Origin: Alphaproteobacteria bacterium | Lineage (GTDB): Bacteria; Pseudomonadota; Alphaproteobacteria; UBA8366; Aestuariispiraceae | Direction of reading: 5' to 3' | NCBI GenBank assembly: GCA_033344895.1 | Contig: JAWPMN010000001.1 | Coordinates: forward strand, 1,054,001-1,118,000 | Length of the DNA: 64,000 nt | Part shown: positions 1-64,000 of the stretch, one piece after another | How the letters are laid out: each line of letters begins with the position of its first letter | Position numbering within the stretch: position 1 is the stretch's first letter | Notes under the pieces: model-generated | Databases searched by the model: none | What the model saw: only the letters and a program-made list of their open reading frames with translations | What the model was told of the DNA's origin: nothing | Program-made: the position numbers and the translations under genes

Positions 1-157
1 GGATCAGTGCGCCATATGAAAACTGGCTGATGAGCTGCCACGCCCAGCGTTGCGAGTCCGACAATTCCTCCGCCCGGACAGCCGGGAAGCCCGCACTCAC
101 GGTCAGCAAAACCGCGGCGGCGCAAGGGGCAACGAAAACATCGCGTAAAAATCGCAT
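1..157 (-). CDS. Secreted or periplasmic protein, N-terminal fragment (runs off left edge)
   Basis: An open frame on the minus strand begins with ATG at 157 and continues to the window edge, giving 52 codons. The N-terminus has the three parts of a signal peptide: a basic start (MRFLRD), a hydrophobic core (VAPCAAAVLLTVSAG) and an Ala-x-Ala-like end (FPAVRA) followed by acidic EE. A probable cleavage point is after residue 29. The mature part (SDSQRWAWQLISQFSY) is too short to assign to a family. The gene is divergent from carB, and about 150 nt separate the two starts. No strong Shine-Dalgarno is visible. Function unknown; the signal peptide is the main reason to believe the gene is real. 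Confidence 0.55.
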   Translation of the reverse strand, partial: MRFLRDVFVAPCAAAVLLTVSAGFPAVRAEELSDSQRWAWQLISQFSYGALI

Positions 158-306
158 CCGCGACAATCCCACACGGGGGCGATATTTGGCAAGAAATCCG
201 CCATCCCGCGCTTTCCATGCCGGGGCGCTTCGTGTAGAGAACCCGCCTAGCCCACAGGGTCGCACTGCCGTATCAACGCTTCGCATTTCCGGAGGCGCGT
301 TTGCCC

Positions 307-3300
307 ATGCCCAAACGTACAGATATCGACGCCGTCATGATCATCGGGGCCGGCCCCATCGTGATCGGTCAGGCCTGCGAATTCGACTATTCCGGCACCC
401 AGGCGTGCAAGGCGCTGAAGCAGGAGGGCTACCGCGTCGTGCTGGTGAACTCCAACCCGGCGACGATCATGACCGACCCGGAAACGGCGGATGCGACCTA
501 TATCGAACCGATCACCCCCGAAATGGTCGCCAAGGTTCTGAAGCGCGAACGCCAGGAACATCCGGACGAGAAACTGGTCCTGCTGCCGACAATGGGCGGA
601 CAGACCGCGCTGAACACGGCGCTGGAACTGGAAAAGCGCGGCGTGCTGGACCTGCTGAATGTCGAGATGATCGGAGCCGACGCCGATGTCATCGACAAGG
701 CGGAGGACCGGCAGCGGTTCCGCGAGGCGATGGACAAGATCGGCCTTGAAAGCCCGCGTTCGCGCCAGATCGGCACCCTGGAAGAGGCCATGCTGGCGCT
801 GGACTACGTCAAGCTGCCGGCGATCATCCGCCCGTCCTTCACCATGGGCGGCACCGGCGGCGGCATCGCCTACAACAAGGAAGAGTTCCAGAAGCTGGTG
901 AAGGATGGCTTGGCCGCGTCGCCAGTCCATACGGTGCTGGTCGAGGAATCGGTACTGGGCTGGAAGGAATTCGAGATGGAGGTCGTCCGCGACAAGGACG
1001 ACAACTGCATCATCATCTGTTCGATCGAGAATATCGATCCGATGGGCGTGCATACCGGCGATTCGATCACCATCGCCCCGGCGCTGACGCTGACCGACAA
1101 AGAATACCAGATCATGCGCAACGCCTCGATCAACTGCCTGCGCGAGATCGGCGTGGATACCGGCGGATCGAACGTGCAGTTCGCGGTGAACCCGGACGAC
1201 GGCCGCCTGGTCGTGATCGAGATGAACCCGCGCGTCTCCCGATCCTCCGCCCTGGCATCCAAGGCGACCGGTTTCCCGATCGCCAAGGTCGCGGCCAAAC
1301 TGGCCGTCGGGTATACGCTGGACGAGCTGGACAACGACATCACCAAGGTGACCCCGGCGAGCTTCGAACCGTCGATCGACTATGTCGTCACCAAGATGCC
1401 GCGCTTCACCTTCGAGAAGTTTGCCGGCGCCGATCCGACGCTGACCACCTCCATGAAATCGGTCGGCGAGGCGATGTCGATCGGCCGGACCTTCCAGGAA
1501 AGCCTGCAGAAGGCCCTGCGGTCCATGGAAACCGGGCTGACCGGTCTGAACGAAATTGAAATCGGCGACGACAAGGATGCCTGGCGCGCCGCGATTTCCA
1601 AGCCGCTGCCGGATCGGTTGCTGAAGGTCGCCCAGGCCTTCCGCCAGGGCATGACGCTGGAAGAAATCTACAAGGCCAACAAGATCGACCGCTGGTTCCT
1701 GGCACAGATCGAAGGCATTGTGCAGGCCGAGGCAGCGGTGCGCGCGGACGGCCTGCCGAAGGACCGCCAGAGCCTGCTGCGGCTCAAGAAGATGGGCTTC
1801 TCGGACGCCCGTCTGGCGGAGCTGAGCGGCCAGGAGGAAAGTGCCGTCTTTGCGCTGCGGGACGAGCTGAACGTGCGGCCGGTCTACAAGCGCATCGACA
1901 CCTGCGCCGCGGAATTCCCCAGCGAAACGCCCTATATGTATTCCTGCTACGAAGGCGATGGCCTGACCGAACCGGAATGCGAGGCGGACGTCACCGACCG
2001 CACGAAAGTGGTCATTCTGGGGGGCGGCCCGAACCGGATCGGTCAGGGGATCGAATTCGACTATTGCTGTGTCCATGCCTCGTACGCCCTGGCCGATGCC
2101 GGCTTCGAGACGATCATGGTCAACTGCAACCCGGAAACCGTCTCGACCGATTATGACACGTCGGATCGGCTTTACTTCGAGCCGCTGACCGCCGAGGACG
2201 TCATCGAACTGGTCCGCAAGGAACAGGCGAAAGGCGAAGTCAAAGGCGTGATCGTGCAGTTCGGGGGCCAGACACCGCTGAAACTGGCCGGTGCGCTGGA
2301 ACAGGCGGGGATCCCGATCCTGGGCACGTCGCCGGATGCCATCGACCTGGCCGAGGACCGCGAACGGTTCCAGCGGCTGCTGCAGGAGCTGGATCTGCGT
2401 CAGCCGCCGAACGGCATTGCGACGTCCGAGGAGCAGGCGATCGCCATCGCCACGGATATCGGCTACCCCGTCGTCATCCGCCCGTCCTATGTTCTGGGCG
2501 GACGCGCCATGGAAATCGTCCATGACGAGGGCGAATTGCGACGCTACATCAATTCGGCCGTGCAGGTTTCCGGCAAGAGCCCGGTGCTGATCGACTTCTA
2601 CCTGAAGGACGCTATCGAGGTCGATGTCGACGCCCTGTCGGACGGCGAGACCGTCCATGTTGCAGGGGTCATGGAGCATATTGAGGAAGCCGGCATTCAC
2701 TCCGGCGACAGCGCCTGCTCCCTGCCGCCCTATTCGCTGCCGGTCGAGATCGTCGACGACATGAAACGCCAGACCGAAGCGCTGGCGAAGGCGCTGCAGG
2801 TCGTCGGCCTGATGAATGTTCAGTACGCGGTCAAGGACGGCACGGTCTATATTCTGGAGGTCAACCCGCGCGCCAGCCGCACGGTACCCTTCGTCGCCAA
2901 GGCGACCGGCGTTCCCATCGCGAAGATCGCCGCGCGTGTCATGGCCGGCGAGAAGCTGGGCGCCTTCGATCTGGAACCGCATGCGCTGGGCGATCACATC
3001 GCGGTCAAGGAAGCAGTCTTCCCGTTCAAGCGTTTCCCGGGCGTCGACGTCATCCTGGGTCCGGAAATGAAATCGACCGGCGAAGTCATGGGGCTGGATG
3101 TCGATTTCGCCCATGCCTTCGCCAAGGCGCAGTTCGCCTGCGGTGCGGATCTTCCGGCCTCCGGTACGATCTTCGTGTCGGTGAAGGACAGCGACAAGCC
3201 GGCGATTCTGGAACCCGCCCGCATGATGGCGGAATGCGGCCTGTCGCTGATTGCGACCGGCGGCACGGCGCGCTTCCTGGAGGAAAACGACGTCCCGGTC

Positions 3301-3564
3301 CGGCACATCAACAAGGTGCTGGAAGGTCAGCCCCATATCGTCGATTCGATCATCAACGGCGAAGTGCAGCTGATTTTCAACACGACCGAGGGCCGCAAGG
3401 CATTGGAGGACAGTTTCTCCCTGCGGCAGGCCGCGCTGAGCATGGGAGTCCCCTATTACACGACCGTCGCGGGGGTCCGCGCCGCGGCCCTGGCGATCCA
3501 GACGCTGAAACAAGGAACCCTTGAAGTCGCGCCCCTTCAATCGTACTTTAAGCGTTCGGCTTGA
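307..3564 (+). CDS. carB: Carbamoyl-phosphate synthase large subunit
   Basis: CarB makes carbamoyl phosphate from glutamine-derived ammonia, bicarbonate and two ATP, feeding pyrimidine and arginine synthesis; it works with the glutaminase subunit CarA. The protein has about 1085 residues, the usual length. It shows two homologous ATP-grasp halves: the first opens with [19 protein letters not shown] and the second with [16 protein letters not shown] near residue 566. A C-terminal MGS-like allosteric domain contains [13 protein letters not shown]. An in-frame TTG at 301 is closer to the GGAGG, but ATG 307 gives the MPKRTD start typical of CarB, so I prefer it. carA, often directly upstream, is absent here. 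greA follows on the same strand. Confidence 0.98.
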
Positions 3565-3730
3565 GGGGTCTTTCCCGACAGACGCGGGGCTATCTCACGA
3601 CGTCCTGAATACATGCCGGTCGGTGAAGAACTTGCCTCAAGGTCTTTTCCGCTCGCTGGAAGATAGTGCCGAAACCCGGTGCACCGCATAGGGCGGGCCC
3701 GGCGGTCATGATTGATAGTGGATTGGTGGA

Positions 3731-4207
3731 ATGCAGAAGGTTCCGATGACGCTGCGTGGCTATGAAGCCATGACGGCCGAGCTGAAAACCCTGAAGGGCA
3801 CTGAGCGCCCGGCGATCATTCAGGCGATCGCGGAAGCGCGTGAACATGGCGATCTGTCGGAGAACGCGGAATACCACGCCGCGCGCGAACGGCAGAGCTT
3901 CATCGAAGGCCGTATTGCGGAGCTGGAAGATCAGTCCAGCCGCGCCGAGGTGATCGACCCGTCCAAGCTGGATGGCGATTCCGTCAAGTTCGGGGCGACC
4001 GTCACGATTGCCGACTGCGAAACCGACGAAGAATCCGTCTACCAGATTGTTGGCGAGTTCGAGGCGGACCTGACTGAGAAGAAGATTTCGGTCACCAGCC
4101 CGATGGCACGCGCCATGATCGGAAAGTCAGTAGGCGACGTTTTCGAGGTCAACAGCCCCGGCGGATCCCGCGACTATGAAGTCGTTTCCGTGAAGTTTTC
4201 CGGATGA
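3731..4207 (+). CDS. greA: Transcription elongation factor GreA
   Basis: GreA rescues backtracked RNA polymerase by stimulating cleavage of the nascent transcript. The 158-residue length matches the family. The N-terminal coiled coil carries the acidic tip motif in [17 protein letters not shown] (about residues 36-52), where D and E at the tip act in the polymerase secondary channel. The C-terminal FKBP-like domain covers about residues 80-158. The start at 3731 gives [12 protein letters not shown], as in family members, although an ATG at 3746 has a better-placed AGAAGG. carB followed by greA is a common alphaproteobacterial order. The stop overlaps the next gene by 4 nt, suggesting translational coupling. 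Confidence 0.97.
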
Positions 4208-4410
4208 ACGATTTCTTCGCCCCTCTGACGAACTGGCTGAACGGGCTTACCGGCCTCGAATTCTCCATCCATGGTTATATCGCCATCCTGCTCACGCTGA
4301 TCGGGGTATTCGGTCTGTATGCAGCTCTGATGCTGCTGATGCATCGTTCGCGTGCAAGCGAGCACGACCAAGTCGTCTACGATTACCGGGACCCGCGGCA
4401 GGATTCGTAA
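4204..4410 (+). CDS. Small single-span membrane protein
   Basis: A 68-residue protein whose ATG overlaps the greA stop (ATGA), so it is probably translated by coupling. It has an amphipathic N-terminus ([16 protein letters not shown]), one strong transmembrane segment ([20 protein letters not shown], about residues 26-45) and a polar tail that should lie in the cytoplasm. The overlap and the clear membrane segment support a real gene. I do not recognise a named family. The chemotaxis receptor promoter lies directly downstream. Confidence 0.7.
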
Positions 4411-4423
4411 CATTCGCAGCATT

Positions 4424-4455
4424 TTAAGGTTATCCTAACCAGTTCTCCGTTAGAT
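4424..4455 (+). promoter_or_regulatory. CtrA-like promoter upstream of the chemotaxis receptor
   Basis: TTAAGGTTATCCTAACC at 4424-4440 fits the CtrA consensus TTAA-N7-TTAAC with one mismatch (CTAAC). A 9-nt gap is followed by TTAGAT at 4450-4455, a possible -10. The receptor ATG lies 47 nt beyond 4450. The same box, gap and element recur at 7113 and 62939. The CtrA assignment is inferred from the motif. Confidence 0.6.
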
Positions 4456-4496
4456 GGTACCCTACAAGAATAGGGGATATCCGGAGGAACCACCCA

Positions 4497-6188
4497 ATGC
4501 TGTCCAGATTGTCGATCAACGCGAAGCTGCTGCTGATCGTAGCGGCGCTGACACTTACCAGCGTCGTTGTGGCCTGGGTTACGCTGGACGCCATGCATAA
4601 GGCGATGGTGTCAGAGCGTCTTTCCAAGCTGAACGCCCTCACCGAAACCAGCGTCAATATCGCCGAATCCTATAACCAGCGCGTCGAAGCCGGAGAAATG
4701 AGCCGGGACGAGGCGATTCAGGAATGGGCCAAGGTCGTGTCGGCGATGACCTATGAGGGCAAGGAGTATCTCTTCGCCTGGGACCGCAAGGGCAATGCCA
4801 TCGCCCACATTCGTCCGGATATCGTGGGCAAGAACCTCTGGGACCTGCAGGACCCAAGCGGACAATACCTGATCCGCGACCTCTGGAAGATCTCGCTCGC
4901 GTCGGAAGAAGGCGGTCGATATGACTACCTCTGGCCGCCGGCGAAGGACGAACCGCCGATCGCGAAGGTCAGTTGGGCCCGCTATGTCGAACCGTTCGAT
5001 ATGATGGTCGGCACGGGCGTATTCATCGCGGATCTGGATGCGGCCTTCCAGGAACAGATGATCACGGTCGTGATCGTGATCGTTGTTCTGGCCGGACTTT
5101 CGATTCTGATTGCGTTGCTGATCGCGCGGGATATCGCCGGGTCCCTGGGACGTGTGGCCAAGGTCATGCAGCAGATGAACGATGGTGACCTGGACGTCGA
5201 CGTGCCGGATCAGAAACGCGGCGACGCGGTCGGAACGATCAGTCGGGCATTGGATGTGCTGCGCGCCGGCGCGAAGGAAGCATCGGTCCTGCGTGAGCAG
5301 CAGGCGGAAACCAAGGCCGCGGCGGAACGGGAACGCCGGGAACAGCTGGCCCGCATTGCCGAGGAATTCCGCGCGTCCGTCGAATCCGTGGTAGGCAAGG
5401 TTTCCAAGGCTTCCGAGGAAGTTCGCGCCGCAGCCAACGATATGTCGGAGATGGCGCAGTCGACCCAGCATCAGGCGGGCGAAGCCTCCGCGGCGACCAG
5501 CGAGTCGTCGGAGAACGTCGCCACCGTGGCCACGGCGACGGAGGAACTGATTGCCTCCATTCAGGAAATCGGCCGACAAACCGAAAGCGCGCGCTCCGTC
5601 AGCGAGGAAGCCGTGGGGGCCACGGAACGCTCAGAGCATACCGTACAGGGCCTGGTCGAGGCGGCCCAGAAGATCGGCGACGTGCTGGGCCTGATCGCCG
5701 AGATCGCGGAGCAGACCAACCTGCTGGCCCTGAACGCCACCATCGAGGCCGCCCGAGCAGGTGAGGCCGGCAAGGGCTTTGCCGTCGTCGCCAGCGAGGT
5801 CAAGGCCCTGGCGCAGCAGACGCAGCGGGCGACCGACGACATCAACTCCCATATCGATGGAATCCGGAAGGCTGTCGGCGACGCGGCGGGGGAAATGTCG
5901 AACATCCGGGATGTCATTTCGGATGTGTCCCGGTCGGCAACGGCGATCAGTGCCGCCATCGAGCAGCAGGCCGCCGCGACGCAGGAAATCAGCCGATCCA
6001 TCCAGCAGGCCGCCAGCGGTACCGAACAGGTCAGCAGCAACGTGGCCGCCGTGACCGATACGGCGCGCAGCGCGGGCGAGGTGGCGTCGCACCTGCTCAG
6101 TGCCGCGAACGCGCTGACGCAGGATTCGGTTGTCCTGCGCGATCAGGTCACTAAGTTCCTTGGCTCCCTGTCGGAGCAACAGAACTGA
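4497..6188 (+). CDS. Methyl-accepting chemotaxis protein with single Cache sensor
   Basis: This is a transmembrane chemoreceptor that controls CheA activity. The 563 residues show TM1 (about 8-29), a periplasmic single-Cache (sCache_2-type) domain (about 35-185, with [19 protein letters not shown] and the VSWARY...VGTGVFI ending), TM2 (about 187-209), HAMP (about 211-265) and a long signalling coiled coil. The conserved hairpin tip includes [18 protein letters not shown] near residues 402-419. There is no C-terminal CheR-binding pentapeptide. sCache_2 receptors often sense small carboxylates, but the ligand cannot be read here. The start has GGAGGAACCACCC ahead of ATG. A CtrA-like promoter precedes it. 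No che genes are nearby, so it is an orphan receptor. Confidence 0.95.
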
Positions 6189-6198
6189 TCGCAAGCCC

Positions 6199-7116
6199 AT
6201 GATTCGACCCGCCGCTGCCCTGATCGCCTTTGTAATCGCAATCGGGGTGGCGCGGGCCGAACCTGTTTTTCCCGACCTTGAAAGCGTCGACGTCCTGGAT
6301 GCCCGCAGCGGCGCCCCCCTCACCCTGGACGAGTTTGACGCACGGATCCGATCCGCCGACATCCTGTTGCTGGGCGAAGTGCACGACAACCCCATGCACC
6401 ATATCGGACAGGCCGCGATACTGCGCCAACGCTTCGCGAATGTGGACCGGCCCGCCAGCGTGGTCTTCGAAATGCTGCCCCGATCAAAACAGTCGACCAT
6501 TGATGCCTATCAGGGCGGTGCGGCCGGCTTTGCCGACGCGATGGGCTGGCACGACACCGGCTGGCCGGATGCGGCGATCTATCAACCGGTTTTTGACGCC
6601 GCATTCGCCTTGGAGGCCCGGCTGATCGCCGGCGATCTGGATCGGGATTTGATCCACACACTCTACAGCGACGGGACGGAAGCCCTCCCCTCTGCCGTGC
6701 TTCGCATGTTTCGATTGATGGACCCATTGCCGGATTCAGTGCGAAGCGAAATGACAGAGCTTCAATTCCGGTCCCATTGCGAGTTGTTCCCGCGCGAACG
6801 GATGGCGGGCATGATCACGATCCAGCGCGCCCGCGACGCCGCCCTGGCGGAGGCGGTAGCGGACGCCAGGCTGCGCTCGGGCGGACCGGTCGTCCTGATT
6901 GCAGGAACGGGTCACGTCCGCATCGATCATGGTGCCGGGGCTCTTCTGCGCCGTGCCCTTCCGGAGGATGTGGTTCTTGCCATCGGGTTCGTGGAGCGTG
7001 ATTCGTGGCAGGGCGCGCCGGCACCTTATGACCTGGTGATTGTAACCGACCCACAGGACCGACCCGATCCCTGCGACGCCTTGCGGAAAAGCCACGGGCG
7101 TTCCGGTTCCGATTAA
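6199..7116 (+). CDS. ChaN-like (haem-binding uptake, Tiki-like fold) secreted protein
   Basis: A 305-residue protein with a signal peptide (MIRPAAALIAFVIAIGVARA, then EP). It shows the ChaN family signatures LLGEVHDNPMHH (about residues 55-66), SVVFEMLPR and a late AGTGHVRIDHGAG. ChaN of Campylobacter is a lipoprotein that binds cofacial haem and is linked to iron uptake. This protein lacks an obvious lipobox Cys, so it may be soluble in the periplasm. The ATG at 6199 fits the signal peptide better than starts inside the receptor gene, which ends at 6188. Only 10 nt separate the two genes, so they are probably cotranscribed. Its stop codon overlaps the CtrA-like box of the next gene. Confidence 0.85.
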   Translation: MIRPAAALIAFVIAIGVARAEPVFPDLESVDVLDARSGAPLTLDEFDARIRSADILLLGEVHDNPMHHIGQAAILRQRFANVDRPASVVFEMLPRSKQSTIDAYQGGAAGFADAMGWHDTGWPDAAIYQPVFDAAFALEARLIAGDLDRDLIHTLYSDGTEALPSAVLRMFRLMDPLPDSVRSEMTELQFRSHCELFPRERMAGMITIQRARDAALAEAVADARLRSGGPVVLIAGTGHVRIDHGAGALLRRALPEDVVLAIGFVERDSWQGAPAPYDLVIVTDPQDRPDPCDALRKSHGRSGSD

Positions 7117-7145
7117 GGGTTGCGTAACCTTTGCCGACCTAGACT
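7113..7145 (+). promoter_or_regulatory. CtrA-like promoter of first PAS_5 gene
   Basis: TTAAGGGTTGCGTAACC at 7113-7129 matches TTAA-N7-TTAAC with one mismatch. A 9-nt gap is followed by CTAGACT at 7139-7145. The box overlaps the stop codon of the ChaN-like gene. The core TTTGCC-N3-CTAGACTT is also found before the second PAS_5 gene near 59896-59910. Confidence 0.6.
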
Positions 7146-7174
7146 TGCGGCACCGCATGCAACACGGCTCTGTC

Positions 7175-7672
7175 ATGACCAGGCTGGAATTCGATGTATC
7201 CGCGCTGGACCATTCCAGCATTCGAGTGCGCAGGATCTACGACTACTGGAACGAGATTCGCGCCGGCCGATCCATGCCGTACCGGTCGGATTTCGATCCG
7301 ACGGACATTCCCCATCATCTTCCCGGCATTCTGTTGATCGATATCGAGGGGGTTCGCCCCGACGGAACCGGGATCTATCGCTATCGGGTTGTCGGCCAGT
7401 GGGAAGTGGCGGCGCGCGGTCACAACCCGACCGGATCCCTGGTGGAGGACGGCTTCTTCGGACCGAGCCTGGAAAGCTGCCTGACGGATTACGACACGGT
7501 TCGGCGGACCGGGACGCCGCTGTTCGCCCCGCTGGACTTCATCGATTCGAGGGGCCTGCACGTCAACGAATACTCGATCGTGCTGCCCTTCACCGACAAT
7601 GGGGTCGAGGTGTCCAAGATCCTGGTCTATTCCGAACGGCGTGTTCGCGCGGAAAACGACCTGCCTTACTAG
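7175..7672 (+). CDS. PAS_5-family (PF07310-like) protein
   Basis: A 165-residue single-domain protein resembling the PAS_5 family common in Rhodospirillales and rhizobia. Hallmarks are RRIYDYWNEIRAGR near the N-terminus, DFDPTDIPHHLPGILLIDI, YRYRVVGQWEVAARGHNPTG and a C-terminal LPFTDNGVEVSKILVY. These proteins have no output domain and their function is unproven; a sensory or ligand-binding role is inferred from the fold. I place the start at ATG 7175, because upstream in-frame starts (TTG 7145, ATG 7157) lie too close to the probable -10 at 7139-7145. A paralogue with a related promoter is at 59942. Confidence 0.85.
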   Translation: MTRLEFDVSALDHSSIRVRRIYDYWNEIRAGRSMPYRSDFDPTDIPHHLPGILLIDIEGVRPDGTGIYRYRVVGQWEVAARGHNPTGSLVEDGFFGPSLESCLTDYDTVRRTGTPLFAPLDFIDSRGLHVNEYSIVLPFTDNGVEVSKILVYSERRVRAENDLPY

Positions 7673-7739
7673 CCCCCCCGGCAGCCTCATGACCGAAATG
7701 CTACGCGCCCGCGACAAATCCCCGGCGCGCGCGACCTGA

Positions 7740-7779
7740 ACTTCACGGTGGCTTCATGACGCGGCCACGGGTGCTTCAT
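7740..7779 (+). promoter_or_regulatory. Pho-box-like direct repeat array upstream of phnD
   Basis: Four 7-bp units start at 7740, 7751, 7762 and 7773, an exact 11-bp period: ACTTCAC, GCTTCAT, CGGCCAC and GCTTCAT. PhoB boxes are 7-bp CTGTCAY units with 4-bp spacers, so both period and the CAY ends fit; three of four units have TCAY. A possible -10 (TACGCT) lies 10 nt downstream at 7790. The phnD ATG is at 7833. PhoB control of phn transporters is well established elsewhere; here it is inferred. Confidence 0.5.
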
Positions 7780-7832
7780 GCCCCGGTTCTACGCTTACCC
7801 TCTCGAAACACATCCCGAGGGGGGAGTTTGTC

Positions 7833-8717
7833 ATGAGGAAACTGTTCTCGGCGCTCAGTCTCGCCATTCTTGTCGGCGTCTTCGCCGCACCGGCCAAGGC
7901 CGAACCGATCAAGCTTGCGGTGACCGACCTGGTCGGCCTGGAAGAACTGCAGCGCGAGTTCGGGGAGTTTGTAGCCGTTCTGGAAGACGCCACGGGTCAC
8001 GAGATCGAGTTCCTGCCGGTTACGAACCGCACCGCCGCGTCCGAGGCGCTGCGCTTCGGCAAGGTCGATTTCGTTCTGACCGGTCCTGCCGAATATGTGG
8101 TGATGAAGAAGCGCACCAATGCGGAGATCGTGGTCGGTTTCTCGCGCCCGGACTATTTCGCTGTCCTGATCACGCTGGCCGAAAACGGCTATGATCTGCC
8201 GACCGATCTGAAAGGTAAAAAGATCGCCCTCGGTTCCGTCGGTTCGACCTCCAAGCATCTAGGCCCGATCCAGGTCCTGGCCGACTACGGCCTTGCGCCC
8301 CAGAAGGATGTCGAAGTCATTCACACCAAGGTACCGGTGGCCTGGGAAGCGCTGAAGAAGGGTGATGTCGCCGCAATGGGCGTCAATCACATCAAGTTCC
8401 TGAGCCTGCGCGAAAAGGAAGAATCGACGGGCGGCCTCCCCCCCGGTGCGTTCCGGATCGTCGGTCGCGGCCCTGATCTGCCGAATGACGTCCTGATGGT
8501 CGGGGCCCATGTCGGCAAGGATGTCGTCGCCGCCTTCAGGAAGGCCTTTGTGGAACGGTCGGACGACCTTGTGGCCGCCATCCTGACCGGCGAGGACAAT
8601 CAGAAATACAAGGGGATGCGTTTCATCTCCAACATCCAGGACAGCAACTACAACTACGTCCGTGCCATGTATGAAACCGCAGGCTATCCGGAATATGCCG
8701 ATTTCATCGGCAACTGA
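7833..8717 (+). CDS. phnD: Phosphonate/phosphite ABC transporter, periplasmic binding protein
   Basis: PhnD-type binding proteins deliver phosphonates, phosphite or related P-compounds to the PhnE permease. The 294-residue protein has a signal peptide (MRKLFSALSLAILVGVF...AKA). PhnD family features include LRFGKVDFVLTGPAEYVVMKK, DLKGKKIALGSVGSTSKHLGP and the AAMGVNHIKF region. A strong GAGGGGGGAG precedes ATG 7833. It heads phnD-phnC-phnE-phnM, all on the plus strand, behind a Pho-box-like array. The real ligand cannot be told from sequence. Confidence 0.93.
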   Translation: MRKLFSALSLAILVGVFAAPAKAEPIKLAVTDLVGLEELQREFGEFVAVLEDATGHEIEFLPVTNRTAASEALRFGKVDFVLTGPAEYVVMKKRTNAEIVVGFSRPDYFAVLITLAENGYDLPTDLKGKKIALGSVGSTSKHLGPIQVLADYGLAPQKDVEVIHTKVPVAWEALKKGDVAAMGVNHIKFLSLREKEESTGGLPPGAFRIVGRGPDLPNDVLMVGAHVGKDVVAAFRKAFVERSDDLVAAILTGEDNQKYKGMRFISNIQDSNYNYVRAMYETAGYPEYADFIGN

Positions 8718-9588
8718 CCGTCTCCGGGTCGCCCTGACACCGGGCGGGAATGCGGATAAGGGGGGAGCGTCGGATCGGCGCTCCCCCGCCGCCTTCGACC
8801 GGGATGCGCGGCATTCGGATGCCGCAACGGCTCTGACTGTCCGCGGGCTTCGCAAGACCTATCACGGACCGGAAGGCGCGCATGAGGTCCTGCGCGGCAT
8901 CGATTTCTCAGTCCAGCGCGGCCAGTCGGTGGCTATCGTTGGCGCAAACGGATCCGGCAAGAGCACCGCGTTGCGCTGTTCCATGCGCCTGATCGAGCCG
9001 AGTGCCGGTGATATCCGCATCGACAACACGGCCATTACCGGACTTTCCGGCAAGGCCCTTCGCCAGGCGCGGGCCAAGGTCGGCTTCGTATTTCAACGTC
9101 ATAATCTCTGCGCGCGGCTCAGCGTCTTGAGCAACGTACTGCATGGCGCCCTGGCACGCGGGGCCGGTCCGCGCGCCTGGAGCCACAGCTTTGCAAGCAA
9201 ACTGGAAAGGGACCAGGCGCTCGAATCCCTGCAACAGGTCGGTCTTGCGGATCTGGCCGGTCGGCGCGCGGACAAGCTTTCCGGTGGCCAGTCGCAGCGT
9301 GTCGCCATCGCACGCGCCCTGATGCAGGAACCGACGATGATTTTTGCCGATGAACCTGTTGCCAGTCTGGACCCAAAGGCCGGCAGGGACGTCATGACCC
9401 TGTTTGCCCGACTGCAGCAGCAAGCGGGGATCACGCTGGTCTTCGTGTCCCATGATCTGGAACACGCCCTGGACTATTCTGATCGTGTCATCGGCCTGAA
9501 ATCGGGCCGTCTGGTCCTGGACCGGTCGAGCAGCGGCCTGTGCCCGGACGACCTGGCCTGGCTGTATGAGACGGAGGCGGCCGAATGA
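8695..9588 (+). CDS. phnC: Phosphonate ABC transporter ATP-binding protein
   Basis: PhnC powers uptake through PhnE. Visible motifs are Walker A VGANGSGKS, the ABC signature LSGGQSQRVAIARAL, Walker B MIFADEP and the switch His in FVSHD. The conserved domain begins near ALTVRGLRKTYHG (about 8830). The start is uncertain: the last in-frame ATG is 8695, inside the phnD 3' end, and no in-frame ATG, GTG or TTG follows before the conserved domain. The frame therefore implies about 45 extra residues at the N-terminus, encoded across a perfect hairpin at 8761-8787. The end overlaps phnE by 4 nt. Confidence 0.9.
   Translation: MPISSATDRLRVALTPGGNADKGGASDRRSPAAFDRDARHSDAATALTVRGLRKTYHGPEGAHEVLRGIDFSVQRGQSVAIVGANGSGKSTALRCSMRLIEPSAGDIRIDNTAITGLSGKALRQARAKVGFVFQRHNLCARLSVLSNVLHGALARGAGPRAWSHSFASKLERDQALESLQQVGLADLAGRRADKLSGGQSQRVAIARALMQEPTMIFADEPVASLDPKAGRDVMTLFARLQQQAGITLVFVSHDLEHALDYSDRVIGLKSGRLVLDRSSSGLCPDDLAWLYETEAAE
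8761..8787 (+). terminator. Perfect GC-rich hairpin between phnD and the phnC core
   Basis: GGGGGAGCG (8761-8769) and CGCTCCCCC (8779-8787) form a perfect 9-bp stem with a 9-nt loop. No T-run follows, so it is more likely an mRNA-stabilising or partial-attenuation element than a full terminator. Such hairpins after binding-protein genes often allow more binding protein than transporter. It lies inside the apparent N-terminal extension of phnC. Confidence 0.55.
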
Positions 9589-10406
9589 GCGGCCCAAGGA
9601 TCGACCCGCACATGCCGGCGCGCTGGCAGAGTCCGGGGCTCCTGCCCGGCATCCTGTTCGTCGCCTTCGTGGCGTTCTTCGCCTGGTCGCTCAGCCGGGC
9701 GGGTATCTCCATTCCGGATCTGATCGCCGGTCTTCCAGCGATGGGCGTGATCGCATCCGAAATGGTCCCTCCGGCGACGGACCGCTTTGTGCCAATGCTG
9801 AATTCCGTCCTGACCACCTTTCAGATGGCATTGGTCGGGGCGGCGATCGGGATCGTGCTGAGCCTGCCGGTCGCGGTCCTCGCCGCCCGCAACTTGTCGC
9901 CGCATCCGGTCGTTTATTCAGGGGCCCGCGCTCTGGTGAGTTTTCTGCGCACGGTACCCGATCTCGCCTGGGCGCTGTTCTTCGTCGCCTCGGTCGGGCT
10001 TGGACCTTTTGCCGGCACGTTAGCGCTGATTGTCGACACGGTCGGCTTCTGCGGCCGGTTTTTCGCCGAGAGCATGGAAGAGGTCGACCCCGGTCCCGGC
10101 GAAGCACTGGCCGCAATGGGCGCACGGCGGATCGATATCGTCACCTGTGCCGTCCTGCCCGCCGCGACGCCGGGACTGACCAATGCCGGTCTGTTCTCCC
10201 TGGAAAAGGCCGTCCGGTCCTCGGTCGTGCTCGGTCTCGTCGGTGCGGGTGGCATTGGTGCGGAACTGGCCGTATCCATGGAAATGTTCCGCTACGACCA
10301 GGCCGCAATGATCGTGCTGATGATCTTCATCCTGGTCCTGGGTGTGGAGCGGTTCGGCGCCTGGGCACGCGCGAAGCTGCTCGACGGCGCCAACCCCAGA
10401 CTGTAA
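9585..10406 (+). CDS. phnE: Phosphonate ABC transporter permease
   Basis: A 273-residue inner-membrane permease of the PhnE type. It has about six hydrophobic segments and the EAA-like cytoplasmic loop (EALAAMGARRIDIVTCAVLPAA, about residues 177-198) that contacts PhnC. The sequence FLRTVPDLAWALFFV is typical of PhnE. ATG overlaps the phnC stop (ATGA), indicating coupling. It is the third gene of the phnD-C-E-M operon. Confidence 0.93.
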   Translation: MSGPRIDPHMPARWQSPGLLPGILFVAFVAFFAWSLSRAGISIPDLIAGLPAMGVIASEMVPPATDRFVPMLNSVLTTFQMALVGAAIGIVLSLPVAVLAARNLSPHPVVYSGARALVSFLRTVPDLAWALFFVASVGLGPFAGTLALIVDTVGFCGRFFAESMEEVDPGPGEALAAMGARRIDIVTCAVLPAATPGLTNAGLFSLEKAVRSSVVLGLVGAGGIGAELAVSMEMFRYDQAAMIVLMIFILVLGVERFGAWARAKLLDGANPRL

Positions 10407-10436
10407 CCCTTACCTTCCACCAGAAACGGACGGACC

Positions 10437-11606
10437 ATGCCAGACAGCATCACCACACAGGACAGCGTCACCCTGCGGAATGTCCGCGCATTGCTGCCGG
10501 AGGGGTTTCAGGACGGCGTGACCATTGCCATCCATGATGGTCGCATCACCGAAATCGGGGACGGCGCCGGCCCCGCCGCCGCGGTGGATATCGATGGAAG
10601 CGGCCTGACGGTCATGCCGGGTCTGATCGATCTGCATGGCGATGCCTTCGAGCGTGAAATGGCGCCACGCCCTGGCTGCGGGTTTCCTCTGGATCTGGCC
10701 ATCGAATCCAATGACGCCAATCTGATATCCGCCGGCATCACCACCTTCTATTATTCCATCACGGACGGGTTCGAGCCCAGCGTTCGGAACCGTGCGACCG
10801 TGCGGGGCCTGCTGGACGCAATCGAAGCGCGGCGTGACCGACTGGTCGCCGACAGCCGCATCCATATTCGTCATGAATGCGTCGCGACCGACGATCATGA
10901 CGAATTGCTGAGCTGGATCACCGACCGGCGCATCGACCTTCTGTCCCTGAACGACCACCTGCCGATGCCGGGCGATACGGGCAAGCTGGACCGATACCGG
11001 GCCGGTGCGCAACGGCGTTTCACCATGTCCCCGGATGACCTGGAACGCTTCATTGCCGACCGGCAATCCCGGCGCGATCTGGGCTACGCGCAGACGGTCG
11101 AACTCGCCGCAGCCGCCCATGCGGCCGGTGTGGCGCTGGCATCCCACGACGAACGGACCGCGGAGGATGCGGCCCGCGCCGAGGAGTTGGGTGTCCGGAT
11201 CTGCGAATTTCCGTTGACCGCCGAGTGCGCCGAAAAGGGACTGGCACGCGGGGCGGCGGTGGTCATGGGTGCGCCAAACCTGGTTCGCGGCGGCAGTCAC
11301 GTCGGCGGCACCAGCGTTCGGGATGAAATCGCCGAGGGCCGGGTCAGCATCCTAGTCAGCGACTACTTCTACCCAAGCCTTCTGCGCGCCCCCTTCCTGA
11401 TCGCGGAACTGGGCCTGCTGCCGTTGGAGAAGGCATGGGAGCTGGTCTCCGGCAATCCCGCCGAAGCCGTCGGTCTGGGCGCCCGGAAGGGCCGCATAGC
11501 AGTAGGCGCGGACGCCGACCTGATCGGTTTTCGCGGGGCAAGCGGTCTGGCAGGCGATATCGCCCTGGTTTCAGCACGGAACCGGCTGCGCCGAACCGCC
11601 GCCTAG
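10437..11606 (+). CDS. phnM: PhnM-type alpha-D-ribose 1-methylphosphonate 5-triphosphate diphosphatase
   Basis: PhnM is an amidohydrolase that removes pyrophosphate from the triphosphate intermediate of the C-P lyase pathway. The 389-residue length and motifs fit: the metal-binding DLHGD near residue 63, IRHE, LLSLNDHLPMPGD, ALASHDE and APNLVRGGSHVGGTSV, then SDYFYPSLL. It follows phnE by 30 nt on the same strand. No phnGHIJKL genes are present nearby, so either the C-P lyase core is elsewhere in the genome or this enzyme acts on another phosphorylated substrate. Confidence 0.88.
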   Translation: MPDSITTQDSVTLRNVRALLPEGFQDGVTIAIHDGRITEIGDGAGPAAAVDIDGSGLTVMPGLIDLHGDAFEREMAPRPGCGFPLDLAIESNDANLISAGITTFYYSITDGFEPSVRNRATVRGLLDAIEARRDRLVADSRIHIRHECVATDDHDELLSWITDRRIDLLSLNDHLPMPGDTGKLDRYRAGAQRRFTMSPDDLERFIADRQSRRDLGYAQTVELAAAAHAAGVALASHDERTAEDAARAEELGVRICEFPLTAECAEKGLARGAAVVMGAPNLVRGGSHVGGTSVRDEIAEGRVSILVSDYFYPSLLRAPFLIAELGLLPLEKAWELVSGNPAEAVGLGARKGRIAVGADADLIGFRGASGLAGDIALVSARNRLRRTAA

Positions 11607-11608
11607 CG

Positions 11609-12106
11609 TCAGATCATATCTTCGATGTCGATGTCGGGATCGACGGGCACGCCGTATTCCTGTTTCGACGCACGAATACCGATGGCCGAACGCACATTCG
11701 CGACATTCGGCGCGGCGGTCAGCTGGCTGGTCAGGAAACGATTGTAGCTGTCCAGATCCCGAGCGACGATCTTCAGCAGGAAATCGGTATCCCCCTGAAG
11801 CATGTGTGCTTCACGTACCAGCGGCCAGCCCCGGGCCATCTCCTCGAACTGTCGAAGATCCGACTCGGCCTGACTGACCAGACCGACAAAGGCGAAGACC
11901 GTCACATCGAAACCCAGCATCTCTCCATCCAGATCGGCATGATAACCGCGGATGAAGCCGGCCTCCTCCAATGCCCGCACACGGCGCAGGCAAGGCGGTG
12001 CCGAGATACCGGCGCGCTTCGCCAGTTCCACATTCGTGATCCGGCCGTCATCCTGCAGGTCGCGCAGAATCTTCTTATCGATTTTATCCAGTTTCGCGTG
12101 GCGCAT
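11609..12106 (-). CDS. Lrp/AsnC-family transcriptional regulator
   Basis: A 165-residue regulator with an N-terminal winged HTH (LDKIDKKILRDLQDDGRITN...GISAPPCLRRVRALEEAG) and a C-terminal RAM/ACT-like ligand domain (FDVTVFAFVGL, LQGDTDFLLKIVARDL). Lrp-family proteins usually sense amino acids. The ATG at 12106 (MRHAKLDKID) matches family N-termini better than an upstream ATG. It is convergent with phnM, with 2 nt between stops. Its target is not evident; the gene upstream, on the other strand, is the ELM1-like gene. Confidence 0.92.
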   Translation of the reverse strand: MRHAKLDKIDKKILRDLQDDGRITNVELAKRAGISAPPCLRRVRALEEAGFIRGYHADLDGEMLGFDVTVFAFVGLVSQAESDLRQFEEMARGWPLVREAHMLQGDTDFLLKIVARDLDSYNRFLTSQLTAAPNVANVRSAIGIRASKQEYGVPVDPDIDIEDMI

Positions 12107-12248
12107 GACGCAATGAGTCCTTTCGACCGGCGGTAATGCCAATTGGGCTGGAATTACCCTGACGAGACGTTACACGCAATAATATTATATCCACAGCGTA
12201 CATTTTCAGCCGCTTGCCAGCCCCTGAGGGCACGGGCATAACCGGGGA

Positions 12249-13259
12249 ATGCACCGATCCGGACACCCCTCCAACCCTGCGGACAGGCCGACCTGCTGGA
12301 TTCTGACGGATGGCAGGCCCGGCAACGTGAACCCTGCCCTGGGATTGGCCGAAGCCGCCGGATTGCAGATCGAGGAAAAGCCGGTTGTTCTGGCCAGGCC
12401 GTGGGTCTGGTTGCCGCCCGGGCTCTGGCCGCCCGGCGTGATGGGAACCGGCAGCCCGGCTTCTGCCTCCCTGACACCCCCGTGGCCGGACGTCACGATT
12501 TCCTGCGGTCGGCGCGCAATCGGTCCCGCGCTCGAAATCCGGCGGCGCAGCGCAGGGCGAACCCGAACCGTTCATATCCAGCACCCCCGCATGAACCCCG
12601 GACGTTTCGACCTGTTGATCGTCCCGGAGCATGACCGACTGACCGGACCGAATGTCGAGGTTGTCTGCGGCTCGGTCCACCGTGTCACCCGCGAGATGCT
12701 GGACCGGGCGGCCCAGGAATGGAAGGGCCGCCTGGCGCACCTGCCGACGCCGCGCATCGCGGTCAGCATTGGCGGCAGCAATGCCGCCTATCGTTTCGAC
12801 GCGGCGGTCGGCCATCGGGTCGGCAGCGATCTGGCACGGCTGATCCGGGAGACCGGGGCGGGCCTGATGCTGACCTTTTCCCGCCGGACCGACCCTCAGG
12901 CTGCCGAAGCGATCAGAGGCGCACTCGATGGAAGCGGCGCGGAGATCTGGGACGGCCAGGGCGACAACCCCTATTTCGGCTATCTCGGCCTGGCCGACCG
13001 GGTTCTGGTCACCGGCGATTCGGTGAACATGGTCTCGGAGGCCGCGGCGACCGGCCGGCCGGTCCAGGTGATCCGATTGCCGGTATCCGGACGGGCGGAA
13101 AAGTTCGAACGGTTTCATGCGGCCATGGAGCGTCACGGCGCCACCCGACCCTTCGAAGGAACCCTGCAGGATTGGGACTTTCAGGCGCTGGACGACACCG
13201 AACGCGCCGCCGCGAGACTGAATGCCCTTCTGTCGCGACGGGACAATTCCGAAACCTGA
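12249..13259 (+). CDS. Mitochondrial-fission ELM1-like (DUF1022) protein
   Basis: A 336-residue protein similar to the bacterial ELM1/DUF1022 family. Signatures are CWILTDGRPGN near the N-terminus, VSIGGSNAAYRF in the middle and VLVTGDSVNMVSEAAATGRPVQV near residue 265. The fold resembles GT-B glycosyltransferases, and the plant homologue takes part in mitochondrial fission; the bacterial role is unknown, with an envelope glycosyltransferase activity often suspected. The start at 12249 follows a GGGGA-like sequence. It stands alone between an Lrp gene (minus) and a LysR gene (plus). Confidence 0.85.
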   Translation: MHRSGHPSNPADRPTCWILTDGRPGNVNPALGLAEAAGLQIEEKPVVLARPWVWLPPGLWPPGVMGTGSPASASLTPPWPDVTISCGRRAIGPALEIRRRSAGRTRTVHIQHPRMNPGRFDLLIVPEHDRLTGPNVEVVCGSVHRVTREMLDRAAQEWKGRLAHLPTPRIAVSIGGSNAAYRFDAAVGHRVGSDLARLIRETGAGLMLTFSRRTDPQAAEAIRGALDGSGAEIWDGQGDNPYFGYLGLADRVLVTGDSVNMVSEAAATGRPVQVIRLPVSGRAEKFERFHAAMERHGATRPFEGTLQDWDFQALDDTERAAARLNALLSRRDNSET

Positions 13260-13341
13260 CCCGTTTTTCGTCGATTTTCGGCGGCGACTCTCCTACATAT
13301 GCCTTTCGGGAGGAGTGACCGTCGCGTTGTAAGGTGACCCC

Positions 13342-14238
13342 ATGCCAATGGATTGGGACAGACTGCGGATTTTCCACGCCGTGGCCGAGGTGGGCAGCTT
13401 CACCCATGCCGGTGAGAAGCTGAACCTCAGCCAGTCGGCGATTTCGCGCCAGATTTCCGCGCTGGAAGAAAGCGTGCGCGTTCCGCTGTTCCATCGTCAT
13501 GCGCGTGGCCTTCTGCTGACCGAACAGGGCGAAATGCTCTACCGAACGGTCAAGGATGTCTTTCACAAGCTGAGCATGGCCGAGGCGCGGCTGGCCGAAA
13601 CCAAGGACAGGCCGTCCGGACCGCTGAAGGTCACCACGACCATGGCCTTCGGGTCCACCTGGCTGACGCCGCAGATCAAGGAGTTCATCGACCTTTTCCC
13701 GGAGGTCGAGGTCACCCTGCTGCTATCCGATGAGGAGTTGGACCTGGGCATGCGCCAGGCCGACGTTGCCATCCGCATGTCGCCGCCGCGCCAGCCGGAC
13801 CTGATCCAGCGGCCGCTGATGAGCGTCAAACATCTGATCTATGGCAGCCCGGAATACTTCGAACGGCGGGGCCGTCCCAATGCCGCACCCGACCTGGACC
13901 ATCACGATCTGATCGTCTTCGGTGAGGAAGCGCCGCAGCCGTCCAAATCCGTGAACTGGCTTCTGGATGTCGGCGCACGACCGGAAACCCCGCGCCGGCC
14001 GATTCTACGCGTCAACAATGTCTACGGCATTTATCGCGCAGTGCGTTCGGGCCTCGGCCTTGCCGCCCTGCCTGAGTTCATGCAACCGGAACAGTTGAAG
14101 CTGGAGCCGGTTCTGCCCGAGCTGGAAGGCCCGGTTACACAGGCCTATTTCGTCTATCCCGAAGAATTGCGCCATTCGAAACGGATCACCGTCTTCCGCG
14201 ACTTCCTGCTGCGCAAGGTCGCCGAACACAATTTCTAG
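13342..14238 (+). CDS. LysR-family transcriptional regulator
   Basis: A 298-residue LysR-type regulator. The N-terminal winged HTH reads WDRLRIFHAVAEVGSFTHAG...LSQSAISRQISALEE (residues 4-49); the C-terminal periplasmic-binding-like effector domain follows from about residue 90. It is not divergent from an obvious target: the ELM1-like gene lies 82 nt upstream on the same strand, and the HD-domain gene is convergent, with 15 nt between the stops. Effector and regulon are unknown. Confidence 0.93.
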   Translation: MPMDWDRLRIFHAVAEVGSFTHAGEKLNLSQSAISRQISALEESVRVPLFHRHARGLLLTEQGEMLYRTVKDVFHKLSMAEARLAETKDRPSGPLKVTTTMAFGSTWLTPQIKEFIDLFPEVEVTLLLSDEELDLGMRQADVAIRMSPPRQPDLIQRPLMSVKHLIYGSPEYFERRGRPNAAPDLDHHDLIVFGEEAPQPSKSVNWLLDVGARPETPRRPILRVNNVYGIYRAVRSGLGLAALPEFMQPEQLKLEPVLPELEGPVTQAYFVYPEELRHSKRITVFRDFLLRKVAEHNF

Positions 14239-14253
14239 CGCACCGCCGGATCG

Positions 14254-14844
14254 CTATTCCGCCGCCTGGGGCTTTGTGGATCCCAGTTCCTGGTGGCCGA
14301 ATTTCGATTGCGCCATGACCCGCCGCACCATGGGTTCGAAGAACTCCAGCGGCAGCGTGTCATAGTCCGGGTCGAAAGCGTTCTGATCGTAGTTCTGGCA
14401 GAAATAGACACAGTCTTCGTAATAGGGATGGTCTTTGTACCGGTCCCGCGCATTCCGGTCCCCGCCCAGGAAATGGTCATAGTAATAGCCCTGGAACAGA
14501 CCGTGATGCTTCACGATCCAATGGGTCTTGTCCGACACGAAGGGCTTCAGCATCGCCGCCGCCATTTCCGAATGATTGTAGGGGCTGAGGATGTCGCCGA
14601 TATCATGCAGCAACGCCGCGACCACCAGTTCCTCGTCCGCGCCGTCGCGATGGGCAAGCGTCGCGGATTGAAGGGAATGGACATAACGCGTAACCCGGTA
14701 ACCGCCCCAGTCGACATCCAGACTGCGCAATTGCGTCAGGATTCGGTCGACCAGATCGGCATTGAACGCGTCTTCCAGACGGCACAGCAGCTCCCAATCT
14801 TCCTTGGTGCCGTCTTCCATCCTGGTCCAGCCGACATATTCCAT
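14254..14844 (-). CDS. HD-domain protein resembling PhnZ-type mixed-valent diiron oxygenases
   Basis: A 196-residue protein with a compact HD domain. Candidate metal ligands are H56 (YVHSLQSA), H80-D81 (ALLHDIGD), H91 (PYNHSEM), H114 (VKHHG) and D153 (NYDQ). The HSLQ-x4-A-x3-GAD-x7-ALLHD stretch closely resembles PhnZ, which oxidatively cleaves 2-amino-1-hydroxyethylphosphonate, and the H56-H80 spacing of 24 matches it. The substrate residues of PhnZ ten and seven before the first His (Tyr, Glu) appear as Trp46 and Tyr49, so the substrate may differ. Start: ATG 14844 after GAAGGAGG. The Lrp gene lies 61 nt upstream on the same strand. No PhnY dioxygenase is visible. Confidence 0.75.
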   Translation of the reverse strand: MEYVGWTRMEDGTKEDWELLCRLEDAFNADLVDRILTQLRSLDVDWGGYRVTRYVHSLQSATLAHRDGADEELVVAALLHDIGDILSPYNHSEMAAAMLKPFVSDKTHWIVKHHGLFQGYYYDHFLGGDRNARDRYKDHPYYEDCVYFCQNYDQNAFDPDYDTLPLEFFEPMVRRVMAQSKFGHQELGSTKPQAAE

Positions 14845-14905
14845 CGCAAGCCTCCTTCGGTTTCCCCGATCTGACAGCGGGAACCCCACCGACGTCAAGT
14901 GGCGG

Positions 14906-15379
14906 CTATCGGATGGGAACCAGCGGCGGCAACCGGCGTTCAAAGGGGGACGACTGCACGACCGATGTGTTGGTCGTCGCATGCACGATCAATCGATCGA
15001 TCAGTACCTCCAGGTCCTGCACGGTCCGCACATGGGCCTTGGCGACAAAGCAATCATCCCCGGTAACCCGGTCGCTTTCGACGAATTCCGGGGTCTCAGC
15101 CAGGATCTCAGCCACCTTCTGCAGTTTGCCGGGCAACGGACGGATGCGCAGCCAGGCCGTGATTGCAAGGCCGATGGCCGCTGGATCTAGATCGATCGTA
15201 TACCCCCGAATGACACCGGCCTCTTCCAGGCGCCGGATACGTTCCGCGACACTGGGCGCGGACAGCCCCACCAGACGCGCCAGCTCCGCAGTGCTGATGC
15301 GGGCATTCTCGGACAGGGCCGTAACAATCCGCATATCCGTTTCGTCCAGAGACGCGTTTTTCAATCGAAGTTTAAACAT
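14906..15379 (-). CDS. Lrp/AsnC-family transcriptional regulator
   Basis: A 157-residue Lrp-type regulator with HTH (LDETDMRIVTALSENARIST...GLSAPSVAERIRRLEEAG) and a ligand domain (LAITAWLRIRPLPGK, VTGDDCFVAKAHV). ATG 15379 has AAGGAAA six nt upstream. It diverges from an EamA exporter gene at 15490 and precedes the HD-domain gene on the same strand. An Lrp regulator divergent from an EamA/RhtA exporter is a common arrangement for amino-acid efflux control. Confidence 0.93.
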   Translation of the reverse strand: MFKLRLKNASLDETDMRIVTALSENARISTAELARLVGLSAPSVAERIRRLEEAGVIRGYTIDLDPAAIGLAITAWLRIRPLPGKLQKVAEILAETPEFVESDRVTGDDCFVAKAHVRTVQDLEVLIDRLIVHATTNTSVVQSSPFERRLPPLVPIR

Positions 15380-15489
15380 AAAAATTTCCTTTTGTTCGAA
15401 TTTATATTTCCACATCTTCCTTCAAATATCCATTCAAACCTCCCCATTCACCATGCATTTTGTGCCTTCCCAGGAAAGAGGAGGCCGGC

Positions 15490-16359
15490 ATGGCGGAAAT
15501 GCAATCGGGTTATGGTCGGGTCGCGACGCGGGTACCGCCCCAGGCATGGTTCGGCGTCAGCGCGATCTTTCACTATCTGGGGCCGTCCTTCGCGGTACTG
15601 CTCTTTCCGGCGGTCGGCGTACTGGGCGTCGCCTGGTTCCGTGTTGCTTCCGCTGCGGCGGCGTTCTGCCTGATCACCTCCCCCATCCGGACATTCCGGC
15701 AGGCCAATTGGACAGGCCGTCTGTTGCTTGTGGGGCTGGGGCTGTGTCTCGCGGTGATGAACACGTCCTTCTATCTGGCGCTTGAAACGCTGCCGATGAG
15801 CCTGGTCGCAGCGATGGAGTTTGTCGGCACGATCGCGGTCGCGCTGATCGGACTGCGCAACGGGCGGAACCTGGCCGCGCTCGCGCTGACGGTCCTGGGT
15901 GTCGCGGTTCTGATCGACGTGAAATGGGTGTCCGACCCGATGGGCCTTTTCTGGGCGGCGCTGAACGCATTGTTGTTTGTCGGCTATATCGTGCTGGGGC
16001 ATCGCGCGGCCGCCAACGGCGCGGATCAGGGGGTCGAGCGCCTGGGCGCGGCGATGCTGATCGCCTTTGTCGCCCTGATGCCGATCGGCATCGCCCAGGC
16101 CGTGGCCGTTCTGGACCAACCGATGCTGATTCTTGCCGGGGTCGGGGTCGGAATCTGTTCTTCGGTGATCCCCTATATCTGCGATCAGTTGGCCATGTCG
16201 CGGCTGCCGCGGGCCAGCTTTGCCCTGATGCTCGCCCTGCTGCCCGCGACGGCGACCCTCATCGCCGCCCTGGTCCTGGCTCAGATTCCCAGTTTCCGAG
16301 ACTTGTTGGGTATCGCGCTGGTGATGGCCGGGGTGGCGATCCACAGGCCTCTGCGGTAG
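15490..16359 (+). CDS. EamA/RhtA-type DMT-family exporter
   Basis: A 289-residue inner-membrane transporter with about ten transmembrane segments in two EamA repeats, for example LGVAWFRVASAAAAFCL in the first half and LGVAVLIDVKWVSD at the repeat junction. RhtA-like members export threonine, homoserine or related amino acids. The start at 15490 follows AAGAGGAGGCCGGC. The divergent Lrp gene is probably its regulator. Confidence 0.88.
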   Translation: MAEMQSGYGRVATRVPPQAWFGVSAIFHYLGPSFAVLLFPAVGVLGVAWFRVASAAAAFCLITSPIRTFRQANWTGRLLLVGLGLCLAVMNTSFYLALETLPMSLVAAMEFVGTIAVALIGLRNGRNLAALALTVLGVAVLIDVKWVSDPMGLFWAALNALLFVGYIVLGHRAAANGADQGVERLGAAMLIAFVALMPIGIAQAVAVLDQPMLILAGVGVGICSSVIPYICDQLAMSRLPRASFALMLALLPATATLIAALVLAQIPSFRDLLGIALVMAGVAIHRPLR

Positions 16360-16378
16360 GTCGAAGGCGGTGGCCTTC

Positions 16379-17263
16379 TTAGCGTCGGGCCTCGCGCCAG
16401 GCGACGAACAGGCCGCCGCCGATCACCAGGCCGCAGCCGAGCCAGACCGACAGCGCCGGAAACTCACCGAAGATCAGGTATCCCAGGATCGTGGCCGTAA
16501 CCATCTCAAAGTAGGGCATCGGCGCCATCGCGGACGCCTCCAGCCGGTCGGCTGCCCAGACGATCAGACCGTGCCCCAGCGTCAGCACCGCCCCCATGAT
16601 CGCGATATGCAGCCATTGTTCGGCAGTGAAGGCCTGGTATACCGGCCAGGCCAGTGGCGTCATGCCGATCGCGCCGACGATGCCCATCCAAAGCATGGTC
16701 ACCATGGGCGGGTTCCGGCCGGCATTCTTGCGCGCGATCAGCAGGTATAGGACCAGACAGATCGCCCCCCCGACGGCGTAGAGGGAACCGATTTCGAACC
16801 GCGCCGTGCCCGGCTTCACGATCAGCAGCATGCCGACAAATCCGACGGCAACCGCCCCCCAGCGCCACGGACCGACCCGCTCCCCCAGAACAAGGCCCGA
16901 GACAGCGGTAACGATCAACGGCGCGACGAAGAGTGTCGCCGTTACCGTCGGCATCGGCAGTTCACGCAATCCGAAGAAGACCAGCACCGTCGCCCCGGCA
17001 ACCGAGAGGCCGAGGCCGATCTGGGTCAGGGGGGCTTTCGGAACCAGCGCTCTGCGGCCATAGAAGGCCAGCGCCAGGGGCAACATGTAGACGACCTGAG
17101 CCAGCCAGCGGCCCCAACCGATCTGCAGCGGATGGACACCGCCGATCCCCATCGCCTTCGCGATCGCGTCAGAGACGGGCAACAGCAGGAATCCCAGGCC
17201 GGCGGCCAGAAACCCCAATGTCACCCGCACTGACGGGGTGGCGATGTCCGGTCCGGCCGTCAC
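16379..17263 (-). CDS. EamA/DMT-superfamily transporter
   Basis: A 294-residue membrane protein with ten predicted spans and two EamA repeats (LVLGERVGPWRWGAVAVGFVG in the first, YLIFGEFPALSVWLGCGLVIGGG in the second). The substrate is unknown. It begins with GTG at 17263, where one base is shared with the lpd stop codon (TAGTG), so the two genes are translationally coupled. It is convergent with the first EamA gene. Tandem opposing DMT genes of different subfamilies may be chance neighbours. Confidence 0.87.
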   Translation of the reverse strand: MTAGPDIATPSVRVTLGFLAAGLGFLLLPVSDAIAKAMGIGGVHPLQIGWGRWLAQVVYMLPLALAFYGRRALVPKAPLTQIGLGLSVAGATVLVFFGLRELPMPTVTATLFVAPLIVTAVSGLVLGERVGPWRWGAVAVGFVGMLLIVKPGTARFEIGSLYAVGGAICLVLYLLIARKNAGRNPPMVTMLWMGIVGAIGMTPLAWPVYQAFTAEQWLHIAIMGAVLTLGHGLIVWAADRLEASAMAPMPYFEMVTATILGYLIFGEFPALSVWLGCGLVIGGGLFVAWREARR

Positions 17264-18666
17264 TACATGTGGATCGGTCGACCGTCGACGGCCAACGCCG
17301 CCTCCTTGACCGCCTCGGCAAAGGTCGGATGGGCATGGCAGGTCCGCGCCACATCCTCCGCAGAACCACCGAACTCCATGATCGTCACGATCTCGTGGAT
17401 CAGGTCACCGGCATTCGGCCCGATGATATGCGCCCCCAGAACCTTGTCCGTCTCGGCATCGGCCAGAATCTTGACGAACCCGTCCGTGGCATCGTTCGCC
17501 TTGCCGCGGGAATTGGCGGAGAAGGGGAACTTACCGGACCGGTATTTGCGGCCTTCCTCCTTCAACTGCTCTTCCGTCGCGCCGACATCGGCAACCTCGG
17601 GCCAGGTGTAGATCACGCCGGGGATTGCGTCGTAGTTGATATGCGGCTTCTGCCCCGCCAGCATTTCGGCGACGACGACGCCTTCATCTTCGGCCTTGTG
17701 GGCCAGCATGGCCCCCGGGATGCAGTCACCGATGGCGTAGATGCCATCGACATTGGTCTTGTAGTGGCTGTCGACCTGGATCACGCCGCGCTTGTCACGC
17801 TCAACGCCCAGTTCGTCCAGGCCGAGGCCTTCGGTATACGGGCGGCGACCGATGCACAGCAGGACCTTGTCGCAGGACAGCGTTTCGGCGTCGCCGCCAG
17901 CCGCCGGCTCCATGGTCAGATCGACACCGGACTTGGTCTTCTTTGCACCCGTGACCTTGGTCTTCAGTTTGAACTCCATGCCCTGCTTCTTGAGGATACG
18001 CATGAAGTTCTTGGACACTTCGCCATCCATGGTCGGGACAATGCGGTCCAGGAACTCGACCACGGTGACCTTCGCCCCGAGACGGCCCCAGACGGAACCG
18101 AGTTCCAGCCCGATGACCCCGCCGCCGATCACGACCAGATGCTTCGGCACCTTGTCGAAATCCAGCGCGCCCGTCGACGTGACGATGGATTTCTCGTCCA
18201 CCTCGATACCCGGCAGCGGCGTCGATTCCGACCCCGTCGCGATGATGATGTTCTTGGTCTCGACGGTCTTGCCCTTGTCCTCGCCTTCCGTCACGGAGAC
18301 CTTGCCGGGCGCGTCGATATGGCCACGGCCCTTCAGGTAGTCGATCTTGTGCTTCTTGAACAGGAACTCGATGCCCTTGGTCAGGCCGTCGACGATTCCG
18401 GCCTTGCGCGTCATCATCGCGCCCAGATCCAGCTTTGGTTTCACCACAATGCCGTGGTTAGAGAAGGAATGCTGGGCCTCATGATACAGTTCGGAGGATT
18501 GCAGCAGCGCCTTGGACGGGATGCAGCCGACATTCAGGCAGGTGCCGCCCAGCGCGCCGCGCATTTCCACACAGGCCGTCTTCATGCCCAGTTGCGCGGC
18601 CCGGATTGCGGCCACATAACCGCCCGGACCGCCGCCGATTACTACGACGTCATAGGTATCGCTCAT
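17263..18666 (-). CDS. lpd: Dihydrolipoyl dehydrogenase
   Basis: The E3 flavoprotein of 2-oxoacid dehydrogenase complexes and the glycine cleavage system; it reoxidises dihydrolipoamide with NAD. The 467 residues include the FAD-binding [17 protein letters not shown], the redox-active disulfide [13 protein letters not shown], the NAD-binding [13 protein letters not shown] and the C-terminal [10 protein letters not shown] with the catalytic His-Glu pair. ATG 18666 starts [13 protein letters not shown]. It does not sit beside sucAB or pdh genes here; the downstream partner is a DMT transporter. Confidence 0.97.
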
Positions 18667-18827
18667 TGTCGAGAACCCCCGATTTGGATGGCTGTTCCTT
18701 GGTTAGCCGGACATTGCCCCAAAGCGGTCGGAGGGGCAACCCGCCGGGGCCGGAGGAATGTGCGTCCTTTGACACGACGACCCACCGCCACCACATTAGA
18801 CCAGTCGCTTGAGCGAAGGAGTTTCCG

Positions 18828-19103
18828 ATGCGTCGCATGATGCTTGTTTCCGCCCTGACCATTCTGATGCCACTGTCGGGCAGCCCGGCCCTGGCGCAGG
18901 AGGACAAGACGCCCGAAACCCTGGCCCTGGAAGGGCTGGACCGGATGATGCGCGCGCTGGAACTCTTCGTCGACACGATCCCGCTCTACGAGCCGCCGGA
19001 AGTCCTGCCGAACGGCGACATCATCATCCGGCGCATCCCCCCTCAGGACGATCGCAGCCCGAGACGGGACAAGGAAGAGGATGAAGGCGTCAAGGACATC
19101 TGA
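18828..19103 (+). CDS. Small secreted protein, conserved alphaproteobacterial type
   Basis: A 91-residue protein with a clear signal peptide (MRRMMLVSALTILMPLSGSPALAQ, cleavage after ALA or AQ). The mature part has an amphipathic helix (LEGLDRMMRALELFVDTIPLYEPPEVLPNGDIIIRRIP) and a very charged tail. Short proteins with this LDRMM..L..FV..IP.Y..PE pattern are frequent in Alphaproteobacteria; their function is unknown. Upstream GCGAAGGAG is a good ribosome-binding site. It precedes a GntR gene on the same strand. Confidence 0.8.
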   Translation: MRRMMLVSALTILMPLSGSPALAQEDKTPETLALEGLDRMMRALELFVDTIPLYEPPEVLPNGDIIIRRIPPQDDRSPRRDKEEDEGVKDI

Positions 19104-19140
19104 CGCCAGACACCCGAATTCCGTCGATTTCTGTTGCTCA

Positions 19141-19171
19141 TGGTCGGTTCGCCGACCACAATGTGATCACA
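19141..19171 (+). promoter_or_regulatory. TTCG-loop hairpin plus 10-bp palindrome at the gntR start
   Basis: TGGTCGG (19141-19147), loop TTCG and CCGACCA (19152-19158) form a perfect 7-bp stem. It is followed by the perfect palindrome TGTGATCACA (19162-19171), which ends 2 nt before the gntR ATG. GntR proteins bind short palindromes, so the latter may be an autoregulatory operator. No Shine-Dalgarno is present between the two. Confidence 0.5.
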
Positions 19172-19173
19172 AA

Positions 19174-19887
19174 ATGAGCAGCCATAACGACCCGACCCCA
19201 CCCGACGACTCGTCCCCCGCCGGCACCTTGCAGGAGCGGGTCTATCGCGAATTGCGCGAAGAGATCATGCTGGGCCGTTTCCGCCCCGGCGAGGCGATGA
19301 CGATCCGCGGTCTGGCGGAAAAACTGGGCACCAGCATGATGCCGGCCCGCGAGGCACTGCGCCGTCTGGTCGCGGAACGGGCCCTGGACCTTCTGCCCAA
19401 TCGCCGGATCGCCGTGCCCCACATGACGCCGGAAACGTTCCGGGAACTGACCGAAGCACGGGTCGCGCTGGAGGTTCTCGCCGCACGCCGGGCCTTTCCG
19501 CAGACCGATGCCGCATTGGCCGACCGTCTGGATGCCATCAATGCCGAACAGGACCACGCCATCGCCGCCGGCGACTGGGCCGGCTATCAGGAACGCAACC
19601 GCGCCTTCCATTTCACGCTGTATGAATGCGCACCCGGTCGGGTGCTGATGCCGCTGATCGAAAGTCTCTGGCTTCAGATCGGACCGTTCCTGTACCTGAC
19701 ACGCGAAAGCCTGGGCACGACCTATCTGGAAGACCGGCATGTGGAGGCCATCAGCGCCATCCGCGGCCGGGACGAGGACGCATTGGCCCTCGCGGTGGAA
19801 CAGGACATCCGGGACGGCATGGGCGGCCTGCCGGCACTGTTGATTGAGCGGGAAGCGGTTTCAGAGGCCGCAAGCGGCGCGCGCTAG
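19174..19887 (+). CDS. GntR-family (FadR/FCD subfamily) transcriptional regulator
   Basis: A 237-residue regulator with an N-terminal winged HTH (LQERVYRELREEIMLG, then RGLAEKLGTSMMPAREALRRL) and a C-terminal helical FCD ligand domain (ELTEARVALEVLAARR; FHFTLYECA). FCD domains bind carboxylic acids through metal-coordinating His and Asp residues. I prefer ATG 19174 because it directly follows a palindrome and gives a usual N-terminus. No ribosome-binding site is evident, so the start is not certain. The regulated pathway is not adjacent: the NfeD gene is convergent. Confidence 0.9.
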   Translation: MSSHNDPTPPDDSSPAGTLQERVYRELREEIMLGRFRPGEAMTIRGLAEKLGTSMMPAREALRRLVAERALDLLPNRRIAVPHMTPETFRELTEARVALEVLAARRAFPQTDAALADRLDAINAEQDHAIAAGDWAGYQERNRAFHFTLYECAPGRVLMPLIESLWLQIGPFLYLTRESLGTTYLEDRHVEAISAIRGRDEDALALAVEQDIRDGMGGLPALLIEREAVSEAASGAR

Positions 19888-19890
19888 GGC

Positions 19891-20202
19891 TCAGTATTCG
19901 TTGATGTCGGGTGAGTCGTCCCGGCGCCGCTGAAACAGCTTCCGGATCAGGAACACCGACACCACGGACAGGACCGCGAACGCGATCAGCACGTCCTGCC
20001 AATCCTCGAGCAGGATCGTGTCACTGAACCAGAAGCGGTTCTCCGCAAACAGCGCCGCCGACACCAGCGCCGCCGCCACCCCGACCGGCAGGACGAACAG
20101 GTTCAGCCCGATCATGATGTCGGCGATGATCAGCACCATCGCCAGGATGATCCAGACCTCCGGTCGAAACAGCCAGTAGGTAATCGATACGAAGTGATCC
20201 AT
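19891..20202 (-). CDS. NfeD-like membrane protein lacking the OB-fold domain
   Basis: A 103-residue protein with two or three hydrophobic segments (VWIILAMVLIIADIMIGLNL; VGVAAALVSAALF; VLIAFAVLSVVSVFLI) followed by a short charged tail. NfeD proteins usually carry a soluble OB-fold domain after the membrane part; here the frame stops right after the last segment. The gene lies 13 nt behind a stomatin-like gene on the same strand, which is the classical NfeD-SPFH pairing and the main support for the call. Start: ATG 20202. Confidence 0.75.
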   Translation of the reverse strand: MDHFVSITYWLFRPEVWIILAMVLIIADIMIGLNLFVLPVGVAAALVSAALFAENRFWFSDTILLEDWQDVLIAFAVLSVVSVFLIRKLFQRRRDDSPDINEY

Positions 20203-20215
20203 CGGCCTGGCCCGC

Positions 20216-21163
20216 CTAGCCGCTTCGCCGCGATCCGGCCAGCGTCTCCGCCAGCACCTGAAGCGAGCCGATGGCACCGGTCACATCCGTCGGGACGATG
20301 ACGGTTTTGGCGTTATCCGCACCGGCAACCGCGGCCAGCGCATCCACCTGGCGTTTCATGATCTCGAAATCGATGGCCGGCTGACCGTTCTCGGCAATGG
20401 CCTTGGCGATCAGACGGGTCTGTTCGGCATCCGCTTCGGCCGCGACCTTGACCGCATAGGCATTGGCTTCGGCCTGAACGCGGATCGCCTCTGCATCCTT
20501 CTGTGCCTCGTACAGCTTGGCCTCGGCTGCCAGTTCGACCGACCGTTTCTCGCCTTCCGCCTTCGCAATGGTCGCGCGGCGCTGACGCTCGGCGTTGAGT
20601 TGCTGGCGCTGTGCTTCCTTGGTCTGCTCGTCGATGATGACGTCCGTGATCTCGGTCCGGGTGATCTCGATCCCCCAGACCTCGGCGGCCTGCTGCAGGT
20701 TCTTGGCGATCTCCGCGTTCATGGATTCGCGCGACGACTGCAGCTCGTCCAATTCCAGCTTGCCGGCCGCGGACCGGACGATCGAGGTCGCGGCGGTATA
20801 GATCGCCTGATCGATATTGTTGATGCGATAGACGGAGGAAGCGGCATCCAGCACGCGGTAAAAGACCGTGGCCTCCAGACGGACCTCGACGTTGTCGCGG
20901 GTGATGACCGATATCTCGAATTCCGGAAGCTGGCGCTCCAGGATCGAAATGCGGTGCGCAACCCGATCGAGGAACGGCACGATGAAGTTCAGTCCGGCGC
21001 TGAGCGTCTTCGTGTACTTGCCGAACCGTTCAACGACATAAACCCGGCTCTGCGGGACCACCTTCACGCCCTGGAAAACCAGGATCAACGCAAACAGCAC
21101 CAGGATCAGCACGATGGCGCTGGACAGCGATTCCTGGATCAGGCTCGAAATCTCGGGACTCAC
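20216..21163 (-). CDS. Stomatin/prohibitin-family (SPFH, paraslipin-like) membrane protein
   Basis: A 315-residue SPFH protein with an N-terminal membrane anchor (AIVLILVLFALILVFQG), the stomatin signature VPQSRVYVVERFGKYTKTL and GLNFIVPFLDRV, the conserved ITRDNVEVRLEATVFYRV, then a long Ala/Glu-rich coiled coil (RATIAKAEGEKRS...AEAKLYEAQKDAEAI). Such proteins form large ring assemblies in membrane microdomains and partner with NfeD. A GTG at 21163 is chosen because GGAGGAAA lies just upstream; a TTG at 21181 would put that site inside the gene. It sits downstream of hflKC beyond a terminator. Confidence 0.92.
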   Translation of the reverse strand: MSPEISSLIQESLSSAIVLILVLFALILVFQGVKVVPQSRVYVVERFGKYTKTLSAGLNFIVPFLDRVAHRISILERQLPEFEISVITRDNVEVRLEATVFYRVLDAASSVYRINNIDQAIYTAATSIVRSAAGKLELDELQSSRESMNAEIAKNLQQAAEVWGIEITRTEITDVIIDEQTKEAQRQQLNAERQRRATIAKAEGEKRSVELAAEAKLYEAQKDAEAIRVQAEANAYAVKVAAEADAEQTRLIAKAIAENGQPAIDFEIMKRQVDALAAVAGADNAKTVIVPTDVTGAIGSLQVLAETLAGSRRSG

Positions 21164-21232
21164 GGGTCTTTCCTCCCCCAATCGAAAGCGCCTTCTTCAT
21201 ACACGTATTGGCGTTGCGGGGGGGAAACAAAA

Positions 21233-21265
21233 ACGGCCCCGGAGGGTATCCGGGGCCGTCTTTTT
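21233..21265 (-). terminator. Rho-independent terminator of hflKC
   Basis: ACGGCCCCGGA (21233-21243) and TCCGGGGCCGT (21249-21259) form a perfect 11-bp stem with a 5-nt loop. A run of A on the left (21229-21233 region) gives the U-tract for minus-strand transcripts leaving hflC; a T-run on the right could serve the other strand as well. Confidence 0.9.
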
Positions 21266-21285
21266 CGTACTTCTGAAAACCGGAC

Positions 21286-22167
21286 TTACTGCGATTCCGG
21301 CGCTGCGCCGGTTTCGTCCCGGAAGAACCGGAAGAAATCGCTGTCCGGCGGGCCGACATAGGTCGTCGTATCCCCGGAAAGCCCCTTCTGCATGGCTTGC
21401 ATCGAACGCCAGAAATCAAAGAATTCGACGTTCTTGCCGTAGGCCTGGTTATAAAGGGCCTGCGCTTCTGCGTCGCCCTGACCGCGCAGGATCTCGGCCT
21501 CGCGCTCCGCTTCGGCAACGATAACACGCTTGCGCTTATCGGCCTCTGCACGGATGCGTTTGGACTCCTTGTCACCCTCAGCGCGGACAAGCCGGGCTTC
21601 CTGCTCTCGTTGGGTGCTCATACGATCGAAGATTGCCTTGCTGTTCTCAGCCGGGAGGTCGATACGCTTAATGCGGACATCGACGACCTCCACCCCGAAA
21701 TCCTTCGCCTCGTCTGCAACGATTCGGGTGAACTCGCTCATCAGTCGGGCTCGTTCCGGCGTCAGGACCACGGAAAGTTCGACTTCACCCAGAACCCGAC
21801 GCAGGGCCGAGTTGATGAGCGCATCGAACCGCTGCTCCATGTTAAATTCGGTCCCGACCGTGGTGTAGAAATCCAACTGATCGACGATCCGGTACCGTGC
21901 GAAGGCGTTGACGACCAACTGCTTCTGGTCCGCCGTCGGAATCTCCTGAACCGTCGCGTCATAATCCAGCACGCGCTTGTCGAAGAAGCGGGCCGTATCG
22001 ATGAACGGCAGCTTGAAGTTCAGGCCGGGTTCGGTGATCGAGCGTTGCACCTCACCAAAACGCAGCACCAGTACCTGTTCCGTCTCGCGAACGGTGAACG
22101 CGGCGCTGGCCGTGACGATCAGGCCGATGACGACGATGACGAGGACTGCGATACCTTTCTTGTTCAT
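21286..22167 (-). CDS. hflC: HflC, modulator of FtsH protease
   Basis: HflC with HflK forms a periplasmic-side cage that encloses FtsH and tunes its proteolysis. The 293 residues comprise an N-terminal membrane anchor (IAVLVIVVIGLIVTASAAF), the SPFH domain (VRETEQVLVLRFGEVQRS, GLNFKLPFID, LVVNAFARYRI) and a coiled coil (EQEARLVRAEGDKESKRIRAEA). It overlaps hflK by 4 nt and ends at a strong terminator. Start: ATG 22167, MNKKGIAV. Confidence 0.96.
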   Translation of the reverse strand: MNKKGIAVLVIVVIGLIVTASAAFTVRETEQVLVLRFGEVQRSITEPGLNFKLPFIDTARFFDKRVLDYDATVQEIPTADQKQLVVNAFARYRIVDQLDFYTTVGTEFNMEQRFDALINSALRRVLGEVELSVVLTPERARLMSEFTRIVADEAKDFGVEVVDVRIKRIDLPAENSKAIFDRMSTQREQEARLVRAEGDKESKRIRAEADKRKRVIVAEAEREAEILRGQGDAEAQALYNQAYGKNVEFFDFWRSMQAMQKGLSGDTTTYVGPPDSDFFRFFRDETGAAPESQ

Positions 22168-23318
22168 TGGCTCGCCCCCCGGTTCTGGGACTGCTGGTTC
22201 GTCAGCCGGTCAAGCGGCAGATAAGGCAGCACGCCACTCCCCCCGCCTTCGCCACTATTCTGAATCAGAACCTTGTTCATGCGCTCCAGGATTTCCTCCA
22301 TGGTCTGCAGATAGATCCGGCGTTTGGTGATGTCCGGCGCCTGTTCGAACTCCGTCAGAATCGACAGGAAACGCTGCGAATCCCCCTGCGCCTGATTGAC
22401 CCGCTCCTCCTTGTAAGCTTCGGCAGCACGCAGGATACGTTGGGCCTCACCTTCGGCGGTCTGGGTCACTTCATTGAAATAGGCCGTTGCCTGGTTGATC
22501 ATCCGTTCGCGGTCGGCATTTGCGGCCTGCACGTCACGGAAGGCGCCGATCACTTCACCCGGCGGCTCCACACTCTGCGGATTGACCTGGGTGATCTCGA
22601 TACCGGCCTGATAGCTGTCCAGAATTTCCTGAATCCGTTTCTGGGCATCCAATCCGACCGCATTCCGACCTCGGGTACGGATGTATTCGAACCCACTCTT
22701 ACCCACGATTTCGCGCATTGCAGCCTCGGCGGCATTGCGAACGCTCTCCTGGGGATTGCGGACGTTGAAGAGGAAATCTTCCGCCTTCTTGATTTTCCAG
22801 AAAACCGAGAACTGTACGGCGACGATGTTCTCGTCCCCCGTCAGCATCAGGCTTTCCTCATCAATCACGCGTTTATTGCCGTTGCTAAGGTTCTGGAACC
22901 CGATGTTGACCTGGTTGATCGCGGTCACATTGGGCAGCAGGACTTCACCGATCGGGGCCGGGAAGTTATAATTCAGGCCAGGCTCGGTTGTCGCGACGAG
23001 CTTGCCAAAGACAAGTTCCGCGCCGCGCTGTTGCGGCTCCACGCGGTAAAAGCCGGTCGCCAGCCAGCCCAGAACGACCAGCAGGATCAGGGCAACTATG
23101 CCCTTGCCGCCCAGACCTCCAGGCATCATGGATTTCAGTTTCTCCTGGCCGCGCCGGACCATTTCCTCGACGTCGGGCGGTTGCCCGCCCGGTCCGCGGC
23201 CACCGCCGCCGCCCCCGGGGCGCCCCCAGGGACTGTTCGGCCCACCGCCACCATTGCCGCGATTGCCGCCGCCACCCGAGCTACCCCAGGGGCCGCCGCT
23301 GTTATTTTCCCATGGCAT
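22164..23318 (-). CDS. hflK: HflK, modulator of FtsH protease
   Basis: Partner of HflC. The 384-residue protein opens with a Gly/Asn/Pro-rich cytoplasmic tail (MPWENNSGGPWGSSGGGG), then a membrane span near residue 80 (IVALILLVVLGWLATGFYRV), the SPFH domain (EPQQRGAELVFGKLVATTEPGL), RVIDEESLMLTGDENIVAVQ and a helical region with the conserved EVTQTAEGEAQRILRAAEAYKEE. It is first in the hflK-hflC operon. The repetitive GGN codons of the tail cause a low-complexity tract near 23180-23300. Confidence 0.96.
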   Translation of the reverse strand: MPWENNSGGPWGSSGGGGNRGNGGGGPNSPWGRPGGGGGGRGPGGQPPDVEEMVRRGQEKLKSMMPGGLGGKGIVALILLVVLGWLATGFYRVEPQQRGAELVFGKLVATTEPGLNYNFPAPIGEVLLPNVTAINQVNIGFQNLSNGNKRVIDEESLMLTGDENIVAVQFSVFWKIKKAEDFLFNVRNPQESVRNAAEAAMREIVGKSGFEYIRTRGRNAVGLDAQKRIQEILDSYQAGIEITQVNPQSVEPPGEVIGAFRDVQAANADRERMINQATAYFNEVTQTAEGEAQRILRAAEAYKEERVNQAQGDSQRFLSILTEFEQAPDITKRRIYLQTMEEILERMNKVLIQNSGEGGGSGVLPYLPLDRLTNQQSQNRGASQ

Positions 23319-23630
23319 CTCGTTCTATCCGTCCGCCGTTGTTGTGCTGATGCGTTCAGGCACCCTGCCCGACCGTTGTCACGTTCCGTGCCCGGTCAGG
23401 ACGCGCCGGGTGCGTTCCGGAATCCCCGTTTCGACCCGGTTCGCGGCGCATAACACTCGATTTTACCGGTGCAAACAACCCGTGCGTCAAGCCCGGTCCG
23501 GATTTCAGGGCTTTGCGCCGCCTCCCCGCTTCATATATGTAGCCGAAAGGCAATCGCCAGCGTCGCCCCCCGAGAATGCGGCGCTTTGTCCAACTATTTC
23601 GACCGACCGTTCGCAGGAGGACCCGCATCC
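23319..23630 (+). other. 312-nt intergenic region between divergent hflK and mrp
   Basis: No gene is convincing here. It should hold the divergent promoters of hflK and mrp. The only site I can point to is the AGGAGG before mrp (about 23616-23621). Short open frames in it have no ribosome-binding site or recognisable product, and I see no tRNA or clear terminator. Confidence 0.6.
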
Positions 23631-24728
23631 ATGGCCGACATCACCGAAGACAGCGTCCGCAAGGCATTGGGCGGCGTACGGGCGCCAGGCGGCAGCGACG
23701 TGGTGAGCGCGGGGCTGATCGCGGGGATCGTGGTCAAGGACCGAATGGTTCAGGTGACGCTGGAAATTGACGATCCGGCGAAGGCCGAAAGCTACGAACC
23801 GGTGCGTCGGGATGTCGAAAAGGTCGTCGGCGCGATGTCCGGGGTTCTGAACGCAACCGCCATCCTTACGGCGGAGGCGCCGAAAGGCGGTGGCGCCCAG
23901 AAGCCCGCCGCCCCTGCAAAGAAGAAGGGTTCGGACCAGATTCGCCAGATCGTCGCCGTGGCCAGCGGCAAGGGCGGCGTCGGCAAGTCCACGACGGCGG
24001 TCAACATCGCATTGGCGCTGAAACGGCTCGGCCTGTCAGTCGGGATGCTTGACGCCGACATCTATGGACCGTCACAGCCCCGCATGCTGGGAATTTCCGG
24101 CAGCCGCCCGAATTCGCCGGACGGCAAGACGTTGGAGCCGCTGGAAAGTTTCGGCATCAAGGTCATGTCCATCGGATTCCTGGTTGCCGAGGACCAGCCG
24201 GTAGTCTGGCGCGGCCCGATGGTCATGGGCGCCCTGCAGCAGATGCTGGACGATGTCGCCTGGGGCGAGCTGGACGTTCTGATCGTCGACATGCCGCCCG
24301 GCACGGGCGACGCGCAGCTGACCATGTCGCAGAACGTGCCGCTCGCCGGGGCGGTGATTGTCTCCACCCCGCAGGACATCGCGCTGCTGGACGCCCGCAA
24401 GGGTCTGAACATGTTCCGCAAGGTCGATGTCCCGGTGTTGGGTATCATCGAGAACATGTCGATGTATGTCTGCCCGAAATGCGGCCATGAAGCCCATATT
24501 TTCGGGCATGGTGGGGCGAAGATGGAAGCCGAGAAGCTGGGCGCCCCGTTCCTGGGCGAAATCCCGCTGGAGATCGAAATTCGCGAAACCGCCGATGGCG
24601 GGAACCCGATCGTCGTGTCCAAGCCTGACAGCCCGCACGCAGCGGCTTACATGGCGGTCGCGGAGAAGGTTCGGGACGCCTTGGGGGCCGGCGGCGGGCG
24701 CGCGGCCCCGCGCTTCGTGACGGAATAG
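23631..24728 (+). CDS. mrp: Mrp/ApbC-family P-loop Fe-S cluster carrier
   Basis: A 365-residue cytoplasmic ATPase that is thought to hold and transfer Fe-S clusters. The N-terminal MIP18/DUF59-like domain covers about residues 1-90, followed by an Ala/Lys linker and the ParA/MinD-type NTPase with the deviant Walker A GKGGVGKSTTAVN (about residues 112-124), IVDMPPGTGDAQLT and the CxxC motif CPKCG for cluster binding. ATG 23631 follows AGGAGG; this gives the MADITED start of the family. The CAP-domain gene follows by 14 nt. Confidence 0.95.
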   Translation: MADITEDSVRKALGGVRAPGGSDVVSAGLIAGIVVKDRMVQVTLEIDDPAKAESYEPVRRDVEKVVGAMSGVLNATAILTAEAPKGGGAQKPAAPAKKKGSDQIRQIVAVASGKGGVGKSTTAVNIALALKRLGLSVGMLDADIYGPSQPRMLGISGSRPNSPDGKTLEPLESFGIKVMSIGFLVAEDQPVVWRGPMVMGALQQMLDDVAWGELDVLIVDMPPGTGDAQLTMSQNVPLAGAVIVSTPQDIALLDARKGLNMFRKVDVPVLGIIENMSMYVCPKCGHEAHIFGHGGAKMEAEKLGAPFLGEIPLEIEIRETADGGNPIVVSKPDSPHAAAYMAVAEKVRDALGAGGGRAAPRFVTE

Positions 24729-24742
24729 GGCGGTCCGGTTCC

Positions 24743-25666
24743 GTGCGGTGGAGCCGCGGATCGGCATGGAGACGGGCCCTCGGGTGCTTGGTACTGGGTG
24801 CCACCGTTCTCATCGGCGACCCGACCGCCCACGCGCAAGCGGCCGACAAGCGGGAAGAGACGGAGTCCCGCCTCATCCAGCTGATCAACGCCGCCCGTAC
24901 CGAACGCAGCCTGCCGCGCCTGAACTATGAACCGCGCCTGACCCAGATCGCCCGTCAGCTGACGCTGTCGATCTATGCCGGACAACGCCTCAACGCCCTG
25001 TCCGACGGGCTGGAACAGCTGCTGCAGGACAAAGGCTATCCCCATATCCAGTTCGGCGGCCGCTACGCGACGACCGAAGGGGCCGTCGGCGACATGCTGA
25101 ACGAATGGCTGCGGGAAGGCGGACCGGACAGCATCCTGGTCAATCCGAACGTCCAGGAAATCGGCGTTGCCTATCTGAACAGCGACGGTTCGCTGGTGCC
25201 GAATATTCCAACCAACATCTGGGCCGTCGTCATCGCCGAACCGGCCCGCCCGGCAGAAGGCGACTGGCGTCGTCGGGTTCTGCAGCTGGTCAATCAGTTT
25301 CGTGCCGCCAACGGCCTCCCCGCGCTGAAGCCAAACGCCTTCCTGGACCGGGCGGCAATGGCACATTCCCGCGACATGCTGGCCCGTGATTTCTTCAGCC
25401 ATATCAATCCCGACGGCGTGGGGCCCGGCGAACGGGCCCGGGCCGCCGGCTACAGGTGGACCCGAATCCTGGAAAACATCGCCGTCGGTCAACGCACCCC
25501 CCGGGAGGTGGTCAACGCCTGGGTCGCGTCGAAGGACGGTCACCGCGAAGCGATGCTGGACCCGGCAGTCACCGAGCTGGGTGTCGGATACATTTTCGCG
25601 CCCTTCGATCCGGGACGAATTTCATCCCTTCACTATTGGTCGATCAGCCTCGGCAGGCCCGAATAG
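24743..25666 (+). CDS. Secreted protein with two tandem CAP (SCP/PR-1) domains
   Basis: A 307-residue protein starting with GTG. A signal peptide ends near AHAQA (residue 33). The first CAP-like unit (about 40-165; RLIQLINAARTERSLPRLNY ... TNIWAVVIAEP) is degenerate. The second (about 175-305) has the classic LVNQFRAANGLPALKPNAFL, AMAHSRDMLARDFFSHINPDG, the ENIAVG strand, and WVASKDGHREAML. Bacterial CAP proteins are secreted and often bind lipids or peptidoglycan, but the function of this type is not established. It lies 14 nt behind mrp, which may reflect cotranscription. Confidence 0.85.
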   Translation: MRWSRGSAWRRALGCLVLGATVLIGDPTAHAQAADKREETESRLIQLINAARTERSLPRLNYEPRLTQIARQLTLSIYAGQRLNALSDGLEQLLQDKGYPHIQFGGRYATTEGAVGDMLNEWLREGGPDSILVNPNVQEIGVAYLNSDGSLVPNIPTNIWAVVIAEPARPAEGDWRRRVLQLVNQFRAANGLPALKPNAFLDRAAMAHSRDMLARDFFSHINPDGVGPGERARAAGYRWTRILENIAVGQRTPREVVNAWVASKDGHREAMLDPAVTELGVGYIFAPFDPGRISSLHYWSISLGRPE

Positions 25667-25710
25667 CCGTGCTAACCTCGCGCCCGATCACGGCACAGGA
25701 GGCATGGTTC

Positions 25711-26139
25711 ATGCGATTTCCCGCTCTCGCTGCCGCCGCTGCGGCGCTCTTGACCCTCGTCAACCCGATGCAGGCCGGCGCGGAAGCCCCGCCGCCTGGG
25801 GCCAAGGTTTTCTTCGCCAATCTGAAGGATGGCGACACCGTCAAAAGCCCCTTCCTGATCCAGTTCGGAGCGGAGGGGGTCAAGGTGGTCAAGGCAGGCA
25901 TCAATCTGCCGGGAGCCGGTCATCATCATCTGCTGATCGACCGGGAATTGACCGACGACGACAAGGGCTTCGCCATCCCCGCCGATGACAATCACCGCCA
26001 TTTCGGCGGCGCGCAGACCGAGGTGGAGCTTTCCCTTCCGCCGGGTCAGTATACGCTGCAGCTTGTGTTCGGTAACGGCGACCATGTGCCGTACGACCCG
26101 ATGCTGGCCTCCGAGAGAATCACCATCACCGTCGAGTAA
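25711..26139 (+). CDS. DUF4399-family secreted protein
   Basis: A 142-residue protein with a signal peptide (MRFPALAAAAAALLTLVNPMQAGA). The mature part has FFANLKDGDTVKSPFLIQFGAEGV, a His cluster AGHHHLLID and NHRHFGGAQTEVELSLPPGQYTL, which are hallmarks of DUF4399. Similar His-rich beta proteins are suspected of metal binding in the periplasm, but no function is proven. AGGAGG lies about 8 nt before ATG 25711. It is in a run of same-strand genes ending with pqiA. Confidence 0.85.
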   Translation: MRFPALAAAAAALLTLVNPMQAGAEAPPPGAKVFFANLKDGDTVKSPFLIQFGAEGVKVVKAGINLPGAGHHHLLIDRELTDDDKGFAIPADDNHRHFGGAQTEVELSLPPGQYTLQLVFGNGDHVPYDPMLASERITITVE

Positions 26140-26152
26140 AAGGTATCCATCC

Positions 26153-26905
26153 ATGAGCGCGATCCAGACACTGCGCGACGGCGGATTCGCCGTCGGCACC
26201 ATGATCATGACCGACAGCATGCTTTCCGCTGAAATCGCCGCCCGGTCCGGCTTCGATTTCCTGTGTCTCGACCGCCAGCACGGCCTGATCGATGACGCCC
26301 TGTTGTGGCGTCAGATCGCCGCCATCGGCGCCATCGGAAAGGCATCCCCCTGGGTCCGCGTGCCCTGGAACACCGCCGCCGATGCCATGCGCGCCCTGGA
26401 CGGCGGCGCGACCGGCATCATCGCGCCGATGATCAACAATCGCGAAGAGGCCGAAGCGTTGGTTCGGGCCTGCCGCTATCCCCCGGCAGGCGAGCGCAGT
26501 TGGGGCCCGGTGCGCGCCGGCCTGGACGATGCCTTCGGCTATACGGAACAGGCAAACCCGTCGACCTTTGTCGCTGCGATGATCGAAACGAAGGACGGCT
26601 ACGAGAATCTCGAGGATATCGCCGCGACGGAACATCTGGACGCGCTGTTTGTCGGCCCGAACGATCTGAGCCTCGCCCTCGGGCACTGGCAACCTGCCAT
26701 GCCCACGGATGACGGGGTTGTCGCGGCGCTGAAACGCATAGCTGACGTCGCGGCCGCAAACGGCAAGATCGCCGGCATTCATTGCTCGGATGCGGCCATG
26801 GCGCGGACCATGCGGGAGTGGGGATATCGGTTCGTCACCATTGCCGCCGACATCGCTTTCCTGCGGCAGGCCGCCTCAGCGACGGTTGACGACGCCCGCA
26901 AATGA
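26153..26905 (+). CDS. HpcH/HpaI-family class II aldolase
   Basis: A 250-residue metal-dependent pyruvate-type aldolase. Motifs are GFDFLCLDRQHGLIDDA (the position of the catalytic His, with Gln in place of the more usual Glu before it), ATGIIAPMINNREEAEALV, CRYPPAGERSWGPVRA, MIETKDGYENLEDI (metal Glu) and VGPNDLSLALG (metal Asp). Members split 2-keto-3-deoxy or 4-hydroxy-2-oxo acids; the substrate here is not clear. ATG 26153 gives the standard N-terminus. It overlaps the PqiA-like gene by 4 nt. Confidence 0.9.
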   Translation: MSAIQTLRDGGFAVGTMIMTDSMLSAEIAARSGFDFLCLDRQHGLIDDALLWRQIAAIGAIGKASPWVRVPWNTAADAMRALDGGATGIIAPMINNREEAEALVRACRYPPAGERSWGPVRAGLDDAFGYTEQANPSTFVAAMIETKDGYENLEDIAATEHLDALFVGPNDLSLALGHWQPAMPTDDGVVAALKRIADVAAANGKIAGIHCSDAAMARTMREWGYRFVTIAADIAFLRQAASATVDDARK

Positions 26906-27426
26906 ACGACGGGACTACCAGGCGGAAATCCGGTCTGAAGCTGCGGCAGGCCGCGACGGGGCTGTGGCGCGTAACCGGCCTTGTCTTCCTCGTCGCCTTC
27001 GGATGCTGGGCGGCCGGCATCGTGCTGCCGGTCCTGCATGTGACCGAACTGTTCGTGTTCGAAAATGACGTATCGCTGCTGGGCATCGTTCAGGGCCTGA
27101 TCGCCGAGGGAGAGGTCTTCATTGGCGTGCTCGTCCTGCTGTTCACCCTCCTGCTGCCGCCGGCAAAGCTGCTGCTGGGGGCCGGGCTGTGGCACCTCTC
27201 CTCGGCCGGCGGCATGAGTGCGCGGCGCGGGGTCATGTGGCTGGACACGATCGGCAAGTGGGCCATGCTGGACGTCCTGATCCTGGCCCTTGTCATCGTA
27301 ATGCTGAAATCCAACTGGATGGCCGATGCTCAGGCGGGAAGCGGGCTCTACTTCTTTGCGGCGTCGGCCATTCTATCCATGATCGCCGGGCATGGCCTCC
27401 GGCTCACAGTCCGCTCAGCGACCTAG
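26902..27426 (+). CDS. PqiA-like (paraquat-inducible A) membrane protein, single repeat
   Basis: A 174-residue protein with four hydrophobic segments (TGLVFLVAFGCWAAGIVLPV; GEVFIGVLVLLFTLLLPPAKLLL; MLDVLILALVIVM; FFAASAILSMIAG) and the PqiA-type WLDTIGKWAMLDVLILA. E. coli PqiA has two such repeats in about 420 residues and works with the MCE protein PqiB in lipid transport; here only one repeat and no MCE partner is nearby. The start overlaps the aldolase stop (ATGA). Confidence 0.88.
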   Translation: MNDGTTRRKSGLKLRQAATGLWRVTGLVFLVAFGCWAAGIVLPVLHVTELFVFENDVSLLGIVQGLIAEGEVFIGVLVLLFTLLLPPAKLLLGAGLWHLSSAGGMSARRGVMWLDTIGKWAMLDVLILALVIVMLKSNWMADAQAGSGLYFFAASAILSMIAGHGLRLTVRSAT

Positions 27427-28020
27427 AACGGCAGCCACGACCGAGGCGACGAGCAGGACCGCGAAGGCGAAATTCGCAATCCTTCCGGCCTTCGGGTCGC
27501 GCAGAACCTTCGACAAGGCGGCGCCGCAAAGCAGCCAGGTTCCGTTCGCAACGACGATCATGCAACTCAGCCCGCCGATCTTGGCCGCCGCGTCGGCGAC
27601 CGGATCACCGGGTAGGAGGCTGTGCCCCGCATTGAGGGCGCCAAGGGCCGCGAAGGCCTTCGGATTTGCGATGGCGAGAATGAAGCCGCTGGGGAAGGAT
27701 GGTGCGTCCCGCGGCCCCGATCCCGTCCCGGCGCTCAAGACCGGTGCCGTGGTAATGCGATAGGCCAGATAGAGTATGTAGACAGCGGCCAGGGTCGTGA
27801 TCATCGGCGCCAGTCCCGGCACCGACAGAAGGGCCGCGGTCAGGCCGGAGGCAACGACGAGCAAGACGCTGAAGGTCCCCGCGACAATTCCGATATAGTA
27901 CCGCAGTGCCCTGACAGGCCCGAAGGCCGCCCCCATCGCAGCGACGCTCAGCACCGCCGGGCCGGGGCTCATCATAAGCGGCACGGCGGACACCCATAAC
28001 TGCAGCAGATCGGTTACCAT
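27415..28020 (-). CDS. LysE/RhtB-family amino-acid exporter
   Basis: A 201-residue membrane protein with five or six spans. The family motif appears near the N-terminus as VPLMMSPGPAVLSVAAMGAAFG, and the conserved FILAIANPKAFAALGALNAG lies in the middle. LysE/RhtB proteins export amino acids or quaternary compounds; the substrate is unknown. It is convergent with the PqiA-like gene, overlapping its 3' end by 12 nt. Confidence 0.9.
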   Translation of the reverse strand: MVTDLLQLWVSAVPLMMSPGPAVLSVAAMGAAFGPVRALRYYIGIVAGTFSVLLVVASGLTAALLSVPGLAPMITTLAAVYILYLAYRITTAPVLSAGTGSGPRDAPSFPSGFILAIANPKAFAALGALNAGHSLLPGDPVADAAAKIGGLSCMIVVANGTWLLCGAALSKVLRDPKAGRIANFAFAVLLVASVVAAVLGR

Positions 28021-28091
28021 CGGCAGTTCTCCTCGATTTCACGTCGAGGAGAGCATGCCTCGTCAGGCCGGTCTTGAACGTTCGTGCAAGA

Positions 28092-28658
28092 TTACTGGGT
28101 TATCGTGACCACACCGCCGCTACTGGTCGACGTGCCGGTGGCACGCTCAGCCGTTCGGCCGGCAGGAGCCACCACGACATCCACCTCCACGCCGTATTCC
28201 AGCGGCAGGACGCGTACCGTGGCGAAGCGTTCCCCCTTCACATAGGTCAGCGACGTCCGGCGCGACCGCACGATGGCGGTTTCGATCCAGCCGTATTCCG
28301 GCATGTTTCGGCGCATGAATTCGACAACCTGAACCGGCTGATTGGCGTCGCCGATCATGACAACCTGCCCAGTCCAGGCCAGATCGTCGCCAACAATCAC
28401 GGTATCGCCCAGCACGACCTGCGATCCGGGCGGAACCGGCAGATCCGGGATGGTCAGGACGTTAGGCGGCAACTCGCCTTCCGGCGCTACAGCGTTCGGA
28501 TCATTGGGGGATACCGCCTGAACCCCCGCGGTTGGCCCACGCTGCACGGTTCCCCCCGTGCCGAGTCCGTTGACGCAGGACGTCAACAGCATCAGGCAGG
28601 CAGCAGAAGCGGCCAGCGTCGTCGTTCCAGTCCAGCGTAGTGTCTTCGCTTGCTTCAT
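28092..28658 (-). CDS. Putative lipoprotein of unknown function
   Basis: A 188-residue protein with a lipoprotein signal: KQAKTLRWTG, a hydrophobic core, and the lipobox LTSC near residue 26. The next ~60 residues are Pro/Gly-rich and disordered. The C-terminal half (QVVMIGDANQPVQVVEFMRRNMPEYGWIETAIVRSRRTSL...) alternates strand and helix and resembles domains found in other alphaproteobacterial outer-membrane lipoproteins. ATG 28658 gives the signal directly. I do not recognise a named family. Confidence 0.7.
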   Translation of the reverse strand: MKQAKTLRWTGTTTLAASAACLMLLTSCVNGLGTGGTVQRGPTAGVQAVSPNDPNAVAPEGELPPNVLTIPDLPVPPGSQVVLGDTVIVGDDLAWTGQVVMIGDANQPVQVVEFMRRNMPEYGWIETAIVRSRRTSLTYVKGERFATVRVLPLEYGVEVDVVVAPAGRTAERATGTSTSSGGVVTITQ

Positions 28659-28761
28659 TTCGCCATCGTCTGTAGGCGCGGATCCACCGCGCACCTGCCC
28701 CACCGCCGCATAATTGGCGGCGATTCGGCCCGGATCGGCAATCCGTTTCCCGTCGGGAATG

Positions 28762-29517
28762 CTATTTTTTCGCCAGAATTCCGCGTGCGCGTTCCAGGTC
28801 GTCGGCCGTATCCACCCCCAACGGCACATCTTCCACCAACGCGACGTCGATCCGCATCCCGGCCTCCAGCGCCCGCAACTGCTCCAGCCGTTCGCGCTGC
28901 TCCAGGATTCCGGGCTTCATTCCGACAAAGCGTTTCAGGGCGTCGCGACGATAGGCATAAAGACCGATGTGATGATACATCGGACCTTCCCCCCAGGGTG
29001 CGGTCGCCCGGGTAAATGCCAGGGCGCGGGCGATGGCCTCCCGCCCCGGTGTCTGCGTCGCAAACCCGGCGAAGACCTTGACGACATTCGGGTTTGTCCG
29101 CTCTTCCTCCCGGGAAATCACCGCAGCAATGGTCGCGATGTCGACCGCGTCCGATCGTTCCAGCGGTGCCAGTGCCGCCCGAACGGATCGCGGATCCAGT
29201 GTCGGCAGGTCGCCTTGCACATTGATGATCGCGTCATAGCGCCCGTCCGGATCCAGCCGCCCCAGCGCCTCGTAAATTCGATCGGATCCGGAGGGATGAC
29301 CGGGGTCGGTGGCAACGGCGGTATGACCGCTATCCCGCACCGCTGCCACGATTTCCGCATCGCCCGCCGCCACCGCAACGGGGCCGATATCGGCCTCCAG
29401 CGCGCGCTCAATGCAGTGAACGATCATCGGTTTTCCCGCGATATCGGCCAATGGCTTGTTCGGCAGACGTGTCGATGCCAGGCGCGCGGGGATCAGCACG
29501 ATCGGGGTGAGCGTCAT
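28762..29517 (-). CDS. kdsB: 3-deoxy-manno-octulosonate cytidylyltransferase
   Basis: KdsB activates Kdo to CMP-Kdo for lipopolysaccharide inner core synthesis. The 251 residues show [41 protein letters not shown] and the late [12 protein letters not shown], all standard for the family; the Leu after NVQGD is common in Alphaproteobacteria. ATG 29517 gives [15 protein letters not shown]. It diverges from the cytochrome c gene and is the only LPS gene in the window. Confidence 0.96.
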
Positions 29518-29771
29518 GGAAACCTTTCCAATGCAAGGGTTTAGGCACGGGGCGCCGGGGTTCGGTGCGACCTCGCGCCGCGAACCGGTAGCGTTGATTA
29601 TCGGACCGGGACAGGATATATCGCAGGGCAGAGTTGGCAATCGGGTCGCGCCGATGCGGGGGGATGGCATTTGGTACGTGCATTATCCTACCTGTTTTCC
29701 AGTCGCGGACCCTCAGGAACACAGATTCGGCGATTGGCCGGCACGGACCGGTACAGCCTCGGGGATGAGCA

Positions 29772-30332
29772 ATGAAGAACGATCCGCTTCTCATCAATAA
29801 AGTCGCCGCTGCGGTGCTGGTGGCTGGCCTGCTGGCCATGGTGTCGAACGACCTGTCGGGCGCCCTGTTCCACACTGAAAGCGAACAGGCGATTGAAGAG
29901 CAGGCCTTTGTCATCGCCGAACCGGCCGATGAAGGAACCGCAACCGCCATGGCCGACACGAGCCAGGAGCCGGCCGGGCCGGCGGACATCGTTCCGATGC
30001 TGGCCAGTGCTGATATCGCAAGCGGCGAGAAGGTCGCAAAGAAGTGCGGCTCCTGCCACAGCTTCGACCAGGGCGGCCCACACAAGGTCGGCCCGAACCT
30101 GTATGACATTGTCAATGCCTCGATCGGCGGCAAGGACTTCAACTATTCCGACGCGATGAGCAGCCATGGCGGCGCCTGGGACTACGTTGCGCTGAACGAA
30201 TTCCTGTATGATCCGAAAGGCTGGATGGACGGCACGAAGATGAGCTTCAAGGGGATCAGCAAAGACCAGGATCGCGCGGACCTGATCGCCTATCTGCGGT
30301 CACTGAGCGCCAATCCGGCCCCGCTGCCGTAA
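29772..30332 (+). CDS. Membrane-anchored class I c-type cytochrome
   Basis: A 186-residue protein with an N-terminal uncleaved signal-anchor (KVAAAVLVAGLLAMVSNDL, about residues 10-28), an acidic Ala/Glu linker and a cytochrome c domain (about 75-183). The haem motif is CGSCH (about residues 93-97), and the distal Met is in GTKMSF. This is the CycM/c552 layout that carries electrons between the bc1 complex and terminal oxidases in Alphaproteobacteria. AGCAATG precedes the start only weakly. A terminator-like hairpin follows. Confidence 0.92.
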   Translation: MKNDPLLINKVAAAVLVAGLLAMVSNDLSGALFHTESEQAIEEQAFVIAEPADEGTATAMADTSQEPAGPADIVPMLASADIASGEKVAKKCGSCHSFDQGGPHKVGPNLYDIVNASIGGKDFNYSDAMSSHGGAWDYVALNEFLYDPKGWMDGTKMSFKGISKDQDRADLIAYLRSLSANPAPLP

Positions 30333-30360
30333 CAGTCGCAGCACCGGTACAGATTACCGA

Positions 30361-30390
30361 CGGGCGGCGGGGCATCTCGCCGCCCGTTTC
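30361..30390 (+). terminator. Likely terminator after the cytochrome c gene
   Basis: CGGGCGGCG (30361-30369) and CGCCGCCCG (30378-30386) form a perfect 9-bp stem with an 8-nt loop, followed by a short TTTCG. The T-run is weak but the position, 28 nt past the stop, fits. Confidence 0.65.
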
Positions 30391-30421
30391 GTATCGACCC
30401 CGACGCTTCATGGAGCCAAGG

Positions 30422-31213
30422 ATGACGGACGCAACCGACACATGCCCCCAGGAATGGATCGACCTTGCCCATCGGCTGGCGGATATCGCGCGACCGATTG
30501 CGCGACAGTACTTCCGCACATCCCTGTCAGTCGTATCCAAACAGGATGACAGTCCCGTCACTATTGCCGACCGGTCCATCGAAGCGGCGATGCGGGAAGA
30601 AATCGAGAGAACCTTCCCCGATCACGGCATCCTGGGGGAGGAACATGGAACGGTGCGCCTCGACGCCGAGGCCGTCTGGGTCCTGGATCCGATCGATGGC
30701 ACCAAGGCCTTCATTACCGGCATGCCCAGCTTCGGTACGTTGATCGCCTGCTGCGTCGGTGGCCGCCCCATTCTGGGGGTCATTGACCAGCCAATTCAGG
30801 AAGAACGCTGGCTGGGCGCCGCCGGTCGGGTCAGCACCTGTAACGGAACCGAAATCACTGTATCCGGCCGCGAGACGCTGGCCGATTCCGTTCTTTATGC
30901 GACAGGCCCGGAAATGTTTGTCGGCACACCGGAGGAGGCGCGGTTCGCGCGGCTGCGCGACGCCATGCGGTTCACACGCTACAGCGGCGACTGCTACGCC
31001 TATGGCCTGCTGGCATCCGGCTATGTCGACCTCGTCGTCGAGGCGCAGTTGCAGCCCTATGACTATTGCGCCCTGGCCCCGGTCGTCGAAGGGGCCGGCG
31101 GCGTGATCGCCGACTGGAACGGCGCCCCGCTGACCCTGAATTCGGACGGCCGGGTCGTGGCCGCGGCCAGTCCAGCCCTGCACCGCGCCGCGCTGCAACG
31201 ACTGAACTCCTGA
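30422..31213 (+). CDS. hisN: Inositol-monophosphatase-family histidinol-phosphatase
   Basis: A 263-residue Mg-dependent phosphatase; HisN dephosphorylates histidinol phosphate in histidine synthesis. Motifs are DDSPVTIADRSIEAAM, the metal-binding LGEEHG, WVLDPIDGTKAF (about residues 86-97) and a C-terminal YDYCALAPVVEGAGG. The YDYCALAPVVEGAGG variant and overall length resemble HisN of Alphaproteobacteria, but inositol-1-phosphatase or another sugar phosphatase is possible. I prefer ATG 30422 over ATG 30410. A peptide transporter operon follows. Confidence 0.88.
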   Translation: MTDATDTCPQEWIDLAHRLADIARPIARQYFRTSLSVVSKQDDSPVTIADRSIEAAMREEIERTFPDHGILGEEHGTVRLDAEAVWVLDPIDGTKAFITGMPSFGTLIACCVGGRPILGVIDQPIQEERWLGAAGRVSTCNGTEITVSGRETLADSVLYATGPEMFVGTPEEARFARLRDAMRFTRYSGDCYAYGLLASGYVDLVVEAQLQPYDYCALAPVVEGAGGVIADWNGAPLTLNSDGRVVAAASPALHRAALQRLNS

Positions 31214-31294
31214 CGCGGCAACGGTTGCTCTTTCGTGCCGAAAGCCCAACTGTAGTGGACGATTGAGCTTCACACATCGGGAGAGACGCGACAC

Positions 31295-33184
31295 ATGACG
31301 CGCCGCCTTGCTGCCACGCTTGCCGCAACCGCCCTGACCGTCACCTTTGCCCTGCATTGGGACGCCCCGCCCGCCGCCGCGCAGGAGACCATCCGCTCCC
31401 ATGGTTGGGCGATCAGTGAAAAGCTCAAATACCCGCCGGACTTCCCCCATTTCGACTATGTGAACCCGGAAGCACCGAAGGGCGGGACCATCACATTCGG
31501 CGCCGGCGGCACCTTTGATTCGCTGAACCCATACATCATCAAGGGAACTTCCGCCGTGGCGCGGCTTGGCGTCGGCGGCGCCATTGCCGAAACCGCGCTC
31601 TATGACACGCTGATGGCATCCAACCTGGATGAACCGAACAGCGAGTACGGGCTGCTGGCCGAATGGATCGAGGTCGATTCCGACGCGAACGGCATCTTCA
31701 CCGCCATCCGCTTTCATCTGCGCGAGGCGGCACGGTTCCATGATGGGGAGCCGGTTCGGGCCGATGATGTCGTCTGGACCTTCAACACGCTGGTCGAACA
31801 GGGCGCGCCGCAGTATCGATTCTATTACGGCAACGTCGACGAGGTGGTTGCCATCGACGACCGAACCGTCGAGTTCCGCCTGATCGAGGGCGAAAACCGG
31901 GAGATGCCGAATATTCTGGGCCAGCTTCCCGTCCTGCCCAAACATTACTGGGCGGAACGTGATTTCAACGCGACGACACTGGACCCGCCGCTGGGGGGCG
32001 GTCCCTACCGGATCACCGACGTCAATGCCGGGCAGTCCATCACCATCGAACGCGTGAAGGACTACTGGGCGCAGGACCTGCCCGTGAATGTCGGCCAGAA
32101 CAATTACGACCGTATCCGCTACATCTTCTTCCGGGACCGGGTGGTTATGCTGGAAGCGCTGAAGGCCGGCGATATCGACTTCCGGGCAGAGAACTCTGCC
32201 AAGAACTGGGCGACCGCCTATGACGTGCCGGCGGTCAAGGACGGGCGCATAATCCAGAAGGAGTTCGCACACGAACGCGGCACGGGGATGCAGGCCTTCG
32301 TAATGAACACCCGCCGGGAGATCTTCCAGGACGTGACGGTGCGTGAGGCCATGACCTATCTCTGGGACTTCGAATGGGTCAACAAGACGATCATGTTCGA
32401 CGCCTATACACGAACCGACAGCTACTACGAAAATTCCGAGCTGGAGGCGACCGGTCTGCCTGGCGAGAAGGAACTGGCGGTGCTGGAGCCTCTGCGCGAC
32501 CAAGTTCCCGACCGGGTCTTTACCCAGGATTATGAGCCCCCCCGAACGGACGGATCGGGCAACAGCCGCGAAACCCTGAAGACGGCACTCGAGCTGCTGC
32601 AGCAGGCCGGCTGGACCATCAACAGCGATCGAAAACTGGTACATGCCGAAACCGGGAAGCCCTTCGCCTTCGAGGTCCTGCTCTATTCCGATCTGCTGGT
32701 ACCGCATACCCAGGCGCTGAAACGCGGTGTGGAGCGTCTGGGCGGGTCCGTGGAACTGCGCGTTGTCGACGCTGCCCAGTATCAGAACCGACTGCAGACC
32801 TACGATTACGACATGATCGTGTCCGGCTGGCCGCAATCCCTGTCACCGGGGAACGAGCAGCGGGAATTCTTCGGGTCCGACGCCGCCGGTCGCGACGGCG
32901 GTCGTAACACCGCTGGCGTCCGGAATCCTGCAATCGATATCCTGATCGAGAACCTGATCGCGTCGCCCGACCGCGAAACGCTGATTGCCCGGACACGGGC
33001 CCTGGACAGGGTACTGCTGTGGAACTTCTACGCCATTCCGATGTTCCATTCCAAAACCGACCGCTTCGCCTTCTGGAATCGTTTCGGGTACCCTGAGCCT
33101 CCGCCGATGATGGGCACAAATCCGACTATCTGGTGGATTGATCCGGTGCTGGATGCAGATTTGCAGCGCAGAGGCCGCAACTGA
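31295..33184 (+). CDS. yejA: Peptide ABC transporter substrate-binding protein (YejA type)
   Basis: A 629-residue family 5 extracellular solute-binding protein. The signal peptide ends near PPAAAQ (residue 30). YejA-type features include SEKLKYPPDFPHFDYVNPEAPKGG at the N-terminus of the mature part, GTFDSLNPYIIKG and FHDGEPVRADDVVWTFNTL. Members bind oligopeptides and related compounds such as microcin C. It is the first gene of a yejA-B-E-F operon on the plus strand. Confidence 0.93.
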   Translation: MTRRLAATLAATALTVTFALHWDAPPAAAQETIRSHGWAISEKLKYPPDFPHFDYVNPEAPKGGTITFGAGGTFDSLNPYIIKGTSAVARLGVGGAIAETALYDTLMASNLDEPNSEYGLLAEWIEVDSDANGIFTAIRFHLREAARFHDGEPVRADDVVWTFNTLVEQGAPQYRFYYGNVDEVVAIDDRTVEFRLIEGENREMPNILGQLPVLPKHYWAERDFNATTLDPPLGGGPYRITDVNAGQSITIERVKDYWAQDLPVNVGQNNYDRIRYIFFRDRVVMLEALKAGDIDFRAENSAKNWATAYDVPAVKDGRIIQKEFAHERGTGMQAFVMNTRREIFQDVTVREAMTYLWDFEWVNKTIMFDAYTRTDSYYENSELEATGLPGEKELAVLEPLRDQVPDRVFTQDYEPPRTDGSGNSRETLKTALELLQQAGWTINSDRKLVHAETGKPFAFEVLLYSDLLVPHTQALKRGVERLGGSVELRVVDAAQYQNRLQTYDYDMIVSGWPQSLSPGNEQREFFGSDAAGRDGGRNTAGVRNPAIDILIENLIASPDRETLIARTRALDRVLLWNFYAIPMFHSKTDRFAFWNRFGYPEPPPMMGTNPTIWWIDPVLDADLQRRGRN

Positions 33185-33222
33185 GCCGTAACGGGACCGC
33201 GTAACGGAGTGTCGGGAGCCAA

Positions 33223-34299
33223 ATGTACGCGTACATACTCAGACGCCTGCTGCTGATCATTCCGACCATGTTCTTCATCATGGTCGTCAACTTCGTGGTC
33301 ATTCAGGCCGCACCCGGCGGACCGATCGATCAGATCATCGCCGACCTTCAGGGCAATGTGCCGGGTGCGCTGCAGCGGGTCTCCGGGTCGGCGGGCGATC
33401 CCGGCACGGACTCCAGCGGCTCCCGCGCATCCCGGGGATTGCCGCCCGAATTCCTGGCCGAACTGGAACAGCAGTTCGGGTTCGACAAGCCGGCCCATGA
33501 ACGCTTCCTCATGATGATGGGCGACTATCTGACCTTCGATTTCGGCGAATCCTATTTCACGGACCGCGCCGTCATCGACCTGATCAAGGACAAGCTGCCG
33601 GTTTCGATCTCGCTGGGTCTGTGGACCACGGTGATCACCTATCTGGTCGCGATCCCTCTGGGCATCCGCAAGGCGGTCCGGGAGGGCAGCCGGTTCGACG
33701 TCTGGACATCCGGGGTTCTGTTCGCCGGCTATGCGACCCCCAATTTCCTGTTCGCGGTTCTGCTGATCATTCTCTTCGCCGGCGGTCAGTTCCTGGACTG
33801 GTTCCCCCTGCGCGGTCTCGTATCCGAGAATTTCGACCAGATGTCGCTTTGGGAGAAGGTCGTCGACTATTTCTGGCATCTCGCCCTGCCATTGACGGCG
33901 CTGATCGTCGGGGCCTTCACGACCCTGACGATGCTGACTAAGAATTCATTCCTGGATGAAATCAACAAGCAGTATGTCGTCACCGCCCGCCAGAAAGGGC
34001 TGGGCGAAAGGCAGGTGTTGTACGGCCATGTGTTCCGAAACGCGATGCTGATCGTCATCGCCGGCTTCCCCAGCGCCTTCATCTCGATCCTTTTCACTTC
34101 CTCGCTCTTTGTCGAGGTGATCTTCTCCCTCGACGGGCTGGGGGCTCTGGGATTCGAGGCAGCCCTGAACCGCGATTATCCGGTCATGTTCGCGACCCTC
34201 TATATCTTCACGCTGCTGGGCCTCGTCATGGGGCTGATCGGGGATCTGATGTATGTCGCCGTCGACCCCCGGATCGATTTCGAGGCGCGGGAGGGTTAG
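33223..34299 (+). CDS. yejB: Peptide ABC transporter permease (YejB type)
   Basis: A 358-residue inner-membrane permease. It starts MYAYILRRLLLIIPTMFFIM, has a periplasmic insertion (about residues 40-95, including GLPPEFLAELEQQFGFDKP) and then the permease core with YVVTARQKGLGERQVLYGHVFRNA, the EAA loop contacting the ATPase. It lies 38 nt behind yejA and 3 nt before yejE. Confidence 0.95.
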   Translation: MYAYILRRLLLIIPTMFFIMVVNFVVIQAAPGGPIDQIIADLQGNVPGALQRVSGSAGDPGTDSSGSRASRGLPPEFLAELEQQFGFDKPAHERFLMMMGDYLTFDFGESYFTDRAVIDLIKDKLPVSISLGLWTTVITYLVAIPLGIRKAVREGSRFDVWTSGVLFAGYATPNFLFAVLLIILFAGGQFLDWFPLRGLVSENFDQMSLWEKVVDYFWHLALPLTALIVGAFTTLTMLTKNSFLDEINKQYVVTARQKGLGERQVLYGHVFRNAMLIVIAGFPSAFISILFTSSLFVEVIFSLDGLGALGFEAALNRDYPVMFATLYIFTLLGLVMGLIGDLMYVAVDPRIDFEAREG

Positions 34300-34302
34300 G
34301 AA

Positions 34303-35382
34303 ATGACCGCGCCCACCGAACGTACGCATACGCACTCGGAGTACCAGTTCCTGGGCATGGCGGTGACGCCGATCACCCGGCGGCGCATCGACCGGTTTCG
34401 CGGCAATCCCCGCGCCTACTGGTCGCTGGTGATCTTTCTGGTCCTGTTCTTCCTGTCGCTGTTTGCCGAGCTGATCGCCAACGACAAGCCGATCCTGGTT
34501 CACTATGACGGGAAGTTCTATTTTCCCGTCGTGGAAAGCGTACCGGAAACAGAGTATGGCGGGTTCTTCCCGTCCGAGGCCGTCTACAGCGACCCCGCGG
34601 TGCAGGACCTGATCCGCGAAAAGGGCTGGTTCCTGATGCCGCCAATTCCCTATGGCAACAACACGCCCGCCTACGACCTGGACCGTGCCGCCCCGACCCC
34701 GCCCGACGCCAACCACTGGCTGGGCACCGACGATGAGGCCAGGGATGTGGTCGCGCGTCTGATCTACGGCTTCCGCATCTCCGTCCTGTTCGGCCTGGCG
34801 CTGACCCTGGTCAGTTCCGTTATCGGCGTCGCAATCGGGCTGATACAGGGCTATTTCGGTGGGCTGATCGACCTGATCGGCCAGCGGGGGATCGAGATCT
34901 GGACCAGTCTGCCGACACTCTACATTCTGATCATCCTGGCCTCCATCGTGCAGCCGAATTTCTGGTGGCTGCTGTTCCTGATGATGTTCTTCTCCTGGCC
35001 GGCGCTGGTCGGGCTGGTCCGGGCCGAAACATTGCGGGCGCGCAATTTCGACTATGTGCGGGCCTCCAGGGCGCTGGGAGTCGGCAACGCGACGATCATG
35101 CGCCGCCACGTCCTGCCCAACGCCATGGTGGCGACGATCACTTTCCTGCCCTTCATCACCACCGGCTCGGTCACGACGCTGACCGGGCTGGACTTCCTGG
35201 GGTTTGGCCTGCCGCCCGGCTCGGCCTCGCTGGGCGAACTGATGAAACAGGGCAAGGAGAACCTGCAGGCCCCCTGGCTCGCCTTGACCGGCTTCTTCAC
35301 AATCGGGATCATGCTGACCCTGCTGGTCTTCATCGGCGAGGGCGTGCGTGATGCCTTCGACCCCAGAAAGAGCGTGACCTGA
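34303..35382 (+). CDS. yejE: Peptide ABC transporter permease (YejE type)
   Basis: A 359-residue permease with the YejE N-terminal signature [21 protein letters not shown], a periplasmic insertion (about residues 60-140) ending in [19 protein letters not shown], and the core EAA loop [23 protein letters not shown]. It pairs with YejB to form the channel. The stop is followed within 1 nt by the yejF start. Confidence 0.95.
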
Positions 35383-35383
35383 C

Positions 35384-37030
35384 TTGTCCGATACTCCCGC
35401 CAAAGATGCCCCGATCCTGACCGTCGACGATCTGTCGGTCTCCTTCAACCTGCCCGGCGGTCCGGTCGAGGCGGTGAAGCATGTCGGCTTTTCCATCGCC
35501 CGCGGCGAGACCCTGGCCCTTGTCGGGGAAAGCGGATCCGGCAAGTCCGTGACCGCCCTGTCGATCCTGCAGTTGCTGCCCTATCCGACGGCCTCGCACC
35601 CCAACGGCTCCATCCGGTATGAAGGACAAGAGCTTGTCGGCGCCAAGGAGGCCGCCCTGCGCAAGGTACGCGGCAACGATATCGCGATGATCTTTCAGGA
35701 GCCGATGACCAGCCTGAACCCGCTTCATACGGTGGAAAAGCAGGTCGCGGAGGCGCTGGTCATCCACAAGGGGATGAGCCGAAGCGAGGCGCGCCCCCGG
35801 GTGCTGGACCTGTTGTCCAAGGTCGGCATCCGCGACGCGGAGAGCCGCCTGAACGCCTATCCGCACGAGCTGTCCGGTGGCCAGCGTCAGCGGGTCATGA
35901 TCGCCATGGCGTTGGCCAACGAGCCGGACCTGTTGATCGCGGACGAGCCGACGACCGCCTTGGACGTTACCATCCAGGCCCAGATCCTGAAGCTGTTGCA
36001 GGACCTGCAGCGGGAAACCGGCATGGCGATGCTGTTCATCACCCACGATCTGGGGATCGTGAGACGCTTCGCCGACCGGGTTTGTGTCATGCAGAATGGC
36101 AGGATTGTAGAATCCGGACGCACGACGGAAATCTTCGACAATCCGGGGCACGAATATACGCGGGCTCTGCTGGCGGCCCAGCCCAGCGGCCGCAAGGAAC
36201 CGGTACCGGACGGCGCGCCGCTGATCATGAAGGGCGACGGGGTGAAAGTCTGGTTCCCGATCAAGAAGGGGTTGCTGCGCCGGACGGTCGATCACATTCG
36301 CGCGGTGGATGGGATCGACGTTACCATCCGCGAAGGCCAGACCGTCGGCGTGGTCGGAGAGAGCGGCTCCGGCAAGACCACTCTGGCCATGGCGCTGCTG
36401 CGTCTGATCGGATCCCAGGGCGGAATCGCGTTTGAGGACACGCCAATCACCGGATTGAGCGGCAAGAAGCTGCGCAGTTTGCGGCGCCGGATGCAGGTCG
36501 TCTTCCAGGACCCCTACGGCAGCCTGAGCCCGCGCATGTCAGTCGGCGAGATCGTCGCTGAAGGCCTAGAGGTGCACAAGATCGGCGACAATGCGGAGGA
36601 ACGTGACCGCATGGTGGTCGACGTCCTGCGGGAGGTCGGCCTGGATCCGGAAAGCCGCCACCGCTATCCGCATGAATTTTCCGGCGGCCAGCGTCAACGT
36701 ATCGCCATCGCCCGAGCGCTGATCCTGAAACCGCGTTTCGTCGTGCTGGACGAGCCGACCTCCGCGCTGGACATGTCGGTTCAGGCGCAGATCGTCGACC
36801 TTCTGCGCGATCTGCAGAAGAAGCACAAGCTGGCCTATCTGTTCATCAGTCACGACCTGAAGGTCGTACGCGCCATGGCCGATACGGTGATCGTCATGCG
36901 CGACGGCAAGGTTGTGGAGACCGGGCCCGCCGAGCAGATCTTCGAGACCCCATCCGATCCCTATACCAGGGCGCTGCTGGCCGCCGCCCTCGACCTCAAG
37001 GCAGACGAGAGCGGCGTCGTGGCGATGTAA
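35384..37030 (+). CDS. yejF: Peptide ABC transporter, fused dual ATP-binding protein (YejF type)
   Basis: A 548-residue protein with two complete ABC domains. The first (about residues 10-265) has [10 protein letters not shown] and [19 protein letters not shown]; the second (about 285-545) has [10 protein letters not shown] and [19 protein letters not shown]. Fusion of the two ATPases in one chain is typical of YejF. The start is TTG at 35384, directly after the yejE stop, so translation is probably coupled. Confidence 0.95.
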
Positions 37031-37051
37031 GAGGCCGGAAGAACCCGCCGC

Positions 37052-37372
37052 TCAGCTCAGCGTGACGGCGGTACCGTTGGCGACGACCATCAGCATGCCG
37101 TTTTCCTTGCCCAGGACTTCATAATCCAGATCGACGGCGACCACGGCATCGGCGCCCAGATCCTGGGCCTGACGCTCCAGATCCTCCAGCGCTGCTTCCT
37201 TCGCGTCCCGCAGAACCTTCTCATAGGAGCCGGAGCGGCCGCCGACGATGTCCCGCACGCTTGCGAAGAGGTCGCGGAAGATGTTTGCCCCAATGATCGC
37301 CTCGCCGCTGACAATACCCTTATAGCCAGTGATCTGGCGGCCTTCGACGGAATCGGTTGTGGTGACGATCAT
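37052..37372 (-). CDS. YbjQ-family (DUF74, heavy-metal-binding domain) protein
   Basis: A 106-residue protein with the full YbjQ signature: [41 protein letters not shown] and [19 protein letters not shown]. YbjQ forms a pentamer; the metal-binding name comes from annotation and a clear role is not established. GGGAGCGTCCCACC lies before ATG 37372. It is convergent with yejF (21 nt) and divergent from the MFS gene. Confidence 0.93.
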
Positions 37373-37435
37373 GGTGGGACGCTCCCTTCAATGTGTGTTA
37401 CAGCGAACGCCAACCTATCTGGATAGGGTGACAAA

Positions 37436-38689
37436 ATGAACCGAAAAGCCGCCCTCGGCTGGTGTCTTTACGATTGGGCGAATTCCGCCTTTCCGACGCT
37501 GATCTCCACCTTTGTCTTCGCGACCTACTTCACCCAGGCGGTTGCGGAAAACCCGGACAAGGGGGCGTCCCAATGGGGCTATGCGACCTCGGCCGCGGCA
37601 CTGGCCATTGCGGTCCTGGCCCCGGTCCTGGGCGCGATCGCGGACCGGGCGGGACGGCGCAAGCCCTGGCTGTTGGCGCTGACCCTTCTGGGTGCCGTCA
37701 CGACGGCGGCGCTGTGGACGGCGACGCCGGAGCCTTCGGCCGTGGTCTCGGCCCTCGCCCTGATGGCGGTGGCGACCGTCTGTTTCGAACTGGGCATGGT
37801 GTTCTACAATGCCATGTTGCCCGACATCGCCCCGGACCACATGACCGGCAGGATCTCCGGCTGGGGCTGGGGGCTCGGCTATGCCGGCGGCCTCACAGCG
37901 CTGGTTCTGAGCCTCGTGCTGTTCGTGCAGCCGGACCCGGCGCTGTTCGGTCTGAACAAGGAAACCAGCGAGCATATCCGCGCAATTCCGGTCCTTGCCG
38001 GGGTCTGGATGGCGATCTTCGCCCTGCCGATCTTTCTGTGGACGCCGGACCGACCCGGCAATGCCGCCATCGGCTACGGCGATGCCGTGAAGCAGGGGCT
38101 GCAGACACTTTGGCGAACCCTGCGGACGATCCGACAATATGGCACGGTTCTGCGTTTCCTGATTGCCCGCATGTTCTATATCGACGGGCTGAACACATTG
38201 TTCGCATTCGGCGGCATCTTTGCGGCCGCGGCCTTCGGCATGACCGGCGAGGAGGTATTGCTGTTCGGCATTTCGCTGAACGTCACCGCCGGGATCGGTG
38301 CGGCGGCCTTTGCCTTCCTGGACGATCGCTGGGGGCCGAAACCGGTTATCGCGATTTCCGTCGGGGCCATCGCGCTGATCGGGTTGGGCATGCTGGTCGT
38401 TGAAGACAAGACGGTATTCTGGGCGCTTGGCCTCGGTATCGGCCTGTTTCTGGGTCCGTCCCAGGCGGCCAGCCGGTCGCTGATGGCGCGCATCGCACCG
38501 CCGGAACTGCGCACCGAGTTCTTCGGTCTCTACGCCCTGTCCGGCAAGGCAACGGCCTTCCTCGGCCCGGCCCTGCTGGCCTTCGTCATTGATCAGACGG
38601 CCAGCCAGCGCCTCGGCATGGCGACCATTCTGCCTTTCCTGGCGGTTGGGCTGCTGTTGCTCTGGGGCGTGAAAGTCAGACGGCCCTAA
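37436..38689 (+). CDS. MFS transporter of the UMF1/Atg22-like family
   Basis: A 417-residue membrane protein with about twelve spans. The N-terminal LGWCLYDWANSAFPTLISTF is the hallmark of the UMF1 family, related to yeast Atg22 (vacuolar amino-acid effluxer). The loop GAIADRAGRRKPWL is the MFS motif A. The substrate is unknown. The stop overlaps the convergent dapB stop by 4 nt. Confidence 0.9.
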   Translation: MNRKAALGWCLYDWANSAFPTLISTFVFATYFTQAVAENPDKGASQWGYATSAAALAIAVLAPVLGAIADRAGRRKPWLLALTLLGAVTTAALWTATPEPSAVVSALALMAVATVCFELGMVFYNAMLPDIAPDHMTGRISGWGWGLGYAGGLTALVLSLVLFVQPDPALFGLNKETSEHIRAIPVLAGVWMAIFALPIFLWTPDRPGNAAIGYGDAVKQGLQTLWRTLRTIRQYGTVLRFLIARMFYIDGLNTLFAFGGIFAAAAFGMTGEEVLLFGISLNVTAGIGAAAFAFLDDRWGPKPVIAISVGAIALIGLGMLVVEDKTVFWALGLGIGLFLGPSQAASRSLMARIAPPELRTEFFGLYALSGKATAFLGPALLAFVIDQTASQRLGMATILPFLAVGLLLLWGVKVRRP

Positions 38690-39501
38690 TCGAGGCCCAG
38701 GACATCGCGCATCGTGTAGAGGCCGAAGGGCTGCTTGCGGGCCCAGCGGGCGGCACGGACGGCCCCGGCGGCGAAGATCTTGCGGTCGCTGGCCTTGTGA
38801 CCGATCTCGATCCGCTCCCCGTCTCCGGCAAAGATCACCGTGTGTTCACCGACGACATCCCCGCCGCGCAAAGTGGCATAGCCGATCTTGCCGGCCGGGC
38901 GGGCTCCGGTATGGCCCTCGCGGGACAGGACAGCCGCCTCCTCATGGGCGACGTCGCGCCCCTTCGCCGCCGCCTTGCCCAGCCCCAGCGCCGTACCGGA
39001 CGGGGCGTCGACCTTGTGGCGGTGATGCATCTCCACAATCTCGATATCGTAGTCGTCGCCCAGCACCGCCGCGACCTTCTCCGTCAGGGCCAGCAGCAGG
39101 TTGACCCCCACGGACATGTTCGGGGCATAAACCACCTGACAGTGCCGGGCAGCCAGTTCCAGCGCGGCCTCGTCATCCTTTGTCATGCCGGTCGTGCCAA
39201 CGATATGGGCCGCATTCGCCTGCGCGCAGAGGCGGGCATGCTCCACCGTGGCATCCGGCGTCGTGAAATCGATCACCGCATGGGCACGGGCAATGACCGG
39301 GGCCGGATCGTCTTCAATATGCACGCCCAGCGATTTCACACCGGCAATCGCGCCGACATCCTCCCCGATATGCGCGGCGCGCTCCCGGCCGGTCGCACCG
39401 GAAACCCGGCAGCCGTCAGTCATCGTGACCTCCCGGACGAGCATCTGCCCCATCCGGCCGGCAGCCCCCATGATCGCGATGTTGAGCGTGTAATCCGACA
39501 T
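38686..39501 (-). CDS. dapB: 4-hydroxy-tetrahydrodipicolinate reductase
   Basis: DapB reduces the dihydrodipicolinate precursor with NAD(P)H in lysine and meso-diaminopimelate synthesis. The 271 residues contain the nucleotide-binding GAAGRMG (about 12-18), VIDFTTPDATVEHA, GTTGMTKDDE, the catalytic HHRHKVDAPSGTAL and the RGGDVVGEHTVIFAGDGERIEI stretch. It stands alone; no other dap genes are in the window. Confidence 0.97.
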   Translation of the reverse strand: MSDYTLNIAIMGAAGRMGQMLVREVTMTDGCRVSGATGRERAAHIGEDVGAIAGVKSLGVHIEDDPAPVIARAHAVIDFTTPDATVEHARLCAQANAAHIVGTTGMTKDDEAALELAARHCQVVYAPNMSVGVNLLLALTEKVAAVLGDDYDIEIVEMHHRHKVDAPSGTALGLGKAAAKGRDVAHEEAAVLSREGHTGARPAGKIGYATLRGGDVVGEHTVIFAGDGERIEIGHKASDRKIFAAGAVRAARWARKQPFGLYTMRDVLGLD

Positions 39502-39561
39502 TCACTGCCCCTGTTACCTACTGTCATACCCGTTCGTTTAGACGGAATAGGCGCGCCGGGG

Positions 39562-40398
39562 TCAAGCGAAGTTTCCGACACGGAAAACGGAAATCAGCCA
39601 ATCACCGACGGCCGAAACCGCCTGCCGTGCCCGAGACCGATCCAGCACCAACATCCAGATCTCACGCTCGGCCACCGGCGGGCCAGTTACGGAAATGCCC
39701 TTCAGTCCGGGCGCCAGCCCCTGGGGCAACAACGTCCTGCCGAGCCCCGCCTGGACCGCCGCGATGGCCGTCTCGATATCCGCGACCCGCAACCCGCCCC
39801 CGGACAATTCGGCATGTTCCTCGATCCAGGCCGCCTGGGGCAGATGACGCGCCGACTCGTCATAGGAAATCCACGGAAGGCTTTCACCCTTCGGCTGGGA
39901 TGACTGACAGGGAACGAAGGCGACCCGCCCGACCCGCCGCGTGAGGGCTCGGGAATCCGTCTCGGGTCGGGCGAAGCGCAATGCGATATCCACTTCCCGT
40001 CGGGCTAGGCTGAGGTTTTGGGAATCGGGCAGCAGCGATAGCGCGATTTCCGGGCAAGCCTTTCCAAAGGCGGGAAGTTCCGGAATCAGCACGCGATTGA
40101 TCAACCAGGGAACGGCGGTCACTCGCACCGTTCCCCGCGGGCCTGCGGCAGACCCGGATCGAAGCGCAGTCTCCACCGTGTCTTCCATGTCGGCTGCGCG
40201 CTGCAGGATCTCGACACCCCGATCGGTCGGATGACAGCGTCCATCGGCACGGTTGAAGACAGGATAGCCTAAAGTCTCCTCCGCTGCGGCAAGGCGGCGG
40301 GCGACAGTGGTCTGGTCGACCTTCAGCCGGCGCGCCGCCCCGGATAGCGTTCCGGCCCGCGCCACGGCCAGGAGAAATCGGAAATGATCCCAGTTCAT
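39562..40398 (-). CDS. LysR-family transcriptional regulator
   Basis: A 278-residue LysR regulator. The HTH is NWDHFRFLLAVARAGTLSGAA...VDQTTVARRLAAAEE; the Asp-Gln-Thr-Thr recognition helix is typical of the subfamily that starts MNWD(H/D)FR. The effector domain runs from about residue 90. ATG 40398 follows AGGAAGACCTG. It is divergent from a YciI-like gene, with LysR-type operator candidates between them, so the YciI gene is the probable target. Confidence 0.93.
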   Translation of the reverse strand: MNWDHFRFLLAVARAGTLSGAARRLKVDQTTVARRLAAAEETLGYPVFNRADGRCHPTDRGVEILQRAADMEDTVETALRSGSAAGPRGTVRVTAVPWLINRVLIPELPAFGKACPEIALSLLPDSQNLSLARREVDIALRFARPETDSRALTRRVGRVAFVPCQSSQPKGESLPWISYDESARHLPQAAWIEEHAELSGGGLRVADIETAIAAVQAGLGRTLLPQGLAPGLKGISVTGPPVAEREIWMLVLDRSRARQAVSAVGDWLISVFRVGNFA

Positions 40399-40415
40399 CA
40401 GGTCTTCCTGCATTT

Positions 40416-40441
40416 TTGCAGATTATTTTCGCAATGTTGCG
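40416..40441. promoter_or_regulatory. LysR operator candidates between lysR and yciI
   Basis: TTGC-N11-GCAA at 40416-40434 fits the T-N11-A LysR pattern. It overlaps a second inverted repeat, CGCAA-TG-TTGCG (40430-40441). The pair sits in the 106-nt gap between the divergent starts, 18 nt upstream of the lysR ATG. Confidence 0.55.
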
Positions 40442-40504
40442 GATTTATGCGAGCCGATGCAACGGTCACACTCGTCCCGGCAATGCATGCAGGGAGGCAG
40501 GACC

Positions 40505-40795
40505 ATGAAATTCGCCGTTCTCTTTACCGACAATCCGGAACACGCCGATGCCCGCGAGCGGCTGATGCCGGATCATTTGACCTTTCTTGAACGTCATGCC
40601 GATCAAATCGACGCGGCAGGTCCCTTGAGTGAGAACGGGGACCCGGCGGGGGGCCTCTGGATCGTCGAGGCGGAAAGCCTGGACGCTGCCACGGCACTGG
40701 TCGAAGCGGATCCGTTCTGGCCCACCGGCTTGCGGAAAGCAGTCCGAATTCTTGCCTGGCGGCAGGTCTTTTCCGATGGTCGGCGGTGTCTCTGA
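40505..40795 (+). CDS. YciI-like (dimeric alpha-beta barrel) protein
   Basis: A 96-residue protein starting MKFAVLFTDNPEHA, with HLTFLERHADQIDAAGPL, GGLWIVEAESLDAA and the conserved DPFWPTGLRKAVRILAW. The YciI fold is related to ABM monooxygenases; His and Asp residues of the family are kept (H in HLTFLE and D in ADPF). Function is unknown. GGAGGCAGGACC precedes ATG 40505. The divergent LysR gene is the probable regulator. Confidence 0.88.
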   Translation: MKFAVLFTDNPEHADARERLMPDHLTFLERHADQIDAAGPLSENGDPAGGLWIVEAESLDAATALVEADPFWPTGLRKAVRILAWRQVFSDGRRCL

Positions 40796-40893
40796 CGCAT
40801 CGATCCCCCTGCGGCAACAAGGGGTTTGTTCCTTGCGGCGCGGCGCGGTAGAAGCGCGCGTCACATGCCGCAGAATCGAAAGGACATGCCGCT

Positions 40894-42138
40894 ATGCTGC
40901 AACAGGAACCGTTGCCCGAGGACATCGCCGGATCCAAGGTCCTGCTTCTCGAAGGCATATCGGAAAAGGCGGTCCGGCATTTCGAAAGTCTCGGCTTCCG
41001 CCATGTCGTGCGGGAAACCAAGGCATTGCAGGGCGACGATCTGGTCGCGGCACTGAAAGACGTGCGGATTCTGGGCATCCGGTCGCGCAGTCAGGTTGAC
41101 GATGCGATCCTGGCCCGTGCCGAAATGCTGCGGGTCGTCGGCTGCTTTTCGGTCGGCACCAACCAGATCGACCTCGACGCGGCCCAACGCCGTGGCATCC
41201 CGGTCTTCAACGCGCCCTTCTCGAACACGCGCAGCGTCGCGGAACTGACGATCGCGGAAGCGGTGATGCTGTTGCGCAGGACATTTGCCCGGTCCAGTGC
41301 CGCCCATGCCGGCCGCTGGGACAAATCAGCGGCAGGCAGCTACGAATTGCGGGGCAAGACGCTGGGTATCGTCGGATACGGCAATATCGGCAGCCAGCTT
41401 GCCGTATTGGCGGAAGCCATGGGCATGCGCGTCGTCTATTTCGATCACACCGACAAGCTGCGTCACGGAAATGTCGAACCGATCGAAAGCCTGGACGTCC
41501 TGCTGTCCACTGCGGACATTGTCAGCCTGCACGTACCGGAAACGCCGCAGACCAGGAACATGATCGGCGCGGCGGAAATCGCGAAGATGAAGAAGGGCGC
41601 CTATCTGATCAACAATGCGCGCGGCACGGTTGTCGATTTGGATGCGCTGGCCGGTGCCCTGCGCGACGGTCACCTGGCCGGTGCCGCCGTCGATGTCTTT
41701 CCGGTCGAACCGAAATCCAACGCCGATGAGTTCGAATCCCCGCTGCGCGGCCTGGAGAACGTCATTCTGACCCCGCATGTCGGTGGCTCCACCCTGGAGG
41801 CGCAAGAACGGATCGGTGACGAGGTCGCCCGCAAACTGTCGGAATATGCCAACAACGGATCGACCGTCGGCGCAGTGAATTTCCCGCAGGTGCAACTGCC
41901 GCCGCGGACCGATGTCACGCGCTTCATTCAGGTGCAGCGCAATCTTCCGGGCGAACTGCGAAAGCTGAACGACATCTTCGCAGACCGTCAGGTCAACATC
42001 GCCGCGCAGCACTATCAGACCCAGGGCGAGATCGGTTATGTCGTGCTGGATGCCGAGGGAACGGTGGAGGACGCCGATTCCATCGTCGCGGATATCAAGA
42101 CACTGCCCGGAACGCTGCGTGCCCGCGTGCTGCGCTGA
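40894..42138 (+). CDS. serA: D-3-phosphoglycerate dehydrogenase
   Basis: SerA oxidises 3-phosphoglycerate to phosphohydroxypyruvate, the first step of serine synthesis. The 414-residue length and the C-terminal ACT domain (about 340-414, GELRKLNDIFADRQVNIAAQHYQTQGEIGYVVLD) match the E. coli type, which is feedback-inhibited by serine. NAD-binding GIVGYGNIGSQ is near residue 158, and the catalytic His is in LTPHVGGST near residue 295. A bidirectional terminator follows. Confidence 0.96.
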   Translation: MLQQEPLPEDIAGSKVLLLEGISEKAVRHFESLGFRHVVRETKALQGDDLVAALKDVRILGIRSRSQVDDAILARAEMLRVVGCFSVGTNQIDLDAAQRRGIPVFNAPFSNTRSVAELTIAEAVMLLRRTFARSSAAHAGRWDKSAAGSYELRGKTLGIVGYGNIGSQLAVLAEAMGMRVVYFDHTDKLRHGNVEPIESLDVLLSTADIVSLHVPETPQTRNMIGAAEIAKMKKGAYLINNARGTVVDLDALAGALRDGHLAGAAVDVFPVEPKSNADEFESPLRGLENVILTPHVGGSTLEAQERIGDEVARKLSEYANNGSTVGAVNFPQVQLPPRTDVTRFIQVQRNLPGELRKLNDIFADRQVNIAAQHYQTQGEIGYVVLDAEGTVEDADSIVADIKTLPGTLRARVLR

Positions 42139-42166
42139 CCCTTGCGCAGAAATACATACAGAAAGA

Positions 42167-42200
42167 AAAAGCCCCACATCACCTTCGATACGGGGCTTTT
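42167..42200. terminator. Bidirectional terminator between serA and the DUF4167 gene
   Basis: AAAAGCCCC (42167-42175) and GGGGCTTTT (42192-42200) form a 9-bp stem with U-tracts on both strands. It lies between the convergent serA and DUF4167 genes and can end both transcripts. Confidence 0.85.
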
Positions 42201-42222
42201 CTCATGATGTGTCTTGCCGAAA

Positions 42223-42828
42223 TCAGTCGGCGGTAATTGACAGCTCCTGCTGAGCGGGTGCCTCCGCAACAGCCGCAGGCGCTTCCCCACCGGCATCGGC
42301 GCTTTCCGCGGCCGGCGCGTCGGCATCGGCCGAACGGCTGCGACGACCGCGCCCGCGGCCACCACCGTTGCTGCCGCCACCATTGCTGCTGCTATTGCTG
42401 CTGGACCGGCGACCGCGCCCACGGCCGGAACCGCCGCCATTGTTGCCGCCGCTATTGCTGCTGTCGTTCCCGGAACTCGAATCGGCGGACGCAGCGGTAT
42501 CTTCGCTGTTATCCGTATCGTCGTTGCTGTCCGTATCCGGCTGACTTTCGTTCGCCGGATCGGCCTGCTGCTGACGCGCCTGCCGGTCATTGTTGCCGTC
42601 GTTCAGGATCCGGTAATAGTGCTCCGCGTGCTGAAGCATGTTCTCCGCCATGACCCGATCACCGGAACCCTGCGCATCGCGGGCCAGCTGAATGTATTTC
42701 TCGTAGACCTGGGTCGCGTTACCGCGAATTCGAATGCCGGGGCCATTGGAATCGAAATTCTGGCGGGACGGATTGCTACGACGGGCGTTGTTGCGGTGCC
42801 GCCCGCGGTTTTGCTTCTGATTGTTCAC
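42223..42828 (-). CDS. DUF4167-domain protein with Ser/Gly/Asn/Arg-rich disordered tail
   Basis: A 201-residue protein. The N-terminal DUF4167 region (about 1-85) has NNARRSNPSRQNFDSNGPGIRIRG, TQVYEKYIQLARDAQGSGDRV and AENMLQHAEHYYRIL. The rest is low complexity: an acidic Asp/Ser/Asn stretch, then RGRGRR blocks between Ser/Gly runs that resemble RNA-binding RGG tails, ending acidic/Ala-rich. The family is almost confined to Alphaproteobacteria; an RNA-linked role is inferred from the RGG-like blocks. Often this gene sits near prmC/prfA, which are not present here. Confidence 0.92.
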   Translation of the reverse strand: MNNQKQNRGRHRNNARRSNPSRQNFDSNGPGIRIRGNATQVYEKYIQLARDAQGSGDRVMAENMLQHAEHYYRILNDGNNDRQARQQQADPANESQPDTDSNDDTDNSEDTAASADSSSGNDSSNSGGNNGGGSGRGRGRRSSSNSSSNGGGSNGGGRGRGRRSRSADADAPAAESADAGGEAPAAVAEAPAQQELSITAD

Positions 42829-43147
42829 GCGTTACCTCTTGAGGTCCGATTGCGTCATGCGAGGGGACGATAATGTCCGTGTCATCGCGGCGCCCGATCA
42901 ATATCGGGTCGATTCGTCTTCGCGCTCGCGGAAGGTCGGACCCGCACAGCCTCAGCGATGAAACGTCCCTCCGGGGTCCGACGTCCCGCAAAGTAGCCCG
43001 TGGTCGCGCCCAATCCAAGCATTTTTTATGGTATTGCCTGCAAACTGCCCCAATTTCCGGGCTTTGCGGCAAGATGACACTGCCATTCCCAGACATTGGG
43101 CACAGGTGCTTTACCGATCCGGAACGAGTGCGGCCAGCGAACGGGAC
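42829..43147 (-). other. 319-nt region upstream of the DUF4167 gene with inverted repeats
   Basis: No protein gene is convincing. On the DUF4167 side there are two exact inverted repeats: CCCGAT-N4-ATCGGG (42893-42908) and GTCGGACCC (42935-42943) with GGGTCCGAC (42974-42982), the latter enclosing about 30 nt. An A/T-rich patch near 43022-43033 may hold the promoter, which would give the mRNA a structured leader of roughly 180-200 nt. A small RNA cannot be excluded. Past 43060 I see nothing distinctive. Confidence 0.45.
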
Positions 43148-44053
43148 TCACGCCTCCCAGGGGGGCGTTTCGCCATAGCTGCCGGCCAGATGGTCGACGA
43201 AGGCGCGAATCTTCGGGGACAGGTTCTTTCGGTCGGAATAGACCGCGAGGATCGACGACCCCTCGTAGGAATAACCCGGCAGAACCCGGACCAGACGGCC
43301 GGATTTCAGGTCGGGGCCAACCAGGTAAGTGGACAGGCGCGCGATACCGAGGCCGGACAGGGCAGCGTGATAGACCGCATCCGCGCTGTTGACCTCCAGA
43401 TTGCCGCGAACCTTCAGGACCTTCGGCCCGTCCGGCGTGTCGAAGCGCCAGTCGTTCCAGCGCGACACCGTGGTCAACGTCAGGCAATTGTGCCGCATCA
43501 GATCTTCCGGCGATTCCGGCATGCCGTAGCGGTTGATATAGTCCGGTGAGGCGCAGCAGACGCGCCGGTTCGTTGCCAGCTTGCGCGCAACCAGCGTGTC
43601 GTCATCGATCTGTTCGGTGAAGCGGATCGCCACGTCGATCTGTTCCGCCACGAGGTCGAGCGGCCGATCGCTGAGTTCCAGCACCACCCGGACGTCGGGA
43701 TTGTCCCGCATGAATTCAGGTAGATGCGGCAGAAGTTGGGTCTTGCCGAAGGCGACGGTCGAGGCGACGCGCAACGTGCCCTGCGGGTGATCGCCAAGCG
43801 ACACCATCGCGGCCTCCGCCTCCGCAACCTTCTCGGCAATCTCGACGCACCGGCGGTAGAAGGACTCGCCTTCTTCGGTCAAGGACATGCGCCGGGTGGA
43901 TCGGTGCAGGAGGCGCACGCCCAGCCGGTCTTCCAACTGCCCGATCTGCTTGCTGATCGCGGAAGGGGTCAGCCCCTCCCGGCGAGCGGCAGCGGAAAAT
44001 CCGCCCTCCTCCACGACTTTCGCGAACAGCAGCATCTGCGGCGCGAGGTCCAT
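43148..44053 (-). CDS. LysR-family transcriptional regulator
   Basis: A 301-residue LysR regulator with HTH (MDLAPQMLLFAKVVEEGGFSAAARREGLTPSAISKQIGQLEDRLG) and an effector domain with the AVYSDRKNLSPKIRAFVDHL ending typical of the DmlR/AaeR-like group. It faces away from a small gene at 44203 across a 149-nt gap with direct repeats. The inducer is unknown. Confidence 0.93.
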   Translation of the reverse strand: MDLAPQMLLFAKVVEEGGFSAAARREGLTPSAISKQIGQLEDRLGVRLLHRSTRRMSLTEEGESFYRRCVEIAEKVAEAEAAMVSLGDHPQGTLRVASTVAFGKTQLLPHLPEFMRDNPDVRVVLELSDRPLDLVAEQIDVAIRFTEQIDDDTLVARKLATNRRVCCASPDYINRYGMPESPEDLMRHNCLTLTTVSRWNDWRFDTPDGPKVLKVRGNLEVNSADAVYHAALSGLGIARLSTYLVGPDLKSGRLVRVLPGYSYEGSSILAVYSDRKNLSPKIRAFVDHLAGSYGETPPWEA

Positions 44054-44140
44054 GCCTTCCCTCCTGCCATTTGTTCCTCAGACTAACAGGGCATTGGAGT
44101 CTTTAGCCCCTTCATCTTTCCGCATTCACATATCATCTTG

Positions 44141-44176
44141 TTGTGCAACGCAACATGAATTTTGTGCGACGCAACA
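44141..44176 (+). repeat. Two 15-bp direct repeats with inner TGC-N3-GCA symmetry
   Basis: TTGTGCAACGCAACA (44141-44155) and TTGTGCGACGCAACA (44162-44176) differ at one base and start 21 bp apart, two helical turns. Each contains TGC-N3-GCA. They lie 27-62 nt upstream of ATG 44203, so they are probably operator sites. The pattern recalls sites in front of phasin genes bound by PhaR, but that link is a guess. Confidence 0.55.
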
Positions 44177-44202
44177 CGGCGCACGCATCAAGGAGACCCA
44201 TC

Positions 44203-44418
44203 ATGACTGCTTTCAATGCCGAACGCGACATCCGTGCCCTCGACTATGAAGAAGTGCGCGCCTACATCGCCGAGGGCCGCCGCCAGCAGGGCGCCGCCAT
44301 CCGTTCGATGACCGCCGCCGCGGGCCGCGGCCTGTACCGACTGGTACGCAACGCGGTACACGCTGTGCGCCACGCCCTGCATCTCGACGGTAACGGGCAC
44401 GCCAACCCGGCGCGCTGA
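44203..44418 (+). CDS. Small basic helical protein, unknown
   Basis: A 71-residue protein starting MTAFNAERDIRALDYEEVRAY, then EGRRQQGAAIRSMTAAAGRGLYRLVRNAV and a His/Arg-rich tail. It is predicted to be almost fully helical and has no signal peptide. AAGGAGA is well placed before ATG 44203. Upstream direct repeats suggest specific regulation. The small size and basic amphipathic helix recall stress-related DUF1127-type proteins, but I do not see their conserved motif. prmA is convergent, 5 nt away. Confidence 0.7.
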   Translation: MTAFNAERDIRALDYEEVRAYIAEGRRQQGAAIRSMTAAAGRGLYRLVRNAVHAVRHALHLDGNGHANPAR

Positions 44419-44423
44419 TCCCG

Positions 44424-45311
44424 CTATCCGGTGCCGCGCGACAGGGTGAGTGTCGACCACCCGTCGCGCCGGCGCCGACGGATCAGCCTGAGCCCCTGCA
44501 TGCGGTAGGGACCGAGAACCATCGCCTCCTGTTCGGTCAGCAACCCGGACAAGATAAGCCGGCCCCCCGGCGACAAGGCGCGCGAAACGTCCCGCGCCAG
44601 CAGCATCAGCGGCCGCGCCAGAATATTCGCAACAATCAGATCATAAGGCCCCTGCCGTCGGATGGCCGGGTGATTCATGCCCGTTGCCACGGCGAGGCGT
44701 AGCTGCGGCGGGGGCGTCCCGTTCAGGCGCGCATTGACCTGCGCCACCCGGACCGCTTCAGGGTCGATGTCGCTGCCGACCACACGCCGCGCCATGTTCT
44801 GCCGGCAGATGGCCATGGCCAGAATGGCCGTGCCGCATCCGAGATCCAGGGCTGACCCCGCGCGGAACCCCTCTCGCGCGAGGCGGTCGATTTCCATCAG
44901 GCAGCCCCAGGTCGTCGCGTGGGTGCCGGTCCCGAAGGCGGTTCCGGCATTGACCGTCAACGGGATCGACCCCGAAGGAATCGGGCCGTCGTGAAACTCC
45001 TGATGAACGAAGAAACGCCCCGCGACGATGGGCGGGAAACTCTTCTGGTTCTCGGCGACCCAGTCGATATCGGGCAGCGGCGCCACGATAGGATCCGGAT
45101 TCGGAACCCCCGCCTGCTCCGCGGCCTGCGCCAGCTTCGGTGCCAGTTCCGTCATCGGCGGCAGGCCGTCCGTGTAAAACTCCAACGACCAGTCCGGGCC
45201 GCCCTCCCATTCAAAGGCGGCGGTCCCGAGACTGTATGGCTCGACGGCGTCCTGAAACGGAGGCACAGACGCCTCCCCCGGCAGGATCAGAATGGTCTTG
45301 TAAACTGGCAT
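44424..45311 (-). CDS. prmA: Ribosomal protein L11 methyltransferase
   Basis: PrmA trimethylates several Lys and the N-terminus of ribosomal protein L11. The 295 residues have a substrate-recognition N-terminal domain (about 1-110) and a SAM-dependent domain with FGTGTHATTWGCLMEID, LDLGCGTAILAMA (motif I), VGSDIDPEAV and VANILARPL. The N-terminus MPVYKTILILPGEASVPPF is normal for the alphaproteobacterial form. It stands apart from the usual neighbours. Confidence 0.94.
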   Translation of the reverse strand: MPVYKTILILPGEASVPPFQDAVEPYSLGTAAFEWEGGPDWSLEFYTDGLPPMTELAPKLAQAAEQAGVPNPDPIVAPLPDIDWVAENQKSFPPIVAGRFFVHQEFHDGPIPSGSIPLTVNAGTAFGTGTHATTWGCLMEIDRLAREGFRAGSALDLGCGTAILAMAICRQNMARRVVGSDIDPEAVRVAQVNARLNGTPPPQLRLAVATGMNHPAIRRQGPYDLIVANILARPLMLLARDVSRALSPGGRLILSGLLTEQEAMVLGPYRMQGLRLIRRRRRDGWSTLTLSRGTG

Positions 45312-45369
45312 GGCGAAGACTTAGCCCCAGCCGCCCCGCCCGGCAAGCAGGCTGGAACGTCTGGTTGCC

Positions 45370-45759
45370 TCAGGTAGGGGATGGGCTGAACCGCGCCCCA
45401 AGGGCCTTCACGTAGAACCCCAGATAGCCGCGAATACTGGCCATGCCGTCGATCGGGGTTTCGTAACTCCATGCGCCGGGATCCACCACATCGCCCCCCG
45501 GAAGAGTGATCGTCCAATGACTGGCATCCCCCTTGAACGGGCAGTGCGTAACCTTTTCCGCCGGGGCGAGAAGAGAGGGGTCGACGGCATCCCTCGGCAG
45601 ATAGTAGACCGGCGGATAATCAGCCTCTCGCAGGATCAGCGCGGAGTCGGAACGGGCCAGAACAGTCTCCCCGACCGACAGGGTGACCGTGCCCGGCGCC
45701 GCTTCGACCGTGATCGGGTGATTCGGTGTCCCCGCGCGTTCCAGAATTTCGGCCGGCAT
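45370..45759 (-). CDS. DUF427-family protein
   Basis: A 129-residue protein with the DUF427 signature: NHPITVEAAPGTVTLSVGE, VYYLPRDAVD, HCPFKGDASHWTI and PGAWSYETPIDGMASIRGYLGFY. The HCPFKG and AWSYE motifs line a cupin-like barrel. Function is not known. It lies 4 nt after fghA on the same strand, so the two are probably cotranscribed. Confidence 0.93.
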   Translation of the reverse strand: MPAEILERAGTPNHPITVEAAPGTVTLSVGETVLARSDSALILREADYPPVYYLPRDAVDPSLLAPAEKVTHCPFKGDASHWTITLPGGDVVDPGAWSYETPIDGMASIRGYLGFYVKALGARFSPSPT

Positions 45760-45763
45760 GGCC

Positions 45764-46600
45764 CTACCCCTTCAGACGTTCGGCGTGCCAGGCGATATGG
45801 TCGCCGATGAAACTGGCGACAAAGTAATAGCTGTGATCATAGCCGGGCTGCATCCGCAGGGTCAGGGACGCACCGGCCTTGGCGCAGGCGTCCTCGAACA
45901 GGCCGGGACGCAACTGTTCCTCCAGGAAATTGTCGGCGTCCCCCTGGTCGACCAGAATATCGCCCTGCCAGCCCCGGCTCTGGATCAGGGAACAGGCATC
46001 GTGCTCCAGCCAGGCGGCCTGATCGTCGCCGAGATAGCGCCCCAGCGCCTTGTGGCCCCATGGGACCTGCGCAGGCGCAACGATGGGGGAGAAGGCGGAC
46101 ACGGATCGGAACCGTTCCGGATGGCGCAGGGCCAGGGTGAGCGCCCCGTGCCCCCCCATCGAATGACCGGAAATCCCGCGAATGTTCGATGCGCCGTCCA
46201 CCGTCGATTCAACGAGGCTGGGCAGTTCGTCGACGACGTAGTCATACATCCGGTAGTGCTTGGACCAGGGTTGCTGCGTCGCGTTGACATAGAAGCCCGC
46301 GCCCTTGCCGAAATCATACTCGTCGGCCGCATCCGGCACGTCGTCACCGCGCGGACTGGTATCCGGACAGACGATCATGACACCATTTTCGGCGGCCCAG
46401 CGCTGAGCGCCCGCCTTGGTCACGAAATTCTCCCACGTGCAGGTCAGGCCGGACAGCCAGTACAGGACGGGGAAGGGTCCATTCCCCGCCGGGCGGAATA
46501 CCGCAAACTCCATCCGTGTCCCGGTCGCGCTGCTGTCATGCGCATGGACCGTCTGCACCCCGCCGAAGCACTTCCATTCGTTCAAAGCCTCAAGTGTCAT
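45764..46600 (-). CDS. fghA: S-formylglutathione hydrolase
   Basis: FghA hydrolyses S-formylglutathione to formate and glutathione, the last step of glutathione-dependent formaldehyde oxidation. The 278-residue esterase-D-type hydrolase shows LSGLTCTWENFVTKAGAQ, CPDTSPRG, the nucleophile elbow GHSMGGHGAL, a late DQGDADNFL and catalytic His in GYDHSYYF. ATG 46600 gives MTLEALNEWKCFGG, a typical start. Its partner adhC is 2 kb upstream on the same strand, but an oppositely oriented orphan gene and two others lie between. Confidence 0.95.
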   Translation of the reverse strand: MTLEALNEWKCFGGVQTVHAHDSSATGTRMEFAVFRPAGNGPFPVLYWLSGLTCTWENFVTKAGAQRWAAENGVMIVCPDTSPRGDDVPDAADEYDFGKGAGFYVNATQQPWSKHYRMYDYVVDELPSLVESTVDGASNIRGISGHSMGGHGALTLALRHPERFRSVSAFSPIVAPAQVPWGHKALGRYLGDDQAAWLEHDACSLIQSRGWQGDILVDQGDADNFLEEQLRPGLFEDACAKAGASLTLRMQPGYDHSYYFVASFIGDHIAWHAERLKG

Positions 46601-46738
46601 CGCCAAACCTTGCATTTCAAAACCGGGGGGACGTTGACAGTGAAATTGCATATTCGCAAGCGGGCAAGACTACGAGCGACATCAAGGCTAGATTTCCGGC
46701 AGTGACGTTCGTTGAGGTAGCAAGAGCAGAGGCAATCG

Positions 46739-47299
46739 ATGAGACCATTGTTTCAAAAGTTTTGCGGGTTCTCGGCATTCTTGGTGGCGATTGGGGGCGT
46801 CGCTTCCGATAAACAAATGCTGGCTGCCGACAGTTTTGAACCGCATCGACTCGCACAAGAATCGGCCGTCATTCGAGACGACCTAGCCGAAAATGAATAT
46901 ATCTACTTTGTGTGGGTCACCCCTCCAACGATCAACCCAAACGTCGAGGGTTCCGCGTTACTGAAACAGTTCCTTCGACAGTTCAACGTGGTCGGGTTCA
47001 ATCACATCAGGCTGACTGAAGCAGAAGGTATTGCGATCGTTCGCGCCGAGTCGCCAAAATTTCGAACTGCCGAAGGAAAACCAGTTGAAGCTTTTGTCGA
47101 GGCCGAAATGCCGCCAAATCTGCTTGAGAAGGTAAAGCTTATTCGCAGTACCTTCGCCAACAACCTCCCTGAAGTCGGACCTTCGATGCGCTGGTTTTGG
47201 TTCAAGGACCGTGACCTAGATTCGTGTGCCGAAGGCGGCATTTCAATCACGTATCTTGATCGAACTTATGTTTTCGAAGCACCTATGCCAGGATGTTAA
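46739..47299 (+). CDS. Orphan protein of unknown function in a lower-GC patch
   Basis: A 186-residue protein that I do not recognise. The N-terminus (MRPLFQKFCGFSAFLVAIGGVAS) could be a signal peptide. The rest has mixed strand/helix (YIYFVWVTPPTINPNVEGSA; GFNHIRLTEAEGIAIVRAE; MRWFWFKDRDLDSCAEGGI) and ends with Cys. Lines sampled inside it have about 47-50% GC against well over 60% around it, and AT-rich codons are frequent. It is the only plus-strand gene between adhC and fghA. This all points to acquired DNA. AGAGGC precedes ATG 46739. Confidence 0.6.
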   Translation: MRPLFQKFCGFSAFLVAIGGVASDKQMLAADSFEPHRLAQESAVIRDDLAENEYIYFVWVTPPTINPNVEGSALLKQFLRQFNVVGFNHIRLTEAEGIAIVRAESPKFRTAEGKPVEAFVEAEMPPNLLEKVKLIRSTFANNLPEVGPSMRWFWFKDRDLDSCAEGGISITYLDRTYVFEAPMPGC

Positions 47300-47312
47300 G
47301 TGCGGTCGACTT

Positions 47313-47756
47313 TTAGGACGCGGTCGGCAAATCCAGGCTTGATTCCGCGTTCCTGCCTCCGAATTTGGCAAGCGTGCGTTTAGCCATCTCGGGAAGATCT
47401 TCGCGTTGCGCCGAATCAATGGCGGCAAGCAAGGTAGATTCCGCCTTAAGGCAAAGTTCCCGAAGAGGTGCTTCCCGGTCGCCGACGACCCGGGCAACGA
47501 CGTCGGACCAGAATTCGCCGGCCAAGCGCTGTTCATCGGGACCCGAATCAGCGGGGGGCAGTTCACCCCTGTCCCGTACAACCGCGCTCAACGCTTCTAT
47601 GATTTCGTCCCGCTCCGCAGCCCGATTTTCGAGCGCCGCCTTCATTGGGCCGTCCCTCAACCTTTCCGCAGAATCAATGAGGACCTGGCGACAGTCTCGT
47701 GCCGCGACGATCACGTCGTTCAAGGCAGCAATTTCAGGCGGCAGCAGCAGGCTCAT
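47313..47756 (-). CDS. PA2169/DUF2383-like four-helix-bundle protein
   Basis: A 147-residue all-helical protein with EIAALNDVIVAARDCRQVLIDSAERL at the start and repeated Glu/Asp/Arg helices, as in the PA2169/DUF2383 family related to ferritin-like bundles. Few of the Glu/His iron ligands of true ferritins are evident. Its 3' end lies 13 nt from the end of the convergent orphan gene. The start overlaps the stop of the upstream lipid kinase gene by 4 nt, indicating coupling. Confidence 0.7.
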   Translation of the reverse strand: MSLLLPPEIAALNDVIVAARDCRQVLIDSAERLRDGPMKAALENRAAERDEIIEALSAVVRDRGELPPADSGPDEQRLAGEFWSDVVARVVGDREAPLRELCLKAESTLLAAIDSAQREDLPEMAKRTLAKFGGRNAESSLDLPTAS

Positions 47757-48664
47757 AGTCCGAATCCGTTTGGCCGTTCGTAGTCCGCGCGCGGCGGGGC
47801 CAGCACCTTCAGGCGGCCGGGCATTACGGATACCCGCGCCGGGGTTCTTTCCACGATATCGCCGTCCACATTGATTTTCTTTGGCTTGCGTGACCGAATT
47901 TCGATCTCGCGGGCGGTCGCGGTAAAGGCCTCGCCGTGCTGACGAAGGGTGCCGCGCCAGAGCGACGGGAGCAAGCGGAACCAGTCGGTCGTCCGCCGCG
48001 CCGCAAGATAGTAGAGGCGCAGATTTCCATCATCGGGCCGCGCTTCCTCATCCAGGGTGAGGCCACCGCCATAGTGACGTCCGCATCCGACCCCCAGCAG
48101 GGAACATACAACGCGCCGTTCCTCATCCCCGATGGTGAGTTGAAGCCGCAACGGGCGGTGCCGCCGCCAGGCCTCCATCCAGCGCATCGGATAGGCAAAC
48201 CGGCCGAGCAGTTTCTTCGCGCCGTCTTCGTGCAGATCCGCAACCTCGACGCTGATCCCCAGACTGGCGACGTTCAGGAACGGCCTGTCGTTCAAAAGCC
48301 CGATATCGACCTCCCGGACATGACCCTTTGCGACGATCTCCGCCGCCTGATCGGGATCCTGGGGAATCGACAGCGCACGGGCAAAATCGTTGGCCGTCCC
48401 CAGAGGCAGGACGCCCAACGGCTCCGGGCGCTCCAGAAGGGCGGGCAACATGCCGCTCAATGTCCCATCCCCGCCCCCGACAAGGATAGCGTCGGTCTCC
48501 GGCAGGTCACGGACCGTCCTGAGCGCCTCCTCCTGAGAGCCGGTCTTGTGCAGTTCGACGGAGATGCCGCGCGCCTCGACGGCGGCAATGAACTCCGACG
48601 CTCGGGCCTCGGCGGACCGCGCCTTCGCATTTACGAAACAGGCGGCCCGCCGAAGTTCGGTCAT
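47753..48664 (-). CDS. Diacylglycerol-kinase-family lipid kinase (YegS/DagK-like)
   Basis: A 303-residue kinase with the nucleotide-binding ILVGGGDGTLSGMLPAL motif near residue 80 and PLGTANDFARALSIP after it, both typical. The C-terminal beta domain has KPKKINVDGDIVERTPARVSVMPGRLKVL. Such enzymes phosphorylate diacylglycerol, sphingosine-like lipids or phosphatidylglycerol. It lies 24 nt behind adhC and is coupled to the PA2169-like gene. Confidence 0.9.
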   Translation of the reverse strand: MTELRRAACFVNAKARSAEARASEFIAAVEARGISVELHKTGSQEEALRTVRDLPETDAILVGGGDGTLSGMLPALLERPEPLGVLPLGTANDFARALSIPQDPDQAAEIVAKGHVREVDIGLLNDRPFLNVASLGISVEVADLHEDGAKKLLGRFAYPMRWMEAWRRHRPLRLQLTIGDEERRVVCSLLGVGCGRHYGGGLTLDEEARPDDGNLRLYYLAARRTTDWFRLLPSLWRGTLRQHGEAFTATAREIEIRSRKPKKINVDGDIVERTPARVSVMPGRLKVLAPPRADYERPNGFGL

Positions 48665-48688
48665 GGGCTAGGCGTCCCCCGGGGCCGA

Positions 48689-49801
<1,113 letters not shown>

Positions 49802-49924
49802 CTCGTTAAACTCCCCGGTAGGACGTTTGATTTTCGGTTTCGGGGAGACTGCCAGCCGGTCGGAATCCGTGCAAGGCAAAGCTGTCTCTTGGCGGCGGGC
49901 GAAGTCCTTGGCAAGTTATCGGCC

Positions 49925-50971
49925 ATGACCGATCCGTTGAGCATATTCTGGCACCCCGCCGTGTTGGACCACGATACCGGGAATGGGGTTCTGGAAGCCG
50001 AACCGGTGCCCGATCTGGGCATAGCCGAGGCACATCCCGAAAACGCAGAACGCGTACGCAACATCAAGACCGTGCTGGAGCGCGGGCCGCTGTCGGACCG
50101 GGTTCAGTGGGCTGCCGGGCGCCTCGCCACGCGGGAGGAATTGGAACGGTTCCACACGCCGGGTCATCTCGACCGGGTGCAGTCCTTCGATGCGACCGGC
50201 GGGCGGATGACGACGACGACGGTCTTCGGCAAGGGCAGCTGGACACCGACATTGGCGGCGGCAGGCACCACGGTGGCGGCAATGGAGCATGTCCTGGCCG
50301 GCAAAGGTGCCGCCTATGCCCTGGTCCGGCCGCCGGGGCACCATGCCGCGCGCGACCGGGTCGACGGATACTGCTTCGTCAACAATATCGGCGTGGCGAT
50401 CGAACATGCGATCGCAAAGGGCGTGACGAAATGTGCGGTAATCGACTGGGACGTCCATCACGGCAACGGAACCCAGGCCGGGTTCTACGACCGACCGGAC
50501 GTGCTGACCCTCTCGCTGCACATGAACCACGGCGCCTGGGAGGGGGACGCCCATCCGGAAACCGGTGCAACGGACGAGATCGGTACCGGCGCGGGTGAGG
50601 GCTACAACATCAACATCCCGCTGCGCCTCGGCCTGGGCGATGCAGCCTATCGCAAGGCCTTCGACGATCTGGTGATCCCCGCCGTGCGGGCCTATGCGCC
50701 CGAATTGATCGTCGTCGCCGCGGGGCAGGACGGCAACCAGTTCGACCCGAACGGCCGGATGTGCCTGACCATGGCGGGCTATCACTGGATGGGCGCGCGT
50801 GTCAGGGAACTGGTTGCGGAACTGTGCCCGGGCCGTCTGCTGGCCGTACAGGAAGGCGGTTACGCCCGCACCTACACGGCCTATTGCACCCATGCCGCAC
50901 TCAGCGGCCTGATCGGCGCGGATATCGGCATCGACGACCCGCTGGCCTATCTGCCGGATGACGGTCGTTAG
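49925..50971 (+). CDS. Histone-deacetylase-family (class II-like) amidohydrolase
   Basis: A 348-residue zinc amidohydrolase. Motifs are RPPGHHAARD (active-site His pair), VIDWDVHHGNGTQ (zinc ligands), LSLHMN, VVAAGQDGNQFDPNGRM and QEGGYARTY. Bacterial relatives deacetylate acetylpolyamines or other N-acyl amines; the substrate here is unknown. The N-terminus (FWHPAVLDHDTGN) matches the alphaproteobacterial group. It is divergent from adhC and convergent with the WYL regulator gene. Confidence 0.93.
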   Translation: MTDPLSIFWHPAVLDHDTGNGVLEAEPVPDLGIAEAHPENAERVRNIKTVLERGPLSDRVQWAAGRLATREELERFHTPGHLDRVQSFDATGGRMTTTTVFGKGSWTPTLAAAGTTVAAMEHVLAGKGAAYALVRPPGHHAARDRVDGYCFVNNIGVAIEHAIAKGVTKCAVIDWDVHHGNGTQAGFYDRPDVLTLSLHMNHGAWEGDAHPETGATDEIGTGAGEGYNINIPLRLGLGDAAYRKAFDDLVIPAVRAYAPELIVVAAGQDGNQFDPNGRMCLTMAGYHWMGARVRELVAELCPGRLLAVQEGGYARTYTAYCTHAALSGLIGADIGIDDPLAYLPDDGR

Positions 50972-50980
50972 GAAGCGCCG

Positions 50981-51664
50981 CTACAGCGTCGCCAGATAGT
51001 CCTTCAGTTCCTTGCCCCGCTCCGGCGGGAAACAGTCCGGCAGCATCTCTACCCGGTCGATCCGGTCCAGCCGGAAATTCCGGAAATCGTTCCGGAGTTC
51101 GCACCATGCGGTCAGCAGCCAGACCGTGTCGAAGGCGGTCAGCCCGAGAGGCCGGATTCGCCTGTCGCTCGGCCGCCCGTTCAGACCGGTATAGCCAATT
51201 TCCAGCTTGTTCCGCGACTTGACGGCCCGGCGCAGGATGCCGAGCCGGTCCTGCACATTCTGCCCCGCTTCCGACATTCTGCCGGCGCTGAGGGCGAACA
51301 TGCGATCCTGCCGCACGGAACCGCGGTCTGCCTCGGGCACCACCGCCTCCAGTTTTGCCGCGACCCGGCCAGCGGCCTTTCCAAGCTCGGTGTCACCCCG
51401 CGCCGCAACGAGGCGCATGCCGAAGGCTATGGCATCCAGTTCGTCCGCGTCGAAATGCAAGGGCGGCAGGAAGTGGCCGCGCTCGATCTGATAGCCGATA
51501 CCGCCTTCACCGCGGATCGGCGCGCCCATGGCCTGCAAGGTCGCCATATCGCGATAGATCGTCCGCTCCGACACGCCGGTCGCCTCCGCCAGGGTCCGGG
51601 CCGAAACCGGCCGGCGGCTGAGCCGTAGCTGATCAAGCAAAACGAAAAGACGCGCCGCCCGCAC
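50981..51664 (-). CDS. YafY-type WYL-domain transcriptional regulator
   Basis: A 227-residue regulator with a DeoR/HTH_11-type N-terminal domain (RLFVLLDQLRLSRRPVSART...GVSERTIYRDMATLQ), a linker that contacts DNA, and a WYL-type C-terminal domain (LEIGYTGLNGRPSDRRIRPLGL...WLLTAWCELRNDFRNFRLDRI). WYL domains sense small ligands, possibly nucleotides or nucleic acids. A perfect palindrome in the divergent promoter is the probable operator. Confidence 0.93.
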   Translation of the reverse strand: MRAARLFVLLDQLRLSRRPVSARTLAEATGVSERTIYRDMATLQAMGAPIRGEGGIGYQIERGHFLPPLHFDADELDAIAFGMRLVAARGDTELGKAAGRVAAKLEAVVPEADRGSVRQDRMFALSAGRMSEAGQNVQDRLGILRRAVKSRNKLEIGYTGLNGRPSDRRIRPLGLTAFDTVWLLTAWCELRNDFRNFRLDRIDRVEMLPDCFPPERGKELKDYLATL

Positions 51665-51702
51665 AAAGCCCTCTTTCGATTAATCCCTGCCCGGACGCAC
51701 CC

Positions 51703-51717
51703 TGACAGAATCTGTCA
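51703..51717. promoter_or_regulatory. Palindromic operator between WYL regulator and its divergent gene
   Basis: TGACAG-AAT-CTGTCA is a perfect 6-bp inverted repeat with a 3-nt centre, in the middle of the 140-nt gap between the divergent starts. YafY-type regulators are commonly paired with TGACA-type palindromes of this form. TTATAC at 51728-51733 may be a -10 for the plus-strand gene. Confidence 0.65.
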
Positions 51718-51804
51718 CTGCGCTTGGTTATACGGGGCGCCCTGCCGGTACCGCAAGGGACCGCAGCATCCGACCCACAATCGTAGAGTTGAGAGGAAAA
51801 CAGT

Positions 51805-52443
51805 ATGTTGATCGACACGACCCTGCAGGCCCATGCCTTTGAATTCGTCCGTTACAACCGGCTTCCCGAGACGACGCCGGAGGATCTCGCGGCGGCCGTT
51901 CTCGAGTGGCAGGAAGGGTTCCTTGCTCATCAGGACGGTGTCGTTCAGCACGCCTTTCTGGGCAACCTGCGGGGGGAATTCGGCGATATCCTGCTGATGC
52001 GGGACAGCGACGCTCTCGCCCGCCTGGAAGAGCCCTATCAGGCATCCGACTATTCGAAACGTATCTTGAGCCTGATCGACACGAATTCGATCCGCTTCAG
52101 TTTCGGCGCAATACTGAAGGATGGCATTTCGGCGGTTCGGGATTTCACCTGCGTCGAGTTCGGCAGTTTCGCCCTTCCAGCCGACAGCGCGGCAACGGCG
52201 GACACGGTGCGGGCCGCGTCGGATCGGATCGAGGCTACCTATCTGGCGGAGTCCGAGAACACCCGCGAGCATTTCACCGGACAGATGGATGACCGGACCT
52301 ATTGCGAGATCGTGTTCGGCCGGACCCTGGCCGCCACGCGCCGGACATGCCTGGGCTATGTCGGCAACGCGGATTGCCAGCCACTGCTCGACTTGTTCGA
52401 CCCGGAAACGGTCGATCTCGATTTCTGGACGGTGCTCGCCTGA
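51805..52443 (+). CDS. Unknown protein, possible duplicated ABM-like fold; probable WYL regulon target
   Basis: A 212-residue soluble protein. The N-terminal half (FEFVRYNRLPETTPEDLAAA...FLGNLRGEFGDILLMRDSDAL) and C-terminal half (RDFTCVEFGSFALPAD...YCEIVFGRTLAATRRTCLGY) both look like a strand-helix-strand-strand pattern of dimeric alpha-beta barrels, so it may be a fused pair of ABM-like units. I do not recognise a named family. GAGAGGAAAAC precedes ATG 51805. The divergent WYL regulator and its palindrome suggest induction by a shared ligand. Confidence 0.7.
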   Translation: MLIDTTLQAHAFEFVRYNRLPETTPEDLAAAVLEWQEGFLAHQDGVVQHAFLGNLRGEFGDILLMRDSDALARLEEPYQASDYSKRILSLIDTNSIRFSFGAILKDGISAVRDFTCVEFGSFALPADSAATADTVRAASDRIEATYLAESENTREHFTGQMDDRTYCEIVFGRTLAATRRTCLGYVGNADCQPLLDLFDPETVDLDFWTVLA

Positions 52444-52454
52444 GGCGGCGCGGC

Positions 52455-53501
52455 CTATCCCCGGCGGCGGCGACGGCGGCGACCGCCGTCTTCGCCCTCG
52501 GGGGCGCAGGAATGACCGGCATGGCCGTGCATCGGCTTGTCGGTGACGCCGGCCAGCGGACCCAGCTTCTCGACGATGGTCTCCATGGTCGGCGGCTCGC
52601 CCGGCTCGTAGCCGTCCAACGCGTCGCGGATCGCCTTCAGAACAACCCCTGTCGTGCCGCAGCAGCCGCCAATGATGCGCGCGCCGGAATCCCGCGCCAG
52701 GCGGGCATAGTCGGCCATCAGTTCCGGGGTGCCGGTGAAGCTGAACGCGCCGTCCTTGAAGACCGGCACGCCGCAATTGGCCTTGGCGACCAGGATCGAA
52801 TCCGGGCCGACCGCTTCGCGCATGCCCAGCACGGACAGGACGTTTTCCGTCGCGCCCAGCCCGCAATTGGCGCCGATGGCGACCGGGGCGATGGGCAGGC
52901 TGGTCAGGTGGCGGAAGGCATCCGCCGGGGTCACCCCCATCATGGTGCGGCCGACCGTATCGAAGGTCATGGTGGACACGACCGGCAGCCCGGCCTCTGC
53001 CGCGCCCGCAACCGCCGCAGCGCTTTCCTCGCGCGACGAGATGGTCTCGATCCACAGCACATCGGCCCCACCGTCGCGCAGCCCCTTGGCCTGTTCCGCG
53101 AAGGCGGCCTTTCCAGCCTCGAACGTGACCGGTCCGACCGGTTCGAACAGTTCGCCGGTCGGCCCGATGGACCCGGCCACGACCACGGGACGACCCGCCT
53201 TGTCCGCAACGCCGCGTGCGATCTCCGCCGCCGCCTTGCACAGTTCATAGGCGCGATCCTGGGCATCGTGCAGTTTCAGGCGGAAGCTGCTGCCGCCGAA
53301 GGAATTTGTCAGCACGATATCCGCGCCGGCATCGACGAACTCCTGATGCACGCTGGCGACCCGGTCCGGATGATCCACGTTCCACAATTCGGGCGCGTCG
53401 CCGGACTGAAGCCCGCGTTCGAACAGGTTCGTTCCCATCGCCCCGTCGGCGATCAGGTGGCTGCGTTCGGAAAGAAGCTTCAGGAACAGGTTGTCACTCA
53501 T
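52455..53501 (-). CDS. bmt: Betaine/methyl-donor homocysteine S-methyltransferase
   Basis: A 348-residue zinc-dependent homocysteine methyltransferase. It has the HMT domain with DGAMGTNLFERGL at the start, DIVLTNSFGGSSFRL, the first zinc Cys in IGANCGLG and the Cys pair in IIGGCCGTTG. The C-terminus carries a His-rich and then an Arg-rich tail (GRRRRRRRG) as in other alphaproteobacterial copies. The sequence resembles betaine-homocysteine methyltransferases of Alphaproteobacteria; S-methylmethionine is an alternative donor. It lies 23 nt behind metY, which makes its substrate homocysteine. Confidence 0.88.
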   Translation of the reverse strand: MSDNLFLKLLSERSHLIADGAMGTNLFERGLQSGDAPELWNVDHPDRVASVHQEFVDAGADIVLTNSFGGSSFRLKLHDAQDRAYELCKAAAEIARGVADKAGRPVVVAGSIGPTGELFEPVGPVTFEAGKAAFAEQAKGLRDGGADVLWIETISSREESAAAVAGAAEAGLPVVSTMTFDTVGRTMMGVTPADAFRHLTSLPIAPVAIGANCGLGATENVLSVLGMREAVGPDSILVAKANCGVPVFKDGAFSFTGTPELMADYARLARDSGARIIGGCCGTTGVVLKAIRDALDGYEPGEPPTMETIVEKLGPLAGVTDKPMHGHAGHSCAPEGEDGGRRRRRRRG

Positions 53502-53524
53502 AGCGTCATGCCTTCTTCGTTCGA

Positions 53525-54814
53525 TTAGGCGGCGGCCTTGGCCAGCGCGCGGTCCAGGTCGCGGATCAGATCGTCCACGGTTTCCAGTCCGATGGACAGG
53601 CGGATCACCTCGGGGCCGGCCCCGGCAGCAACGCGCTGTTCCTCGGTCAATTGATTATGCGTCGTAGAGGCCGGATGCAGGATCAGCGATTTTGCATCGC
53701 CGATATTGGCCAGATGACTGAACAGTTCCACCGATTCCACCAGTTTCCGGCCCGTCTCGAACCCGCCCTTCAGGCTGACGGTGAAGACCGCGCCGGGCCC
53801 CTTGGGCATGTATTTCCGGGCCAGATCATGGAACGGGCTGGATTTCAGACCGGCATAATGCACGGTCTCGATCGCCGGATGACCGTCCAGATACTCGGCC
53901 ACCGTCTGCGCATTGGCGATGTGACGGTCCATGCGCAGCGGCAGGGTCTCGATCCCCTGCAGGGTCAGGAAGGCGTTCATCGGCTGCTGCGCCGGGCCGA
54001 TATCGCGCAGGCCGACCGCGTGGCCATACAGCGTATAGGCCAGATTGCCGAAAGTCTCGGTGAAGGTCAGGCCATGATATTCCGGCGCCGGTGTCGCGAG
54101 GCTGGGGAATTTGTCCGGCTGGTTGAAGTCGAAGCTGTCGCAATCGACCACCGCGCCGCCCAGGGCCGTCCCCTGCCCGGAAATGAACTTGGTCGTCGAA
54201 TAGGTGACGATATCCGCGCCGAATTCACCCGGCCGGCACAAATAGGGCGTCGCCATGGTGTTATCGACGATCAGCGGAATGCCGGCTTCATGCGCGATCG
54301 CTGCGACCGGTTCCAGATCGACGATCACGCCGCCGGGATTGGACAGGCATTCAACGAAGATTGCCTTGGTCTTCGGGCGCAGCGCCTTGCGGAAGTTCTC
54401 CGGCGCCGTCGGATCGACGAAATCCACCTGCCAGTCGAACTTCTTGAAGGTATGGCCCATCTGCGTGATGGAGCCACCATAGAGCTTGGAGGAGGCAACG
54501 ACATGATCGCCCGGCCCCATCAGCGGCAGCAGGGCGATGATCTGCGCCGCATGGCCCGATGCCGTGGCCGTCGCGCCGATCCCGTTCTCCAGCGCCGCCA
54601 GCCGTTCCTCCAGCACCGCGACCGTCGGATTGGTCAGGCGCGAATAGATGAAGCCCGGTTCCTGCAGATTGAACAGCGATGCGGCATGGTCGGCATTGTC
54701 GAAGACATAGGAGGTATTCTGATAGATCGGCACAGCCCGCGCCCCGGTCGCGAGATCCGGTGCGGCCCCGGCATGCAACGCCAGGGTTTCAAACCCGTAG
54801 TCTTCCTTTGCCAT
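53525..54814 (-). CDS. metY: O-acetylhomoserine sulfhydrylase (aminocarboxypropyltransferase)
   Basis: A 429-residue PLP enzyme of the Cys/Met metabolism family. It makes homocysteine from O-acetylhomoserine and sulfide. Motifs are TLALHAG at the start, YSRLTNPTVAVLEERLAALE, the PLP lysine in YSTTKFISGQGTALGG and a C-terminal SLILHPASTTHNQL. It forms an operon with the downstream bmt gene, so homocysteine synthesis and methylation are coupled. TATATAAC lies upstream on the minus strand (near 54856-54863) as a possible -10. Confidence 0.96.
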   Translation of the reverse strand: MAKEDYGFETLALHAGAAPDLATGARAVPIYQNTSYVFDNADHAASLFNLQEPGFIYSRLTNPTVAVLEERLAALENGIGATATASGHAAQIIALLPLMGPGDHVVASSKLYGGSITQMGHTFKKFDWQVDFVDPTAPENFRKALRPKTKAIFVECLSNPGGVIVDLEPVAAIAHEAGIPLIVDNTMATPYLCRPGEFGADIVTYSTTKFISGQGTALGGAVVDCDSFDFNQPDKFPSLATPAPEYHGLTFTETFGNLAYTLYGHAVGLRDIGPAQQPMNAFLTLQGIETLPLRMDRHIANAQTVAEYLDGHPAIETVHYAGLKSSPFHDLARKYMPKGPGAVFTVSLKGGFETGRKLVESVELFSHLANIGDAKSLILHPASTTHNQLTEEQRVAAGAGPEVIRLSIGLETVDDLIRDLDRALAKAAA

Positions 54815-54913
54815 CGCGGAATTCCGTCCGGCCGATAATTTCCAGTTAAGCGGTGTTATATAGCCGCCCCCGGCTCCCGTCGAGGGCTGTTTCCAGTCCT
54901 GCCCGAACAGGCG

Positions 54914-55957
54914 CTAGAGATGCGATTCCAGATAGGGCAGGCCGAAATCGATGGGCAGTTCGATCCAGATCGGGAAGTGATCGGACAGTTGCTTGCGGCG
55001 GTAATGGTTGCGGTAATAGCTACGCTTGTTGCCGGGAACCGTGCCGTCGGCACGAGTCAGGCCGGCCTCATAGAACCGGGCGAAATTGGCGTCGGAATAG
55101 AAGACTTCGAACAGGTCTAGGACGCCCAGACCGGCGGGCGCGACATTGGTGTCGGCCAGCAGATAGGCGATCTGGTCGTAATAGCGTGCATCGGCCCCGG
55201 CATTGGTCTGCACCAGTTCGTCGCGGCCGACCGGGATCGTGAAGCCGTTCTGCTCCAGCGCCAGATAGGCGCGGCTGTGCTCGTTGAAGAAATTGAAATC
55301 GCCGATCAGGAAGACGTTGCGCGACCAGGTACCGCGATCGGACAAGGCACGCCGCCGCATGAACTTGGCCAGCGCCTCGGCCTCGCGCACCCGGTCCGGA
55401 TCTTCGGCGTCGCCGGTCGCCCAGGCCAGATGCACGGTCGCCAGTTGAAAGTTGAACCAGCCGGCGGAGAACCCGGCCAGGAAGGGCGTGCGGTCGAACT
55501 GGACCGGCGGCTGTTCGGTGCCGTCATCCGGTTCAACCGGCGGGATCACCAACTCCCCCGCCAGACCGGAAAAGCGCACCTTGCGGGAATCATAGACATA
55601 GGCCAGCCGTTCGTCATTGCCGTCCGTACCTTCGGTCACATCGGTCACGACATAGCGCCACCACGGGCCCATAAGCTTCAGGACCAACTCCAGATCGTCC
55701 AGACCGCGCTTCACCTCCTGCACCGCGACGATGTCGAAGGTCGACAGAATCTCGGCGATATACCAAAGCGCCTCCTCCGACCGTCCTGTGCCACCGAAAT
55801 GCTGGATGTTCCAGCTCGCCATCAAAAGCGAGGATTCCAGCGATTTGCGCGGGACACCCGACGCACCGAGATAGGTCTTGAAATCGCGGATCGTCTCCGC
55901 CACCCGCGCCACCGGAAAATCCGGCCCGACGGCAGAGAAATCGTAGCGGAATGTCAT
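54914..55957 (-). CDS. Endonuclease/exonuclease/phosphatase-family protein
   Basis: A 347-residue protein with the EEP fold: LLMASWNIQHFGGTGR, FDIVAVQEVKRG (catalytic Glu), FLIGDFNFFNEHSRA (Asp/Asn) and LSDHFPIWIEL (catalytic Asp-His). No signal peptide is seen; the N-terminus has an extra 50 residues that include YLGASGVPRKSLESSL. EEP members cleave DNA, phosphoesters or lipids; the substrate here is unknown. It is upstream of metY on the same strand, 99 nt apart. Confidence 0.85.
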   Translation of the reverse strand: MTFRYDFSAVGPDFPVARVAETIRDFKTYLGASGVPRKSLESSLLMASWNIQHFGGTGRSEEALWYIAEILSTFDIVAVQEVKRGLDDLELVLKLMGPWWRYVVTDVTEGTDGNDERLAYVYDSRKVRFSGLAGELVIPPVEPDDGTEQPPVQFDRTPFLAGFSAGWFNFQLATVHLAWATGDAEDPDRVREAEALAKFMRRRALSDRGTWSRNVFLIGDFNFFNEHSRAYLALEQNGFTIPVGRDELVQTNAGADARYYDQIAYLLADTNVAPAGLGVLDLFEVFYSDANFARFYEAGLTRADGTVPGNKRSYYRNHYRRKQLSDHFPIWIELPIDFGLPYLESHL

Positions 55958-56026
55958 GGCCCTTCCCCCTCAATTGCGCATGGGGAACCCTAACACCCTT
56001 CGGTAGATTTTTTGTGACTTTCCCGC

Positions 56027-56692
56027 CTAGGCGACGTCGCGCAGGCGCCAGACGCCGGCATTGCGCAGGTCGGTATCCTCCATCAGGCCGGTCGTCTCGG
56101 AAGCGTAGCGCGCGACGCGCTCCATCCCCATGCTGGGCAGATAGAAGCGGCCGGGATCACCGATCAGCACGGTGCGGCCCAGAACCTCGAGTTCGCGCAG
56201 CCAGGGCAGGACCAGATCGGCCAGACCCTTGTCATAGAAGACATCGCCGATCAGCACGACCTCGAAATCAGGATCGGTGCTGCCGATCACATCCTCGGTC
56301 AGGATATCCAGATGAACATCGTTCAGTTCCGCGTTCAGACGCATCGCCTCGGCCGCGACCGGGTCGATATCGGCGGCGATCACGTCGAAAGCGCCAGCCA
56401 TCGCGGCCGCGATCGCAACCATGCCGGAGCCGGCACCGAAATCCAGCACCTTGCGGCCACGTACGACCGACGGGTTGTCCAGCAGATAGCGGCCCAACGC
56501 CTGTCCGCCGGCCCAGGCAAAGGCCCAGTACGGCGTGCCGATGCCCAGCGCGTCCAGCTCATCCTCACCCATGCGGTAGAGCGGCACATCGTCCTGCGCC
56601 AGATACAGTTTCATTTCGGGCAGAAGGCGCGGCGAGACCGCGCGGGTATTATCCAGAATCAGGTCGGCCGCTCCGACCTCCGCAATCATCAC
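56027..56692 (-). CDS. ETF-beta lysine methyltransferase-like SAM enzyme (METTL20 family)
   Basis: A 221-residue methyltransferase. The N-terminal RAVSPRLLPEMKLYLAQDD and PYWAFAWAGGQALGRYLLDN match bacterial METTL20 homologues, which trimethylate lysines of the electron transfer flavoprotein beta subunit. SAM-binding motif I is VLDFGAGSGMVAIAAA; the acidic end of strand 2 is VIAADIDP, and VVLIGDVFYDKGLAD is the family-specific motif. It overlaps ubiA by 4 nt, so the two are cotranscribed; both concern quinone-linked electron transfer. Confidence 0.88.
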   Translation of the reverse strand: MMIAEVGAADLILDNTRAVSPRLLPEMKLYLAQDDVPLYRMGEDELDALGIGTPYWAFAWAGGQALGRYLLDNPSVVRGRKVLDFGAGSGMVAIAAAMAGAFDVIAADIDPVAAEAMRLNAELNDVHLDILTEDVIGSTDPDFEVVLIGDVFYDKGLADLVLPWLRELEVLGRTVLIGDPGRFYLPSMGMERVARYASETTGLMEDTDLRNAGVWRLRDVA

Positions 56693-57651
56693 AGGGTAAC
56701 TCCTCCAAGCGCCAAGGCCACCGTGATCAGCATCCCGGCATGCCGATTGCCCTTGAAATGCTTGATCAGGTTCTTCGGATTGTCGAATTCCAGGGTCTTG
56801 AGCTGCCAGAGGAAATGCCCGGCAGCGGCGGCGAGACCGACCCAGAACAGCGGGCCCGCCACGCCATGCATCCAGGCGGCACTGGCGACCAGGGCCAGGG
56901 TCAGGGCCATGAAACCGCCAATGATCGGGCGCGTCCGGTCGCCGAATTTCAGCGCCGTCGACTTCACCCCGATCAGGATGTCGTCATCCTTGTCCTGATG
57001 GGCGTAGATCGTGTCGTAGGACATGGTCCAGCAGAATCCGGCGGCATAGAGAACCAGAATCTGTGGCGCGATCTGCCCCATCAGCAACGCGCCCGCGACC
57101 AGCACACCCCAGTTGAAGGCAATGCCCAGAAAGGCCTGCGGAAAATAGGTATAGCGCTTCATGAACGGGTAGATCGCGACCACGGCCAGCGAGGCGATGG
57201 CAACGATGATGGCCTCCCAGGTAAACTGGCTGAGCACCGCAAGGCCGACCAGCGACTGCAGCACGATGAAGGCCAGGGCCTGTTTCACGCTGACCTGGCC
57301 GGACGGGATCGGCCGTGTCGCGGTACGTGCCACCTTGCCGTCGATGTCACGATCGGTGATGTCGTTCCAGGTACAGCCCGCGCCGCGCATCGCCGTCGCG
57401 CCGATGCCGAACAGCACGCCGTACCAGATCAGCATCCAGACCGGCTCGCCCGAGCCGTGCCCGGCCATGGCAACGCCCCACCAGCAAGGCAGCAGCAGGA
57501 GCCAGGTGCCGATCGGCCGGTCCCAGCGGGCGAGCCGCGCATAGGGTCGGACCGGGCCGGGCAACCAGCGGTCGACCCAGTTACCGGCGATGATGTCGCT
57601 TCGGTCCCGGCGGGCCGGGTCTTCATTCGACGGACTGTTGGCAGGGCTCAT
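56689..57651 (-). CDS. ubiA: 4-hydroxybenzoate polyprenyltransferase
   Basis: UbiA prenylates 4-hydroxybenzoate in ubiquinone synthesis. The 320-residue membrane protein has eight or nine spans. The first Asp-rich motif is NDITDRDIDGKVARTATRP, and the second is YDTIYAHQDKDDD. I use ATG 57651 (MSPANSPSNED); the longer start at 57708 would overlap the divergent rsmE start. It is translationally coupled with the downstream ETF-beta methyltransferase gene. Confidence 0.94.
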   Translation of the reverse strand: MSPANSPSNEDPARRDRSDIIAGNWVDRWLPGPVRPYARLARWDRPIGTWLLLLPCWWGVAMAGHGSGEPVWMLIWYGVLFGIGATAMRGAGCTWNDITDRDIDGKVARTATRPIPSGQVSVKQALAFIVLQSLVGLAVLSQFTWEAIIVAIASLAVVAIYPFMKRYTYFPQAFLGIAFNWGVLVAGALLMGQIAPQILVLYAAGFCWTMSYDTIYAHQDKDDDILIGVKSTALKFGDRTRPIIGGFMALTLALVASAAWMHGVAGPLFWVGLAAAAGHFLWQLKTLEFDNPKNLIKHFKGNRHAGMLITVALALGGVTL

Positions 57652-57700
57652 CGCAAAGGCTTCCTTGAACTCGGATGCGAAGGCGAGAATAGTGTCCGGC

Positions 57701-58450
57701 ATGGCCACCGCAACCCGTCTTTTCGTCGCGCAGGACCTGACCCAGGGAAGCCCGGTTCAGGCGACCCCGGATCAAGCCCATTACCTGAGCCGCGTATTGC
57801 GCCTGACCGAAGGTGCCACGCTGGTCCTGTTCAACGGCCGCGATGGCGAATGGACGGGCGAACTGACGGCGGTCGGCAAGACGAAGGCGGAAATCGTCCT
57901 CAGGGAATGTCGGCGCCCACAGGTCGCTTCGCCGGATCTCTGGCTGGCCTTCGCGCCGGTTAAGAAGACCCAGACCGATTTCATCGTCCAGAAGGCGACG
58001 GAACTGGGCGTGTCCCGCCTGATCCCGATCATCACCGACCGCACCCAGTCGGAACGGGTGAAGACCGAACGCCTGCAGGCCACCGCCGTTGAGGCTGCCG
58101 AACAAAGCGAGCGGCTGGACGTGCCCGCCGTATCCGATCCGGTCAAACTGACCGATCTGATCCGGGATTGGCCGGTCGACCGGGCGCTTTTTTTATGTGC
58201 CGAAGCCGGTGACGTTGTCCCGATTGCTTCCGCAGCAACGGCGGAAACCCGCGGTTCTGTCGGATTTGTGACCGGACCGGAGGGCGGTTTTTCCGTGGCG
58301 GAACTTGACTTCATGCATCGCTCGCCTTTAGTCCAAGCCGTCGGTCTCGGCCCGCGAATCCTGCGAGCGGAGACGGCGGCAGTGGCGGCCCTGGCCGTCT
58401 GGCAGGCCGTTGTGGGGGATGGGTCGACACGCCCCGAACCACGCGGGTGA
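57701..58450 (+). CDS. rsmE: 16S rRNA (uracil1498-N3)-methyltransferase
   Basis: RsmE methylates U1498 in 16S rRNA. The 249-residue protein is a SPOUT-class knot methyltransferase with an N-terminal PUA-like domain (LFVAQDLTQGSP...HYLSRVLRL), KKTQTDFIVQKATELGVSRLIPI, VTGPEGGFS and the C-terminal knot LGPRILRAETAAVAAL. ATG 57701 lies 49 nt from the ubiA start used here. gshA follows on the same strand by 52 nt; rsmE-gshA is a common alphaproteobacterial pair. Confidence 0.96.
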   Translation: MATATRLFVAQDLTQGSPVQATPDQAHYLSRVLRLTEGATLVLFNGRDGEWTGELTAVGKTKAEIVLRECRRPQVASPDLWLAFAPVKKTQTDFIVQKATELGVSRLIPIITDRTQSERVKTERLQATAVEAAEQSERLDVPAVSDPVKLTDLIRDWPVDRALFLCAEAGDVVPIASAATAETRGSVGFVTGPEGGFSVAELDFMHRSPLVQAVGLGPRILRAETAAVAALAVWQAVVGDGSTRPEPRG

Positions 58451-58502
58451 ACGAAGCTCAAGGCCCGTTGATAAGGGCCGCCATAGTGAGGAACGCTTTT
58501 TT

Positions 58503-59873
58503 ATGTCGTCCCCCGCCGCCACCGACGAAACCGTCATCGATTCCAAGGACCAGTTGATCGCCTATATCGCGTCGGGCGCCAAATCGCGCGACAAGTGGCG
58601 TGTCGGGACGGAGCACGAGAAGTTTCTGTATTGCGCCGATTCCATGCGGCCGCTGGCCTATGACGGCACGCCGGGCGTCAAGGGCCTGCTGGAAAGCCTT
58701 GCCGGGCCGGACTGGGAACCGGTTTTCGAGAAGGGCAACATCATTGCCCTCAAAGGCCGGGACGGCGCCTCCGTGACCCTGGAACCGGGTGGGCAGCTGG
58801 AACTGTCCGGCGCGGCGCTGGAAAACATTCACCAGACCTGCAGTGAGGTGCACCGCCACCTGCACCAGGTGGTCGAGGCCTGTAATGAGGTCGGCGCCGG
58901 CACTGTCGGCCTGGGGTTCAACCCGATCTGGAAGCGCGACGACATCCACTGGATGCCCAAGGGTCGCTACAAGATCATGAAGGAATACATGCCCAAAAAG
59001 GGCAATCTGGGCCTCGACATGATGTGCCGGACCTGCACGGTTCAGGTCAATCTCGACTTCGAATCCGAAGCGGACATGATCGAGAAAATGCGCATTTCGC
59101 TGGCGCTGCAGCCGATGGCGACGGCCCTGTTCGCGAATTCGCCCTTTACCGAAGGCAAGCCCAACGGTTTCCTGTCCTATCGCAGCCATATCTGGACCGA
59201 TACCGACCCCGACCGCTGCGGCATGCTGCCCTTCGTTTTCGAAGACGGTTTCGGCTACGAGCGCTGGGTCGATTATCTGCTCGATGTGCCGATGTATTTC
59301 GTCTATCGCGACGGCGTCTATCACGACGTTTCCGGCAAGAGCTTCCGCGATTACATGGCCGGCACGCTGGAAGGGTTCGAAGGCAAGAAGCCGACGATGA
59401 CCGACTGGTCCGATCACATGACCACCGCCTTCCCGGAAGTCCGGCTGAAGAAATTCATCGAGATGCGTGGCGCCGACGGCGGGCCATGGGGGAATCTCTG
59501 CGCCCTGCCCTCGCTCTGGGTCGGCCTTCTGTACGACGCCCAGGCACAGTCGGAAGCGGCCGAACTGATCGCCGACTGGAGCATCGACGAGATCACCGCG
59601 CTACGCGACGGCGTGCCCAGGACGGCCCTGAAAACCCCCTTCCGGGACGGAACCGTACGCGATATCGCACGGGAGGTTCTGAAGATCTGCCGGGGCGGGC
59701 TGGAACGCCGCGCGCGGCTGAGCCCGACCTCCGGCCTGGACGAAACGCACTACATCAAACCGTTGGAATCCATCGTCGAGTCCGGCAAGACCCTGGCCGA
59801 GGATCTGCTGGACGCTTACGCAACCCGCTGGAACGAAAAGATCGATCCGATCTATGAAGAGTGCAAATACTGA
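58503..59873 (+). CDS. gshA: Glutamate-cysteine ligase, plant/alphaproteobacterial type
   Basis: GshA makes gamma-glutamylcysteine, the first step of glutathione synthesis. The 456-residue length and motifs (WRVGTEHEKFLY, VTLEPGGQLELSGAALENIHQTCSEV, MMCRTCTVQVNLDFESE, FANSPFTEGKPNGFLSYRSHIW) mark the class 2 group shared with plant GSH1. GTGAGGA sits before ATG 58503. Glutathione is the cofactor of the adhC/fghA pathway at 46-50 kb. Confidence 0.96.
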   Translation: MSSPAATDETVIDSKDQLIAYIASGAKSRDKWRVGTEHEKFLYCADSMRPLAYDGTPGVKGLLESLAGPDWEPVFEKGNIIALKGRDGASVTLEPGGQLELSGAALENIHQTCSEVHRHLHQVVEACNEVGAGTVGLGFNPIWKRDDIHWMPKGRYKIMKEYMPKKGNLGLDMMCRTCTVQVNLDFESEADMIEKMRISLALQPMATALFANSPFTEGKPNGFLSYRSHIWTDTDPDRCGMLPFVFEDGFGYERWVDYLLDVPMYFVYRDGVYHDVSGKSFRDYMAGTLEGFEGKKPTMTDWSDHMTTAFPEVRLKKFIEMRGADGGPWGNLCALPSLWVGLLYDAQAQSEAAELIADWSIDEITALRDGVPRTALKTPFRDGTVRDIAREVLKICRGGLERRARLSPTSGLDETHYIKPLESIVESGKTLAEDLLDAYATRWNEKIDPIYEECKY

Positions 59874-59877
59874 TCCG

Positions 59878-59910
59878 TTAACTCTAGCGGAAGGTTTTGC
59901 CACTAGACTT
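59878..59910 (+). promoter_or_regulatory. Weak CtrA-like promoter of second PAS_5 gene
   Basis: A TTAA half site (59878-59881) lies 25 nt before CTAGACTT (59903-59910). The second half-site is poor (GGAA). The core TTTTGCCA-CTAGACTT closely matches that of the first PAS_5 gene at 7130-7146. The ATG follows 39 nt beyond 59903. Confidence 0.4.
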
Positions 59911-59941
59911 TCGTCCCGGAAACGGTCGAGGCCTGATATCA

Positions 59942-60445
59942 ATGGGACGGGCGATCCAGCCGGGGTTTGAGTACGGGACGGCATTCCTCACAGATTGCGG
60001 CGACGACATCCGTGAAATCTACCGGTACTGGGACGCCCGACGGGGAACGCGGCGCAGTCCCGCCCGCACGGATATTGATCCGCTCGACTTCCACCGGCTG
60101 CTTCCGGGCGTCACCCTGCTGAACGTTGTCTCGACGGACCCGCTCGACCTGCAATACAAGGTCGTCGGTACGCGAGAGGTCGCATTTCGAGGGCGCGATC
60201 CGACCGGGTTGACGGTTTCCGAGGCCTTTCACGGCCCCAGTCCGGAAAACGCCTTGCGAAGCTACGGTTCCGTGATCGAACAGCATGAACCGCTGTTCCG
60301 CCGCGACACCCTGCTCAGCCGGTCGGGCAACATGGTTCGGGAAGAACGCATATTCCTTCCGCTGTCAGCGGATGGCGAGACGGTCGACCAGATCCTGCTC
60401 TATGCCTCGGACCACAAGGACACGGCCGGCACCTTCGGACCCTAG
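59942..60445 (+). CDS. PAS_5-family (PF07310-like) protein, paralogue of the one at 7175
   Basis: A 167-residue PAS_5 protein: DDIREIYRYWDARRGTRRSP, DPLDFHRLLPGVTLLNVV, LQYKVVGTREVAFRGRDPTG and FLPLSADGETVDQILLY. It has the same layout as the copy at 7175 with moderate identity and likewise no output domain. ATG 59942 is used; an upstream in-frame TTG at 59897 lies in the promoter core. The stop overlaps the convergent cydB end by 4 nt. Confidence 0.85.
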   Translation: MGRAIQPGFEYGTAFLTDCGDDIREIYRYWDARRGTRRSPARTDIDPLDFHRLLPGVTLLNVVSTDPLDLQYKVVGTREVAFRGRDPTGLTVSEAFHGPSPENALRSYGSVIEQHEPLFRRDTLLSRSGNMVREERIFLPLSADGETVDQILLYASDHKDTAGTFGP

Positions 60446-61452
60446 TCGTAGCGCAACTCCGTCGCCTTGCCGCGAAACACCGTGTAGGCGAAGACCGTGT
60501 AGACCCCGATGATCGGCAGGACAAAACCCGTTCCGACCAGGATCAGCAGAAGACTTTCGGACGCCGCCGCCGATTCATAGATCGTCAACTGCTCCGGCAC
60601 GACGTAGGGATAGAAGGAATAGGCCAGCCCCGCGAAGCCAAGCAGAAAGATTCCAGCCATCAGCACCATCGGCAGCCAGCAGAGCCGATCTTCGGGCCGC
60701 GGCATCCGGCTGAGGCAAATCCAGAGGATCAGGAACAGAATTCCCGCCCCGATCGGCAGCGGCGCCAGATAGGCGATTTCAGGCAGGATGAACCACTTGT
60801 CGAAAATGCGCGGACTGACCAGAGGGCTGGCCAGTGAAATCGATGCCATCCCCAGTGCCGTCAGCATCAGGGCACCCTTTGCCCAGCGGATCGCCTTGCG
60901 CTGCAGTGCCTCCTCGGTCTTGTAAATCAGCCAGCACGCGCCGATGGCGACATAGGCACTGGCAAGACACAAGGCGATCAGCATGGCAAAGGCTACGTTC
61001 GCCGCCGTCCATTCCAGCCCCATGACATACAGCCCCAACATGAACCCCTGGGACAGCGCGGTCATGAGAGAACCGGTGAAAAACAACCGGTTCCAGAGTG
61101 CCTTGTGCGGCGGCGACACCTTGGCCCGGAATTCAAAGGCGACGCCGCGCAGGATCAACCCCACCAGCATCACCGCGACAGGCAGGTATAGCGCGGTCAG
61201 TATCGTGCCATGGGCGACGGGGAACGCGACCAGCAGCAGCCCGACCGCAAGCACCAGCCAGGTCTCATTGGCATCCCAGAACGGGCCGATGGAGGCCACC
61301 ATGCGGTCCTGCTGTGCCGGGTCGCCCGCCGGCATCAGAATTCCGATGCCGAGATCATAGCCATCCAGGATGACGTAAATCAGGATCGACAGGCCCATAA
61401 GGCCGGCGAACACGACGGGAAGCCAAGCGGTCGGATCATCGAAAAAGGTCAT
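60442..61452 (-). CDS. cydB: Cytochrome bd-type (CIO) quinol oxidase subunit II
   Basis: A 336-residue subunit with about eight or nine spans; ILDGYDLGIGILMP near residue 30 is the standard signature. It is the structural partner of CydA. It follows cydA by 6 nt. The gene is similar to CioB of cyanide-insensitive oxidases. No cydX-like small gene follows, and cydDC is not in the window. Confidence 0.95.
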   Translation of the reverse strand: MTFFDDPTAWLPVVFAGLMGLSILIYVILDGYDLGIGILMPAGDPAQQDRMVASIGPFWDANETWLVLAVGLLLVAFPVAHGTILTALYLPVAVMLVGLILRGVAFEFRAKVSPPHKALWNRLFFTGSLMTALSQGFMLGLYVMGLEWTAANVAFAMLIALCLASAYVAIGACWLIYKTEEALQRKAIRWAKGALMLTALGMASISLASPLVSPRIFDKWFILPEIAYLAPLPIGAGILFLILWICLSRMPRPEDRLCWLPMVLMAGIFLLGFAGLAYSFYPYVVPEQLTIYESAAASESLLLILVGTGFVLPIIGVYTVFAYTVFRGKATELRYD

Positions 61453-61458
61453 TTCCCC

Positions 61459-62829
61459 TCACTCCGCCGGTTGTTTCAGGCCCGCGGGCTCTTCACCCGC
61501 CCCCGGTTCCTGGGTGCCGCCTCTTGCCGCCTTCGCGGACAGGCCGAACAAGGTGGCGATATAGACCGCGGTCAGGCCCGCATAGGCGACCAGATAAATC
61601 GCGAGGGTCGTGCCGATCATGCCCCCGGCGACATCGGACGCCGCTTCTTCGGTTGTCAGAACGCCGGTCACCAGCCACGGCTGACGGCCGATCTCCGTCG
61701 TGTACCAGCCAGCCAGCGTGGCGCCCCAGCCTGAGAAGGTCATCGCCACCAAGGTCCAGCTCAGCGTCCGACCCGGCGCGCGACCGCCGCGGCACCGCCA
61801 GGCAGCCCACCAGGACACGGCCAGCATCAGCACGCCGACACCGACCATGATGCGGAAGGCGAAGAAAACCGGGGCGACCGGCGGGTGTTCCACCGTACCA
61901 TCCTCGGCAACGAAATCGTTCAGCCCCGGAACCTCCCCTTCCGCCATATGGCTCAGGATCCAGCTGGCGCCGTCGGGAATCTCGATCGTGTACCGGTTTT
62001 CGCGCACCGTTTCATCGGGCAGACCGAACAGGACCAGCGGCACGTTGCCCCGCGTGTCCCAGTTCGCTTCCATCGCCGCGACCTTGGCGGGCTGATGTTC
62101 CAACGTATTCAGACCATGCAGATCGCCGGCGAGGATCTGGACCGGGATCAGCACCGCGGCAATTCCGATCCCGGTCTTCAGGGCGGCGCGGTTGCCCGCC
62201 CCGGTGTCGCCGCGCAGATGCCTGTAAGCCGACAGACCGGCGATCAGGAACGCCGCCGTCAGGCCCGAGGCCAGCAGCATATGCGCCAGGCGATACGGCA
62301 TGGATGGGTTGAAGACAATGGCCAGCCAGTCGGTTGCGTGGGCCACACCGTCCCGCATCTCGAACCCGGTCGGTGTGTGCATCCAGGAATTCAGAACCAG
62401 AATCCAGAAGGCGGAAACGGTCGTCCCGAAGGCGACGAGGAATGTGGCGAGCGTGTGGACGCGCCCGGAGACCCGCCGAAACCCGAACAGCATGATGCCC
62501 AGGAACACCGCCTCCAGGAAAAAGGCGGTCAGGATCTCATAGGCCAGGAGCGGCCCGGCGATATTGCCGACCACTTCCATGTATCCGGGCCAGTTGGTGC
62601 CGAACTGGAAACTCATCGTGATGCCGGAGACCACCCCCATGGCGAAGGACAGGGCAAAGATCTTTACCCAGAAGAAATAGGCCTCCATCCACTTCTCGTC
62701 GCCGGTTCGGGCATAGGACAGCTTGAAATAGAGCAGTATCCAGCCAAGCGCGATCGTGATCGTCGGGAACAGGATGTGGAAAGAAATGTTCGCGCCGAAC
62801 TGAATACGGGCCAGCAGCAGGGCATCCAT
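61459..62829 (-). CDS. cydA: Cytochrome bd-type (CIO) quinol oxidase subunit I
   Basis: CydA oxidises quinol and reduces O2 at the haem b595/d site with high oxygen affinity. The 456 residues, shorter than the 522 of E. coli CydA, imply a short Q-loop as in CioA. RIQFGANISFHILFPTITI places the haem ligand His at residue 18; GVVSGITMSFQFGTNWPGY and GFRRVSGRVHTLATFLVAFGT follow. AGGAGA precedes ATG 62829, and a perfect inverted repeat lies just upstream. Confidence 0.95.
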   Translation of the reverse strand: MDALLLARIQFGANISFHILFPTITIALGWILLYFKLSYARTGDEKWMEAYFFWVKIFALSFAMGVVSGITMSFQFGTNWPGYMEVVGNIAGPLLAYEILTAFFLEAVFLGIMLFGFRRVSGRVHTLATFLVAFGTTVSAFWILVLNSWMHTPTGFEMRDGVAHATDWLAIVFNPSMPYRLAHMLLASGLTAAFLIAGLSAYRHLRGDTGAGNRAALKTGIGIAAVLIPVQILAGDLHGLNTLEHQPAKVAAMEANWDTRGNVPLVLFGLPDETVRENRYTIEIPDGASWILSHMAEGEVPGLNDFVAEDGTVEHPPVAPVFFAFRIMVGVGVLMLAVSWWAAWRCRGGRAPGRTLSWTLVAMTFSGWGATLAGWYTTEIGRQPWLVTGVLTTEEAASDVAGGMIGTTLAIYLVAYAGLTAVYIATLFGLSAKAARGGTQEPGAGEEPAGLKQPAE

Positions 62830-62843
62830 CTCGGTCTCCTGAT

Positions 62844-62860
62844 GTCATCCTTGCGATGAC
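62844..62860 (-). promoter_or_regulatory. Inverted repeat just upstream of cydA
   Basis: GTCATC-N5-GATGAC is a perfect 6-bp inverted repeat ending 15 nt before the cydA ATG, right behind its ribosome-binding site. It does not fit the FNR/Anr box. A second nested repeat, TCAGG-TCAG-CCTGA, is at 62892-62905. Either could be an operator for the oxidase genes. Confidence 0.45.
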
Positions 62861-62938
62861 CACAACATTAGCGCGTTCAACCGGAAAGACATCAGGTCAG
62901 CCTGACGCGGGACATCCGGTCGCAGATAATCAATTCGC

Positions 62939-62970
62939 CTAACAGAATTTTAACCTGATTTCCGCTACCC
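62939..62970 (+). promoter_or_regulatory. CtrA-like promoter upstream of the degenerate GGDEF-EAL gene
   Basis: CTAACAGAATTTTAACC (62939-62955) matches TTAA-N7-TTAACC with one mismatch. A 9-nt gap leads to CTACCC at 62965-62970. The ATG at 63012 lies 47 nt beyond 62965, the same distance as in the chemotaxis receptor promoter at 4450. Confidence 0.6.
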
Positions 62971-63011
62971 TTTCCCGACCCGACTTGCAGGGGCTTTTGG
63001 AGTTAGGTGGA

Positions 63012-64000
63012 ATGTGCGCTAAAAAGTGCGGATCAATGACAGAGTTTCTGTCGATTGTTGGATCGGCCGGCGGTACCGACTCTCTGAATCTCGGACAGAT
63101 TGTCTGCCTCGGCACGGAAGACCTTCGCGACCGGTTGGGCGAGGAACGCTGGACGAAGGCGCAGGCCCATATCGGCGAAGTCATCGAAAAGTCGATCGCT
63201 GAACACTGCAATGCGCAGGATGCCTTCTTCAAATGCCGGGACGCCTCCTTCCTTATCGTATTTTCGACGCGCAGTGCCGATAAATCAGAACTGATCGCAG
63301 CCGCCATCGCCAATGCGGTGAACAAGATTCTGATGGGCACAGAGGATCTGCGCGCAGTCACGGTACGCGGCATCAGCCAGTCCGGCAGCCACCTGACGCT
63401 GACCGAGGCAAAGGATCCGCTGGGCATGCTGGACGCCTTGAAGAACAAGGCGCACAAGGTTTCCATCAGCGATGACGATGCCGCACCGGCCGCAGCGAAA
63501 CCGACCACGGTCGAAGCGCAAGCGAAAAATCCTGGCCAGACGCGCACCGGGACCGGCGGCAGCATGCCGTCCATCCCGAAGGGGAACCGGGCCGAACTGT
63601 TGGCCAAGTTGAGCATCGTCAAGGACGCACCGGTCGAGTTCCGGTTCCTTCCCATCTGGTTCAATGGTGAACGGAAGATCTGGACCTTCAATTGCGCACC
63701 GATGCGCCCCTCCACCATGGTCGGGGAGACGACCTGGAATTATGGCGTCCTTGGTGCCAAGCCGCAGATTTCCGAAGTCGTCGACCTGGACATCGCAGCG
63801 CTGGAGCACGGGCTGATCGAACTGACCGACCATCTGGTCGCCGGTCGACAGTGTCAGCTGGTGCCGAACATCCATTTCGAGACCCTGACGAACTATCGGG
63901 GTCGGAACGAGATTTCGGCGTTGCTGGGCGCGCTGCCGCAACGTCTGCGCCAGAGCATCCTGCCCAATATTATGTATGTTCCGCAGGGGGTTCCGGACGG
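63012..64000 (+). CDS. Degenerate GGDEF-EAL-like protein, partial (runs off right edge)
   Basis: An open frame of 329 codons continues past the edge. The N-terminal part (about residues 25-115; RWTKAQAHIGEVIEKSIAEH, DAFFKCRDASFLIVFS, ELIAAAIANAVNKILMG) has the helix-strand order of a GGDEF domain with the GGDEF loop replaced by CRDAS. After an Ala/Lys/Pro linker (about 155-190), FLPIWFNGERKIWTFNCAP, ISEVVDLDIAALEHGLIEL and LVPNIHFETLTNYRGRNEIS follow the order of an EAL domain, but the EAL triad is lost. If so, it would be an inactive c-di-GMP-type scaffold or sensor. GGAG lies 9 nt before ATG 63012. A CtrA-like promoter precedes it. Confidence 0.65.
   Translation, partial: MCAKKCGSMTEFLSIVGSAGGTDSLNLGQIVCLGTEDLRDRLGEERWTKAQAHIGEVIEKSIAEHCNAQDAFFKCRDASFLIVFSTRSADKSELIAAAIANAVNKILMGTEDLRAVTVRGISQSGSHLTLTEAKDPLGMLDALKNKAHKVSISDDDAAPAAAKPTTVEAQAKNPGQTRTGTGGSMPSIPKGNRAELLAKLSIVKDAPVEFRFLPIWFNGERKIWTFNCAPMRPSTMVGETTWNYGVLGAKPQISEVVDLDIAALEHGLIELTDHLVAGRQCQLVPNIHFETLTNYRGRNEISALLGALPQRLRQSILPNIMYVPQGVPD

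Follow-up and report, generated by a model that had tools for sequence, protein, structure and literature searches.

Candidate CtrA-activated promoters before a PAS_5 gene and an orphan-family gene, and a CtrA-type box between chpT and cheA

Introduction

Do three CtrA-like motifs that lie far apart, each followed at the same distance by the same kind of short element and each placed before a gene assigned to signaling, mark the promoters of one CtrA regulon? This question is raised by the 64-kb stretch of DNA analysed here (the window, G000:C1:1054001-1118000, from a 4.64 Mb genome in a single contig), for which an initial annotation proposed such a regulon, with the motif covering the -35 region and a YTA(G/C) element as the -10. 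In Caulobacter crescentus, CtrA-activated promoters are described as carrying the full motif TTAA-N7-TTAA with its 5' base near -35, and Zhou et al. place the full motif at -39 of both ctrA P2 and P2 of the CCNA_00875-00877 operon (PMC4287350). Most CtrA-activated promoters are likewise reported to contain a single site, located at -35 (PMC11264516). Signal transduction was enriched in the predicted CtrA regulons of 15 organisms and motility in those of 9 (Brilli 2010, PMC2877005), and the primordial role of CtrA has been suggested to lie in motility control (PMC8116508, citing Greene 2012).

Results

We find the three motifs on the plus strand at 4424-4440 (TTAAGGTTATCCTAACC, site 1), 7113-7129 (TTAAGGGTTGCGTAACC, site 2) and 62939-62955 (CTAACAGAATTTTAACC, site 3), exactly as initially described. 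Read in the sequence, each fits TTAA-N7-TTAACC with one mismatch and is followed after a gap of 9 nt by TTAG (4450), CTAG (7139) and CTAC (62965), respectively, and at sites 1 and 3 the element's first base and the ATG (4497 and 63012) are 47 nt apart. They are the sole matches at up to one mismatch in the window, as compared to a mean of 0.24 matches in 100 shuffles, none of which got to three, and we regard both the motifs and the 9-nt spacing as confirmed to be real and above chance. At two mismatches the excess over shuffles is weak (13 observed against a mean of 7.15, a number equalled by 3 of the 100 shuffles). The -10 itself appears to be better described as a TANNNT hexamer beginning 10 nt after the box than as YTAG beginning at 9 nt, and with this hexamer taken as the -10 (-12 to -7) the box would start at -39.

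Site 2 (TTAA-N7-GTAACC) would by this reckoning occupy -39 to -23 of a single-domain PAS_5 gene (7175-7672, plus strand, Pfam PF07310), with a predicted -10 of TAGACT at 7140-7145 and a predicted transcription start at about 7152. The gene encodes 165 amino acids from an ATG at 7175 that was picked by our gene-calling script together with an alignment to G011, the nearest relative compared, where the start is conserved and the protein 76% identical. All 10 box bases are kept in G011, as compared to 4/7 bases of the N7 spacer and 69% identity in the intergenic flank, and TAGACT is identical there at the same 10-nt distance; since the TTAA of the box overlaps the TAA stop codon of the ChaN-like gene upstream, this half-site is partly fixed in any case. 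Beyond G011 the layout was absent from six of seven PAS_5 loci (41-52% identity, up to two mismatches), the exception being a relative from another genus, G005 (52% identity), which has TTAA-N7-TTTAAC-N10-TAGCGT, a box with two mismatches and the same 10-nt spacing. The PAS_5 query has 20 matches in this genome. One of the PAS_5 genes, the second in the window (59942), was considered as a further member and not counted, having GTTAAC and TAGACT and lacking the second half-site.

Site 3 (CTAA-N7-TTAACC) lies upstream of what we call gene 3, which begins at 63012 on the plus strand with a start common to G011, extends to 63998 and on beyond the window, and encodes 458 amino acids in all. Its predicted -10 is TACCCT at 62966-62971, 10 nt past the box, with a predicted transcription start at about 62978. 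Here too all 10 box bases are kept in G011 (N7 5/7, intergenic flank 52% identical), only 1% of slid masks being as conserved, and the hexamer reads TACACT in G011 with the 10-nt distance unchanged. The gene 3 protein is 82% identical to its G011 counterpart, although the upstream neighbor is not the same: in G011 the counterpart of the PAS_5 gene at 59942 is directly upstream of gene 3, suggesting that the region was rearranged and the putative gene 3 promoter kept. Two minus-strand genes, one of them encoding cytochrome bd subunit I, lie between 59942 and gene 3 in the window (60442-62829). A tandem paralogue lies 3' of gene 3, outside the window. In six gene 3 loci beyond G011 the layout was found in none at up to two mismatches, two of them having TTAA-N7-TTAA without TANNNT at 10 nt. 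Thus conservation among orthologues, the natural test of the proposal, holds for sites 2 and 3 in G011 and weakly for site 2 in G005, and fails in most further relatives and, as shown below, for site 1 in G011.

The claim that all three sites precede signaling genes was upheld by Pfam for the chemoreceptor behind site 1 and for the PAS_5 gene, and not for gene 3, which had been called a degenerate GGDEF-EAL protein. The full-length protein (458 aa) matches no Pfam family at E 0.01 or at E 1, a GGDEF match (E 0.19) appears in just one of ten aligned family members, and a profile of the family returned three weak matches in the PDB with no GGDEF or EAL chain among them; these searches do not support the GGDEF-EAL assignment.

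Site 1 differs from the other two. It stands upstream of a chemoreceptor gene (4497-6188, plus strand; sCache_2, HAMP and MCPsignal by Pfam) whose product is 93% identical in G011, where only 8/10 box bases are kept (a level that 28% of slid masks reach). The G011 counterpart reads CTAAGG...CTACCC, and TTAG has become TCAG so that the YTAG element is gone. Because both box bases and this element are lost in G011, we consider site 1 doubtful as a CtrA site and more probably a look-alike that is due to chance or specific to the lineage. The hexamer 10 nt past its box is TAGATG, which is not a TANNNT, and the likelier -10 of the chemoreceptor gene would be TACCCT at 4458-4463 (plus strand), kept in G011 and 17 nt past the box. 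A canonical 17-nt spacing from CTAACC to TACCCT was tried as a description of the sites and fits only this one. Among seven further chemoreceptor loci (orthology being uncertain at 36-40% identity) the layout was found at up to two mismatches in one, a G002 relative (40% identity, A+T-rich upstream region) with ATAA-N7-TTAA-N10-TAAACT at -74, site 1 being at -73. In a G008 relative a box lies at -157, followed after 10 nt by TAGAAG, and relatives in G013, G012 and G001 and two in G004 showed no such layout at the same threshold. Boxes do occur near two other chemoreceptor-type genes of this genome (2595461 and 4545598). Just 5' of the chemoreceptor gene a small predicted ORF (4204-4410), by eye a membrane protein, overlaps the end of greA, and G011 and G013 read similarly there.

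Searched over the whole genome, the motif gave a divided answer. The box alone is less common than its reversed control (44 against 83 matches), the 44 matches representing 35 distinct boxes. In terms of location, 33 of these 35 lie outside predicted genes as compared to 12 of 21 reversed-control sites (from 20 loci taken of the 83 control matches; Fisher p 0.0013), with the caveat that genes at these loci were called by a codon-usage script rather than a standard gene finder and may be missed (coding fell below 40% in 3/20 control loci), which would inflate the figure for boxes and controls alike. The most frequent offset of TANNNT from the box is exactly 10 nt, both in this genome (4 of 44 oriented boxes) and in G011 (6 of 48), and the intergenic TANNNT frequency would give 0.37 and 0.41 boxes, respectively; sites 2 and 3 helped to define this offset, and when they and their G011 counterparts are set aside the counts are 2/42 and 4/46, two of them shared. 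For the composite of box and downstream -10 element at up to one mismatch we count 5 against 0 for the reversed control in this genome and 7 against 3 in G011, and all four own composites with an intact TANNNT recur in G011, namely sites 2 and 3, one before cheA and one before a small ORF at genome position 2741232. Over all 14 genomes of the family the composite shows no excess over the reversed control (57 against 59).

An aligned G011 box at up to one mismatch was found for 15 of the 35 boxes, 14 of them clear since the pair L011/L140 aligns at just 7/10 bases. The share of slid masks that equal the box in conservation is below 5% for only five of the 15, the other ten not standing out because their flanks are conserved enough; in four of the 15 the N7 is fully conserved too. 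As for the proposed enrichment before signaling genes, 12 of 34 scanned facing genes had signaling assignments as compared to 1 of 10 controls (Fisher p 0.24), which does not demonstrate it, and 9/43 facing and 4/14 control genes were not scanned, among the latter one (L243) that is by its coordinates the PAS-chemoreceptor gene of the box at 2595461.

The genome does encode the regulator. A CtrA orthologue (G000:C1:4456604-4457275) scores 402 bits against NF045991, for which the cut-off is 350, and its receiver part (residues 1-118) has as its best PDB match the 'Cell cycle response regulator CtrA'; several other response regulators match the CtrA model, over almost the full length of the model, below the cut-off. 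The ctrA gene is divergent from a gene for a FliI-like ATPase accompanied by a weak FliJ match (24.5 bits, cut-off 28.4). A ChpT gene (3414328-3415005), matching solved ChpT/phosphotransferase chains, is directly followed by cheA (Hpt, H-kinase_dim and HATPase domains) and then, by eye, by cheY, cheB and cheR, and between chpT and cheA we find TAAA-N7-TTAACC-N10-TACCTT. G011 also carries PAS_5, chpT and che genes.

This gap was surveyed across the order. Of 43 genomes searched 25 had chpT at E 1e-12, and four were dropped, G003 and G012 for contig ends and G009 and G010 because no cheA start was seen after chpT. TTAA-N7-TTAA (up to one mismatch) was present in the chpT-cheA gap of all 21 remaining genomes, one listed in each, as compared to 12 genomes for spacings of 6 and 8, at most 7 for other spacings and at most 6 for three control strings; being related, the 21 genomes are not independent. 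TANNNT stands exactly 10 nt past this box in seven of the ten own-family genomes (G013 has TACCTA, G001 and G002 have none) and in none of 11 genomes from other families, where the -10 must therefore differ if the box is a promoter. A literature search short of full-text depth returned no published account of the chpT-cheA box. In G009 and G010, which belong to the same genus (L287 and L288), the second half-site after chpT is changed by eye. We also observe there that chpT is followed by a CheY-like gene (by eye), and that a chemoreceptor query gave one weak match in the former and none in the latter.

Flagellar genes, before which the motif might also have been expected, almost never carry it. 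In the flagellar region (112 predicted genes in overlapping stretches of 126.6 kb here and 140 kb in G011) two of the 112 are preceded by a box at up to two mismatches, and G011 shares just the one before a FlaF-like gene (by eye); a half-site with TANNNT at the CtrA spacing precedes none of the 112. The main flagellar operons thus show no visible sign of being controlled directly by CtrA, and diverged sites or half-sites may be present.

Discussion

Taken together, our observations suggest that sites 2 and 3 are probably CtrA-activated promoters within a modest regulon that has the che operon among its members and is weighted toward sensing genes. For these two sites we infer from the sequence CtrA binding, activation rather than repression, the transcription starts and the form of polymerase. 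Phosphorylated CtrA would bind TTAA-N7-TTAACC across -39 to -23, where it would stand in for a good -35 element and help the housekeeping RNA polymerase to use a weak TANNNT -10 at -12 to -7, and the same arrangement may serve the che operon, in which cheA comes directly after chpT. A regulon with three promoters, as originally proposed, is in this sense partly supported: the box and spacing conserved in G011 at sites 2 and 3, the CtrA orthologue and the composite before cheA speak for it, while site 1 is doubtful and the -10 is more aptly a TANNNT than a YTA element.

It is rather unlikely that all three sites are CtrA promoters and that site 1 either decayed in G011 or arose in this species. 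The site 1 box is intact in the window, boxes lie near two other chemoreceptor-type genes, and the G002 and G008 relatives have boxes at -74 and -157, the former with TAAACT after N10 and the latter with TAGAAG; however, in G011 the box (8/10) and the YTAG are changed and the box is no better kept than neighboring bases, five other relatives (G013, G012, G001 and two from G004) are without the layout, and the site has TAGATG where a TANNNT would be expected. Ordinary housekeeping promoters, activator-free and with an A+T-rich -35 that merely resembles a CtrA box, are an improbable explanation. A+T-rich patterns do gather between genes anyway, as the 12 of 21 reversed-control sites illustrate, the family-wide composite counts equal the control and ten of the 15 shared boxes are not clearly more conserved than their flanks, but at sites 2 and 3 the N7 drifts and both half-sites stay, the offset from box to hexamer is fixed, and in the chpT-cheA gaps it is the N7 spacing that occurs in 21/21 genomes with other spacings in 12 or fewer.

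More improbable still, in our estimation, is repression by CtrA bound to these boxes, or their occupation by a different OmpR-type regulator whose half-site is similar. The response regulators that match the CtrA model nearly full length below its cut-off would offer candidates, and CtrA is described as also repressing through half-sites over the -10 (PMC4287350), whereas the boxes here precede the predicted -10 and take the place described for activating sites. A sigma-28 promoter was considered as well. Sigma-28 promoters have the pattern TAAA-N15-GCCGATAA, and this reading was rejected on account of a spacing that varies among the sites by eye and a GCC that is lost in G011 at site 2.

Viewed as CtrA-activated promoters, sites 2 and 3 appear to be new members of a kind known from Caulobacter, and that they are an ordinary extension of a known regulon is well supported. 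The box is the same as in Caulobacter crescentus and so is its position relative to transcription starts that are predicted here; because our inferred -39 equals the -39 reported there, the architecture of box plus -10 is already known (PMC4287350). Caulobacter crescentus differs in that the flagellar region here has almost no full boxes. The che operon of Caulobacter is reportedly CtrA-dependent, according to work by Jones from 2001. The fla2 promoters of Rhodobacter sphaeroides, which have an invariant A at -11, similarly carry a CtrA box upstream of the start, and in flgB2p a mutation in either half-site reduced activity; unlike the N7 boxes here, the half-sites of flgB2p and fliI2p are 6 bp apart and their targets are flagellar operons (PMC6180460). 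The PAS_5 protein, when started at 7175, is like MopJ of Caulobacter in having a single PAS_5 domain and 165 amino acids, a likeness of domain and length (PMC4432633). MopJ promotes CtrA accumulation and acts in the CtrA pathway; as distinct from the PAS_5 gene here with its CtrA-type box, mopJ is described as GcrA-activated and (p)ppGpp-induced (PMC4432633). With the PAS_5 protein and the orphan family of gene 3, two new candidate CtrA targets can be named. To our knowledge the gene 3 family is not a known CtrA target.

A CtrA-type box between chpT and cheA in every genome examined, along with few full flagellar boxes here, would point to chemotaxis as a conserved CtrA target in the order. 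We can tentatively extend this to a possible scheme in which the CtrA phosphorelay of this order is wired mainly to chemosensory output: the order-wide chpT-cheA box would drive che, lineage-specific boxes would recruit the MopJ-like PAS_5 gene and the tandem gene 3 family, the main flagellar operons would be outside direct control, and lineages without cheA at this position would have lost the second half-site.

Several other boxes of this genome deserve mention in their own right. Three TTAA half-sites are arrayed before a GGDEF gene at L004 (G000:C1:3471871-3471900), in G011 too. At L010 (G000:C1:916354) a conserved box precedes a small gene of the sigma-70 family that encodes a PhyR_sigma2-type domain and may be concerned with the general stress response. 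Lastly, L262 (G000:C1:4631266-4631298, minus strand) has TAAG-N7-TTAACC-N10-TAGACT between genes that are by eye ClpS-like and ClpA-like, also present in G011; it may connect CtrA with proteolysis.
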